Of a DNA stretch of 46,418 bases, positions 1 through 46,418 are shown piece by piece. The DNA is from Phycisphaerae bacterium (lineage in GTDB: Bacteria; Planctomycetota; Phycisphaerae; Phycisphaerales; SM1A02). The notes under the pieces were generated by a model. It was not told the origin of the DNA, did not search any database, and saw nothing but the letters and a program-made list of their open reading frames with translations. Position 1 is the first letter of the stretch, and every line of letters starts with the position of its first letter. The stretch is from positions 1 through 46,418 of the forward strand of contig JABHZL010000133.1 in assembly GCA_018656645.1 (NCBI GenBank). Direction: 5' to 3'. Both the position numbers and the translations under genes were made by a program.

Positions 1-147
1 GAAGTGGCTGAAAAGGCACCTGAGGTAGTCGAAGAGGTGATTGAAGAAGCACCTGAGGTAGTCGAAGAGGTGATTGAAGAAGCACCTGAGACTCCTGACG
101 TTGAAGCAGCGTCTGATGATGGCGAAGCTGATAAATCAGAAGAGTAA
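1..147 (+). CDS. C-terminal tail of an acidic protein (5' end outside window), possibly a ribosomal protein extension
   Basis: Only the last 48 codons are present, ending in TAA. The peptide is almost entirely Glu, Val, Pro and Ala, and contains a perfect 33-bp tandem duplication (16-48 and 49-81, encoding APEVVEEVIEE twice, with a third partial copy at 82-90). Such low-complexity acidic tails are often added to ribosomal proteins in planctomycetes. Because pheS follows on the same strand, and the common bacterial order is infC-rpmI-rplT-pheS, a tail on L20 is my best guess. The sequence seen holds no diagnostic domain, so the identity is inference. A terminator follows 30 bp downstream, so the gene is probably not cotranscribed with pheS. 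Confidence 0.6.
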   Translation, partial: EVAEKAPEVVEEVIEEAPEVVEEVIEEAPETPDVEAASDDGEADKSEE

Positions 148-177
148 TACTACGTTTATCCAAAACGAATACCACTG

Positions 178-206
178 AAAACCCCTCGCTTGCGAGGGGT
201 TTTTTT
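178..206 (+). terminator. Rho-independent terminator after the acidic-tail gene
   Basis: The arms ACCCCTCGC (181-189) and GCGAGGGGT (192-200) are exact complements, followed directly by a run of T to 206 and preceded by A residues. It lies 30 bp after the stop codon and before the repeat tract upstream of pheS. Confidence 0.85.
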
Positions 207-221
207 ATCAAATTCTCTGCT

Positions 222-286
222 TGGACCTGTCCCCCAGACCTGTCCCCCGGACCTGGCACTTGGACCTGTCCCCTGGACCTGGCACC
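222..286. repeat. Degenerate tandem repeat of a 12-14 bp GGACCTG unit
   Basis: Five head-to-tail units built on ACCTG are visible: two ending in GTCCCCC (222-235 and 236-248), one ending GGCACT (249-260), one ending GTCCCC (261-273) and one ending GGCACC (274-286). The two endings alternate toward the 3' side. The tract lies between the terminator and the pheS start. Similar GGACCTGTCCC / GGACCTGGCACC words are, as I recall, dispersed repeats in several bacterial genomes and sometimes flank REP-type transposases; no transposase is present here. Confidence 0.7.
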
Positions 287-326
287 ATTTGTGGGTTTTG
301 GTTCAGTTGTTGCTATCATGCCCTAA

Positions 327-1310
327 ATGCTTGATACGCTAGAAAAATTACAGGCTGAGGCAATCACTGAAATTGAAAATGCAGATACGATCGATGCTCT
401 TGAATCATGGAGAATCACATATCTCGGTTCAAAAGGTCGCTTGAAGGGTGTCATGCCATTAATGAAGGATGTGACCAAGGAAGATAAACCAGCCGTAGGC
501 AAACGTCTTAATGAAGTCAAGAAGGCTCTTGAAGGCGCATTTGAAACCCGTAGGGACGGGCTCTCAGCTGCAACAACAACTCGTCCACCGCTTGATATCA
601 CTGAAACAGGAGATCCCACAGCTCTTGGACGTCGCCACATCATAAGCCGTACCATCGATGAAATTACACAAGTTTTTAGCCGCATGGGTTTCTCTGTTGC
701 TTATGGCCCAGAAGTTGAAGATGAATACCACAATTTCAATGCCCTTAACATTCCAGATGACCATCCAGCGAGAGATCCAATCGACAATTTTTTCGTAGAT
801 GGCGGTCGAATGCTTCGAAGTCAAACTTCGACAGTGCAAATCCGCGTCATGGAAGCTGTTGAACCACCAATCAAAATTATTGCAATTGGACGTGTTTACC
901 GTCCTGACACTCACGATGCAACACACTTCAGTATGTTTCATCAATGTGAAGGTTTATTTGTGGCACCAAAAGTCTCGATGGTAGATTTGAAATCAACATT
1001 ATTCCAATTCGCCAAAGCCTACTTTGGAGAAGAAGCAGAAGTTCGATTCCGCCCAAGTTTTTTCCCATTCACTGAACCATCTGCTGAAGTAGACATGAAA
1101 ATGAAAATCAAAGGAAAGTGGCAGTGGGTGGAAATCGGTGGGTGCGGTCTCGTTGATCCCGATGTCTTTGAACAGGTCGGTTACGACAATGAAAAATGGC
1201 AGGGATTTGCTTTTGGCTTAGGTATCGAACGTGTTGCAATGTTGAAGTACGGCATTCAAGACATTCGATGGCTATTTGAAAACGATGCACGGTTTCTACG
1301 CCAATTTTGA
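327..1310 (+). CDS. pheS: Phenylalanine--tRNA ligase alpha subunit
   Basis: Class II aminoacyl-tRNA synthetase subunit that activates phenylalanine and, as an alpha2-beta2 enzyme with PheT, charges tRNA-Phe in the cytosol. The 327-residue length is normal. Visible signatures are the N-terminal coiled-coil region (about residues 1-85), the segment FRPSFFPFTEPSAEVD of motif 2, and the motif 3 block GFAFGLGIERVAMLKYGI followed by DIRWLFEND near the C terminus. The ATG at 327 has no clear Shine-Dalgarno; an in-frame-blocked ATG at 318 runs straight into TAA. A TATCAT hexamer at 314-319 would place transcription start almost at the ATG, so the message may be leaderless. The stop overlaps the next gene's TTG start. 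pheT does not follow, which is unusual but known in some phyla. Confidence 0.97.
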   Translation: MLDTLEKLQAEAITEIENADTIDALESWRITYLGSKGRLKGVMPLMKDVTKEDKPAVGKRLNEVKKALEGAFETRRDGLSAATTTRPPLDITETGDPTALGRRHIISRTIDEITQVFSRMGFSVAYGPEVEDEYHNFNALNIPDDHPARDPIDNFFVDGGRMLRSQTSTVQIRVMEAVEPPIKIIAIGRVYRPDTHDATHFSMFHQCEGLFVAPKVSMVDLKSTLFQFAKAYFGEEAEVRFRPSFFPFTEPSAEVDMKMKIKGKWQWVEIGGCGLVDPDVFEQVGYDNEKWQGFAFGLGIERVAMLKYGIQDIRWLFENDARFLRQF

Positions 1311-1834
1311 ATCAAGAAACTGAAAACGCAATCACTTGGCCAACCACTGTTGGTGCAGTCTGTATTATTGTTGGGGGGCTTTCATTATTTGGTGGGTGCC
1401 TTTCTCTAGCAGGAATGGCTGAGATGGAACAATTGCACACAGCAATTCCATTTGGCGATGGAGAAATAAGCGAAGAACTCCTTAAAAAGTTGCAAGCAAC
1501 TGCTCCTCTTGAGGGAGTAGCAAATCTATTCTCTGGGCTGAATATTTTATTTGCTCTGGCTCTTACTGTTTTTGGCATGAACCTTCTTCAAGAGCATCCA
1601 AAGGCACGGACTAGATTGTTCATTTGGTCGGCGCTCTACATACTTCTCACCATTGCTGGCATCATTATCAATTGGACGCCTCGACTCCCCCTCATTCAAG
1701 AAAACAGTGAGGTCCAAGGGATGTTCCTTGCACAGTTGTTGATTTCCATGCCGATGTATCTCATTCTGCCAATTTTCTTGCTCATTTTTCTTAATAGAAA
1801 GCAGGTTCGAAGCGAAATAGCTTCTTGGAGGTAA
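1307..1834 (+). CDS. Small integral membrane protein, function unknown
   Basis: A 175-residue protein with four likely transmembrane helices, at about residues 14-36, 73-95, 104-123 and 140-163. I recognise no family. The only start that fits is TTG at 1307, sharing four bases (TTGA) with the pheS stop, which suggests translational coupling. tyrS begins 9 bp after its stop, so the three genes look like one transcript. Its place between two synthetase genes does not define a role, and nothing in the sequence indicates a catalytic site. Confidence 0.75.
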   Translation: MNQETENAITWPTTVGAVCIIVGGLSLFGGCLSLAGMAEMEQLHTAIPFGDGEISEELLKKLQATAPLEGVANLFSGLNILFALALTVFGMNLLQEHPKARTRLFIWSALYILLTIAGIIINWTPRLPLIQENSEVQGMFLAQLLISMPMYLILPIFLLIFLNRKQVRSEIASWR

Positions 1835-1843
1835 ACTGCCCAT

Positions 1844-3148
1844 ATGCATCTACTCGACGAACTTCAGTGGCGGGGACTATTACATCAAACCACAGGTGGA
1901 GATGAACTAAGAACACACCTTGAAACAGGCGGTAGGGTGGCATATTGTGGCTTTGACCCCACGAAAGATGCCCTCACAATCGGCAATTACATGCCAATTA
2001 AAATGTTGCGACATTGGCAACTTGCTGGTCATAAACCCATTGTTCTCATGGGTGGCGGTACAGGTCTAATTGGAGACCCATCAGGGAAAGATGCAGAGCG
2101 GCAATTGTTATCGAAAGAACAAGTAGCAAAAAATATTGAAGGTCAGCTGAGATGTTTTTCAAAAGTTCTTGATTTTGAAGGCGAGAATGCTGCAATCATT
2201 GTGAACAACGCAGATTGGTTATGTGAACTTGGCTTTCTAGATGTATTGCGAGATGTGGGTAAATATTTCTCAGTTAACGAAATGATCAAAAAAGATTCAG
2301 TGAAAGATCGCCTGAATAATCGCGAGCAGGGAATTTCTTACACTGAATTTAGTTACATGATTTTGCAAGCATATGATTTTTTGCATTTACGTAGAACAAT
2401 GAATTGCACAATCCAAATTGCTGGAAGTGATCAATATGGAAACATTGTTTCAGGAATAGACTTAATTCGTAGAGATATGCTTGATGCAGACAAAGACCAA
2501 TTTAGGGGAGCGGGAATCACAAATCCACTTGTTACAGCTAGTGATGGAAGCAAAATTGGAAAAACAGAAAAGGGTGCAATTTGGTTAACTGAAGATCGCA
2601 CGAGTCCATATTCTTTCCATCAATACTGGTTAAATGTTCCGGATGAAGATGCTGTGAAATTTTTAAAGTGGTTCACCTTCCTTGACCAATCTACGATTGA
2701 AGCAATTGAAGAAGAACATGCAAGCGCTCCGCACCAAAGAGCATCTCAGCATGCGCTAGCAGACGCAATGACTGAAATATTTCATGGCAGCGAGAATGTA
2801 ACGAAATGCAATGAAGCAGCAAAAGCCTTGTTTGGAGGCGATATTGCATCTCTTGACGCTCAAATGTTAGGCGAGGTGTTCGCAGAAGTTCCAGCAGGTG
2901 AGTTTTCAAAAACTTCCCTTGGCACCGAAGCCACATCTCTTGTAGAGTTGCTTCCTCAAACAGATTTGTGCAATAGTAAGCGTGAAGCGAGGGAGTTTTT
3001 AAAGAATGGCTCGGTGTCGGTCAATGGTGAAAAGTTGCATGGTGACGAGGCAGTTGACAGAATGCTAACTTCCGAAGATCTACTGCATGGCACAACAATT
3101 CTGCTTCGCCGAGGGAAAAAGTCGTGGTATGCGTCTAACTGGGTATAA
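1844..3148 (+). CDS. tyrS: Tyrosine--tRNA ligase
   Basis: Class I synthetase that charges tRNA-Tyr. The N-terminal catalytic domain carries the HIGH-equivalent TIGN (residues 45-48, after YCGFDPTKDAL), the tyrosine-binding region AGSDQYGN, and a KMSKS-equivalent KIGKT (237-241). A C-terminal S4-type RNA-binding domain covers about residues 365-434 (REAREFLKNGSVSVNG). The 434-residue length is typical of the eubacterial TyrS type. The start is ATG at 1844, 9 bp after the membrane-protein gene. No T-box leader is possible in that gap. It is convergent with the YbbR-domain gene 40 bp downstream. Confidence 0.97.
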   Translation: MHLLDELQWRGLLHQTTGGDELRTHLETGGRVAYCGFDPTKDALTIGNYMPIKMLRHWQLAGHKPIVLMGGGTGLIGDPSGKDAERQLLSKEQVAKNIEGQLRCFSKVLDFEGENAAIIVNNADWLCELGFLDVLRDVGKYFSVNEMIKKDSVKDRLNNREQGISYTEFSYMILQAYDFLHLRRTMNCTIQIAGSDQYGNIVSGIDLIRRDMLDADKDQFRGAGITNPLVTASDGSKIGKTEKGAIWLTEDRTSPYSFHQYWLNVPDEDAVKFLKWFTFLDQSTIEAIEEEHASAPHQRASQHALADAMTEIFHGSENVTKCNEAAKALFGGDIASLDAQMLGEVFAEVPAGEFSKTSLGTEATSLVELLPQTDLCNSKREAREFLKNGSVSVNGEKLHGDEAVDRMLTSEDLLHGTTILLRRGKKSWYASNWV

Positions 3149-3188
3149 AGAAATGCAAGTTCCTTTTAAACGTTCGCGGTGGGAGTAA

Positions 3189-4202
3189 TTACTCTATGAC
3201 TTCTTTTGCATCAACCGGTTTTATTTCAAGTTCAATGTTAATTAAAGATGGGTCTTCGAGCGTGGCTTTTACTTCGTGGCCAATGCCATCTTCTGTAATT
3301 GCTAAGAATGAAGTCACAGTTTTTTGATTAATACCTAGTTCCATATCTCTCGATGCAAGACGAACAATTGCAAATACCGTAGCTTTACCACTTTCAATTT
3401 GTTCAATCAGTTCAGCATCAGCTTCAATGGTTACATTTGAAATAAACTTGCGAGGGAGTTCTATGGAGTACCCGCTGTAATCTTCTGCGGGTCCTGCGAG
3501 TAACACACGGACTTGCGCAATATCTGTTTTTGCAGTATTTGACTCTATTGTAAACGATAATAATACTGCACTTGGATCCACTATTACATCTGGAAGGTCG
3601 AGAGGGACGGGTAATTGCACCCCAGCGCTTCTTTTTTGTACAACTCCGTGTGGCAGGAGTGCCATTTCGCTAGGCGTTATAGTTGCCATGACCTTTATCA
3701 CTTCAGGTAGAGTGTCACGAATAGAACTGGGAATAAGGAGTGTTACTGTTGCTGGGTTAACAGTGATGTCGCCCCTGATTTGTACGCCGTTGAGTACTGG
3801 AACTACAGAAGCAACAACTGAGACCATTGTTTTGACTTGTAGATCAATTGTTTTTGGATCGATATCAGATATATCAACACCAGTAGAACGGATTGCATCA
3901 AGTTCAGCGATGCGAGTAGCTAAGTCAATGACTGGAGTTCCACTCGTTGTAGGGACTGTAAGAGTTAGGCCTCCGTTACATGCTTCCTTTACTGACTTAA
4001 GACCTGATTGTGGGCCATGGAATGTGATAGTCACTGTTTTCCAAGCAGGCGAAATGATACTACTTGACCCTTCTGGCGGGCTGAAATTAATTTTAACATT
4101 AAGAACCGTGTCGGTTTTTGTATTCCCTGCAGCCCAAAACCAGATCATGAATGTCAACACAATGACAAATACATAGGTTAATGTGTTTTCGCTTCGTTTC
4201 AT
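3189..4202 (-). CDS. YbbR-domain protein (CdaR-like)
   Basis: A 337-residue protein with an N-terminal membrane anchor (about residues 8-27, rich in V, L, F, W) followed by an extracytoplasmic region of repeated beta-rich YbbR-like modules, ending in an acidic tail. In Firmicutes the YbbR protein CdaR binds and modulates the diadenylate cyclase CdaA encoded next to it. Here the ATG overlaps the cyclase stop by four bases, the same pairing. Sequence similarity by eye is modest, so the assignment leans on architecture and gene context. The usual third gene, glmM, is not adjacent. Confidence 0.75.
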   Translation of the reverse strand: MKRSENTLTYVFVIVLTFMIWFWAAGNTKTDTVLNVKINFSPPEGSSSIISPAWKTVTITFHGPQSGLKSVKEACNGGLTLTVPTTSGTPVIDLATRIAELDAIRSTGVDISDIDPKTIDLQVKTMVSVVASVVPVLNGVQIRGDITVNPATVTLLIPSSIRDTLPEVIKVMATITPSEMALLPHGVVQKRSAGVQLPVPLDLPDVIVDPSAVLLSFTIESNTAKTDIAQVRVLLAGPAEDYSGYSIELPRKFISNVTIEADAELIEQIESGKATVFAIVRLASRDMELGINQKTVTSFLAITEDGIGHEVKATLEDPSLINIELEIKPVDAKEVIE

Positions 4203-5044
4203 TCAGTCGGTTCCGGTATAGCCTGTGTTGATTGTTCGGTTCCATCATTAATTACTGTGTCTTCTTGCTTTCGTTCAAGCCGTACTAATAATTCTTTTTC
4301 TATTTCGTCTCTGTCAATAACAGTGAGTGTGCCATGGTCAGCAATGGAAACACGCCCTGTCTGTTCGCTGATAATAACAATCAATGCGTCACATCGCATG
4401 GAAAGTCCAACTGCGGCACGGTGTCTTGAGCCTAGGTCTGCAGGAAGTTTTATCGACTCATCTGCAAGTGGAAATTGTGAAGATGCACGTAAAACACGGT
4501 CTCCGCGAACAACAACACCTAGATCATGCAACGGATTGTTTGGCCAAAAAATTGATGTAAGAAGTTGTTCACTAATTATTGCATCGAGTTCTTGTCCACC
4601 AACAGTGTGATCGTTGGTTGTGTTTTCTCGCTCAATTGCAATGAGTCCTCCAAATTGATTGCGACTGAGGTAAGAGGAAGATGCACTGATCGAAGAAATA
4701 GTAGAACTATCCACTGACGATGAACTTCTCAGTCTCGCAATCAAACCAGTTTGCCCAATTCGGATAGCTGCTTGACGAAGTTCTGGTTGAAAAATAATAA
4801 TCAACAAAAGAAAAACAGACGTCACAAATTGTTCTGCAAAAAAGTTAAGACGTTCAAAGTGCTCAGAAGTATTTGCGAGTGCAACGAGAATTGCAAGCGG
4901 TACAATAAGGACAATCAGCCCCCGAATGACACCGCCTCCGCGGGTCCCTTGCAGGAACCTGAGCGCAAAAAAGACACACACGCCGATGACGAGTAACTCG
5001 ACTATTGTCTCTAAAGGATGAGATACAAAAAGATTCCAGAACAT
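4199..5044 (-). CDS. cdaA: Diadenylate cyclase, CdaA-like, with altered DGA motif
   Basis: Membrane-bound enzyme expected to make c-di-AMP from two ATP. Three hydrophobic segments occupy roughly residues 5-75, then a DAC domain runs from about 80 to 245: FWPNNPLH (just before the catalytic motif), GSRHRAAVGLS with the conserved RHR, and IISEQTGRVSIA. The usual metal-binding DGA motif, expected right after PLH, reads DLG (174-176) here. The tail after 250 is polar and low complexity. I chose ATG at 5044; an in-frame GTG two codons upstream (5050) is an alternative. The gene is the first of a pair with the YbbR protein, and is divergent from the hypothetical gene at 5086. Confidence 0.88.
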   Translation of the reverse strand: MFWNLFVSHPLETIVELLVIGVCVFFALRFLQGTRGGGVIRGLIVLIVPLAILVALANTSEHFERLNFFAEQFVTSVFLLLIIIFQPELRQAAIRIGQTGLIARLRSSSSVDSSTISSISASSSYLSRNQFGGLIAIERENTTNDHTVGGQELDAIISEQLLTSIFWPNNPLHDLGVVVRGDRVLRASSQFPLADESIKLPADLGSRHRAAVGLSMRCDALIVIISEQTGRVSIADHGTLTVIDRDEIEKELLVRLERKQEDTVINDGTEQSTQAIPEPTE

Positions 5045-5085
5045 AATCACTCAAAGTATACGCGGATACCGTAGGATTCTCATCT

Positions 5086-5601
5086 ATGGCACGATTTGGA
5101 AGTTCACAAGGCGTCTCTCGCCCAACAGGCAAGTGCGCGGCAACTAACGAGGAAATCCCCTACGCGACCCCAGCAATCGCAGCACTCTGTGAGCGGGAAG
5201 AGGATGAGGGATTTGAACGGTTTGATTACAGCATCGAAGCGTGGGAGAGGGGGGATCGTCCAGATCGATTATTCAGTCATTGGCGATATATCACCCCTCA
5301 AGAGGGCAAAAAGCCCGATATTGTGATTGACGAGGCAGTTTTAGTAGATCTATTTGAACGTCTCGAAGGCGATGATCGTCCACAAAGAATCGCGTTTAGG
5401 TACATTATCGCACTTGTTTTGCTCCGAAAAAGGAAGCTAAAACTCGTTGGTCGCGAGGAAACAGAGGGTGGTGAAACGTGGCTTTTGAGGTGGTCTGGCA
5501 CAGATGGTGAGGTCTCAAAAGTCCATAATCCGGGTATCCAAGAAGATGAAATTCATGGACTTTCTGACCAATTAAGTGATTTATTGCAAGGTGACATGTA
5601 A
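5086..5601 (+). CDS. Conserved hypothetical protein with N-terminal Cys motif
   Basis: 171 residues, soluble and acidic. Near the N terminus GKCAATNEEI and ALCEREED resemble half of a zinc-knuckle; later come an aromatic FDYSIEAWERG stretch, DLFERLEGDDRPQRIAFRYIIALVLLRKRKLKLV, and a beta-rich C terminus. I recognise this as a pattern seen in planctomycete hypothetical proteins but know no function. The ATG at 5086 lies 36-42 bp from the divergent diadenylate cyclase. The stop shares one base with the next start (TAATG), implying translational coupling to the lipoprotein gene. Confidence 0.8.
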   Translation: MARFGSSQGVSRPTGKCAATNEEIPYATPAIAALCEREEDEGFERFDYSIEAWERGDRPDRLFSHWRYITPQEGKKPDIVIDEAVLVDLFERLEGDDRPQRIAFRYIIALVLLRKRKLKLVGREETEGGETWLLRWSGTDGEVSKVHNPGIQEDEIHGLSDQLSDLLQGDM

Positions 5602-6377
5602 TGTTGCGGCTTATTTTTTGTCTTTTTTGTCTCGCAATATTCTCCTGTGCTCCAAAGGGTGACACGCAACCACAGCAAAAAAAAATAACTCCTCAAGAAA
5701 TTAGGTTGCAGCAGCAAGAACGAACGTCGTTACTTAGGAAGGTGGTCGGGCGAGGCGTTATCGAATTTCATTGGCGTGACGAAGATGGAAAACATCGCGT
5801 ACAAGGTGATTTTGATTTCTGGCGTTTAGATAATGCGATTTCACTTCGTATTTCAAAATCGGGTGAGGTGTTGATGTGGATGGGTGGTGACGAACAAAAC
5901 CATTGGATGTTCGAGTTGCTTGGAGATGAAACTACGTTATCAATAAACCAAGAAGATGTCTTTTTTTCAGATATCCTCGATACACTTGTTTTGCTTGGAT
6001 TGGATCCCTTGCCAAAAGGGGAGACGACTGTTGAGAATGGCGTGATTACAGTTAAGGCAAATCCCCGTACGTGGGTTGCAACGTTTGATCCATTAACACA
6101 TCGCATTCTTGAAATAGAAGTTGAAGATGCACATCACCAAATTTCAGCACTGCATCATGAAGGGATTAAAGTTGAACTGTTGCAAAAAAACAGATTGGTT
6201 TGGCCAGTCACTGGTAAGTTAATCGATATTGAGAGTTCAACAAATGACGCAACAACAAAGATAGATTTCGCGTGGATTTCTACTGATACAAGCGAAGAGC
6301 GAATGGATAGGGTGTTCGATTTGTCATTTCTTCAAAGAGCATTAAAACCAACAGTTATCGAGGAACCGCCACAATGA
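5601..6377 (+). CDS. Probable lipoprotein, LolA/LolB-like fold possible
   Basis: 258 residues. The N terminus is a short hydrophobic signal ending in AIFSC, a lipobox-like site with lipidation expected at Cys16, although Phe at -2 is unusual. The rest is beta-rich, with paired strands such as GVIEFHWRDEDGKHRVQGDF and segments that read like a concave-sheet lipoprotein carrier (DNAISLRISKSGEVLMWMG). I cannot confirm the LolA fold by eye. The start overlaps the upstream stop by one base and the stop overlaps the next ATG by four (ATGA), so the three genes are probably one translationally coupled unit. Confidence 0.75.
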   Translation: MLRLIFCLFCLAIFSCAPKGDTQPQQKKITPQEIRLQQQERTSLLRKVVGRGVIEFHWRDEDGKHRVQGDFDFWRLDNAISLRISKSGEVLMWMGGDEQNHWMFELLGDETTLSINQEDVFFSDILDTLVLLGLDPLPKGETTVENGVITVKANPRTWVATFDPLTHRILEIEVEDAHHQISALHHEGIKVELLQKNRLVWPVTGKLIDIESSTNDATTKIDFAWISTDTSEERMDRVFDLSFLQRALKPTVIEEPPQ

Positions 6378-7324
6378 TTGCATTTGTGATTGCAAGTGTT
6401 CTTGCAACACAACCATTGATATCGACGGGGAATGATCTCGGAGGTTGGTTTGTAAGAGATACCGAGCCGGGAGGAATTGGTCCGCAGCACGAACTGTGTC
6501 AATTGTTCGATCACGATCAATACCAAGTCGTGCTGCCACTTGCAAAGAGACCTATAGCACTTGCCGTGCATGATCAAACATTATGGTTTGTAGGAGCGAG
6601 TGATCCGCCAGTACTGTATCGAGCAAGACTTGTTGAAAATCAAGCGACAGGTGATTTGAGAACAGACCCTAGGGGAAGAGCAGTTGCTGTCTCTCCACTC
6701 GAAATGGATGGGGTGATCCGAGATATTGTGATTTTGCAAGACAACCCTGTGCTTATTGTTGAAAACGAAGGGATTCAATGTTTTGACCTTGGCGGAAACG
6801 CAGTAACTCCCAATTTGCCTGGTGAGGAAATACATGTTTCGCGACTTGGTGACAAGTGGATAGGGGCGGTTTCAAATAGCCATGCACTCACGCTGCACAC
6901 ACTTGATGATGGGTTGTGGCAGATGGGCAAGAGCCATGAAATAAACGGAAAGTTACAAGATCTCATTGTGCACGATGGTTGGCCGCTTTTCATTGTTGGT
7001 CATGAGAATGCAGTTGACGTTATCGGGATGCAACAAGAAAGGTTGGTGAAAATAGCATCGTTTCCACAACCCTCTGGCCGATGGTCGGTTGTGGAGGGTG
7101 AAGCCTTGCGTGTCATTGGAGTGGAACGTAATGGCACTACAACAGCCTTTGAAATTGGGTGGCCTTCAGGTAATAATACGGACCGAGTAGAGTTAACAGA
7201 GCAATTTGGTAGTATCGAACCGGTTGAATTGACGCTGATGATCGTAACAACGGTGATCTTTTTTGTCTTAGCGACGATTATTTTGAGTCGCAAACCAAAA
7301 AACATGAAGAAAAATAGCAGGTAA
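6374..7324 (+). CDS. Exported, C-terminally membrane-anchored protein (propeller-like)
   Basis: 316 residues with an N-terminal signal-like segment (1-16), a long beta-rich body (about 20-275) of repeats such as IRDIVILQDNPVLIV and LQDLIVHDGWPLFIV that suggest a WD/propeller-like fold, and one C-terminal transmembrane helix at about 283-303 followed by a short basic tail (SRKPKNMKKNSR). This is a type I membrane topology with the body outside. It overlaps the lipoprotein gene by ATGA, so the two may work together at the envelope. No catalytic motif was found. Confidence 0.7.
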   Translation: MIAFVIASVLATQPLISTGNDLGGWFVRDTEPGGIGPQHELCQLFDHDQYQVVLPLAKRPIALAVHDQTLWFVGASDPPVLYRARLVENQATGDLRTDPRGRAVAVSPLEMDGVIRDIVILQDNPVLIVENEGIQCFDLGGNAVTPNLPGEEIHVSRLGDKWIGAVSNSHALTLHTLDDGLWQMGKSHEINGKLQDLIVHDGWPLFIVGHENAVDVIGMQQERLVKIASFPQPSGRWSVVEGEALRVIGVERNGTTTAFEIGWPSGNNTDRVELTEQFGSIEPVELTLMIVTTVIFFVLATIILSRKPKNMKKNSR

Positions 7325-7428
7325 AACCCTCCTATTGGTCGATAAATAGCTGATGACTCCGCACGGATGCGAGGTCGATTGTCTGTTTGCTCAAGTTTTT
7401 CTTGTTGCTTACACGGAGAGGATGATTC

Positions 7429-8553
7429 GTGAAAGACGGTTCGCCCATGGCGGCTTTACAATTTAATGGTGCAAGAATTTTCGGTCTCATTGGTGCTATT
7501 GCATGCACGTTGGGCATCCTCTGGTTAGTGAATGGCAAAAGTGATACACAAACTGAACCGTCACGAGATTTTGCATTTGTTGAAGTGGAGCCCGAAGAAT
7601 CCATCTGGGGAAAAATGGTGCCAAAATCCATGGCAGAGCAAAAGAACGACAGAAGACTTGCATTGCAAACAGAATTGGCGTCGTTGATTGAGGGAATATC
7701 TGGAATATCTCAAGCACAAGTTGTACTTTCCTTGCAAGAGAGCAAAGGGCTTGGGCATCGATATGTTCCATCTACTGCTTGTGTAACAGTGACACCTTCA
7801 ACGAAAGCTAGGCTTGGTTCTGATGAGATTGCATCGGTAACTCGGCTTGTAGCAAGTGGCGTCTCTCATTTGTTAGAAGAGGATATAACGGTTGTTGATA
7901 ATCGCGATGGCCTAATATGTACTGGGCACGATCTACCAATCCATTCGCCGCCGTTGAATAGCGAAACAATTCGTGTTGCTGTCGATGAAGCGTTGGCTTT
8001 GAATGTTGCGACTGTGCAAGTGGATATGGTTATGCCTCCCGAGGATGAACTTTTTATTCCATGGTTAGATAACAAGCGTCCAGTCGTTCGGTTGACGCTG
8101 CCAAGATCGTGGGTGACTAAGCGAGCATCACAGGTTGGCAATGTTGAGACAGTTATGGAGAATATATTGCATATTGCCAAGACCGCAGCGCCGGGATCGC
8201 TTGTTGAAATTTCAATGGTTCATGATGTTGCAGTTGCAGGCGGTGAATCTGAAGTGCCTGAATCTACTGCAAAACAATGGGCGATGATTGTTGGTTTACT
8301 GGCGTTATTTCTTTCAGGTATCACTGTAAGAAGACGTACACGTGAGGAAGAGATCCCAACTAAAAAGACAATGCCTGCACGCGAAGAAGTCGCGTATATT
8401 TTGTCATTGCCCTATCGCGATGCTCGCCTTGCTATTGATGCATTAGAAGGTTCAAGAAGGGCTGTAATTCTTGAAGCGATTATCGAATCTGAAATGCTTC
8501 CTGTTGTAGAAGTTCCCAGCCCAGCGGCGGCAGAACTTGTACATTGTGGTTGA
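7429..8553 (+). CDS. FliF/YscJ-like ring-building protein, orphan and short
   Basis: 374 residues with a transmembrane helix near each end (about 17-36 and 284-302). Between them is a domain resembling the second ring-building motif of FliF: LIEGISGISQAQVVLSLQE, then RLGSDEIASVTRLVASGVSHLLEEDITVVDNRDG, close to the FliF signature around LVASSV and VTVVDQ. A second globular segment and a C-terminal cytosolic helix (ARLAIDALEGSRRAVILEAI) follow. FliF is usually about 550 residues, and no flagellar or type III gene is nearby. I chose GTG at 7429 because GGAGAGG lies 7 bp upstream; ATG at 7447 is an alternative. It is convergent with the DegT gene, 11 bp apart. Confidence 0.7.
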   Translation: MKDGSPMAALQFNGARIFGLIGAIACTLGILWLVNGKSDTQTEPSRDFAFVEVEPEESIWGKMVPKSMAEQKNDRRLALQTELASLIEGISGISQAQVVLSLQESKGLGHRYVPSTACVTVTPSTKARLGSDEIASVTRLVASGVSHLLEEDITVVDNRDGLICTGHDLPIHSPPLNSETIRVAVDEALALNVATVQVDMVMPPEDELFIPWLDNKRPVVRLTLPRSWVTKRASQVGNVETVMENILHIAKTAAPGSLVEISMVHDVAVAGGESEVPESTAKQWAMIVGLLALFLSGITVRRRTREEEIPTKKTMPAREEVAYILSLPYRDARLAIDALEGSRRAVILEAIIESEMLPVVEVPSPAAAELVHCG

Positions 8554-8564
8554 AAAGTTACCTC

Positions 8565-9734
8565 TTAATCTTTTGCAAACGTAGATCGAGTCATCATGAG
8601 TTCAAGTGTTTGACACACGATGTCTACTTCACGTTTTGTCATAGAAGTAAAAAATGGTAATGCAAGTGTGCGGGCGGAGATTGATTCAGAAACGGGGCAG
8701 GGCGAATGTTTTTGCACAGCGTGTTTAACGGGGGGAAGTGTGTGGACGGGTCTAAAATAATCTGCTGCTCCAATTTCATGGCGGTGAAGGCCACGGATAA
8801 TATGGTCACGATCTTCTTGTTCAAATTGATCATTTAAACGGATGACATAGCCATCCCAACTCATGCTTATTTGTGGATCGATGGTTGGGCACATGACATC
8901 TCCAACACCGCCAAGGCGTTGTGTGTACCAATCTGCAACGCGTCCTCTGCGTTCCATTATTTCATCAATACGTTTCATTTGGGTTGCACCAACCGCTGCG
9001 TGTACTTCGCTTAATCTGAAACTATGTCCAAGTGAAACCAGCCGTTCATCAGTTCTCACCTGGTGTAGTTCTTCTGATGCGTGCAACGGATCGGATGAGA
9101 GTCCGTGGTTTCTTAGTGATTGACAAGAATTTGCAAGTTTATCATCGTCTGTAACAATGACTCCGCCTTCAAGGCTCGTTAATTGTGTAGTTGAGTGAAA
9201 TGCGAAAACCGCGACTCTACCAAATGATCCAGCTGGTCTTGAATTTACTTTACTGCCGATGGCTTGCCCGGCATCTTCTAGCAAATGAATTTCATTTTTC
9301 ATTGCTATTTTTGCAATAGCATCAATGCCAGTAGGATTTCCAAATACATGTGAAGCAACGATTGCTTTGGTTTTTGATGTTATTTTTGCAGAGATGTCAT
9401 CTACATCACAATTCAGTGATCTTGCATCACAATCTGCAAAAACTGGAATGGCCCCAAGACGCAATACGCATGCAGTTGTTGATGGTGAATCAAACGTTGG
9501 CACGATGACCTCATTACCTTGTCCAACACCGAGCGTTTCAAGTGCTGATTGCATCGCACAGGAAGCGGAAGAAAAAGCGATGGCAAACGAGCCACTCGCC
9601 TGAGAAGCAACAGCTTTTTCAAAACGTTTTGTCCATGGACCAAGAGATTGTGTTTCGCCTCGAAGGGCATCGGATGCAGCAAGAATTTCTCGTTCTGTAA
9701 TGTCTGCGCAACTAAGTGGGATATTGGTTGACAA
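8565..9734 (-). CDS. DegT/DnrJ/EryC1-family protein lacking the PLP lysine
   Basis: 389 residues of clear DegT/DnrJ/EryC1/StrS sugar-aminotransferase fold: IPLSCADITEREILAA at the start, the glycine/serine-rich AIAFSSASCAMQSALETLG, EVIVPTFDSPSTTACVLRLGAIPVFAD, and LLEDAGQAIGS, which supplies the Asp that contacts the pyridine nitrogen of PLP. The lysine that forms the Schiff base should occur in the FH..K.....EGG segment; here it reads FHSTTQLTSLEGG with Thr183 at that place. Known family members without this lysine are dehydratases (for example ColD, with His) or non-catalytic. The start is TTG at 9734 with AGGA about 8 bp upstream, overlapping the stop of the preceding HEAT-like gene, so the two are one operon. 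Confidence 0.88.
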   Translation of the reverse strand: MSTNIPLSCADITEREILAASDALRGETQSLGPWTKRFEKAVASQASGSFAIAFSSASCAMQSALETLGVGQGNEVIVPTFDSPSTTACVLRLGAIPVFADCDARSLNCDVDDISAKITSKTKAIVASHVFGNPTGIDAIAKIAMKNEIHLLEDAGQAIGSKVNSRPAGSFGRVAVFAFHSTTQLTSLEGGVIVTDDDKLANSCQSLRNHGLSSDPLHASEELHQVRTDERLVSLGHSFRLSEVHAAVGATQMKRIDEIMERRGRVADWYTQRLGGVGDVMCPTIDPQISMSWDGYVIRLNDQFEQEDRDHIIRGLHRHEIGAADYFRPVHTLPPVKHAVQKHSPCPVSESISARTLALPFFTSMTKREVDIVCQTLELMMTRSTFAKD

Positions 9735-9743
9735 AGTAATTTC

Positions 9744-11255
9744 CTATGGGGAAGTTGTTGTGGCTGCAGCAAGTGCTTGTTCGGTCATACCCATTCGCCG
9801 GAGATATAGCCAAGCGGCCTGAGTTTCGAGAGGGCTTCCTATTGACGCGCCGCTTGCGGCAACCAGGCCAAGCAAACGCTGGTCACTTTCATTGAGTGGT
9901 TCAGTCCCTCTTGCTGCAAGAAGCAGCGCCATAGCATCAGGACGTGAAACACCAATGCGACGAATCGCGGAGGCCTCTTTCTCTAACAACGCATTTCCAT
10001 AATTCTGAAGCATCGCAAGTAACATCAATTCTTGTTGATGACTGTCGTCTTCAACTGAATGGAGTAATGTCCACGCATGTTCAGGATTTGTTTTAATAAG
10101 TTCTTGAAAAGCAACAACTGCAACATCGTTTCGTTTCGAGTTCATTGTGCTTTCATCTTCTGGCAAAATTGCTAGTGATGTGTAGAACTTCTGGGCCAAA
10201 TCGGAAGGGAGTGTTTTTACTCGTTGGAATGCCCATTCGGTAGAATGAGAATGTCCGCGATTCGCTAAATCTAAAAGTAATTCGATGTAAGCATCGCCAT
10301 CTTCAGGTGTGTCTAATGCTTCAAGTCCTGCAAGATAAAGCGCATAAAGGATACCCTCTTCGGAGTCAATTTGTAGTTTTTTGGCGATCGTTTCATCGAG
10401 AGGGATCTTCGTATCCATCAATAGTAATAGAAAGCGAACTTGTTCAAGTTTGCTTGGTTTAGAAGGAAGTGTGTTGTTCCAATGTTTCATACCTACTTCG
10501 GGATTAACTTTTAGTAAAGTAAACAACGCGTGTCGGATCTCTCTATCGGACAATTTGAATGTAGGAGATTCCAAAAGTGGTTCAAGCCACTGAGATCCAG
10601 ATGGCAAATCATATTGTTGAATGAGTTGGAGCGTTTGTGCTAAAGCAATTCTTTTTTCCCTCGATGTGCCACGCCTTAATCGATTTGTTACTTCAGTAAT
10701 AGTCTTTGGGTTTTCAGAAAGAAGTGATGCAACCGTTGCAATGCCCAGATCTGAATTATTGACAAGTTTCTCAACTGTTTCTGGCTTTGGCGCGATGCCT
10801 TTGGAATGAAGATCGGCGATAAGCAAGAGGGTAGGGGCTGGCTCGAGAAGTGACCAATCAAGCAGAGTTTTCATGCTTTCAATTGAAAACAGATCATCTT
10901 GTAGCGATTTTATGATTATTTGTTCGCGTGCAGTGGGTGTAATTTGTTGGACTAGCCACGGGTCAATGAGACCTTCTTCGCTAAGTTCGGCAAGTCCAAG
11001 AACGGCGTGCACTTGGATCGACCAATTGTTGTGTTGCACTAATTTGTGGAAAAATGGTTTGAGGGTAGGATCACGTAAACTTCTTAACGCACCTATATTT
11101 GCAAGATGTTCTCCATTTTGTTGTTGCCTAGTGGCAGTGGTTAATTTGCGTAGTGCTGCTTCGGAATGATCTGCACTTTTGCCGCCATGCAACAATGAAG
11201 TTGCCAAGAATAAAGCAACAAGAAAGGCGTATGTTCTTACGTTGAGGAAACCCAT
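9744..11255 (-). CDS. Exported HEAT-repeat-like alpha-solenoid protein
   Basis: A signal peptide (MGFLNVRTYAFLVALFLATS, cleavage near residue 27) is followed by about 475 residues of helical pairs resembling HEAT or TPR units, for example LRDPTLKPFFHKLVQHNN and IQVHAVLGLAELSEEG. I chose ATG at 11255 rather than the longer open frame to 11426 because only this start gives a signal peptide and the extra 57 residues are not protein-like. No catalytic motif. It lies between dnaA (upstream, same strand) and the DegT gene, whose Shine-Dalgarno overlaps this gene's stop. Probably a periplasmic binding or scaffold protein; function unknown. Confidence 0.7.
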   Translation of the reverse strand: MGFLNVRTYAFLVALFLATSLLHGGKSADHSEAALRKLTTATRQQQNGEHLANIGALRSLRDPTLKPFFHKLVQHNNWSIQVHAVLGLAELSEEGLIDPWLVQQITPTAREQIIIKSLQDDLFSIESMKTLLDWSLLEPAPTLLLIADLHSKGIAPKPETVEKLVNNSDLGIATVASLLSENPKTITEVTNRLRRGTSREKRIALAQTLQLIQQYDLPSGSQWLEPLLESPTFKLSDREIRHALFTLLKVNPEVGMKHWNNTLPSKPSKLEQVRFLLLLMDTKIPLDETIAKKLQIDSEEGILYALYLAGLEALDTPEDGDAYIELLLDLANRGHSHSTEWAFQRVKTLPSDLAQKFYTSLAILPEDESTMNSKRNDVAVVAFQELIKTNPEHAWTLLHSVEDDSHQQELMLLAMLQNYGNALLEKEASAIRRIGVSRPDAMALLLAARGTEPLNESDQRLLGLVAASGASIGSPLETQAAWLYLRRMGMTEQALAAATTTSP

Positions 11256-11382
11256 GTCTGTAGAGTGTAACGCACAATTTGAAGGTAGTGGGAAAGCAGG
11301 GCGACCGCATCCATTCAGTCGCGCTGCTACCATTGATCGCGTTGGAATCATTCCGTAATACGATCGACTTACCGATAGGACC

Positions 11383-12759
11383 TTACTCGTTTGCTCTTGA
11401 GCGGATCGCCCAAGAAAGTTGATCAAGCAGCTCTTTCACGGTAATTTCCTCTTCTCCAATCCGAACAGATCCTTCTGTCGTGGAGTCGTGCTCTAACCGC
11501 TTTTCGATCCTTCGTACAGCGGCGTGAACAGTTGAATGGTTTTTCCTCCCGAGTGCTACTGCAAGTTCTGGGAAACTCATTGTTGTGAGTTTACGACCAA
11601 GGTATGCAGAAATTGATCGAGCCAAGACTACTCGTGTTGAACGAGAGTTTCCAAGTAGATCATTTGTTGAAACTCCAAATCGCTTGCATGAAATACTTAT
11701 GACATCTTGCATACGTATTGGGTGTGATGTTGGTGGAGTAGCACGGAGTACGCGTTCTACATCATCGATACCTACAACATCTTTGTGTTGGTTTGTTAAA
11801 AATTGGACTGCTGCAGTTACTCGAGTCACAGCACCTTCGATCTCTCGAACAGAACCAACAGCTTGACTTGAAAGTCGATCAATCGCAGCGGGCGTCATTG
11901 AAATGCCTCGGTCAGTCAACAATTTCTCAATAATCGCGAGTCTTGTTTCTCTGTCTGGTCGATCTATTTCAACAACCATTCCTGCGACAAAACGGTTAGC
12001 AAGAGCTTTGTTTAGCCGTCGAATATGACGGGGATCTTCATCTGAAGCAAGCGCTAGTCGAGCGCCTCGAAGACCTGCTGCGTCGAGCGTGTGCAAGAGC
12101 TCTTCCTGAGTTTTGGTTTTGCTTGCAACAAAATGAATATCATCGATTGCGAGTAAATCTAGATTTCGATAGCGCGATCTAAAACGTTGAAAGTCGCCAG
12201 TCCTTGAACTTGCGATGAATTCATTTGTAAATTGCTCTGCTGTAACAAAACGCACTCGCCCCTTTGATATTTTTGCTGTTTCTTTGCAAATCGCCTGAAG
12301 CAGGTGTGTTTTACCAACACCGCATACACCGTGGATGAAGAGCGGTGAGATCGACTTGCCATCTTCTTGTACAAGTTGTTTTGCGGCAGACCATGCAAGC
12401 CTATTGCAGGAGCCCACAACGAATTCGTCAAATCCACGAAGTTGCCGTTTTGGTTTTGATTTTTGTACTTTGTTTTGTTGTACTAGTCGATCGCGTTGCA
12501 CCGGTTCTTCTTGTTCAGAGGTGTTAATTCGAACAGAAGTTGACTTGCCAAATGCTTCTGAAGCGGCATCATTGATGACTGCAGAGAATCTTTGTTCAAT
12601 CCAACGAGCGGCGAACGGTGTTGCTGCAAGTATTTCAACACCTTCTTCCGAACAGTGCATGGTTGTTTCAGAAAACCACATTCGATAGGGACGTTTTCCA
12701 AGTGACTTTGTCAATTCTTCTCGGAGTCGTTGTTCAGTTTCTAAAAAAGGGTTGGACAT
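11383..12759 (-). CDS. dnaA: Chromosomal replication initiator protein DnaA
   Basis: 458-residue AAA+ initiator. Domain I (about 1-75) includes RPYRMWFSETTM; a short linker follows; domain III holds Walker A GVCGVGKT (144-151), Walker B LLAIDDIHF and sensor I region ALASDEDPRHI; domain IV holds the DnaA signature as LGRKNHSTVHAAVRRIE. The usual helix-turn-helix word is GGRDHSTV, so GRKNHSTV is slightly altered. The start ATG at 12759 (MSNPFLETEQRL) begins the homologous region; 62 upstream in-frame codons look non-coding. The flanking gap carries DnaA boxes. dnaN is not next to it. Confidence 0.97.
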   Translation of the reverse strand: MSNPFLETEQRLREELTKSLGKRPYRMWFSETTMHCSEEGVEILAATPFAARWIEQRFSAVINDAASEAFGKSTSVRINTSEQEEPVQRDRLVQQNKVQKSKPKRQLRGFDEFVVGSCNRLAWSAAKQLVQEDGKSISPLFIHGVCGVGKTHLLQAICKETAKISKGRVRFVTAEQFTNEFIASSRTGDFQRFRSRYRNLDLLAIDDIHFVASKTKTQEELLHTLDAAGLRGARLALASDEDPRHIRRLNKALANRFVAGMVVEIDRPDRETRLAIIEKLLTDRGISMTPAAIDRLSSQAVGSVREIEGAVTRVTAAVQFLTNQHKDVVGIDDVERVLRATPPTSHPIRMQDVISISCKRFGVSTNDLLGNSRSTRVVLARSISAYLGRKLTTMSFPELAVALGRKNHSTVHAAVRRIEKRLEHDSTTEGSVRIGEEEITVKELLDQLSWAIRSRANE

Positions 12760-13076
12760 TGAATGTGTGGGAGCCGCGCACTCGTTTGTAAAAAAACGAT
12801 GAAGATCAAAGTGAAAAGTTGTAGATGAGTCCGTCCGACATCCGCCCCTCTTGAAGAAGTGATCAGTTAATGAGCACCTTTTCGTATACGGTTCACTCGT
12901 CCCTGAGTGATATGTGAAGCGTACAATAAATAACAACGGTTGCAACAGATTGTTTTGTAGTTTCTTTTGTTACTCTTTTTATTGTGCGTATAAGTCCTGT
13001 GTTTTCCTAGGTCAACGTGATTACAGAAAAAATGAATTAGAGTTTTCAGAAAGTTGTCGATAACCTGTGGATAACT
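12760..13076. other. Candidate replication origin (oriC) beside dnaA
   Basis: This 317-bp gap between dnaA and the GNAT gene holds no ORF. It carries a perfect DnaA box on the minus strand, seen as TGTGGATAA at 13066-13074, and a one-mismatch copy TGTCGATAA at 13055-13063, set 11 bp (one helical turn) apart. An AT-rich stretch lies at about 12915-12990. Few boxes are visible, fewer than in E. coli, and strand-skew could not be computed, so this is a candidate only; the same boxes could instead autoregulate dnaA. Confidence 0.5.
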
Positions 13077-13937
13077 TCAACGCAATGGACAAAACATTGC
13101 AATTCGCTTAACAGTTTCTCGGAAGTGTGCTTTCTTGTAGAGGCGAATTGCTGGTGTGTTTGATGCATCGACGGCAAGGATGATTTTGTTGCATCCTCTT
13201 CTTGTTGCTTGATTTATGGCGTAATCCATCGCCTCTTCAGCGAGGCCCTTTTTTCTCATCCTTGGGGAAATGCCAAGGTAGGCGAGTTCGAAATACTGTT
13301 CGTTTTTTGGTTTGTTCAAGAGCAGAACACCTGCGGGCTCTTGATCTAGCAAAATAGTAAACCAGAGAGAGAGATCATTTGCGCCAAACCCTTGGTGGCT
13401 TTGAATGATGTCCTTGATGTCTCTTTTGCCGTGGATTGCGGGACAATCAAGGGAGCCTATATACGTTTCCTTTAGAATTTTTTCGAAGTCATTATCTGTA
13501 CACGCAGAAATTGCACAGAAGTTGGCATTGGTAGTTTGGGCAATGTCTGATTGATTTGCGTGTGCACGCCATTCCATGTAACACAAAGTTGCTAATTCTG
13601 TAAACGCTGCGACTTTAAAGAGATGTGCCAAAAAGAGATCATCTTCCCCAAGCAGGGCGTGTGCAGTTGCGATACCTTTTTGAGCAGTATTTTTTAACGC
13701 GTTTTGTAATAGGAGAATCAATTTCTCTTTGTTGTCCTCACTTGGGGGAGAGGTCATGAACGTGGCGACTGACCCAGCACCCTCCGTGACAAGGACAACC
13801 GTATCCCTGCAATCTCCATAAAACGTGTGGGAGAGTGGGCGAGATCTTAGGCTCTCAAGGAATGCTGAGGCTTCCAGCCTGTTTCGTCCTATGAGGGTTA
13901 CGCTAGCTTCAAGGTGTTTTGCGTAAGGTATTTGCAT
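13077..13937 (-). CDS. GNAT-family N-acetyltransferase
   Basis: 286 residues. The C-terminal half is a GNAT domain: LAYLGISPRMRKKGLAEEAM contains the acetyl-CoA pyrophosphate-binding turn (R-K-K-G-L-A), followed by KIILAVDASNTPAIRLYKKAHF, the usual beta-6/alpha-4 block. The N-terminal half (about 1-130) is a weaker, GNAT-like arrangement, resembling the duplicated layout of mycothiol synthase MshD, but no substrate can be assigned. It begins at ATG 13937 and its stop abuts the DnaA boxes upstream of dnaA, so it may be read into dnaA. Confidence 0.85.
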   Translation of the reverse strand: MQIPYAKHLEASVTLIGRNRLEASAFLESLRSRPLSHTFYGDCRDTVVLVTEGAGSVATFMTSPPSEDNKEKLILLLQNALKNTAQKGIATAHALLGEDDLFLAHLFKVAAFTELATLCYMEWRAHANQSDIAQTTNANFCAISACTDNDFEKILKETYIGSLDCPAIHGKRDIKDIIQSHQGFGANDLSLWFTILLDQEPAGVLLLNKPKNEQYFELAYLGISPRMRKKGLAEEAMDYAINQATRRGCNKIILAVDASNTPAIRLYKKAHFRETVKRIAMFCPLR

Positions 13938-13988
13938 AGTAGTGCGGGAAATGTCTCAAAATGATAGAATCTCCACTTGGAGAATCAT

Positions 13989-14654
13989 ATGCGTTTTATC
14001 ATCACAGCATTCCTACTCACGATCACATCGTTGGCCACTTTTACTTTTGCATATCCAAAGGCGACGGATCATCCTAATCGTTGGCAATTAACTTTTGAAA
14101 CAAGTGGTCTTCGATTTTATCGTGACCAACGTACTGACCAAGGGTATTGGGTATTGGTCTATGAAGTGACAAACGAAACCGGCAAAGACCAGCGCTGGGT
14201 ACCAAGTTTCACATTGGTAACTGATCAAGGAGAAATGTTAGACGGGGGGCACAATGTGCCTCGCCGAATTCAAACGACGATTCTTGATACGTTTGGTGAT
14301 CCGCTTCTTGAGATGCAATCAGAAGTAAGTGGAGCATTGCTGCGTGGTAAAGAAAACGCATCTCGCGGTCTCGTTGTTTGGAAGGCCGGAAATGAAAACG
14401 TCCGAGCCTTGCAGGTTTTTGTGAGTGGGGTGAGCGGCGACACTGCAAAAGTGAAGAATCCATTGACTGGCGACGAAATCATATTGCACCGTGATCTGCA
14501 ACTTTCTTGGATAGTTCCAGGTGCTTTGGTCGGCGATCTTACTCCTTTGCCAAGCCGAGAAGTAGGTGGAGGTGTTTCGGTGAGAAGGCCCTCAAATGAT
14601 GAAGTAGAAGCCTCAGCTGAGGATCAAGTTTTCAGGCGTTGGGTTTTCAGATAA
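13989..14654 (+). CDS. Exported hypothetical protein
   Basis: 221 residues starting at ATG 13989, which has GGAG 6 bp upstream. A longer frame would start at TTG 13977 but adds only four residues before the signal. The signal peptide MRFIITAFLLTITSLATFTFA is likely cut before YPKATD. The rest is beta-rich (GYWVLVYEVTNETGKDQRWVPSFTLVTDQGEM), like a small immunoglobulin-like domain, and ends in basic VFRRWVFR. I recognise no family. A TAGAAT hexamer at 13965-13970 may be its -10 element. The following gene is rpmA. Confidence 0.7.
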   Translation: MRFIITAFLLTITSLATFTFAYPKATDHPNRWQLTFETSGLRFYRDQRTDQGYWVLVYEVTNETGKDQRWVPSFTLVTDQGEMLDGGHNVPRRIQTTILDTFGDPLLEMQSEVSGALLRGKENASRGLVVWKAGNENVRALQVFVSGVSGDTAKVKNPLTGDEIILHRDLQLSWIVPGALVGDLTPLPSREVGGGVSVRRPSNDEVEASAEDQVFRRWVFR

Positions 14655-14749
14655 AAAAACTACCCTTGGTGCCGTTCATCTACGCCCAATCCCTGCTGAG
14701 GCGATTGTTTGGCACCGCACAAGAAACTCCCAGAGGGGTTGTTTTTTGC

Positions 14750-14783
14750 TACAATATGGGGCTCCCGAACGTGTGCTCGGGAG
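14750..14783 (+). promoter_or_regulatory. -10-like element and 5' leader hairpin before rpmA
   Basis: TACAAT (14750-14755) would place the transcript start near 14762. Exactly there begins a hairpin with arms CTCCCGA (14762-14768) and TCGGGAG (14777-14783) and an eight-base loop. No good -35 hexamer is seen. The hairpin may stabilise the 5' end or take part in autoregulation by the ribosomal protein; the sequence does not decide. Confidence 0.4.
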
Positions 14784-14812
14784 ATTGACTGGAAGTACTA
14801 AGGAGCGTAGTT

Positions 14813-15085
14813 ATGGCCCATAAAAAGAGTGGTGGTTCTTCAAAGAACGGACGCGATTCAAATCCTCAATATCGAGGCATTAAACTCTATGCAGGTCAAG
14901 CAGCGAAGGCTGGTTCGATCATCGTTCGCCAATGTGGCACGAAGTTCAAGGCTGGTTACTTAGTACGTCGTGGAAATGATGACACATTGTTTGCGACCGA
15001 GCCTGGCAAGGTTTTCTTCCGTGGACGGTACGTAGACATTATTCCAGCAGATGAGTCGGTGCCGCAATTTACGGCAGTTGGCTAA
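14813..15085 (+). CDS. rpmA: 50S ribosomal protein L27
   Basis: A 90-residue L27 with the classical N-terminal block [20 protein letters not shown] followed by [19 protein letters not shown] and [21 protein letters not shown]27 sits near the peptidyl-transferase centre of the 50S subunit. The N terminus begins directly MAHKK, so the cleavable Firmicutes-type extension is absent. AAGGAG lies 9 bp before the ATG. The usual upstream partner rplU (L21) is missing; obgE follows 18 bp downstream, as in many bacteria. Confidence 0.97.
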
Positions 15086-15103
15086 GTCTAAGGACAATAA
15101 GAC

Positions 15104-16120
15104 ATGTTAGTTGATAGGGCGAGAATTTTTGTCCGGAGCGGAAAAGGCGGCAACGGTTGCGTCAGTTTTCGTCGTGAGAAGTTTGTGCCCAAGGGTGGAC
15201 CAAACGGTGGCGATGGCGGGGATGGCGGTGATGTCGTGTTGGTAGGTGATGAAAGCCTTGATACGCTTTTGACTTTGACACACAGACCACATTATCGAGC
15301 TGCGCATGGTGGCCCTGGATTAGGCAGTCAAATGCATGGTGCTAATGGCGATGACAAAGTAGTGAAGGTACCGCTTGGGACACTTGTGTATAGCGAAGAA
15401 ACGGGTGCATTGATCGCAGATATTTCAGGTCAAGATCAACGAGTTGTTGTTGCAAAAGGGGGTAAGGGTGGATTTGGAAATGAACACTTTAAGTCTTCAA
15501 CAAATCAAGCACCACGGGAAACAACGCCCGGCGAGCCGCTCGAGGAACATACCCTTCGGCTCGAATTGAAATTGATCGCAGATATTGGTCTTGTTGGGTT
15601 GCCAAATGCAGGCAAATCTACGCTGTTAAGCGCCGTGAGCGCGGCGAGACCGAAGGTTGCTGATTATCCATTTACGACATTGCAGCCACACCTTGGCATT
15701 GCTGAGCTTGATGCTGACCGCCGCTTGGTGATGGCTGACATTCCAGGTTTGATCGAAGGGGCAGCGGATGGAGCAGGGTTAGGGCATCGTTTTTTACGCC
15801 ATGTCGAGCGTACTGGAGCGTTGGTGCACCTGCTTGATGTATTTCCCGAGGATGGATCTGATCCAGTTGAGAATTATAAAACTATTCGTGGTGAGCTAGA
15901 GCGATATTCACCCGACTTGGCTGCAAAGGAAGAAATGATCGTTTTCAATAAAATTGATTTGCTCCCTGAAGACGAACTCGAGGAGTATGTGGGAGATTTT
16001 GCATCTCGTCTTGGTATTGATTCGCCGCTGATGTGTTCTGGAGCCACGCACGCAGGTATTCGTGCTGTTCTCGAGCGCTGTTGGTCTATGGTCAACAAAC
16101 AACCAACTTCTGGTTGGTAA
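15104..16120 (+). CDS. obgE: GTPase ObgE/CgtA
   Basis: 338-residue ribosome-associated GTPase needed for 50S maturation and stress control. The glycine-rich Obg domain spans about residues 1-157 (GGPNGGDGGDGGDVVL), then the G domain: G1 GLPNAGKST (165-173), switch II DIPGLIEGA, and G4 FNKIDL. It ends soon after the G domain, without the C-terminal OCT extension seen in Gram-positives. It shares a transcript with rpmA, 18 bp upstream, and is closed by a strong hairpin terminator. Confidence 0.97.
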   Translation: MLVDRARIFVRSGKGGNGCVSFRREKFVPKGGPNGGDGGDGGDVVLVGDESLDTLLTLTHRPHYRAAHGGPGLGSQMHGANGDDKVVKVPLGTLVYSEETGALIADISGQDQRVVVAKGGKGGFGNEHFKSSTNQAPRETTPGEPLEEHTLRLELKLIADIGLVGLPNAGKSTLLSAVSAARPKVADYPFTTLQPHLGIAELDADRRLVMADIPGLIEGAADGAGLGHRFLRHVERTGALVHLLDVFPEDGSDPVENYKTIRGELERYSPDLAAKEEMIVFNKIDLLPEDELEEYVGDFASRLGIDSPLMCSGATHAGIRAVLERCWSMVNKQPTSGW

Positions 16121-16124
16121 CGCA

Positions 16125-16151
16125 AATAAACTACCTACGAGGTAGTTTATT
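16125..16151 (+). terminator. Terminator after obgE (trinucleotide-loop hairpin)
   Basis: Perfect 12-bp stem with arms AATAAACTACCT (16125-16136) and AGGTAGTTTATT (16140-16151) and loop ACG. The A-rich left and T-rich right arms allow action in both directions. Closely related hairpins occur at 31258-31283, 36648-36672, 36556-36582 and 39404-39430. Confidence 0.75.
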
Positions 16152-16175
16152 CCGAGGAAATTAATTCAATTGGAG

Positions 16176-16230
16176 TTCACAAATGACAGTATGCCTCCTA
16201 TGCTATGGTAGCCATAGTATAGGAGGCATA
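16176..16230 (+). promoter_or_regulatory. Promoter and long palindromic operator of the PadR gene, covering its ribosome binding site
   Basis: TTCACA (16176-16181), a 17-bp spacer and TATGCT (16199-16204) form a plausible promoter. Overlapping it is a 19-bp inverted repeat, arms at 16190-16208 and 16212-16230 separated by TAG, with a single mismatch. The left arm contains the -10 element; the right arm contains AGGAGG, the Shine-Dalgarno for the ATG at 16233. A regulator bound here would block transcription, and the transcript could also fold to hide the ribosome binding site. Autoregulation by PadR proteins through such palindromes is established; the double function is inference. Confidence 0.7.
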
Positions 16231-16232
16231 TC

Positions 16233-16586
16233 ATGCGAATTGAACGAGAACTTATGCGTGGGGCTGGGCCAGTAGCGATTTTGAAATTGCTTGATGCCAA
16301 GGAACGCTACGGGTATGAGCTAGTTTCTTCACTTGAGAAGATTGGCGACGGTGCCTTAGCGATGGGGCAATCGACGCTGTATCCCATGATTTATAACCTC
16401 GAAGCAAAGGGATTAGTGAAATCAACATGGAAAGAGGGTGATAGTGGTAAGCAACGCAAGTATTACACACTTACGAACGATGGGCACAAGAAGTTAGCTA
16501 CTGATACAAAACAATGGGCAGCACTGACAACGGCAATGCGTGAAATAGGTGTTATTGCTCGTGCCTACAAGCTTGAAGTTTCCTGA
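16233..16586 (+). CDS. PadR-family transcriptional regulator
   Basis: 117 residues with the PadR winged-helix signature: RGAGPVAILKLLDAKERYGYELVSSLEK, then ALAMGQSTLYPMIYNLEAKGLV (recognition helix), and GKQRKYYTLTNDGHKKLA (wing). No effector domain beyond the dimerisation helix. AGGAGG sits 8 bp before the ATG and inside its own operator. The stop shares a base with the next gene (TGATG), and the next protein begins with a HAAS-like helical domain, the usual PadR partner. Likely an autorepressor that controls this two-gene unit. Confidence 0.93.
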   Translation: MRIERELMRGAGPVAILKLLDAKERYGYELVSSLEKIGDGALAMGQSTLYPMIYNLEAKGLVKSTWKEGDSGKQRKYYTLTNDGHKKLATDTKQWAALTTAMREIGVIARAYKLEVS

Positions 16587-18271
16587 TGTCAATTAAAAAA
16601 GAATTATTTTCAAGTGAGCTGCCAGTTGAAATACAAAAACTGATCCGGCGAGTTGCAAGGCGGACGAGGCTTCGTAGCAGAGAACAACTTGATGTGGCGC
16701 GTGAATTGAAAGCGCATTTTGAGGATGCACTTGCAGCTGGGGATTCTCCAAACGAGGCGATCGCTGCCTATGGGAATGAAAAAACTGCTGCAAAACTTTT
16801 GCGAAACGCATGCAAGCGGAAACGTTGGTGGCTTGAAGTTGCATTTGTAAAATCAATGAAATATACAGCGGTTGCATTCGGTTGTATTGTGGTTGTGTAT
16901 GTGGTCATGGTATTTTTTGCCATGCAACGAAAACCGAATATTGCTGTTGATTATGTAGCACAACTAAATGAAACTGCTGCATCTATTCCAGAGGATGAAC
17001 GGGCGTGGCCTTATTATAGAGAGGCACTGATTGCACTCAATAAAAATGACGAACCGACACCTGAAGTAGATGATCGTCCCGTACAACCAGAATGGGCAGG
17101 CGATGCTGGTTGGGATGAATATGCGCATTGGATCGATTCGCATAAAGAAACTGTGAATTTAATTCTGCAAGGCTCTGCAAAACAAGGAGTGGGTTTCATA
17201 GTCGGCGGATCAATGTACGAAGAAGATAAGGAACTCTGGCCAGAAAGATATGAAGCATCTCAATTAAATCAGGACAACAGCATGTTAAGCGTGTTGTTTC
17301 CACAACTTGGGCATTTTATAGAGTTGGCAAGATTGCTCCACTACGACGCATTAAAAACTGCTAGCGAAGGTGAAAGTCAACAATGTTATGAAGATGTTGA
17401 AGCAATGCTTAGGTTAGGCTCACAAATTCGCGAGCACTCAACATTGATCAATGATCTCGTTACACTTGCAGTATATAACCTGGCTTTTCAAACAATCGGA
17501 ACGATTTTAGAGAAAAATCCAGCAGTGCTCTCTTCACATCTTGGTAGGCTTGAAACGCAACTCTCCTTACTAAACGAGGAAATGAATATTCGTTTTGATG
17601 GAGAGAGAATGTTCATTTTAGACCTACTTCAAAGAACTTTCACTGATGACGGTGCTGGTGATGGCGTTCCTGTCCCAGGGGAATTACTAAAAAAAATGTC
17701 TTGGGTTGGTGATGCTGCGGGGCAAGAAATGCCTAAACAAATTCCTCCAATTCTGTTTGCGCCAATAGGAGATCTCCTCATCGCATCGAGAAAAGAGTTG
17801 CTTGATCGCTATGACTCATATTTACTACGCATGGAACAAGCTCGTGAAATTCCACTTCATGCTTGGGGAGAAGACGAGTCAAATTATCTTCATCCATATG
17901 AACTCAGTAAAGAAGGTGGGTTTTTGAATAAGTATTTTCTCATTGATTTACTCATTCCAAGCCTTGATGCGGCAGTACTCCACTGTAAATACACTAGAGC
18001 AAACCGCGATGGATTACTAGCAACAATTTACGCACTCTCTGAGTATCAATCGACTGGTTTATGGCCAGAGGATCTTTCAAACACTAGTGCCATTGACCCT
18101 TGGAGTGGTGAACCATGGAATATCACCATTGTGAATGAACGGCCTGTGATTTACTCTATTGGAAACGATCAAGATGACGATGGCGGCAGACACGCAGAGG
18201 AAGCAAACAAGTGGCATTCTCCAACCGCCGTTCCAGATGGCGATTGGGTTGTGTGGCCAAGCCCAGAGTAA
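16586..18271 (+). CDS. HAAS-type membrane protein, partner of PadR
   Basis: 561 residues. The N-terminal 80 residues (VARRTRLRSREQLDVARELKA, then EAIAAYGNEKTAAKLL) look like the helical HAAS/DUF1700-type domain often encoded with PadR regulators and thought to sense or sequester. One transmembrane helix follows at about 94-112 (TAVAFGCIVVVYVVMVFF). The long outer region is helix-rich, and its end (DPWSGEPW, then IYSIGNDQDDDGG) resembles the pseudopilin-like C terminus found in many planctomycete proteins. The start overlaps the PadR stop by one base. Function unknown; a membrane-bound signal protein is the reasonable reading. Confidence 0.72.
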   Translation: MSIKKELFSSELPVEIQKLIRRVARRTRLRSREQLDVARELKAHFEDALAAGDSPNEAIAAYGNEKTAAKLLRNACKRKRWWLEVAFVKSMKYTAVAFGCIVVVYVVMVFFAMQRKPNIAVDYVAQLNETAASIPEDERAWPYYREALIALNKNDEPTPEVDDRPVQPEWAGDAGWDEYAHWIDSHKETVNLILQGSAKQGVGFIVGGSMYEEDKELWPERYEASQLNQDNSMLSVLFPQLGHFIELARLLHYDALKTASEGESQQCYEDVEAMLRLGSQIREHSTLINDLVTLAVYNLAFQTIGTILEKNPAVLSSHLGRLETQLSLLNEEMNIRFDGERMFILDLLQRTFTDDGAGDGVPVPGELLKKMSWVGDAAGQEMPKQIPPILFAPIGDLLIASRKELLDRYDSYLLRMEQAREIPLHAWGEDESNYLHPYELSKEGGFLNKYFLIDLLIPSLDAAVLHCKYTRANRDGLLATIYALSEYQSTGLWPEDLSNTSAIDPWSGEPWNITIVNERPVIYSIGNDQDDDGGRHAEEANKWHSPTAVPDGDWVVWPSPE

Positions 18272-18280
18272 ACTGCGTGT

Positions 18281-18853
18281 ATGCCAGTAGGAATTAACGC
18301 AGAAAAACTCAAGGAACTCCACCAAACTGCTCACACGTACGACGCATATCTGAGTGATCAAGAGAGAGCACGCCCTTGGCGAGATAATGATGCTCGGACG
18401 AAACTTGCCTCAGATCAGCAAACATTACTCGATAGTTTTGTAAGAGAAATGAAGGTGCTCGTTATTTCTGGGATTTGGTGTGGTGACTGCTCTTCGCAGG
18501 GACCAATGCTCGCTGCAATTGCTGCTGCATCACCCAAGATTGATTTGCGATGGATTGATCGAGATGCAGCTAGTGAACTCACAACAGCTATTTCGATTAA
18601 TGCAGGAAATCGAGTGCCAACCGTATTATTTATGGCAGAAGATTTTGAGCCAGTGAGTGTGCTTGGTGATCGGACACTCACTAGGTATCGCTCTATCGCA
18701 CAAAGACAACTTGGTGCAGCGTGTGATATCCCCGGAGCACATATACCAGAGGATGAATACAGCGCTACGTTGCAAGAATGGCTTAATGAATTTGAACGAG
18801 TGCAATTATTATTACGTCTTAGCGCTCGGCTTCGTCAGAAGCACGGCGATTGA
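18281..18853 (+). CDS. Thioredoxin-fold protein with WCGDC active site
   Basis: 190 residues. VLVISGIWCGDC places a CxxC redox pair at 67-70, with the beta strand before it and LRWIDRD.. and RVPTVLFMAEDF after it, the cis-proline loop V-P-T being intact. The N-terminal 50 residues are helical. No signal peptide, so the protein should be cytosolic, unlike secreted thioredoxins. WCGDC is typical of a subgroup of thioredoxin-like proteins whose substrate is unknown. Its last 35 bp overlap the end of the convergent mutS gene. Confidence 0.85.
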   Translation: MPVGINAEKLKELHQTAHTYDAYLSDQERARPWRDNDARTKLASDQQTLLDSFVREMKVLVISGIWCGDCSSQGPMLAAIAAASPKIDLRWIDRDAASELTTAISINAGNRVPTVLFMAEDFEPVSVLGDRTLTRYRSIAQRQLGAACDIPGAHIPEDEYSATLQEWLNEFERVQLLLRLSARLRQKHGD

Positions 18854-21455
18854 ATTCGCGAAGTAACTCAAACGCTTCCATCGGCGAAAGAGAATTGATA
18901 TCAATCTCTTTGAGTTCCTTTACGAGAGGACTTGGCAAGTACTCTGTAAATAAACCCATTTGTGGTTCACTTGGAATATGGCTTGTAGCTTCTTCACTTG
19001 CTTGCGCATTATGAACAGTAAGTGTGTTAAGCACTTCGTTTGCCCTGTCGACAACATGTTTTGGAACACCTGCAATTTTTGCAACGTGAATCCCGTAACT
19101 TCTATCAGTACGACCTTCCGCAATGCGATACAAAAACACGATCTCGTCATTCCACTCACGAACGGTAACGTGTAAATTCGTGATGCTTGAATCTCGATCG
19201 GCAAGCGATGTAAGTTCGTGATAATGCGTAGCAAATAATGTTCTACACCCAACTTTTGATAGTGATTCAGCAATTGCCCAGGCGAGTGATAAGCCATCGA
19301 GAGTGCTTGTTCCTCTGCCAATTTCATCAAGGATGACAAGACTCTTACGTGTTGCGTTATTAAGAATATTTGCAGTTTCAACCATTTCAACCATAAAGGT
19401 TGATTGCCCAGCGTGCAGTTCGTCATTCGCTCCAACTCTCGTAAAGATGCGATCAACCAACCCGATTGTTGCAGATTTTGCTGGCACAAAACTTCCTGTG
19501 TGAGCGAGCAGTGTAATAATTGCTACTTGCCTGATGTATGTCGACTTACCAGCCATGTTTGGTCCCGTGATGAGGGCAAGTGGCGCGTTCTCTAACTTGC
19601 AATCATTGGGAACAAAGCGATCTTGTAGCAGACGGTCAAGGACAGGGTGCCGGGCATCTTGAATTTCAAGTGTTGGTTCGTCAACGATTGTTGGTCGAAC
19701 GTACCCATACATCGTTGCTACATCAGCAAAACAAGTAAGGGTATCTAACCGTGCGATCACGTCTGCAAATGCAACGATTTGCTGCAAACAGTTGTGAATT
19801 GAAGAACACAATTCTCTGAATAATTGTTGCTCGCGCTCTAGCGCCATTGATTCTGCGCTGAGCACCTTGTTCTCAAACGTTTTGAGTTCTGGGGTGATGT
19901 ACCGCTCAGCATTTTTCAATGTCTGCTTACGTGTAAAGTTGTCAGGCACTCTGTTTGATTGTGCTTTTGAAACTTCGATGTAATATCCAAAGACTTTGTT
20001 GTATCCAACTTTCATTGTCCCTATGTTGGTTTCTTCAACAATTTGAGCTTGGTATTGCGAGAGCCATTGCCCGGCATCACGTTGCAACGATCTTGCTTCG
20101 TCAAGTTCAGAATCTATGCCATCAACAAACAGCCCACCATCTCGCATGTGTGCAGGGGGGCTCTCGACACACTGCGTTGTTATTGTTTTTGCAAGAGGTG
20201 TTAGTGTCGTTGCGAGGTTTTGTAGTTCTTTTTGAATTGCAGCAAGTGGGTCGCCTTCTAAAATGTTTGCAATCGAATCGCTGCCAAGTAACGATGCTCC
20301 AAGGGCAACGAGATCACGTGGTGTAACACGACCAGTTCCAACTCTGCCAGCGATACGCGCAATATCTTGCACAGAATCAAGAGACGATTGAATTGAAGAA
20401 CGTAGTGTTGCATCGCCTACGAAAACTTCAACAATATGTTGCCGTTGTTCAATAGCATCTGCATTAGCAAGTGGTTCGCAAAGCCATCGTCTAAGCAACC
20501 GTTTGCCCATCGCAGTTCGGCATCTCTGCATGACCCATAACAGAGAGCCTTCTCCAGAGTTACCGCGTATTGTTTGTTCAATTTCTAAACTGCGAATCGT
20601 TGTGGCGTCAAGCGCAACAATATCACTTGCATTCTGTACGCTTGGCGGTTGCAAATGTGCAAGTGCATCACTGCTTGATTGTGTTACCCCAATATAATCA
20701 AGAATCGCTCCAGCAACACCAACGATTGGGTCGTCTTCATCAATCCCAAATCCAGATAAGGTACTTACACCAAATTGAGTTTTGAGTAGCGCTCCTCCCT
20801 CAGTAGTATTGAAATGCCACGCCGGTCGTTTTGTAATGGATACACCACAATATTCAATCGTTGGGATGATTGATTCTTCGTCTTCTCCAATAATGGCTTC
20901 AGCAACGCCAAGCCGTTCGAGTGCATCATCAAGGCGATCCGATGCAACTTTGTGGAGTTCAAAAAGACCAGTGGAAATTTCTGCAATAGCGATGTATACG
21001 TTTTTGTCATCTGAACGTAACGCACAGAGTAAATTAGTTTGACTGTCTATGAGAAGTGAGGCATCAATAAGTGTTCCGGGTGTAACGATTCTCGTTACGC
21101 CGCGATCAACCACACCTTTTGCTTCAGACGGGTCCTGTAATTGTTCACAAACTGCGACGCGAAAACCCTGTTCAACCATCCTACGCATATAACCCTCGGC
21201 TGCGTGGTAGGGGACCCCCGCCATATCTACACCATTTCCTCGTTGTGTGAGTGTTAGGCCAATTGCTTTGGATACAGTTCGAGCGTCTTCATCGAACATC
21301 TCATAAAAATCACCCATGCGGAAAAAGAGAACGCATTCTGGGTGCGCGTCTTTAAAGCCTCGATACTGTTGCATCGCTGGCGTAGACCAAGGATTGTTCG
21401 GGGCCTTACTTTTCTTCTTCTTCGAGGCCGCCGTTTGTGGCGTCATGCTCATCAT
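18819..21455 (-). CDS. mutS: DNA mismatch repair protein MutS
   Basis: About 878 residues, normal for MutS1. The mismatch-binding FFRMGDFYEMF motif (Phe-x-Glu) is near the N terminus, followed by connector, core and clamp domains, and the ABC-type ATPase with Walker A GPNMAGKSTYIRQ, Walker B SLVILDEIGRGTSTLDG and the switch ATHYHEL. The start is uncertain: ATG 21455 (MMSMTPQTAAS) avoids overlap with the upstream gene, while GTG 21482 overlaps it by 10 bp. The residues before the first domain are Lys-rich (KKKKSK). The 3' end overlaps the convergent thioredoxin gene by 35 bp. Confidence 0.96.
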   Translation of the reverse strand: MMSMTPQTAASKKKKSKAPNNPWSTPAMQQYRGFKDAHPECVLFFRMGDFYEMFDEDARTVSKAIGLTLTQRGNGVDMAGVPYHAAEGYMRRMVEQGFRVAVCEQLQDPSEAKGVVDRGVTRIVTPGTLIDASLLIDSQTNLLCALRSDDKNVYIAIAEISTGLFELHKVASDRLDDALERLGVAEAIIGEDEESIIPTIEYCGVSITKRPAWHFNTTEGGALLKTQFGVSTLSGFGIDEDDPIVGVAGAILDYIGVTQSSSDALAHLQPPSVQNASDIVALDATTIRSLEIEQTIRGNSGEGSLLWVMQRCRTAMGKRLLRRWLCEPLANADAIEQRQHIVEVFVGDATLRSSIQSSLDSVQDIARIAGRVGTGRVTPRDLVALGASLLGSDSIANILEGDPLAAIQKELQNLATTLTPLAKTITTQCVESPPAHMRDGGLFVDGIDSELDEARSLQRDAGQWLSQYQAQIVEETNIGTMKVGYNKVFGYYIEVSKAQSNRVPDNFTRKQTLKNAERYITPELKTFENKVLSAESMALEREQQLFRELCSSIHNCLQQIVAFADVIARLDTLTCFADVATMYGYVRPTIVDEPTLEIQDARHPVLDRLLQDRFVPNDCKLENAPLALITGPNMAGKSTYIRQVAIITLLAHTGSFVPAKSATIGLVDRIFTRVGANDELHAGQSTFMVEMVETANILNNATRKSLVILDEIGRGTSTLDGLSLAWAIAESLSKVGCRTLFATHYHELTSLADRDSSITNLHVTVREWNDEIVFLYRIAEGRTDRSYGIHVAKIAGVPKHVVDRANEVLNTLTVHNAQASEEATSHIPSEPQMGLFTEYLPSPLVKELKEIDINSLSPMEAFELLREFNRRASDEAER

Positions 21456-21472
21456 TCTAACTTCATTGGTGA

Positions 21473-24400
21473 TTAGGGGCACGTTCCAAACGCTGAAATT
21501 AGCAGGAGCAAATCTTCAATATTTACAATGCCATCGTCGTTGATATCAGCATCTGGATCATTTGTATCCCATGCACCAATCAAAGCGAGAAGGTCATCGA
21601 TGCCGACCTCGCCATCATCGTTGATATCACCTGGGCAAGGGATACCAAGGTCTATGTTATTGAGGGATGTCAGTGTTGAACCAACCTCGACGCCCCTAAA
21701 TGATGGCGGCATTGCTGTGGCGAGCCACAAGTCATCTGCTCCATCACCATCAACATCTGCTGAGCGAGCAATCAGTGGAAGTTCTCCTGCACCCTGTTCG
21801 TACCCAACATCGGTGAAGATTGCCTCGCCTGTACCTAGCTCGGTGTCGTTCCTGTATGCGCGTGCTACTTTTACAGATAAAACATCTGTGAGAACAACAA
21901 CAATGTCAAGGTCTCCATCACCATCGAGGTCGATAGATGTAATTGATTCTGGGTTTGTTCCTGAAATTGGAAGTTGCACAGGAGACGCATACACATCCTC
22001 TGATGTTTGAAGAAGAATATCTATTGAATTGCCAACTGGGTCTGCAACAATGAGGTCTTCATGCCCGTTGTTGTCAAGATCTGCAATGATCTGTTCTGCA
22101 ATTCCATCTCCGACTTGGATTACAGTTGGTTCTCCATATTCAAGGATGAATCCGAGACCACTACTTCCTGACTTGAAAATGCTCGTCTTTCCACCGTCTC
22201 CAGTGACTACGACTTTGTCTAAGTCTTTTGTGTCACTGACATCGGTTGGATCGATTGAATTCGCACCTCCTCCTGTAGGGTGATTAGATCCACCAGGTAG
22301 AAATGACGCACTCATGATAGGTCCATTGATAATAGCTAGCATGCCATCACCAGAATTTGCAACTGCAAGATCAATAGAAGTTGGTGTATTAAAATTACCA
22401 ATTGCAACATCAGTTGGAAGAGTGTCAACAGTAGGTGCGTACCAATTGGTTGCAATGTCAGTTTGTTTGATAAATCCTATTCCTGAGTTTGAGTCTATGA
22501 CATTTTTCAGAACAGAAACAGTATTCGCTACCGTGTTTGTAACTACGATATCAATATCGGTATCCCCATCAAGGTCACCTACCGCAAGGCCCGCAGAAGT
22601 ATTACCTACAGGAATCTGGTAGGAACTTGTAAATCCGTTCCATGAACTACCGCTGATGCCACCATTGATAAGAACGAGAACGTCACTTGCTGGCGAATTT
22701 GGAAGTGACAATGCAATATCTGGATATCCGTCATTATTAAAGTCTGCAAACTTTGCGTCAGCAGGCAGGGAGTCGAGACCTGTTTGTTCCTCTCCCCCAA
22801 AACCAATTAAATTTGAAATAGTTTGGAATGTCACAATGACGCTCCCTCCAGTGCCATTTACATTGTTTGTGTAGGAAACAATTGGGACTAGATCGGCGGA
22901 TCCAAAACCTGAAGACATAATTGCATCAAACTGCGTTGTGATAGGTTGAGTTGATTCAATCAATGTGATCGAGAGCCCTGCTGATACTGCTATTTCACCT
23001 TGGAATAAGTACAGGAGCCCGCTTAGTTCCACGTTTCCATCAACAGTTATTTTGCTGTATCCATTTGCAAGATCCCCGTCGATCGGTGTACATGAGGACA
23101 GAATAGTTCCAGACCCAGCAAGTCCTGCAATCGATCCGTTCATCAAGGAAACATCACCATGAATGGTTGGGAATGAATTGTGTGATGAGTCATGTGTAAG
23201 CGTGCCGCTGCAGTAGAGGTTCCCGTAGAGTGTTCCACCTCCATAAAAACCCGCACCATCTCTTACGACCACGCCCTCGGCGGAAGTTATAGAAGCGTTT
23301 TCATTGATGCCAACACTCCCATGACTCTTGCCAGAGATATCAACTTTGTTCGCGACTAGTTGTCCATCAAGGAATACGGCAACAGCGCTCGAAGTTCCAA
23401 CATGGTGCCCAACCAAAAGGCTTGGATAATTTGATTCGGTCAATGTAAGCGTGTTACCCAATAAGCCAAAAGTGCAAAAATCTTGGCTAATTTCAAGTTG
23501 CGATACGGTGTGGTCTTCGAGGAGCAATATGAGTGGTATATCCTCACGTGAACTAAAGTAGGGGATGTCACTTGCCCCTGGAGCATCGGCTGGAAGCCAA
23601 TTTGCGTCAGTTCCGAAATTTGCATAATTTCCACCATTCCAAATGCGGTACCCCGATTCGCCTGAGAGAACTGGTGTATATTCAAAACAGCCCAGATCAA
23701 TGATTGGAGTGGCATCGGGATCCCAATCATCCGTATACGGATCATCTTGAAAGCGTGGGTTCCCATCAAGATCTTCGATTGATTTTGGGAAATCGAATAA
23801 AGTGTTGTTTCCGAAATCTATTGCTATAGAGCTTGGAAGTAAGCGATAATTTTCATCTCCAGTATGTTCGATCCCATCGGGGCCTAGTTCGGAACGGAAT
23901 ATTGGATCTTGATTTGTTAATCCATCCGGAAGCCATTCCGTACCATTTTCGATCAAGCACGTGTCGATTGTAATTGGGCCATTGACTTGGTTGTAGTACC
24001 CACGATCATACACACCCCTATTTCCCCAGACAATTGAATTTTGGAGCGAAATGATTCCAGTGAGGGCGGCTTTATCTCCAATGTTGTAGTTGTTCACGAT
24101 TGTGCAGTTTGTCACACGGCTACCAGTTGTACCAGTGCTCATTTGAAGGGTTGGCCCATCGTTATCAGCAAAAAGGGAGTCTGCTATGTAGGAATAGTTT
24201 GAACCAGAATCACTTGCGTAAAACCCAGCTCCTAAGAGCCAAGCAGTATTTAATCTGAACGTGCATCTATCAATGAAAGCGATGGCAGTTACGCTGATTT
24301 CATCGAAATATATGCCTCCGCCATAGCTTGCTTCGTTATTGCTGAATGTAGAACCCTCGATTCTTGTATTGGTTTCGAAAGCATGCACACCTCCACCAGC

Positions 24401-26986
24401 TCCAGTTCCAATGATTCCAACTGTTGCACGGTTGTCATCGAAGAGTGAGTTAGAAATTTGAAGTGTGCCCTGAGTTGTATGCAGCCCGGCGCCTTTGTAA
24501 TAACAATAGTTATCGCTAAATACACAATTGGAAAAAGTAGAATCCGAATTCATTGCAGCAACACCACCGCCATCGTTTGCTCGGTTGAAATTAAAATTCG
24601 AATTTATAGCTACGATTCCGCCATTATTAATGTATACACCACCGCCTGTACCACCCCAGTCATCAAAACCAGGTCCACCATTTTGCATATCTTCAATTTC
24701 ATTATTCGAAACAACCGACTCATTGAGATATAGATAGCCTGCATCTACATAGATACCCCCAGCACGATCATCTGCTTGATTATTATCTATGAGAGAGTTA
24801 TTGATGATGAGCGTTCCGGTTTGTATGAAAATACCGCCACCATAATTTTCGCCAGTTCCCAATCCCGTCGCCATACCTCTGGTGATTGTGACGCCATCAA
24901 GCACAGAATAAAACCACTCTGTTGGCGAGAAGGTCACAACATGGTACGCATCATCACTTGCAGTTGGAGTGTTGTTGACGTTGCCAGAAAGAACTGTTGG
25001 GTGATTGATGATATCACGTTGTTCAATCGAAGTTTCTGTCCCATCGAATCCGCCATAAACTCTAACTCCAATTGGAATATTGAATGTTGAAGACCGAGAC
25101 AATCCTGGTGTATAGGTACCTTCTGCGACCCAAATTTGTTCACCATTTCCAACAACTGCTAGTGCTTCTTGTACCGTTGGAAAAGCGGTTGCCCATGAAG
25201 TTCCAGTGCCAGTTGTGTTGTCAGCATCGACAAACCAAATTGTTTCGACAGAGGCAATGAGATTGGCTTCAGTTGCACTTGTTTGTTGGGTGAATGATGT
25301 ACCAGCGGGTGCGTTTTGAATGAGTATCTCATCAAACGAAGTATTATTGTAAATATTTCCTTCTACAATCTTGTACACATCACCCTCGAGAGGTTGGATA
25401 CCATCTTCGATTTCTGCGATGAGGGTGCCACCTAGTGTTGCAAAGAAAGTGACGAACAATTTTCGATAATCTGCTGGGTTGTTAAGGTGTACTTTCAGCG
25501 TGCCTTCTGCATTTTGAAAATAGCTGCCATACATATGAATGTATCCAGTCATACTGTCTGTAACTTCCATGAGCCCGCTGTTATCAATTGATTGGCAATA
25601 GAGTTGACCATTACCGATATAGGCACCTTCTGAGCATATATCTAAGTACTCGCAAGAAACAAAGCCACCCTCAGTGAGTAATGTTGCCTCATTGCCATAA
25701 CAACCTATTTGAATCGTTCCCCCAACTTTGCCTAGATAGCCATCTAAAATATCTATCGTTCCACCGAACCAATTTAAATTGCCACCGGGTTCAACGTCAA
25801 TTGAAATTGAAACGATCGTACTTATTTCATTCTGAAGTTGGAGTGTTCCGCCCGATTGCACTGTGATTGGTGCATTGAGAGAACCAGCAGTACTTGAACC
25901 AACACCAACTGCAAGATGTCCTCCATTTTGAATTGTGACTTGGTTTGCGGTTGCCCCAAGTTGATCGATGACAACGCTTGCGTCAATTTCAACATCAACA
26001 GCATTTGTGGGAAGAATGCCGGAACTCCAGTTGGCTGGATCGAACCAACTTCCACCTGGGCTTCCTACCCATGTGACTGCAGAAGCGTCGAGTGTAAGTG
26101 TAAGTGTGCCTGTACCAGATTCTGATCCTTGCCAACCACCAACACGCAAAAGATATTCCTCACCAGCATTCACGGGAATAACTAATGTTGATGTGTAGTA
26201 CAAACAACCATCAAAGTCATCATTACATTCTAGGAAAATGAGATTATTGCAATCCGTTCCGCTATATGCAACAAGATCAGTGTCGTAATTCGCTTGATCA
26301 CAAGTACTGATTGTAAGGGTGCCACTCGCTGGCGCACTGTACCGGTACCAAATATCATTGACCGTCTCGCCTCCATCGCTACCAGCCTCACAACTTGGAT
26401 GGATAGGACCATCTGTTGTGGCATCATATGTTGTGAAATATGTATCACCCTCAACGATGTCAATCGCATCATCACATGCATCGTTGGCAGGGCAGTTTAC
26501 ACTTGTACCTTTGATGTCGACTATGTCGAGTAACAAATCACCCGAGCCAACATACCCTTCGGCCCAGCCTCCCCCAACTCTAATCTTCAGCCGATCGCCT
26601 ATAAAGACGGGCACTTCAACGATGCTCGAGTCTTGGCAACCAGTAGAATCATCTTCACATCCTATGAGTGTTAGGTCGTCACACGAATCCCCAAGATAGA
26701 CAACAATATCGGAGTCGTAATTGACAAGCCCACAAGTGGAAACGAGAAGTGTGCCTTCGCAACCTACAGTGAATGAATACCAAATATCATTGTAGGTTTG
26801 CCCATCAAAGTCACATGTGCCATGCGTATACCCATCAGTTGTCGCGTCAACTGTTGAAAAACTTGTTGTACCCAGGTAAATCTCAGAGGCATTTGCACAC
26901 GCATCGTTGGCAGGTGGACTTAGTGCAAAAACGCTTGTTGTAAAAAACAACACCAAGAAAAACCCAGTAATTATTTTAGGTCCCAT
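21473..26986 (-). CDS. Giant secreted multidomain protein with C-terminal dockerin repeats
   Basis: 1,837 residues. A signal peptide (about 1-22) is followed by two Cys-rich pre-peptidase-like beta domains (about 26-155 and 165-300, each opening NDAC and containing YNDIWYSF/VNDIWYRY), a beta region opening WVGSPGGSWFDPANWSSG (about 305-620), a parallel beta-helix of repeats such as GGGIYFDE and GGVAAMNSD (about 625-1080, beginning WFVDADNTTGTGTSWATAFPT), a second beta region, and a VCBS/FG-GAP-like propeller (DLDGDTDIDIVV, DLDNNGHEDLIV, DVDGDGADDLWL). It ends with two dockerin-like calcium loops (DINDDGEVGIDDLL, DINDDGIVNIEDLL). Likely a surface or released adhesin. AGGAG precedes the ATG by 6 bp. 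mutS follows 18 bp downstream. Confidence 0.9.
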   Translation of the reverse strand: MGPKIITGFFLVLFFTTSVFALSPPANDACANASEIYLGTTSFSTVDATTDGYTHGTCDFDGQTYNDIWYSFTVGCEGTLLVSTCGLVNYDSDIVVYLGDSCDDLTLIGCEDDSTGCQDSSIVEVPVFIGDRLKIRVGGGWAEGYVGSGDLLLDIVDIKGTSVNCPANDACDDAIDIVEGDTYFTTYDATTDGPIHPSCEAGSDGGETVNDIWYRYSAPASGTLTISTCDQANYDTDLVAYSGTDCNNLIFLECNDDFDGCLYYTSTLVIPVNAGEEYLLRVGGWQGSESGTGTLTLTLDASAVTWVGSPGGSWFDPANWSSGILPTNAVDVEIDASVVIDQLGATANQVTIQNGGHLAVGVGSSTAGSLNAPITVQSGGTLQLQNEISTIVSISIDVEPGGNLNWFGGTIDILDGYLGKVGGTIQIGCYGNEATLLTEGGFVSCEYLDICSEGAYIGNGQLYCQSIDNSGLMEVTDSMTGYIHMYGSYFQNAEGTLKVHLNNPADYRKLFVTFFATLGGTLIAEIEDGIQPLEGDVYKIVEGNIYNNTSFDEILIQNAPAGTSFTQQTSATEANLIASVETIWFVDADNTTGTGTSWATAFPTVQEALAVVGNGEQIWVAEGTYTPGLSRSSTFNIPIGVRVYGGFDGTETSIEQRDIINHPTVLSGNVNNTPTASDDAYHVVTFSPTEWFYSVLDGVTITRGMATGLGTGENYGGGIFIQTGTLIINNSLIDNNQADDRAGGIYVDAGYLYLNESVVSNNEIEDMQNGGPGFDDWGGTGGGVYINNGGIVAINSNFNFNRANDGGGVAAMNSDSTFSNCVFSDNYCYYKGAGLHTTQGTLQISNSLFDDNRATVGIIGTGAGGGVHAFETNTRIEGSTFSNNEASYGGGIYFDEISVTAIAFIDRCTFRLNTAWLLGAGFYASDSGSNYSYIADSLFADNDGPTLQMSTGTTGSRVTNCTIVNNYNIGDKAALTGIISLQNSIVWGNRGVYDRGYYNQVNGPITIDTCLIENGTEWLPDGLTNQDPIFRSELGPDGIEHTGDENYRLLPSSIAIDFGNNTLFDFPKSIEDLDGNPRFQDDPYTDDWDPDATPIIDLGCFEYTPVLSGESGYRIWNGGNYANFGTDANWLPADAPGASDIPYFSSREDIPLILLLEDHTVSQLEISQDFCTFGLLGNTLTLTESNYPSLLVGHHVGTSSAVAVFLDGQLVANKVDISGKSHGSVGINENASITSAEGVVVRDGAGFYGGGTLYGNLYCSGTLTHDSSHNSFPTIHGDVSLMNGSIAGLAGSGTILSSCTPIDGDLANGYSKITVDGNVELSGLLYLFQGEIAVSAGLSITLIESTQPITTQFDAIMSSGFGSADLVPIVSYTNNVNGTGGSVIVTFQTISNLIGFGGEEQTGLDSLPADAKFADFNNDGYPDIALSLPNSPASDVLVLINGGISGSSWNGFTSSYQIPVGNTSAGLAVGDLDGDTDIDIVVTNTVANTVSVLKNVIDSNSGIGFIKQTDIATNWYAPTVDTLPTDVAIGNFNTPTSIDLAVANSGDGMLAIINGPIMSASFLPGGSNHPTGGGANSIDPTDVSDTKDLDKVVVTGDGGKTSIFKSGSSGLGFILEYGEPTVIQVGDGIAEQIIADLDNNGHEDLIVADPVGNSIDILLQTSEDVYASPVQLPISGTNPESITSIDLDGDGDLDIVVVLTDVLSVKVARAYRNDTELGTGEAIFTDVGYEQGAGELPLIARSADVDGDGADDLWLATAMPPSFRGVEVGSTLTSLNNIDLGIPCPGDINDDGEVGIDDLLALIGAWDTNDPDADINDDGIVNIEDLLLLISAFGTCP

Positions 26987-27092
26987 CTCATCTCCTTCAA
27001 AGTACTACTTCTAATTATGGCTATTTTCTTGGTAATGTCGAGAAAAAAACTGATATAAGGCCTCAAAATTCTGAAATAAGGTTTTATTCTCA

Positions 27093-27098
27093 TATAAT
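27093..27098 (+). promoter_or_regulatory. Consensus -10 element of the ZIP transporter gene
   Basis: A perfect TATAAT ends 10 bp before the ATG at 27109. The expected start point (about 27105) leaves at most four untranslated bases, so the mRNA should be leaderless. The -35 region (near 27069, TTCTGA) is weak. The same gap also serves the divergent dockerin-protein gene. Confidence 0.55.
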
Positions 27099-27108
27099 TT
27101 AAATTCTT

Positions 27109-27927
27109 ATGTTATTTTTGCTTTGTATCGCTATCGCCATTTCCTCCATCCTTGGTGGCATTGTGCCATTGCTTCTCCGTCCAACGCACAAAAGAATGCA
27201 GCTGGCAATCAGTTTTGTAGGTGGTGTTATGGCAGGGGTGGCGATCCTTGATTTACTCCCCGAAGCACTTGAAGCAGGGGATACGCACGCAGTGGTAGGG
27301 TGGTTGCTCGCAGGATTTCTAACACTCTTTTTGCTTGAGAGATTTCTTCCATCACACTGTCATGATGTTGCAGAAGATCACCATGATTCACCTTGTGGAC
27401 ATGAACACCGTCTTACAGGTGCAGGCGCATTTGTTGGGCTAACAATTCATAGTTTGCTTGCAGGCGTAGCACTTGGAGCAGCATGGTTGCTTGGCGGAAT
27501 GCCAGTTGCCCTTGGTGTCTTTGTTGCGATCGTGTTGCACAAGCCATTTGATGCGTTGACATTGATCGCGCTCTTGCGTGTGGGCTCAACATCTCAAACA
27601 AAACTTATTGTATTCAATGTGATGTATGCACTCACAGTCCCATGTGGTGTATTGATTTTTATGATTTGGGGAACCGCCTCGCCGGAAGCAATTGCAGGGG
27701 CGATAGCATTTTCAGCAGGGATGTTCCTTTGTATTTCACTAAGCGATCTTCTGCCTGAATTGCAATTTCACGGGCACGATCGCATATCACTGACAACTTC
27801 ACTCCTGCTTGGACTTGCTGTTGCGTGGGGAATTTCCCAATCCCACTCGCACGAAGATCATGAACATGCAGAGGGGGAATCGATTATTATGCCGCGTATT
27901 CATGACTCAAACAGCACCCAACTATAA
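27109..27927 (+). CDS. ZIP-family metal transporter
   Basis: 272 residues, about eight transmembrane helices, with a histidine-rich loop between helices 3 and 4 (HCHDVAEDHHDSPCGHEH) and another His-rich tail (SHSHEDHEHAEG), as expected for a zinc or related divalent-metal carrier in the inner membrane. The helix 4 metal motif is HSLLAG; the usual glutamate (HSxxEG) is Ala. Helix 5 reads LHKPFDA. The missing Glu occurs in some ZIP groups and may change metal preference. No Shine-Dalgarno is needed if the mRNA is leaderless. Its 3' end overlaps ileS by 26 bp. Confidence 0.88.
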   Translation: MLFLLCIAIAISSILGGIVPLLLRPTHKRMQLAISFVGGVMAGVAILDLLPEALEAGDTHAVVGWLLAGFLTLFLLERFLPSHCHDVAEDHHDSPCGHEHRLTGAGAFVGLTIHSLLAGVALGAAWLLGGMPVALGVFVAIVLHKPFDALTLIALLRVGSTSQTKLIVFNVMYALTVPCGVLIFMIWGTASPEAIAGAIAFSAGMFLCISLSDLLPELQFHGHDRISLTTSLLLGLAVAWGISQSHSHEDHEHAEGESIIMPRIHDSNSTQL

Positions 27928-30658
27928 AAAAACTCTGCATCTTCCTAAAACTTCGTTTCCGATGCGTGGCAATCTGTCTCAAAATGAGCCACAATCAGTA
28001 AAACGATGGGAAAAGGAAAAACTCTATAGCGAAATACAGGAAGCAAGAGTAGACGCACCTCCGTTTGTGTTTCATGATGGTCCACCCTATGCCAATGGTT
28101 CTATCCACGTGGGACATTTGCTTAATAAAGTGCTGAAAGACATTGTTGTTCGTACGCAGAACATGTCGGGTCGAAAGTGTCCCTTTACTCCGGGTTGGGA
28201 TTGCCATGGTCTTCCTATTGAGCACAAGGTCATGACTGAACTTGTTGAATCTGGCAAGATTGAAAAATTAAAAACACTTGATGACGACACTCGACGTGTT
28301 GCAATTCGAAGAGAGTGTAAAAAATACGCATCTAAGTTTGTGAAGTTGCAAACTGGCCAAATGAAAAGTTTACTGACACTTGCAGATTACGATGATCCAT
28401 ATCTCACAATGACGCCAAAATATGAGGCATCTGTGTTAGAGGTATTTGCCAAACTTGTTGATACTGGGGTTGTGTACCGACAACTCAAACCAGTGCACTG
28501 GTCTATTGCGAATGAAACAGCACTTGCCGAAGCAGAATTAGAATATTACGATCGAGAAGATCCTTCCATATTTGTGCACTTCGATGCAGTTGATGCTGAA
28601 TCAGTCGCAAATTCGTTTGGAGTTACGCTGTGTGATACACCAAGTTTTTTAATTTGGACAACAACACCGTGGACTCTCGTTGCAAATATGGCGATAACTG
28701 TTTCGCCTCGATTTGAATATTCTCTTGTCAAACTCGGTGACCACGTAACGATCATCGCCAGCGAATTACTTGAAAAAGTTGCGGGTGTAACAGGCGTTCA
28801 ACCTGAAGTGCTCGGTGCATGCAAGGGCGATGCACTTGTAGGTCTGTCATACCAGCACGTTTTCTGTGATCGAACATGTCCTGTCATTTCTGGGGATCAT
28901 GTCACACTTGAAGATGGCACGGGACTCGTACACACAGCACCTGGTCATGGTACGGATGACTACATCGTTGGCCTTGCAAACAATCTTGATATTTATTGCC
29001 CCGTTCAAGCAAATGGGGTGTATGACGAAACAGTCCCAGAGTTTTTAGCAGACCTTTCTGTTTGGGATGCGAATGAAAAAGTTGTCAATAAGTTGAAAGA
29101 TACAAATCATTTGTATCATGTTTCAATGTACACACACAGCTATCCTCACGATTGGCGCAGTAAAACGCCTGTGATTTTCCGTTCGACTGAACAATGGTTT
29201 GTAGCAGTTGATACAGAGATGGATGCCGGGAAAACGCTTCGCGGAATGGCACTAGACGCTACTGAAAATAGCATCAAGTTTATTCCCGCGTGGGGGCAAA
29301 ACCGCATGCGCGGCATGCTTGAATCTCGCCCTGACTGGTGCTTGTCACGCCAACGATCATGGGGTTTGCCGATTCCGGCATTTGCAAAATCAGATGGCAC
29401 AATTTTGTTGACTGCAGACATTGTGCGAGTGATTTCTACAGTGTTTGCTGAGCACGGGTCAGATTCTTGGTTTACACAACCGCCAGAAGTTTTGCTCGCT
29501 GGGTGGGAAAATCCCGACAATCTTGATCTTTCATCTCTCGAAAAAATGCACGACATATTTGATGTATGGTTTGAATCAGGTTCTTCATGGCATGCTGTGA
29601 TGCAAACTCGCGGGCAAGGCTATCCAATGGATCTTTATTTGGAAGGAAGTGACCAACACCGTGGATGGTTCCAACTTTCGATGCTTCCCGCACTTGCCAC
29701 TACTGGTATGTCACCATTCAAAAGTGTACTCACGCATGGATTCATGGTTGATAAAAATGGTCACAAGATGAGTAAGAGTGGGGGCAACGCTTTGACCGTT
29801 GAGGAATTGTTAAAAGAACTCGGCGCCGACGTATGTCGTTGGTGGGTTGGCTCGTTGCCGTATGACAATGACATCAAAGTTGACCAATCATTTTTTGATC
29901 TTGCTGGAGAAAGTTATCGAAAGATTAGAAATACGTTTAGATTTATGCTTGGAAACGTTGGTGATGCAGAAGGCGTCGTTATCGAATCAACTTCAATTGA
30001 TGGCTGGGTGTTGGGCGAACTTACAAAGTTAGAACTTGCAGTTGTTGATTCTCTACAGTCCTACGATTTTCGTGCTGCACATCAAGCGTTGTATAACTTT
30101 TGCAACGATACACTTTCTGCCACGTATTGTGCCGCCGTTAAAGATCGGTTGTACTGTGATAGTATTGATTCGGACCGCCGAAAGCGAACAGCAGCGACGA
30201 TGCGAATTTTAAGCGATTCACTTTGCCGTTTGATTGCTCCATTTCTGCCACATACTTCTGATGAAGCATGGCGATCCTTGCATGGGGAAGATGCCCCGAG
30301 CGTGCACCTTCAAAAGTTTGCAAATATTGGTTACCCAAGTGATGAGGCTTGGGATGATGTGATGAAAGTTCGTGATGAAGCACTGAAGGCATTGGAAGAA
30401 TCAAAAGTGAGCGGCATTGATAATCCGCTAGATGCCGGATTAGTACTCCCAGAGTCGATGCGTGGTTTTGATGCCTGCGATCTTGCCGACCTTTGTGGCG
30501 TTTCACGAGTTTCGTTTGAGGGTAGTGCTGTTGTGGTACAAGATCTCAGAGAAGAACCAAAATGTGATCGATCTTGGAAACGAGATGGAACAGTGAAGTT
30601 GCGATCTGACGGTGGTATGCTCAGTGATCGAGATGCGGTTGCAGTCAGCGTCGAGTAA
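27902..30658 (+). CDS. ileS: Isoleucine--tRNA ligase
   Basis: 918-residue class I synthetase charging tRNA-Ile, with a CP1 editing domain that hydrolyses Val-tRNA-Ile. HIGH appears as HVGH (69-72) after PYANGSI; KMSKS is intact (622-626); GWDCHGLPIE and WCLSRQRSWGLPIP are diagnostic. I chose ATG 27902, giving the conserved TLHLPKTSFPMRGNLSQNEP start, rather than upstream codons in the same frame; it overlaps the ZIP gene by 26 bp. The C-terminal zinc finger is degraded: KCDRSW keeps one Cys, and the second CxxC is replaced by LSDRD. Confidence 0.97.
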   Translation: MTQTAPNYKKTLHLPKTSFPMRGNLSQNEPQSVKRWEKEKLYSEIQEARVDAPPFVFHDGPPYANGSIHVGHLLNKVLKDIVVRTQNMSGRKCPFTPGWDCHGLPIEHKVMTELVESGKIEKLKTLDDDTRRVAIRRECKKYASKFVKLQTGQMKSLLTLADYDDPYLTMTPKYEASVLEVFAKLVDTGVVYRQLKPVHWSIANETALAEAELEYYDREDPSIFVHFDAVDAESVANSFGVTLCDTPSFLIWTTTPWTLVANMAITVSPRFEYSLVKLGDHVTIIASELLEKVAGVTGVQPEVLGACKGDALVGLSYQHVFCDRTCPVISGDHVTLEDGTGLVHTAPGHGTDDYIVGLANNLDIYCPVQANGVYDETVPEFLADLSVWDANEKVVNKLKDTNHLYHVSMYTHSYPHDWRSKTPVIFRSTEQWFVAVDTEMDAGKTLRGMALDATENSIKFIPAWGQNRMRGMLESRPDWCLSRQRSWGLPIPAFAKSDGTILLTADIVRVISTVFAEHGSDSWFTQPPEVLLAGWENPDNLDLSSLEKMHDIFDVWFESGSSWHAVMQTRGQGYPMDLYLEGSDQHRGWFQLSMLPALATTGMSPFKSVLTHGFMVDKNGHKMSKSGGNALTVEELLKELGADVCRWWVGSLPYDNDIKVDQSFFDLAGESYRKIRNTFRFMLGNVGDAEGVVIESTSIDGWVLGELTKLELAVVDSLQSYDFRAAHQALYNFCNDTLSATYCAAVKDRLYCDSIDSDRRKRTAATMRILSDSLCRLIAPFLPHTSDEAWRSLHGEDAPSVHLQKFANIGYPSDEAWDDVMKVRDEALKALEESKVSGIDNPLDAGLVLPESMRGFDACDLADLCGVSRVSFEGSAVVVQDLREEPKCDRSWKRDGTVKLRSDGGMLSDRDAVAVSVE

Positions 30659-30667
30659 GATGTCCGC

Positions 30668-31024
30668 ATGACTGAATTCCTAAAAACGATTAAATATGAT
30701 GATTTTGCAAAACTAGACCTTCGCATTGCGACGGTAAGAAAAGCAGAGTTCCATCCAAATGCTGACCGCCTGTTGAAGTTACAGATTGATGACGGTACTC
30801 CAGAGGGTCGCCAGATCTGTGCTGGCATGAAAGATTGGTACAAACCCGAAGAGTTAGAAGGCTCACAAGTGGTGATTATTGCCAATTTAGAATCTCGCAA
30901 GATCCGAGGCGAAATTAGTGATGGCATGGTTGTCGCAGCTACCCGTCGAAATGGTGAAGATGCAGAAGATGTTGCAGTCCTTCGCGTTGATCGGGAAATG
31001 CCCGCTGGCGCAAAAGTGAGTTAG
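30668..31024 (+). CDS. Free-standing tRNA-binding (Trbp111/CsaA/MetRS-C-type) protein
   Basis: 118 residues forming one OB-fold: FAKLDLRIATVRKAEFHPNADRLLKLQIDDG is the usual first half, and VVIIANLESRKIRGEISDGMVVAA the second, with the SDGM/S.GM motif. Such domains bind the tRNA elbow and occur as the C terminus of MetRS or as separate proteins (Trbp111, CsaA). Begins 9 bp after ileS, so it is probably cotranscribed and may serve as a tRNA-binding cofactor to a synthetase; which one is not visible here. Confidence 0.88.
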   Translation: MTEFLKTIKYDDFAKLDLRIATVRKAEFHPNADRLLKLQIDDGTPEGRQICAGMKDWYKPEELEGSQVVIIANLESRKIRGEISDGMVVAATRRNGEDAEDVAVLRVDREMPAGAKVS

Positions 31025-31026
31025 TA

Positions 31027-31253
31027 GCAGTGTTTCTCTTGTTATAGCGGCATTCGAGGGACGTTTGCAGCCTGTAACTTCGTCGCGTTCCATCGGTGAC
31101 CCATAAAGGGTCACCTGCTTCACACTTCTTGTTACAGATTGCAACCATCCCTCTCGGTGCTCGCTCTAACGCGTTCACCACTGCTTGCAGTGTTTCTCTT
31201 GCTCTGGTGTATTCGAGGGACGTTTGCTGCCTGTAACTTCGTCGCGTTCCATC
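31027..31253. repeat. Two 67-68 bp direct repeats with a hairpin between
   Basis: Copy 1 is 31027-31094 and copy 2 is 31187-31253. They are identical for the first 15 bases (GCAGTGTTTCTCTTG), differ in a 9-10 base spacer, and then agree over 43 bases but for one substitution (A/T at the base after GTTTGC). Between them is a hairpin with arms GGTGACCC (31093-31100) and GGGTCACC (31107-31114). On the minus strand the copies encode near-identical peptides (DGTRRSYRQQTSLE and DGTRRSYRLQTSLE), but without a plausible start or full gene. Looks like a dispersed repeat or a remnant. Confidence 0.75.
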
Positions 31254-31257
31254 AGGT

Positions 31258-31283
31258 AAATACACTACCTCGTAGGTTGTTTA
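31258..31283 (-). terminator. Imperfect terminator overlapping the stop of the PpiD-like gene
   Basis: Read on the minus strand it is AATAAACAACCT, ACG, AGGTAGTGTA: the same design as the obgE terminator with two mismatches. The stop codon of the minus-strand gene lies inside its 5' arm. Confidence 0.5.
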
Positions 31284-33176
31284 TTCTTCATCTACTGACG
31301 CTACGTTTTCACGACCGCGCTTGAAATTATGACGTTCAGTCAAAGTTTCCAACGAGAATGCGTCGCCGATACCTTTGGTGCCACCAAGTTCATCAAATGC
31401 CATCAACGTTTGAAGGATCGGTGATGCGTTGCCAGAAAGCCCGTTCGCTAATTCTTTGCTTGTGGGAGTTGTGCCAGTGACGCGAACAACGACAAGTGCC
31501 ATATTTTCATTAGAAGGAACAACGAAGATTCTTTCCTCAACAGGAAGGTCAGCAATTGGTGTATCGAGAGGGATATTTTCTGTGCGTGCAATAATTGATT
31601 TCACAACAGCTGGGTCTGTTTGTTCGAGAGCTTGAATTGACGAAACCATTTCTTCGATTGATGCGCCGGAGCTAAGGCGAGTGAGAATTGTTTGTGACAA
31701 CAACGATTGTTTCGTTGCAGCATCTAGAATTGCAGGCACACCAGCATCTACAAGTGATACAGATTGAGGTCGGCTTACAGAAGCATTGTTATCCATTGCA
31801 ACTTGAAGCATGCCGTTGTTTCGAGCATCATCTTGAACAGCGTCAAGTTTGGCTTGCAAAGTAGTCCACTCTTGGAGCCTTGAAGCATCTGCGTGCACTT
31901 TAGCTCTCACTTCATCGAGGTTTGTAGGAGTTCTTGAAGGATCTGAGTCGGTGATACGGAAAACAAAAAGTTCACCATTGTCAGTTTCCACTATGGGAGC
32001 GGTGACATCTTGTTGTACTCGGTAAATACCAGTTCCGCCAAATTCTTTTGAGGAACCAATGAGGGTTGCAAAAGGTACTGTGGCGTCACCCAAGTTCGTC
32101 GCAGCAACTTCACCAAGAACAGGTGTGCTTGCAGCGTCGGCTGTTGAAATCCAATCCCCAACACTGCCGTAGGCAGGTAGATCAATGCTAAAAGTTTTCT
32201 GCACATTGGAGGCAAGTTCTTCAAGTCCTAGTTTTTGATCACTCCAATTTTCGGGAAGTACAATGAAGCCATCTTGTTCTTCAAAACCACGTCGGGGAAG
32301 ACGAAGTTGTTCAGACATTGTTCGTGCAATTTCATCTCGGGAGTGTTCTGTTAAGAAATCTAAGTATGACTCAGAGACTGTCTCAGGAATCTCTGTACTA
32401 CCTTCGACTATTGGAAATCGTGGATCGTTTTCATTTCGCCGCCAATACTTTCGTTGTTCTCGAGTAGTGAAATCATCGCTGAGCTTTGCTGCTTGGCGAA
32501 TTGACTCTGCGGGAATATGTATCCATTCAACTTTAAATCGATCAGGAAGTTTGTACCCAAAACCTTGGTCGCCTTCTCCTGCAGGAACATCTTTCCATGC
32601 TTCAAATTGTGCAAGGAGTGTTTCTTCTGAAACTTCAGCATCACCAGTATTGGCAGGTATGACGACAGTTTCTACAGCAACAGTAGATAAATAATTATCT
32701 GCAGCGTTGTGAATGCGGCGGTCTGAAAAACGGCCAGCACCCTGGTATATTCTCAAGAGTCTTTGCACACCCTCTAAGTGGGAGAGCGTTTCAAGGACAG
32801 TTTGCGGACGAACGCCGGTGTTTCTTGCAATGTTCGTAACAGTTGCAGCATCGATAGTGACAGCGTTGAGTGCTGGTGTAAGGCCAGCTAGGTCTGCCTC
32901 ACGTGTGAGGAGGAACCAGTGTGATGGTGATTCAATTGAACCAATTCCGGGAAGCGAAACACCAAGCCTGTCAATAATTTGAGATTCTGTAACGTTTTTT
33001 TGCCATTGATCATACCCAACAGATTCCCCCTCACCAACGGTTGCCTGTTTGGTGCCTGCATAACCAGCTCTTTGAGCAAGTTGCTGAATAACATTGGGCG
33101 CAAGAAAAGCGATCAGTAGTAAGGATCCGCCAAAACCGAGGATCCAGACACTGTATTTGCGTAGAAACTTAAACAT
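31281..33176 (-). CDS. PpiD/SurA-like membrane-anchored periplasmic protein
   Basis: 631 residues with one N-terminal transmembrane helix (about 10-30, WILGFGGSLLLIAFLAPNVI) and a long periplasmic helical region arranged like SurA_N/PpiD chaperones (FDRRIHNAADNYLSTVAVETVVIPA style segments, then VEWIHIPAESIRQAAKLSDDF). I do not see a confident parvulin active-site block, so it may be a chaperone without isomerase activity. It is followed by a shared-type terminator and preceded by rpsD on the same strand, 66 bp away. Confidence 0.6.
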   Translation of the reverse strand: MFKFLRKYSVWILGFGGSLLLIAFLAPNVIQQLAQRAGYAGTKQATVGEGESVGYDQWQKNVTESQIIDRLGVSLPGIGSIESPSHWFLLTREADLAGLTPALNAVTIDAATVTNIARNTGVRPQTVLETLSHLEGVQRLLRIYQGAGRFSDRRIHNAADNYLSTVAVETVVIPANTGDAEVSEETLLAQFEAWKDVPAGEGDQGFGYKLPDRFKVEWIHIPAESIRQAAKLSDDFTTREQRKYWRRNENDPRFPIVEGSTEIPETVSESYLDFLTEHSRDEIARTMSEQLRLPRRGFEEQDGFIVLPENWSDQKLGLEELASNVQKTFSIDLPAYGSVGDWISTADAASTPVLGEVAATNLGDATVPFATLIGSSKEFGGTGIYRVQQDVTAPIVETDNGELFVFRITDSDPSRTPTNLDEVRAKVHADASRLQEWTTLQAKLDAVQDDARNNGMLQVAMDNNASVSRPQSVSLVDAGVPAILDAATKQSLLSQTILTRLSSGASIEEMVSSIQALEQTDPAVVKSIIARTENIPLDTPIADLPVEERIFVVPSNENMALVVVRVTGTTPTSKELANGLSGNASPILQTLMAFDELGGTKGIGDAFSLETLTERHNFKRGRENVASVDEE

Positions 33177-33242
33177 GTCTGTGGTGTTCCTTAGCCGCGG
33201 TGCATGTAACGCATCAACTGCGGCAAAAAATGTTCAATATGC

Positions 33243-33842
33243 TTAACGATAGAATTCGACGATCAGGTTGGTGTTGACATCAAACGGAATTTGATCGGCA
33301 GTTGGTTCTGAAACCACGCTGCATGATAATTCTGCTGGATTGACTGTTAACCAATCTGAAACGATATGACCAGCGAGTGTTTCCATATTTGTCCGAGCCA
33401 ACGTATGGATACCTGTCTTGAGGGTAACGACATCGCCAGGGGAAATAGCAAAACTCGGACGGTCAACTTTTTTCCCGTTTACAAGTACGTGACCATGGAC
33501 AACCATTTGTCTTGCAGCCCAAATAGTGCGAACGAATCCTGCACGACGAAGTACATTGTCTAGTCGTTGTTCAAGAAGTTGCAACAAAACTTCGCCGGTG
33601 TTGCCACGCATGCGGCTGGCCTTTGCAATGTATCTGCGGAATTGCTTTTCAAGAATGTTGTAGTGGTATCGAAGCTTTTGCTTTTCAACAAGACGCACGC
33701 CGTAATCTTTCAGGCGACGACCACGGAACCCATGTGGCCCTGGTGCGGTGAGTTGCCGTTTAGCAGTGTGCTTAGGAATGTCCGCAATCGGCACACCGAC
33801 GCGTCGTGATAATTTTACTTTTGGTCCAAGATAGCGAGCCAT
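33243..33842 (-). CDS. rpsD: 30S ribosomal protein S4
   Basis: 199 residues beginning MARYLGPKVKLSRRVGVPI at ATG 33842; 40 further codons upstream in frame are not homologous-looking. The N-terminal zinc-site cysteines of some S4 proteins are absent, so this is the C-minus type. The S4 RNA-binding domain (about 90-155) contains LEQRLDNVLRRAGFVRTIWAARQMVVHGHVLVNG. S4 nucleates assembly of the small subunit. Unlike in most bacteria it is not in the alpha operon with rpoA; it stands alone with its own promoter (33945-33973). Confidence 0.97.
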   Translation of the reverse strand: MARYLGPKVKLSRRVGVPIADIPKHTAKRQLTAPGPHGFRGRRLKDYGVRLVEKQKLRYHYNILEKQFRRYIAKASRMRGNTGEVLLQLLEQRLDNVLRRAGFVRTIWAARQMVVHGHVLVNGKKVDRPSFAISPGDVVTLKTGIHTLARTNMETLAGHIVSDWLTVNPAELSCSVVSEPTADQIPFDVNTNLIVEFYR

Positions 33843-33944
33843 GGGTCGTATCGACTCCTCAAAAAGCCTTCCCCGAAGTTCGATTTGAGTGTTGCGATCG
33901 ACCGTCGATTGCATACCGTTCAAATGAAGGGTGGGGAACAACGG

Positions 33945-33973
33945 ATTTGAGCAGAAAAACACTATTTAGTCAA
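33945..33973 (-). promoter_or_regulatory. Probable rpsD promoter
   Basis: On the minus strand TTGACT (33973-33968) and TCAAAT (33950-33945) are separated by 17 bp. This leaves a leader of about 100 nt before rpsD, long enough for an autogenous S4 binding site, though none was recognised. Confidence 0.45.
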
Positions 33974-33995
33974 CCCCTTTTGGTACGGGAATCCA

Positions 33996-34024
33996 CTGAC
34001 AAGATCATATGTATGTCCGATAAT
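33996..34024 (+). promoter_or_regulatory. Strong-looking promoter for a short transcript
   Basis: CTGACA (33996-34001), a 17-bp spacer and GATAAT (34019-34024) each match the sigma-70 consensus in five of six positions. The start point would be near 34031. No ORF begins there, and a terminator follows at 34090-34125. Confidence 0.5.
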
Positions 34025-34030
34025 GAAGCA

Positions 34031-34125
34031 CCAAATATCGGTTTTTTTTGCGATATTTCGCAGTTTTAGCGGTGACCCTATCTCTAAAGAGCCCCAAGCA
34101 GCGTCAGTCGTTGCTTGGGCTTTTT
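34031..34125 (+). ncRNA. Candidate small RNA or attenuated leader of about 95 nt
   Basis: The predicted transcript has a first hairpin with 8-bp arms AAATATCG (34033-34040) and CGATATTT (34051-34058) around a loop of eight T residues flanked by G, a linker of about 30 nt, and a terminator with arms AGCCCCAAGCA (34090-34100) and TGCTTGGGCT (34112-34121, one bulged C) ending in TTTTT (34121-34125). It does not match SRP RNA, 6S RNA or tmRNA that I know. It could instead be a leader with attenuation of the small ORF at 34299. The rest of the gap (to 34298) holds a C-rich tract and a hairpin at 34255-34278. Confidence 0.4.
34090..34125 (+). terminator. Terminator closing the candidate small RNA
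   Basis: A 10-bp stem (one bulged C) with a loop of about 11 bases followed by five T residues. No protein-coding gene on the plus strand lies upstream of it, which is what points to a short non-coding transcript. Confidence 0.65.
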
Positions 34126-34298
34126 ATATGCCAGATGCACCCCCCCCACATAGTACCCATCATGCCTCACATCGCCAAAAGCGTACCCATCCCCAATTGT
34201 TCTAAGTATTGATAAATAAAGCAATTAGAGTACATCTTCAAGCGTTTACCCCTGTGTTGCCGATATGTCTCGGCGGCACAAAGTGCAAGGATGAAAAT

Positions 34299-34550
34299 AT
34301 GATTGAAACTACAGTTGATTATTGGACCTGCATCGATTTAGCAGAGGCATTGGAGCAAACAATGCGAAATGACCTTTGGACGACAGCAGAACGGATCGCA
34401 CAAACAGCATCGAGAATCACCAACAAGCCGGAAGAACTTGTTGCTGCTCTTAAAAAATACGATGTCAGGCAAGCCGCACAATCAGCAGCAACTGAAGTCA
34501 ACGTGTTGAAAATCAACCAAGATGCAAACAACCTTTCAAGGGCTGGGTAA
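34299..34550 (+). CDS. Small helical hypothetical protein
   Basis: 83 residues from ATG 34299, with AAGGA 7 bp upstream; in-frame codons back to 34209 cross a hairpin and look untranslated. Contains DLAEALEQTMRNDLWTTAERIAQTASRI, a helical run, and no membrane segment or Cys. I recognise no family. It may be expressed by read-through of the small-RNA terminator upstream or from its own promoter, not identified. Confidence 0.55.
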   Translation: MIETTVDYWTCIDLAEALEQTMRNDLWTTAERIAQTASRITNKPEELVAALKKYDVRQAAQSAATEVNVLKINQDANNLSRAG

Positions 34551-34584
34551 CTGATCAGAGATGGCAAGAGCAAGCAGGTGTTTA

Positions 34585-34632
34585 CAAAAAAATGGTCACA
34601 AAATTGTGAAACGCTGGTTTGTAGACAGCGTT
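34585..34632 (-). terminator. Probable terminator of the PurF-like gene
   Basis: On the minus strand, just after the stop codon, come a hairpin with arms AACGCTG and CAGCGTT (34610-34616, 34626-34632) and a short one with arms TCACAA and TTGTGA (34596-34609) followed by a run of T. Confidence 0.5.
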
Positions 34633-34634
34633 AC

Positions 34635-36536
34635 TTAGTACGCTCTCTTTGAATCATCACCAATGTACCAATTTAAAAAAGCACGATTGACGACAGCGTT
34701 TCCGCCTTCAGTTGGATAATTGCCAGTGAAGTACCAGTCGCCAGTATACGCAGGCATTGCTGCATGGAGTCCTTCTACATCTTGGTAGACCACGTCAAGT
34801 CTGCCATCCCAATCAAGGTGCGATGGCCTTACAAGTTCGGCAATTTTGCAAGAGATTTCTTTTAACGAAAACTGTTCATACAAAGCCTTAACTTGATTTT
34901 GCATTTGAGAAACAGGTAACTTTTCTTGCTCTTTGCATTTAGAAGCAATCTCATCAAAAATAGCAGCGTTATTAGCATCCTTTGTTAAGGCAACGGCTGC
35001 TTCAAACGCAATGAATTTACCAATCTGACTCATGTCGATGCCGTAGCAATCAGGGTACATAATTGGTGGAGCGCTACTCACAATAGCTATTCGTTTTGGA
35101 CGTAGTTGTGATAAGCTTGTGATGATTGATTCACGCAACGTTGTTCCGCGAACTATCGAATCATCAACAACTACAAGTGTATCGTCTCTGTTTATGAGTC
35201 CTCTGGTAATGTCATAAATATGCGTGACTAAATCGCGCCGTGCAGCATCATGTGTAATAAATGTTCGCAACCTTTGATCTTTATGGGCAATCAACTCCGC
35301 CTTGACTCGTGTGTGATTGAGTGCAGACAAATCTTCTCTTGTCACTGACCCGTCTTGGATTTTGTCCCAAATAGTATCTGCTTCTATGCTTCGTAGTGCA
35401 CTTCCAACAGCTTCAAGCAATCCAAGGAAACAAGTTTCAGCAGTATTTGGGATGTAACTAAAGAATGAGCGGTCTATATCTTCACCAAGAACATTCATGA
35501 TTCTCGGCGCAAGGTTTGCTCCTAGCCGCTTTCGTTGAGAATAAATTAACGGATCATTACCGCGACTAAAGTATATTCTTTCGAAGGAACACTGTCTGAG
35601 TTCAAGTGGTTTTGTAAATTCGACATCTTCAATGGAACCATCGCGTTTTACAACAATGACATGCCCAGGTTCAACTGGTTTTATTTCATCGGGTTCAACA
35701 TTGAAAACATTCGCAAGAGCACCTCGTTCAGAGGCACATGCGACGACTTCCTCATTGACGTAGATAAATGCTGGTCGAATTCCGGCAGGATCACGGCAGA
35801 TAAATGCGTCTCCATTACCAATAAGTGAAGCGAACACATACCCGCCATCCCAATATTGTGCAGCTTTTTTCAGAAACCTGCCAACATCAAGTTCCTTTGA
35901 AATTGTTTGTGCAAGCGCACGACCTTCTAAGTTTGGGTGTTGTTTGATTAATTGATCATGCTCATCATTTAGAAAGTGGCTGATTTTTTCCAGAATAACT
36001 TGGGTGTCGTTATCACCAACGGGATCTAGTCCATACTCAACGAGTCGATCAAACAACTCGCGGGAATTGGTCATGTTGAAGTTTCCTGCAAGTGCAATAT
36101 TTCGACTAGCAATATTGTTCTTGCGAATGAAGGGATGGCAGTTTGCCATTGAATTGTTCGAGTGCGTGCCGTACCGAAGGTGACCAAGATATGCTTCGCC
36201 AAGAAAACGACAATTGCGTTTTGCATGCATTTCAGTTTCCGAAGTGATTGGTTCTTTTAGTTGTTCAGTATCTTCGGTGATCGCATCGAATATTCGTTCA
36301 ATTGCATTGTGTTTATCAGATCTTATCCGTAGCAAAAATTGATCGCCTGCTGGCATATCAAATTTCACAACACCTAGCCCAGCGCCATCTTGCCCTCGGT
36401 TGTACTGTTTTTGCATCAGCAGGTATGTTTTTCTAAGCCCCCACGCGGCATCACCATACTCTTCTTGGTAGTGGTGCAGGGGCTTTCTGAGCCTGACAAA
36501 GGCTAGCCCGCATTCATGGGTGAGGCGGTCGCTCAT
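34635..36536 (-). CDS. Amidophosphoribosyltransferase-like protein (long PurF type)
   Basis: 633 residues, longer than the usual 470-510 of PurF. The N-terminal glutaminase domain begins with HECGLAFV; the nucleophile would be Cys9 after removal of eight residues. GQDGAGLGV, HLRYGTHS and NFNMTN follow. The C-terminal phosphoribosyltransferase domain has the PRPP loop VVVDDSIVRGTT. The layout resembles the long PurF relative I know from Bacteroidetes, so either descent or transfer from that group is possible. PurF makes phosphoribosylamine, the first committed purine step; whether this version does so is not certain. The start codon lies 20 bp after a stable hairpin (36556-36582). Confidence 0.88.
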   Translation of the reverse strand: MSDRLTHECGLAFVRLRKPLHHYQEEYGDAAWGLRKTYLLMQKQYNRGQDGAGLGVVKFDMPAGDQFLLRIRSDKHNAIERIFDAITEDTEQLKEPITSETEMHAKRNCRFLGEAYLGHLRYGTHSNNSMANCHPFIRKNNIASRNIALAGNFNMTNSRELFDRLVEYGLDPVGDNDTQVILEKISHFLNDEHDQLIKQHPNLEGRALAQTISKELDVGRFLKKAAQYWDGGYVFASLIGNGDAFICRDPAGIRPAFIYVNEEVVACASERGALANVFNVEPDEIKPVEPGHVIVVKRDGSIEDVEFTKPLELRQCSFERIYFSRGNDPLIYSQRKRLGANLAPRIMNVLGEDIDRSFFSYIPNTAETCFLGLLEAVGSALRSIEADTIWDKIQDGSVTREDLSALNHTRVKAELIAHKDQRLRTFITHDAARRDLVTHIYDITRGLINRDDTLVVVDDSIVRGTTLRESIITSLSQLRPKRIAIVSSAPPIMYPDCYGIDMSQIGKFIAFEAAVALTKDANNAAIFDEIASKCKEQEKLPVSQMQNQVKALYEQFSLKEISCKIAELVRPSHLDWDGRLDVVYQDVEGLHAAMPAYTGDWYFTGNYPTEGGNAVVNRAFLNWYIGDDSKRAY

Positions 36537-36555
36537 TAGGAGGGGGAATCATACC

Positions 36556-36582
36556 GAAAAACTGACCCGCGGTCAGTTTTTC
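36556..36582. promoter_or_regulatory. Perfect hairpin in the leader of the PurF-like gene
   Basis: Arms GAAAAACTGACC (36556-36567) and GGTCAGTTTTTC (36571-36582) pair over 12 bp around CGC. It has the same form as the shared terminators, but stands 20 bp before the start codon, so it may be a second terminator after ahcY or an attenuator of the PurF-like gene. Confidence 0.55.
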
Positions 36583-36647
36583 TTTGCACAGTAGTGGTTT
36601 AGAGGATATTGACAATCTTTTCTGATTGGCTTGTTCGGTCCTTATTG

Positions 36648-36672
36648 AGAAAATTACCTACGAGGTAGTTTC
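36648..36672 (-). terminator. Terminator after ahcY
   Basis: Minus strand reads AGAAACTACCT, CGT, AGGTAATTTTCT: 11-bp stem with one G-T pair. It lies 14 bp past the stop of ahcY and shares its core with the obgE terminator. Confidence 0.65.
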
Positions 36673-36685
36673 TTTGCGCGGTTCA

Positions 36686-38188
36686 TCAATACCGGTAATG
36701 GTCCGCTTTGTAGGGACCTTCGACGGGAACGTCAATGTATGCCGCTTGCTCTGGAGTCAGTTCGGTCAAATCAATCCCGAGTTGCTCAAGATGTAAACGT
36801 GCGACCATTTCGTCGAGTTTCTTTGAAAGTGTGTAGACCTTGTGTTCGTAATGACCGTAGTTCGTATGCAACTCCATTTGTGCGAGCACTTGGTTTGTAA
36901 ACGAATTGCTCATCACAAAACTTGGGTGACCAGTTGCGCAGCCGAGATTGAGTAGACGCCCCTCAGCAAGCACAATGATTGAATGCCCATCTGCGAATTT
37001 CCATTCATCAACTTGTGGTTTGATATTAATTTTCTCAATACCGCTTAGTTTTTCAAGGCCGGACATGTCGATCTCATTATCGAAGTGACCAATGTTGCCA
37101 ACGATGGCATTGTGTTTCATCTTAGACATGTGGTCCGCAGTGATGACGTTGAAGTTGCCAGTTGTTGTAACAAACACGTCAACGTTTCCGACAACATCAT
37201 TCAAGCGAACAACGTCATATCCTTCCATTGCAGCTTGAAGAGCGCAAATCGGGTCAATTTCACTCACTAATACGCGGCAACCTTGACCGCGGAGTGCTTG
37301 GCAGCAACCCTTGCCAACATCGCCATATCCTGCAACAAGTGCAACTTTACCAGCGAGCATTACATCGGTTGCTCGCATGATGCCATCGACGCATGAGTGT
37401 CGGCAACCATAGAGGTTGTCGAATTTACTCTTGGTAACAGAGTCGTTTACGTTGATCACAGGGAATAACAATTCATTGTTGTTCGCCATTTGATACATGC
37501 GATGAATGCCAGTTGTAGTTTCTTCGCTCACCCCGTTGACTTCAACGGCATATTGTTCCCAGAACTTTCCATTCCATGCTTGTACATCAGCGAGCATGTC
37601 CAAGATAATTCTTTCGTCTTCGCTTCCAGCAGTATCACTTGCAGGAACGGAGCCAGATTTGTTGTACTCCACGCCTTTATGGACCACAAGCGTGGCATCG
37701 CCGCCATCATCTAGAATCAGATTTGGTGTTTTTCCATCACCCCAGTGGAGTGCTTGGAACGTGCACCACCAGTATTCTTCGAGCGTTTCGCCTTTCCACG
37801 CGAAGACGGGGATGCCTTGCGGGTTGTCGGGTGTTCCGTTTGGACCAACTGCAACAGCAGCTGCAGCGTGATTTTGAGTTGAGAAAATATTGCAACTTGC
37901 CCATCGGACTTCTGCACCAAGGGCCACGAGTGTTTCGATTAAAACGGCTGTTTGGATCGTCATGTGGAGTGAACCAGTAATCCGAGCACCTGTTAGTGGC
38001 TTAGATTCACCATATTGCTTGCGTAAGGCCATCAGTCCGGGCATCTCGTACTCGGCAATTTCGATTTCCTTTCGACCAAAAGCAACCGTTTCAGCGGAAA
38101 GATCAGCGACCTTAAATGGGCAAGGCTCGTAGAGGTCTAGGTTGGTGTTGAGGAAGGATGACATTGTTGCGGTAGTACCAGTAGTCAC
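36686..38188 (-). CDS. ahcY: Adenosylhomocysteinase
   Basis: 500 residues. Hydrolyses S-adenosylhomocysteine to adenosine and homocysteine, clearing the product of methyl transfer. Recognisable blocks: [37 protein letters not shown], the NAD-binding Rossmann turn GYGDVGKG, and the C-terminal YKADHYRY that closes the active site. A roughly 40-residue insertion near 150-190 is the usual bacterial type. I chose GTG 38188 because AGGAG lies 9 bp upstream; ATG 38164 is an alternative that drops eight residues. No SAH riboswitch fits in the 60-bp divergent gap. Confidence 0.97.
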
Positions 38189-38209
38189 AGGTATTTTCTC
38201 CTAATGTGA

Positions 38210-38237
38210 TTGTCGAGTTCGAATTGAGTACTATACT
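38210..38237 (+). promoter_or_regulatory. Promoter of the 38249 gene, close to its start codon
   Basis: TTGTCG (38210-38215) and TATACT (38232-38237) are 16 bp apart. The start point would fall near 38244, giving at most five untranslated bases before the ATG at 38249, hence a probable leaderless mRNA. Confidence 0.5.
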
Positions 38238-38248
38238 CTTTATGTACT

Positions 38249-39394
38249 ATGAGCATGTTAAAACAGATGAGTGATTCCTTTGCACCATTAGAATGGGCTC
38301 GAGCGATTGATATTGCTGGCCTTCAAATGGCAGAAGCATCAGGCGTGCACGATTGTTCTATTACAGCTTTGTGTTGGCCTGCGGTGTACGGATATTGTAT
38401 TGCAAATGGTTGCAGTGACCACGAAGCATTTATTGCTACAGCAACAAGCATCGATTTACTGTTAACTAAAAATCGCGAACGCTCGGGTACGTATTTCAGT
38501 GGTGGACATCAAAGGCAACTTTTGTTCAATCTTACTGAAGAACATCTAGAACGATGTAGATCAAACGGTTGGGATTCAATTGCCCCGCAAGTCGAACATC
38601 CTTGTGAGCAAATTGACATTATTGAGCCATTATTGGAGGGGATGTTGACAAGTACGACTCCGGAAGAAGCGTTTGATCGGCTTTGGGGCGCTTCTCTTGT
38701 TCTGACAGCGATGTTGCAAACGGAAGAAGAATGCTACAGCGAGGGTCTTGAGCCGCACTGGAATATTTTTGAAGCGAGAGTATTGAATGCTTCATTCACA
38801 CGAACTCCAAAAAAAGATTACTCTTTTCTACTTGGAATATGGGGTGTACCAGATATCGCTCAAGCGTCCACTATGCTCACTCGTGTACAACGAAGGTTTG
38901 CTCGCCAAATTCGATCAGTGATTAAAGAAACAGTTGACGATGAGTTGCAGGTTGATCCAGAACTCAACGAACTTCGCCGCGCTTTACATGGTGTAGGAAT
39001 GGTTGAAGCTATTTGCGAACCGCTACGTTGGGCGTGCCGTGTTGAACACGATCCGGCCACTCTTTCAACCGACATGATTGCGTTCGATATTTCCGATAAA
39101 AAAAATGTCGAGAGTTTTTTTCTTGACTCACCCTCGATTGAGGATTTGATTAATGCGAAAAATTGTTATAAAACATTGCGTTTGATGGGCGAACACGGGG
39201 TGGTTGAACGGAGACGAGGGGCGTATCTTTATCTTGTTGCAATTGCATGTGCGATGGTCAATCACGGCCAACGAATTTCTAGCCAATCCAATGATGCACT
39301 CAGACGCGGATTTGGTGCAATGCGTGACGAGAGACGACTACCTCGATCGCTGAGAATTATTGCCGTGAAAGCACTAAAATTATTGGATCCATAA
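38249..39394 (+). CDS. Hypothetical protein, helical
   Basis: 381 residues, soluble, helix-rich, no signal or membrane segment. Blocks such as WGASLVLTAMLQTEEECYSEG, FARQIRSVIKETVDDELQVD and LRLMGEHGVVERRRGAYLY are visible but I recognise no family; the last may be a winged-helix-like end. Cys are scattered, not in metal-site pairs. Divergent from ahcY with 60 bp between them. A second ATG at 38255 is possible. Closed by the bidirectional terminator shared with the HlyD-type gene. Confidence 0.7.
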   Translation: MSMLKQMSDSFAPLEWARAIDIAGLQMAEASGVHDCSITALCWPAVYGYCIANGCSDHEAFIATATSIDLLLTKNRERSGTYFSGGHQRQLLFNLTEEHLERCRSNGWDSIAPQVEHPCEQIDIIEPLLEGMLTSTTPEEAFDRLWGASLVLTAMLQTEEECYSEGLEPHWNIFEARVLNASFTRTPKKDYSFLLGIWGVPDIAQASTMLTRVQRRFARQIRSVIKETVDDELQVDPELNELRRALHGVGMVEAICEPLRWACRVEHDPATLSTDMIAFDISDKKNVESFFLDSPSIEDLINAKNCYKTLRLMGEHGVVERRRGAYLYLVAIACAMVNHGQRISSQSNDALRRGFGAMRDERRLPRSLRIIAVKALKLLDP

Positions 39395-39403
39395 TAAAAT
39401 ACG

Positions 39404-39430
39404 AATAAACAACCCGCGGGGTTGTTTATT
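39404..39430. terminator. Bidirectional terminator between convergent genes
   Basis: Perfect 12-bp stem: AATAAACAACCC (39404-39415), loop GCG, GGGTTGTTTATT (39419-39430). It serves the plus-strand hypothetical gene and, because it contains the stop codon at 39426-39428, the minus-strand HlyD-type gene. Confidence 0.75.
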
Positions 39431-40229
39431 GGAATGTAACAACAACATGTGATCCGCCGGGAAATCCATCAGGATTAGGAATGACTATTCGGATGAGTTG
39501 TGTTTCACTGCCAGGATCGGCAACAGTTGCAACATGTGCAATCGTCCCCTCGAGTATTGGAGTACCTATTAATTGTGGAAACAAAACATTGGCACTGCCG
39601 CCAACTTTTAACGTATCTGCAACCGTCATTGGCACAGGTGCATCTACAACCAAAGGATCGATTGTCACGAGACGAAGTACAGGTCGTACATCTGCGACGA
39701 GCTCGCCGATATCAACCTTTACAATTTCAACTGTCCCGCTGATCGGTGCTACGAGATGATGTTGTTGCAGTTGTGCATAGATCTGCTGGTGCTGCGCAAC
39801 TGCTTCTTCTTTTCGCTGTACAAAAAGTTGCCAAGCGAGTCGCTTGCGAATCGTATTTGTTTTCGCTCTTTGCATTTCAAGATCATTGATAGCGTGTCTG
39901 TCATATGCCTTTTGAGCCGCATTTTCTTCGAGAACCGCAAGGTCATACTCGGATTTAGAAGCGTCAATTTCAAGGGTACTTTCTGCCCTGATTTTTTGCA
40001 ATGATTCTTGGGCAGCGACTGCGTCACTGACAAGGCTAATCAAAACAGTGCCCTTACTGACTTGGTCTCCAGGTTCTACGATGACAGATTCCACTTCTCC
40101 ACGGATAACAAATCCAAGATCGAGGTCATGTTCAGGGACTGCAATTGCATCGAATCCATCATTGGGTCGCAAATAGGCTGCACCGCAAAGAAATAATAGA
40201 GTGCCAATAAAAACTGTAGTACGAATCAT
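39426..40229 (-). CDS. HlyD-family periplasmic adaptor
   Basis: 267 residues from ATG 40229, with AAGGA about 7 bp upstream; 15 upstream in-frame codons are less likely. N-terminal signal/anchor (IRTTVFIGTLLFLCGAAYL), a biotinyl-lipoyl-like half (GEVESVIVEPGDQVSKGTVLISL), a coiled coil (about 75-155, ESLQKIRAESTLEI and EENAAQKAYDRHAI), and the return barrel (LVAPISGTVEIVKVDIGELV). Adaptor proteins of this type join inner-membrane exporters to outer-membrane channels. It faces away from the DUF3467-GAF-M50-SecA operon across a 135-bp gap, so shared control and function are likely. Confidence 0.85.
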   Translation of the reverse strand: MIRTTVFIGTLLFLCGAAYLRPNDGFDAIAVPEHDLDLGFVIRGEVESVIVEPGDQVSKGTVLISLVSDAVAAQESLQKIRAESTLEIDASKSEYDLAVLEENAAQKAYDRHAINDLEMQRAKTNTIRKRLAWQLFVQRKEEAVAQHQQIYAQLQQHHLVAPISGTVEIVKVDIGELVADVRPVLRLVTIDPLVVDAPVPMTVADTLKVGGSANVLFPQLIGTPILEGTIAHVATVADPGSETQLIRIVIPNPDGFPGGSHVVVTFQ

Positions 40230-40279
40230 CTGGTTTTTCCTTATTTGTGGAAACTCGTCATTATGTGAGAACAAATAGT

Positions 40280-40308
40280 AAGATAGTAGTTAGGATCACA
40301 TCTAACAA
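40280..40308 (-). promoter_or_regulatory. Probable promoter and small inverted repeat upstream of the HlyD gene
   Basis: Minus strand TTGTTA (40308-40303) and TATCTT (40285-40280) are 17 bp apart. The spacer and -35 overlap a 5-bp inverted repeat GTTAG/CTAAC (40289-40293, 40302-40306), possibly an operator. The divergent operon promoter was not clearly seen. Confidence 0.35.
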
Positions 40309-40364
40309 TCGGCACCATATCAATAATTAGTGCATTTAATCAATATTTGTAAAAGGAACTGACA

Positions 40365-40727
40365 ATGGCAGACAATGAACCCAACGCAGGTGAACAACCC
40401 AAACAAACGATGCAGTTGAGAATTGATACCTCCAACAGCGTGACGCAATACACAAATATTTTCAAATTTTCTAGATTGCCAGAAGAGGTGTTACTAGACA
40501 TTGGAATGACCGCTGTAGATATAGGCGCAAATACAGAGGGCAAGGCTGTTCCTCAAATGGTGATGAAGTACCCAACTCGGCTAGTGATGACGTACTCCAC
40601 TGCGAAACGTATGGCAATCTCATTTGCAGGGCTTGTAAAAGAGTACGAAGATAAATTCGGACCAATTCCAATTAGCAGTGGAGGCTCTAACGCAAAGCAA
40701 GCAAAACCTGACGAAGGCTCAGAGTGA
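40365..40727 (+). CDS. DUF3467-domain protein
   Basis: 120 residues. VTQYTNIFKFSRLPEEVLLDIGMT and PTRLVMTYSTAKRMA match my memory of DUF3467, a small beta-rich family of unknown function present in planctomycetes, Bacteroidetes and others. No signal peptide. AAAGGA precedes the ATG by 7 bp. The stop overlaps the GTG of the next gene by four bases, so it is the translationally coupled first gene of the export-like operon. It might act as a substrate-binding or regulatory subunit; this is inference. Confidence 0.8.
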   Translation: MADNEPNAGEQPKQTMQLRIDTSNSVTQYTNIFKFSRLPEEVLLDIGMTAVDIGANTEGKAVPQMVMKYPTRLVMTYSTAKRMAISFAGLVKEYEDKFGPIPISSGGSNAKQAKPDEGSE

Positions 40728-42517
40728 GTGATTCAAACGTGCAACAGAATAGCGATCATCAAGGCGAGCCTAATCATGCTGTCTCCCTTCACCAGACTCT
40801 CGGTGATATATGTTCAATTGGTGCAGTCCCATCCGGCGTAGTCATCCGTTATCTAGAAGATGGACCTGTTGAAGTTCTTGCTATCCATCCTGTTCCAGAA
40901 AGTAACGAACCACCGGCATGGTTGTCAGCAGTTGCAATTGAAGCAAGAGCATTAAACGGAGAAGATCCAAAGTCGGTTATTGAAATAGAAGATTGCAACG
41001 TAGTGTTCAAACACTTGGCTGTCTCTGACAAGACAAATTCTAGGACTGTGATTGCAATATATCACACAGCCGATGCAGACAAATTCGAAACACTATCAGT
41101 TCTCTCTGGTTTACTTGTTGCAGATGAAGCAAAACTTTCTGCATTTGAGAGCCAAGCAGCAGTTGCACGGTTAGCATCTGTCGTTGAATGCGCAGGTGCA
41201 ATGGGAAGTTACGATAGGGCACGGACAGCAGCATTTTCTTTAGTCAACCATATCGAATCGCATTGGTCCTGTAGCCGAGTCTCTGTTGGTTTTGTTGAAG
41301 AACAATATATTGCAGTGCTTGCTATGAGTAACACTGAAGAAATACTTCGAAAAATGGAAGCTGTGCGTTTAATCGAATCTGCCATGGAGGAGTGCGCAGA
41401 TCAAGCCACAGAAGTAGAATTTCCTCGTAGCGTAGGATCGAGAATTGTAAGAGCAACAAAAGAACTTGCTTCCAAGTGCGATGATGTAGCGGTGCTGAGC
41501 GTTCCACTTCACTACAAAGACGAAGTGTTTGCTGTGATTACTCTTGAGCGACAGAGCGGTGAAATTTTTACGGACATTGATGTTGATAGCATTCGTTTAC
41601 TTGGTGAACTTGTGCAAAACCCGCTATCTTTGCTGCACAGACACGATCGTTGGTGGGGGAGAAGATGCACTGATTTTTGTAGAGAGAAAATCGAAATGGT
41701 GCTAGGTCCTGAGCATACTTGGATCAAACTTGCAGGTGTCATTGTCGTGTTGCTATTGTGTTTCATGCTTTTTGGTAAGGGCACATACAGAGTTGAGGGT
41801 ACTTTTACAGTTGGGGTAGAAGACCGCGCGGTAATCGCAGTCCCATTCGATGGTGAAATTATGGCCGTACACGTTCGTCCGGGAGATGTAGTAGTTTCTG
41901 GTGAAACAGTTCTGCTTGAATTCGATACTATCGAATTAGAGTTACAACTTGCTACCACAGAAGCCTCTCTCGCGAAAGCTCAGAGAGAAGTATCAGTGGC
42001 TCAGCGTGAACACGATGAAGCAACTGCAAAAATGGCTCGCTCAGATGTCGACAAAGCGCAAGCAGAAATTGATTTGCTCAATCATCGACTCGGCATCTCG
42101 TCAGCTGTTGCACCGATTTCTGGGCATGTTCTTTCTGGCGATCTTGAAAGGCTCGTGGGCCTACCTGTGTCTCGCGGTGAAATTCTCATGGAACTTGCCC
42201 CGCTTGAATCTTTCTATGCTGATATTTTTGTCAATCAGTCAGAAATACTTGATGTCGAAGTTGGGCAAGAAGGAGAGGTTGCAACCGCTGCGTATCCGGG
42301 TCACTACATTTCGTTAGTTGTAGAGGCAATTGAACCACTTGGTCAGGTAGGTGATATGGAAACGGTATTTCGTGTACGAGCAAAGTTAACCAATCCACCA
42401 GCGTGGCTTCGACCTGGTATGGAAGGGGTTGCGAAAGTAAACGCTGGTCGTAAACATTACATTGTCATGTGGACGAAACCCGTCATCGATTGGTTACGCA
42501 TGTGGCTGTGGATTTAA
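40724..42517 (+). CDS. GAF-domain / HlyD-type adaptor fusion
   Basis: 597 residues. The N-terminal cytosolic part contains a GAF-like domain at about 140-300 (LVNHIESHWSCSRVSVGFVEE, then VLSVPLHYKDEVFAVITLERQSG and FTDIDVDSIRLLGEL, standard GAF ends). One transmembrane helix follows at about 334-350. The periplasmic part has a lipoyl-like half (AVPFDGEIMAVHVRPGDVVVSG), a short coiled coil (about 410-450) and barrel return (SSAVAPISGHVLSG). GTG start overlaps the DUF3467 stop. A GAF sensor joined directly to an export adaptor is unusual; it may couple a cytosolic signal to export. Three bp separate it from the M50 gene. Confidence 0.82.
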   Translation: MSDSNVQQNSDHQGEPNHAVSLHQTLGDICSIGAVPSGVVIRYLEDGPVEVLAIHPVPESNEPPAWLSAVAIEARALNGEDPKSVIEIEDCNVVFKHLAVSDKTNSRTVIAIYHTADADKFETLSVLSGLLVADEAKLSAFESQAAVARLASVVECAGAMGSYDRARTAAFSLVNHIESHWSCSRVSVGFVEEQYIAVLAMSNTEEILRKMEAVRLIESAMEECADQATEVEFPRSVGSRIVRATKELASKCDDVAVLSVPLHYKDEVFAVITLERQSGEIFTDIDVDSIRLLGELVQNPLSLLHRHDRWWGRRCTDFCREKIEMVLGPEHTWIKLAGVIVVLLLCFMLFGKGTYRVEGTFTVGVEDRAVIAVPFDGEIMAVHVRPGDVVVSGETVLLEFDTIELELQLATTEASLAKAQREVSVAQREHDEATAKMARSDVDKAQAEIDLLNHRLGISSAVAPISGHVLSGDLERLVGLPVSRGEILMELAPLESFYADIFVNQSEILDVEVGQEGEVATAAYPGHYISLVVEAIEPLGQVGDMETVFRVRAKLTNPPAWLRPGMEGVAKVNAGRKHYIVMWTKPVIDWLRMWLWI

Positions 42518-42520
42518 CCA

Positions 42521-44692
42521 ATGGCAATTGACCGACCAACATTTCATGAATCTTGGTATAGAGTGCATGCTCTACAGCCAAAGCTCAGAGCAGATACTAG
42601 AGTTTTTAGACAGAAATTTCGTGGTGTTCTCTGGTATGTCATTGAAGACCCTGTCACAAATAATTTCTTTCGACTAAACAAATATGCATACCAATTTCTT
42701 GGTTTACTCGATGGAACGCTTTCTGTTGAACAAGCATGGAATCGTTGTATGGAAGAAGACCCAGACGGTTCTCCCACACAAGGAGAAGTGATTGAACTTC
42801 TTGGCAATTTATACCAATCCAATTTGATCCAATCCGAAGTGCCAAGTGATGCCGCAGCATTATTTGATAGATATTCAACTCGAAGGGCGAAAGAAATACG
42901 AGGGAAACTTGCGAGTATTCTTTTTATTAGGATACCCCTGTACGACCCAGATCTCTTTTTGAACCGCTGGTCGTACATGGTTGAGAAAATTTTTACTAGA
43001 GGCGGCGCAGCAGTTCTATTGTTGATGATGCTTTTAGGCTTGATTGCAATAATCGCTTCTGCTAATAGTTTGAGTTCAGGTTTTTCGGGAATCTTGACGC
43101 CAAACAATTTGCCATTTTTGTATTTGGCATTTGTGTTAATTAAAGTGTTGCATGAATCTGGTCACGCCTTTGCATGTAAAGTCTTTGGGCATCGCGAAGG
43201 CGGTGGTGGAGAGGTACACGCTGTTGGCATTATGTTCCTAGTGTTTATTCCTGTGCCTTACGTAGATGCAAGTAGTTCTTGGGCACTTCGTTCAAAAACA
43301 GGTCGTGTTGTTATTGGATCGGCAGGTATGATGATGGAGCTGGCAGTTGCTTCAATCGCTGCGGTCGTATGGGCAAGCACCGATGCGTTAACTGGCGTAA
43401 ATGCATTTTGTTACAACCTCATGTTTGTCGCAGGTGTTTCAACAATTTTATTCAATGGCAATCCCTTGCTTCGTTATGACGGATATTACATTCTGTGCGA
43501 TTTGTTAGAAATACCTAACCTTGCAACAAGAGCGAGGACGCATATTAGAAATGTGATGCGTAAAAAAGTTCTTGGTGTCCATCGGGTTATTGATGTGACT
43601 GACTCTAAGAGTGAAAAGTCATGGCTCCTTGCTTACGCGATTGCATCAGGAATTTACAGGGTATTTATCTACTCTATGATTCTGATGTTTCTAGCTTCGC
43701 TTCTTCCTATCGCCGCAGTTCTGTTGGTTGTCTATGCGATTATCAACTGGGTTTGCATACCCATCGGGAAGTTTATTCACTATTTAACAACTAGTCCCGA
43801 TCTTGACCGGTGCCGCGCTCGAGCGATTACGGTAACAATTGCAGGCACTTCGATTTTCATCTTCTTAGTTGGAATTCTTCCACTGCCAGATCATGTTCGA
43901 GGTGAAGGAGTTGTGGAGGCGATAAGCAGAGTTGCACTTTTTTCAATCGCAAAGGGTGAGGTCGATTTGCTGCTCGCAGCTGGAACTCGCGTGGAAAAGG
44001 AAGAGCAAGTCCTATTGTCTGCAAACAGCATAGATGAAGAAACTAGTTTGGCTATCGTTTCAGCAGATCTCTCTAGACTGCAAACGCAAAAAGCAATCGC
44101 GATGCGTGATGAATTTGCGAGTGTTGCACCTCTTTCTAGAATGGTTGACGCTACAAAACGACAACTGAATTGGATTGGTGAACGAGTAGAATCTTTGGAG
44201 GTGCGTTCGCCAATTAATGGCGTGTGGATGCCAAGTGAAAACTTGCGCCGTGACGGTGCGGTCTTTAGTCAGGGGGATTCATTGGGAATCGTAATTGACG
44301 ATTCAAAACTTGTTGTAAGAGCGATTGCAGATCAACGTACCGCTGCTTTGATCATCAATGAAGGAAGCAATCTTGTAGAAATGCGGCTTTCAGGTAATCC
44401 TGGTCGCTTTTCTTATGGTGAGATCGAACGAATTGTTCCCGCCGGCAGCGAGGATCTGCCCTCACCAGTGTTGGGGATATCTGCAGGCGGTGAAGCGATG
44501 GTCGATCCTACAGATGCTCGCGGAGGCAAATTACTTGATGCGGTTTTTGAAATTTGGATTCAACTCGATCCAGACGTTGTACTCATGCCTGGGCAACGAG
44601 TAACTGTTCGGTTTTCACTGGAATATCGATCACTAGGGTCCCAGGTTTGGCGTTTCTTGCGTCAAATTGTGCAAAAACGTTTACGGTTCTAA
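42521..44692 (+). CDS. PqqD-like / M50 site-2 protease / HlyD-type fusion
   Basis: 723 residues. Residues 25-105 look like a PqqD-type winged helix (FFRLNKYAYQFLGLLDGTLSVEQAW, then TQGEVIELLGNLY), a fold used elsewhere to bind peptide leaders. A membrane-embedded M50 peptidase follows: HESGH (211-215) and NGNPLLRYDGYY (312-323) provide the three zinc ligands and sit between hydrophobic helices. From about 460 a lipoyl-like/coiled-coil adaptor region begins (RGEGVVEAISRVALFS, then LEVRSPINGVW). Together these could recognise, cleave and pass on a protein. The start ATG is 3 bp after the upstream stop; the SecA-like gene starts 2 bp after its own. Confidence 0.85.
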   Translation: MAIDRPTFHESWYRVHALQPKLRADTRVFRQKFRGVLWYVIEDPVTNNFFRLNKYAYQFLGLLDGTLSVEQAWNRCMEEDPDGSPTQGEVIELLGNLYQSNLIQSEVPSDAAALFDRYSTRRAKEIRGKLASILFIRIPLYDPDLFLNRWSYMVEKIFTRGGAAVLLLMMLLGLIAIIASANSLSSGFSGILTPNNLPFLYLAFVLIKVLHESGHAFACKVFGHREGGGGEVHAVGIMFLVFIPVPYVDASSSWALRSKTGRVVIGSAGMMMELAVASIAAVVWASTDALTGVNAFCYNLMFVAGVSTILFNGNPLLRYDGYYILCDLLEIPNLATRARTHIRNVMRKKVLGVHRVIDVTDSKSEKSWLLAYAIASGIYRVFIYSMILMFLASLLPIAAVLLVVYAIINWVCIPIGKFIHYLTTSPDLDRCRARAITVTIAGTSIFIFLVGILPLPDHVRGEGVVEAISRVALFSIAKGEVDLLLAAGTRVEKEEQVLLSANSIDEETSLAIVSADLSRLQTQKAIAMRDEFASVAPLSRMVDATKRQLNWIGERVESLEVRSPINGVWMPSENLRRDGAVFSQGDSLGIVIDDSKLVVRAIADQRTAALIINEGSNLVEMRLSGNPGRFSYGEIERIVPAGSEDLPSPVLGISAGGEAMVDPTDARGGKLLDAVFEIWIQLDPDVVLMPGQRVTVRFSLEYRSLGSQVWRFLRQIVQKRLRF

Positions 44693-44694
44693 TC

Positions 44695-46418
44695 ATGGCA
44701 CGAAATGTTGAATCATGGAAACTTTTTGAACGGCTCAACCTTCGCCCAAGACAACTCAAGGGGCTTGACGCTGGGTGGTGGCGAACGGTTGGATGGTTTT
44801 CTAGATTCCGACCAAAAACCAAATTTTACCTTGAAGAAGCACAAGCAGTCAAAGATGCTGCTGAAGAATTAGAAAAAGAAACTGACTCGTTTATTCGTAG
44901 TAGTTGTAGTGAACTACGAGAGCGGTATCGAACTGGCCGTGAATATCAGGAAGATCGTTTGCGTGGTGCATCGTTATGGGTTGAGGCAGTACGTAGAACA
45001 ATGAACCTTGACCCGCACGTCGAACAAATTGCAGGTGGATTGGCGATGATGGACGACACCATTATTGAAATGGCAACAGGGGAAGGAAAAACAATTACTG
45101 CAACTCTTCCTGCGATGTTTGCAGGGTGGCGCGGTCGTGGATGCCACGTTGTTACGGTCAACGATTACCTTTCGAGTCGCGACGCAAAGTGGATGGGCAT
45201 AATTTACAACATCTGCGGAGTGAGTGTCGGGAGCGTCGTGCACGAAACAACACCTGAGGAGCGTAAGGCTGCATACAGTGCTGATGTTACATACGCATCA
45301 AGTAAAGAACTTGCCGCAGATTTTTTACGAGACTGTTTAGCAGTGCGGCGTACACCTGCACTTGTTCCAACACTCATTGACACAATCATCGATGGGTCAA
45401 GCCGAGTTGACCGAATTTTGCAAAGGGGGTTATCGCATGTGATTGTGGATGAGGCAGACAGTGTGTTGATCGACGAAGCGGTCACTCCTCTGATTATTTC
45501 ATCTCAAGGTGGAAAAGTCGAATCGGAGTTGTACCAACAGGCAGCAACATTAGCAGGGGAACTTCAACTCGATCTTCATTACACGATCAATGAGAGATAT
45601 CGCGAGATCAACATGACAGATGAGGGTCTTGAGCGATTAGAAGAACTCTGCAAAGGTAAGCAAGGAGTGTGGAGAGGACAGAGGCGTAGAGAAGAACTTG
45701 TCACGCAAGCAATCACTGCAAAGGAGTTGTACCAGGAGGGTACAAGTTACGTTATCGTTGACGAGAAAGTTGTGATCGTTGACGAGTTTACAGGAAGGTT
45801 GATGCCCGATCGTTCTTGGCGCGATGGGTTACATCAAGCAGTTGAAGCAAAAGAAGGGCTTGAAATTCAATCCTCAAAAGACACAGTTGCGCGCATTAGT
45901 TTTCAACGGTTCTTTCGTTCGTATGATCATCTCAGTGGTATGACAGGTACTGCGAAAGAATCGGTTAATGAATTTTGGAGAGTGTATGAAACCGCAGTAG
46001 TTTTGGTGCCTTCACACCGACCCTGCATTCGAGAACAATGGTCAGACCTTTCTTATGAAACGAAAGATGAAAAACTTTCAGCCGTGATAGAAGAGATTAT
46101 GGAAGTTTCTGACGCAGGACGACCAGTGCTCGTTGGTGTTCGTTCAGTTGAAGAGAGTGAGCAGCTCAGTGAAGCGCTAGGGAGACTTAATCGCAAGCAT
46201 GAATTACTAAACGCAACTCGCCATGATGAGGAGGCAAGAATTATCCAAGGCGCAGGAGCAACTTCTCATATCACTATCGCAACGAACATGGCAGGAAGAG
46301 GAACGGATATAAAACTTGCAGATGGTGTTGCAGAGTTGGGTGGTATGCATGTGATCATCACTGAAAAACATGAAGCTGCAAGGATCGATAGACAATTTTT
46401 TGGTCGCGCAGGAAGACA
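44695..46418 (+). CDS. SecA-like ATPase (3' end outside window)
   Basis: 574 residues are present and the frame is open at the window edge. Motifs of a SecA-type motor: MATGEGKT (126-133, Walker A), VVTVNDYLSSRDA, DEADSVLIDEA (Walker B, where SecA has DEVDSILIDEAR), IVDEFTGRLMPDR, DGLHQAVEAKEG, MTGTAKE, ATNMAGRGTDIK and, at the very end, FGRAGR. The cross-linking domain (about 275-360) is shorter than in housekeeping SecA, and the Walker B region carries an insertion before it (LVPTLIDTIIDGSS). It starts 2 bp after the M50 gene stop. Likely a dedicated SecA paralogue rather than the main SecA. Confidence 0.9.
   Translation, partial: MARNVESWKLFERLNLRPRQLKGLDAGWWRTVGWFSRFRPKTKFYLEEAQAVKDAAEELEKETDSFIRSSCSELRERYRTGREYQEDRLRGASLWVEAVRRTMNLDPHVEQIAGGLAMMDDTIIEMATGEGKTITATLPAMFAGWRGRGCHVVTVNDYLSSRDAKWMGIIYNICGVSVGSVVHETTPEERKAAYSADVTYASSKELAADFLRDCLAVRRTPALVPTLIDTIIDGSSRVDRILQRGLSHVIVDEADSVLIDEAVTPLIISSQGGKVESELYQQAATLAGELQLDLHYTINERYREINMTDEGLERLEELCKGKQGVWRGQRRREELVTQAITAKELYQEGTSYVIVDEKVVIVDEFTGRLMPDRSWRDGLHQAVEAKEGLEIQSSKDTVARISFQRFFRSYDHLSGMTGTAKESVNEFWRVYETAVVLVPSHRPCIREQWSDLSYETKDEKLSAVIEEIMEVSDAGRPVLVGVRSVEESEQLSEALGRLNRKHELLNATRHDEEARIIQGAGATSHITIATNMAGRGTDIKLADGVAELGGMHVIITEKHEAARIDRQFFGRAGR

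Follow-up and report, generated by a model that had tools for sequence, protein, structure and literature searches.

Several described systems share parts with the locus studied here. The accessory Sec system of Gram-positive bacteria dedicates a second SecA (SecA2) to very large surface proteins such as adhesins. Type I secretion and tripartite efflux systems join an ABC, RND or MFS pump to an adaptor and a TolC channel, and the same three pump types are those listed for TolC-type exporters in the consulted part of PMC8277102. Among RiPP leader proteases, the daptide protease MpaP (NF041824) consists of an N-terminal RRE/PqqD domain joined to an M50 intramembrane protease; according to the available portion of PMC10036551, this RRE-M50 protease removes the leader in an RRE-dependent manner.

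The window analysed here is a whole contig of 46,418 bases from a Phycisphaerae bacterium and ends inside a secA gene. An initial annotation had described one of its ORFs as a fusion of a PqqD-like winged helix, an M50 protease and an adaptor, and had proposed that, combined with its SecA neighbour, this fusion may define a new class of processed, exported peptides or proteins. The features considered were:

39426-40274, minus strand: second HlyD/RND-type adaptor, 282 aa, divergent (Pfam)
40365-40727, plus strand: DUF3467 protein, 120 aa, overlapping the next gene by 4 nt (Pfam)
40724-42517, plus strand: cytoplasmic GAF module, one TM helix and HlyD/MacA-type adaptor (GAF-HlyD), 597 aa (Pfam, model, structure comparison)
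42521-44692, plus strand: fusion of PqqD/RRE, M50 site-2 protease and HlyD/MacA-type adaptor, 723 aa, ATG start (Pfam, NCBIfam, alignment, model)
42572-42835, plus strand: PqqD/RRE winged helix of the fusion, residues 18-105, presumed reader of the LEPR-XLL tag (Pfam, model, VIA-align)
42998-43873, plus strand: M50 membrane core, residues 160-451, about seven model helices with predicted topology (Pfam, model)
43151-43165, plus strand: HExxH zinc motif, residues 211-215 (H211, E212 and H215 invariant in 31/31 homologues)
43460-43480, plus strand: motif of the third zinc ligand, NPLLRYD(G), residues 314-320 (N314, P315 and D320 invariant in 31/31 homologues)
43877-44662, plus strand: periplasmic adaptor part (barrel-sandwich, alpha-hairpin, barrel), residues 453-714 (VIA-align with MacA, Foldseek)
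44695-46418, plus strand: SecA-like motor (SecA2), truncated where the contig ends, with the rest on contig C64

The fusion resembles MpaP in its N-terminal RRE/PqqD domain and M50 protease but has an extra C-terminal adaptor, stands in an operon with SecA and further adaptors, and is linked to giant proteins rather than to small peptides. The locus shares HlyD/MacA-type adaptors, a TolC-like channel and a presumed RTX-rich substrate with type I secretion and tripartite efflux; however, the pump is replaced by a SecA-type motor and a leader protease, as far as the six window genes scanned are concerned, and the presumed signal is N-terminal. The second SecA and its link to giant proteins recall the accessory Sec system, whereas the SecA found here is without most of the wing/scaffold domain, is linked to an RRE-M50-adaptor protein and TolC, and would serve an N-terminal tag with no hydrophobic core.

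Domain architecture of the fusion protein

At least 90% of 31 aligned homologues shared the first methionine of the fusion ORF. Pfam recognised PqqD (residues 39-103, E 8.5e-4), M50 (201-397, E 5.8e-4) and HlyD_3 (561-642, E 0.0017) in that order, with all three matches below the gathering scores (PqqD 20.0 vs. 23.4 bits; M50 19.7 vs. 27.2). At E ≤ 0.01, the 31 homologues matched PqqD in 25 cases (best E 3.5e-8), M50 in 27 and HlyD_3 in 24, so that the PqqD profile, matched weakly by the window protein, was recovered in most of its homologues. The AlphaFold2 model (31 sequences) had a mean pLDDT of 84.4 and a pTM of 0.63, and its residues 27-99 formed three strands and three helices, a winged helix like that of leader-binding RREs. 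Structural alignment of the predicted model with VIA-align matched residues 18-105 to 6jx3_B (Z 9.5, 84/85 aligned, rmsd 3.0), a leader-binding lasso-peptide B1 protein of a kind that has been solved with its leader, and residues 453-714 to MacA (9qgy_G; Z 15.8, 231 aligned, rmsd 4.2), a comparison by which the membrane part was hardly tested. Foldseek placed the adaptor part at E 3e-12. The three-part architecture of the initial annotation was thus recovered by Pfam, in the homologues and in the model compared with solved structures, and this domain structure supports the view that elements of recognition, cleavage and export are present in one chain. Given the approximately seven membrane helices of the model, the PqqD domain is predicted to be cytoplasmic and the adaptor to lie outside the inner membrane.

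By sequence, both M50 zinc motifs, HExxH and NPxxxxDG, are intact. Residues H211, E212, H215, N314, P315 and D320 were invariant in the alignment of all 31 homologues, and none of these had a mutated site, in agreement with the earlier statement that the zinc site is intact. The best NCBIfam match was the daptide leader protease family NF041824 (152.6 bits, E 1.6e-44), which was also matched by 31/31 homologues at E ≤ 0.01. Assignment of the fusion to this family was rejected, its score lying below the equivalog cut-off of 300. The window's genome held no second copy of the fusion; the sole other match was the adaptor part of the GAF-HlyD gene.

Operon structure and a short SecA

The co-directional genes for DUF3467, GAF-HlyD, the fusion and SecA follow each other with a 4-nt overlap and then gaps of 3 and 2 nt, and the divergent HlyD gene lies upstream of this four-gene run. 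The spacing leaves no room for a small RiPP-type precursor among the four genes, and no RiPP-modifying families were recognised among the genes scanned (six by Pfam, five by NCBIfam). Nor were ABC, RND or MFS pump families found among the six window genes scanned by Pfam. The operon of the window contains no TolC gene; TolC-like genes were located on other contigs of the genome. In the GAF-HlyD protein, a GAF fold (Z 17.8 to 3ci6_A) is joined through a single TM helix to a MacA-like adaptor, an architecture that suggests ligand-gated assembly.

Among the 121 loci clustered, a few of which overlap (e.g., L045 and L103), the DUF3467 gene recurred in 22, usually beside GAF-HlyD. A gene for 381 aa at 38249-39394 (plus strand), without Pfam or NCBIfam match, occurred beside the set only here and in the sister genome G004 among the clustered loci. 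Further away, the minus strand at 21473-26986 encodes a large, probably extracellular protein of 1,837 aa with a galactose-binding-like domain of T9SS-associated type and FG-GAP repeats, for which the whole-genome scan gave no LEPR match.

The SecA neighbour is a genuine secA gene, running from 44695 to the end of the window, where the contig truncates it. Its C-terminal part was found on contig C64 of the same genome, at a gap of approximately 12 bases estimated by comparison with G004, and a second, housekeeping SecA is encoded on another contig. SecA was the sole ATPase recognised in the gene set. The complete operon SecA of the sister species has 645 aa; its best match to a solved SecA covered query residues 49-598 and broke off at residue 555 of the 783 in that chain. 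The operon SecAs carry DEAD, PPXD and P-loop domains as well as Walker A, and TGEGK[ST] was found in 87/89 clustered SecAs. The wing and scaffold domain (PF07516) was detected in none of five operon SecAs at E ≤ 0.001, two of which gave stubs of 24 and 30 residues (E 0.037 and 0.71), while three of three housekeeping SecAs had it at E ≤ 3.4e-24. In BLAST comparisons with the sister operon SecA, the 13/13 operon SecAs of other lineages that were tested scored 419-562 bits, against 185-329 bits for six housekeeping SecAs of planctomycetes, a few of them partial sequences. Because operon SecAs outscore housekeeping ones and PF07516 is missing, the operon SecA looks like a separate short branch that comprises motor and clamp with little of the remainder.

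Distribution of the gene set

Strong homologues of the fusion were found in 58/151 relatives (61 with a match, less the weak G030, G053 and G057, E 1.9e-17 to 1.3e-4), in 82/343 genomes of the window's phylum and in 90/398 Pseudomonadota. E limits were 0.001 for the relatives and 1e-40 for the phylum and Pseudomonadota samples. The fusion is therefore part of a widespread bacterial gene set and no oddity. Its usual partners are GAF-HlyD and the short SecA, often with HlyD and a TolC-like channel. Simple clustering of 41 neighbourhoods of relatives, including the window, gave GAF-HlyD in 36, the fusion in 33, SecA in 28, HlyD in 25 and DUF3467 in 10, numbers that were lowered by miscalled ORFs. 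ORF calling in GC-rich relatives had produced shadow ORFs, for which a codon-position filter was added; since several fusion and secA genes remained miscalled despite the filter, gene counts are approximate.

The set, or most of it, recurred at 80 loci of named genomes, spanning Planctomycetota, Verrucomicrobiota, alpha-, beta- and gammaproteobacteria, Desulfo- and Myxococcus-type bacteria, Nitrospirota, Spirochaetes, Elusimicrobia and Omnitrophota; the closest named relatives of the window fusion were Phycisphaerae MAGs. SecA lay within 3 kb of 81 of the 102 M50-type genes that had at least 1.2 kb of downstream flank, some of these loci overlapping, and was not found beside the other 21, in some cases through faulty ORF calling. 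A TolC-like cluster was near the set in 31/121 loci, and all eight members tested were PF02321.

Within the window's genus (G000 to G012), the fusion was present in only 2/13 members searched, the other 11 being 84-97% complete, a patchiness that suggests that it was gained recently or lost repeatedly. At L057, L059, L060, L061, L062 and L064, the fusions were lower-scoring and accompanied by GAF-HlyD and HlyD, with no SecA seen adjacent, and may represent a second type, the two types being split by score only, in the Pseudomonadota sample. SecA is thus not universal, as the lower-scoring fusions examined in relatives have none beside them and 21/102 M50-type genes are likewise without it. As to the proposed new class, the possibility of a class of processed, exported proteins has held up and the SecA neighbour is meaningful, but the fusion is common rather than a single new combination.

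LEPR-XLL proteins

Large neighbours of the gene set in many phyla share an N-terminal tag, ExLEPRxLLSA, which corresponds to NCBIfam LEPR-XLL (NF012209); six of six neighbours tested, picked for a visible motif, scored above the cut-off. In the window's genome a single NF012209 match was obtained (31.7 bits vs. a cut-off of 17). It belongs to an open frame of 7,994 codons, giving 7,991 aa from the likely GTG start, with the N-terminus VSERERTRPQFERLEQRVLLSADLAPM. This giant gene makes up 1.2% of the genome and begins approximately 170 nt after the end of secA, on the same strand, on the contig that continues the window (C64). In the sister genome G004, this tag recurs at the corresponding point of the junction, cut by the end of the contig. 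As the gene lies just beyond the window, it was missed in the initial annotation. Farther downstream, contig C64 (L222 1437-4828) carries one DUF58-like (weak) gene and one transglutaminase-like gene.

The giant protein is rich in G and D, contains less than 0.05% cysteine and comprises RTX repeats (29 stretches), PA14, parallel beta-helix, malectin and Ig-like domains and a C-terminal dockerin, from which it is probably adhesin- or enzyme-like. LEPR-XLL open frames reached 19,427 residues, and a LEPR-XLL frame of 12,896 codons in Thioclava pacifica ends just before the operon. N-termini could be sampled at 36 of 40 loci, four lacking the pattern. A 15-residue stretch of hydropathy ≥1.6 was absent from 35/36, and the net charge before the tag (up to 30 residues) had a median of +4, with three of 36 acidic at -5; the mostly basic N-termini and the near absence of hydrophobic stretches make an ordinary signal peptide unlikely. 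LEPR-XLL has been mentioned in passing, for a giant Vibrio protein of approximately 8,000 aa with RTX (PMC10868602) and in PMC9611531, and the consulted parts of these two papers contained no export route for such proteins.

Association of LEPR-XLL proteins with the fusion

The association between fusion and LEPR-XLL genes was strong (Table 1, given here line by line as sample, LEPR-positive genomes with the fusion, background and p-value).

Relatives: 44/46 among the matches listed; 58/151 overall; 3e-23
Window's family, taken as G000-G090: 3/5 among the matches listed; p 0.0016
Phylum sample: 19/20; 82/343 overall; 4e-12
Phylum sample outside the window's order: 8/9; 66/322; 1.6e-5
Pseudomonadota (phylum of Thioclava pacifica): 40/41; 50/357 LEPR-negative, 90/398 overall; 1e-28

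The relatives and phylum samples overlap, and the p-values ignore shared ancestry and genome size, which could inflate the association; this is answered in part by its recurrence inside the family, in genomes outside the order and in a second phylum. LEPR proteins were also found in 39/49 named fusion carriers searched, of 80 found. LEPR searches used E limits of 0.01 for relatives and named carriers and 0.001 for the window's genome and the phylum and Pseudomonadota samples. Absences on either side are uncertain, since the best few candidates per genome were scored in the phylum and Pseudomonadota searches and the figures for relatives refer to part of their LEPR matches. LEPR-positive genomes without the fusion were G008 (weak), G023, G310 and G732; of the nine LEPR-positive Pseudomonadota without the high-scoring fusion, eight had the lower-scoring one. 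Fusion carriers without a LEPR match numbered 14/58 in the relatives, 63/82 in the phylum sample and 50/90 in Pseudomonadota. These are partly missed detections, as G004 scored negative (and is still counted so in all co-occurrence figures) yet has the tag at its secA junction, and partly they may use other tags.

Adjacency pointed in the same direction. In the Pseudomonadota sample, a fusion gene was located no more than 6 kb away from 21/55 LEPR genes; the fusion places G621:C133 and G811:C238, outside the linkage list of this sample, are on contigs without a listed LEPR match. A profile derived from 25 LEPR genes, one of them the system-adjacent giant of the window's genome and the others not near a known fusion gene, found matches in 26/120 fusion loci (in one, L117, the core motif is missing by eye); the controls gave three matches in 20 shuffled copies, approximately 0.15 per scan, and none in reversed sequence. 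The LEPR-like neighbours were within 500 nt of a system gene in 22/26 cases and on the strand of the fusion in 20/25. Physical linkage in the relatives was modest, with 8/150 listed LEPR matches lying within 20 kb of the fusion where 1.9 were expected. The RiPP-type substrate implied by the initial annotation was therefore not borne out in the form of a small precursor in the operon; instead, co-occurrence and adjacency make the LEPR-XLL giants the likely substrate class.

Proposed export mechanism and alternatives

We consider it likely that the gene set encodes a dedicated machine for giant proteins tagged N-terminally with LEPR-XLL, which it would recognise, trim and export. The giant would be made without a hydrophobic signal peptide, starting with a mostly basic stretch followed by ExLEPRxLLSA. 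The cytoplasmic PqqD/RRE domain, whose fold is the only one in the set known to read peptides, would bind the tag as RRE domains bind RiPP leaders, and the short SecA, encoded 2 nt downstream of the fusion, would provide ATP-driven movement of the chain. The chain would then cross the inner membrane via SecYEG or via the membrane part of the fusion, where the M50 domain would remove the tag; the adaptors of the fusion, of GAF-HlyD and of the third HlyD, together with a TolC-like channel, would carry it through the periplasm and the outer membrane. Gating of the machine may fall to the GAF part.

A bolder variant is one-step secretion without SecYEG, with the M50 fusion as inner-membrane gate onto which the wing/scaffold-less SecA docks and a leader-reading protease in place of the ABC pump, as a general LEPR-XLL exporter in Planctomycetota, Verrucomicrobiota, Pseudomonadota, Nitrospirota, Omnitrophota and others. 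The two-helix finger, a piece of the wing/scaffold part of SecA, works in SecY, and the operon SecA would be without it because that part is missing. We regard this variant as conceivable though doubtful. For the recognition step, the leader motif of daptides, E-L-D-P-M-E, resembles L-E-P-R, a tentative analogy over four residues; in the available portion of PMC10036551, its L and M are needed by the partner RRE protein MpaB, which, rather than the protease, is the subject of the residue tests.

That the best family match of the fusion is the daptide protease and that residues 18-105 have an RRE fold would also fit a RiPP pathway, in which the fusion acts as leader peptidase and exporter of a small modified peptide (daptide- or epipeptide-like) and the LEPR-XLL proteins are only neighbours. 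Such a pathway seems very improbable in view of an NF041824 score of 152.6 against a cut-off of 300, an operon so tightly packed (4-nt overlap, gaps of 3 and 2 nt) that it cannot hold a precursor, the absence of modifying families among the genes scanned (six by Pfam, five by NCBIfam) and the association with LEPR in three samples, two of them overlapping. M50 proteases commonly act in regulated intramembrane proteolysis and a GAF module is encoded in the adjoining gene, so the fusion might trim membrane proteins in envelope maintenance or serve a GAF-linked regulator while the adaptors serve a separate efflux pump. The adaptor is, however, fused into the same chain as the M50 domain, adaptor, TolC and SecA are linked across many phyla, and none of the six window genes scanned belongs to an RND, MFS or ABC pump family, which renders this reading improbable.

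The LEPR-XLL proteins might instead be exported by ordinary Sec or a type I ABC exporter, with the present system only maturing or anchoring them afterwards in a sortase-like manner. RTX repeats, which the giant contains, are typical of type I substrates. In the same direction, 9/41 LEPR-positive Pseudomonadota were without the high-scoring fusion, and a large protein of another lineage has a standard signal peptide according to the consulted part of PMC12057145. We nevertheless hold a sortase-like role to be unlikely, as 35/36 LEPR N-termini are without a hydrophobic stretch, the PqqD domain is predicted to be cytoplasmic, and the system mostly comes with a motor and adaptors of its own, often also with a TolC.

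Implications

The proposed recognise-trim-export machine falls outside type I secretion, tripartite efflux, RiPP leader proteases and accessory Sec. Its parts are each known, while the machine appears to be undescribed, and export through the gene set is what we infer. No description of it was found in the open-access literature, as far as consulted, and the gene set is not mentioned in the parts seen of PMC3482391 (polymorphic toxins) or of the giant-protein papers PMC11573180, PMC10066038, PMC12057145 and PMC12288469. Likewise, the open-access texts, in the parts seen, yielded no described exit route for LEPR-XLL giants.

Proteins of 5,000 to 19,000 residues are encoded in many bacterial phyla. 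If the proposed machine operates as outlined, there would be, for those with LEPR-XLL, a tag at the start, a machine cognate to it and a likely enzyme for its cleavage, and a SecA-type motor would be added to the ways in which TolC-type exporters are energised. RRE domains would then recognise leaders of giant proteins as well as those of small peptides.
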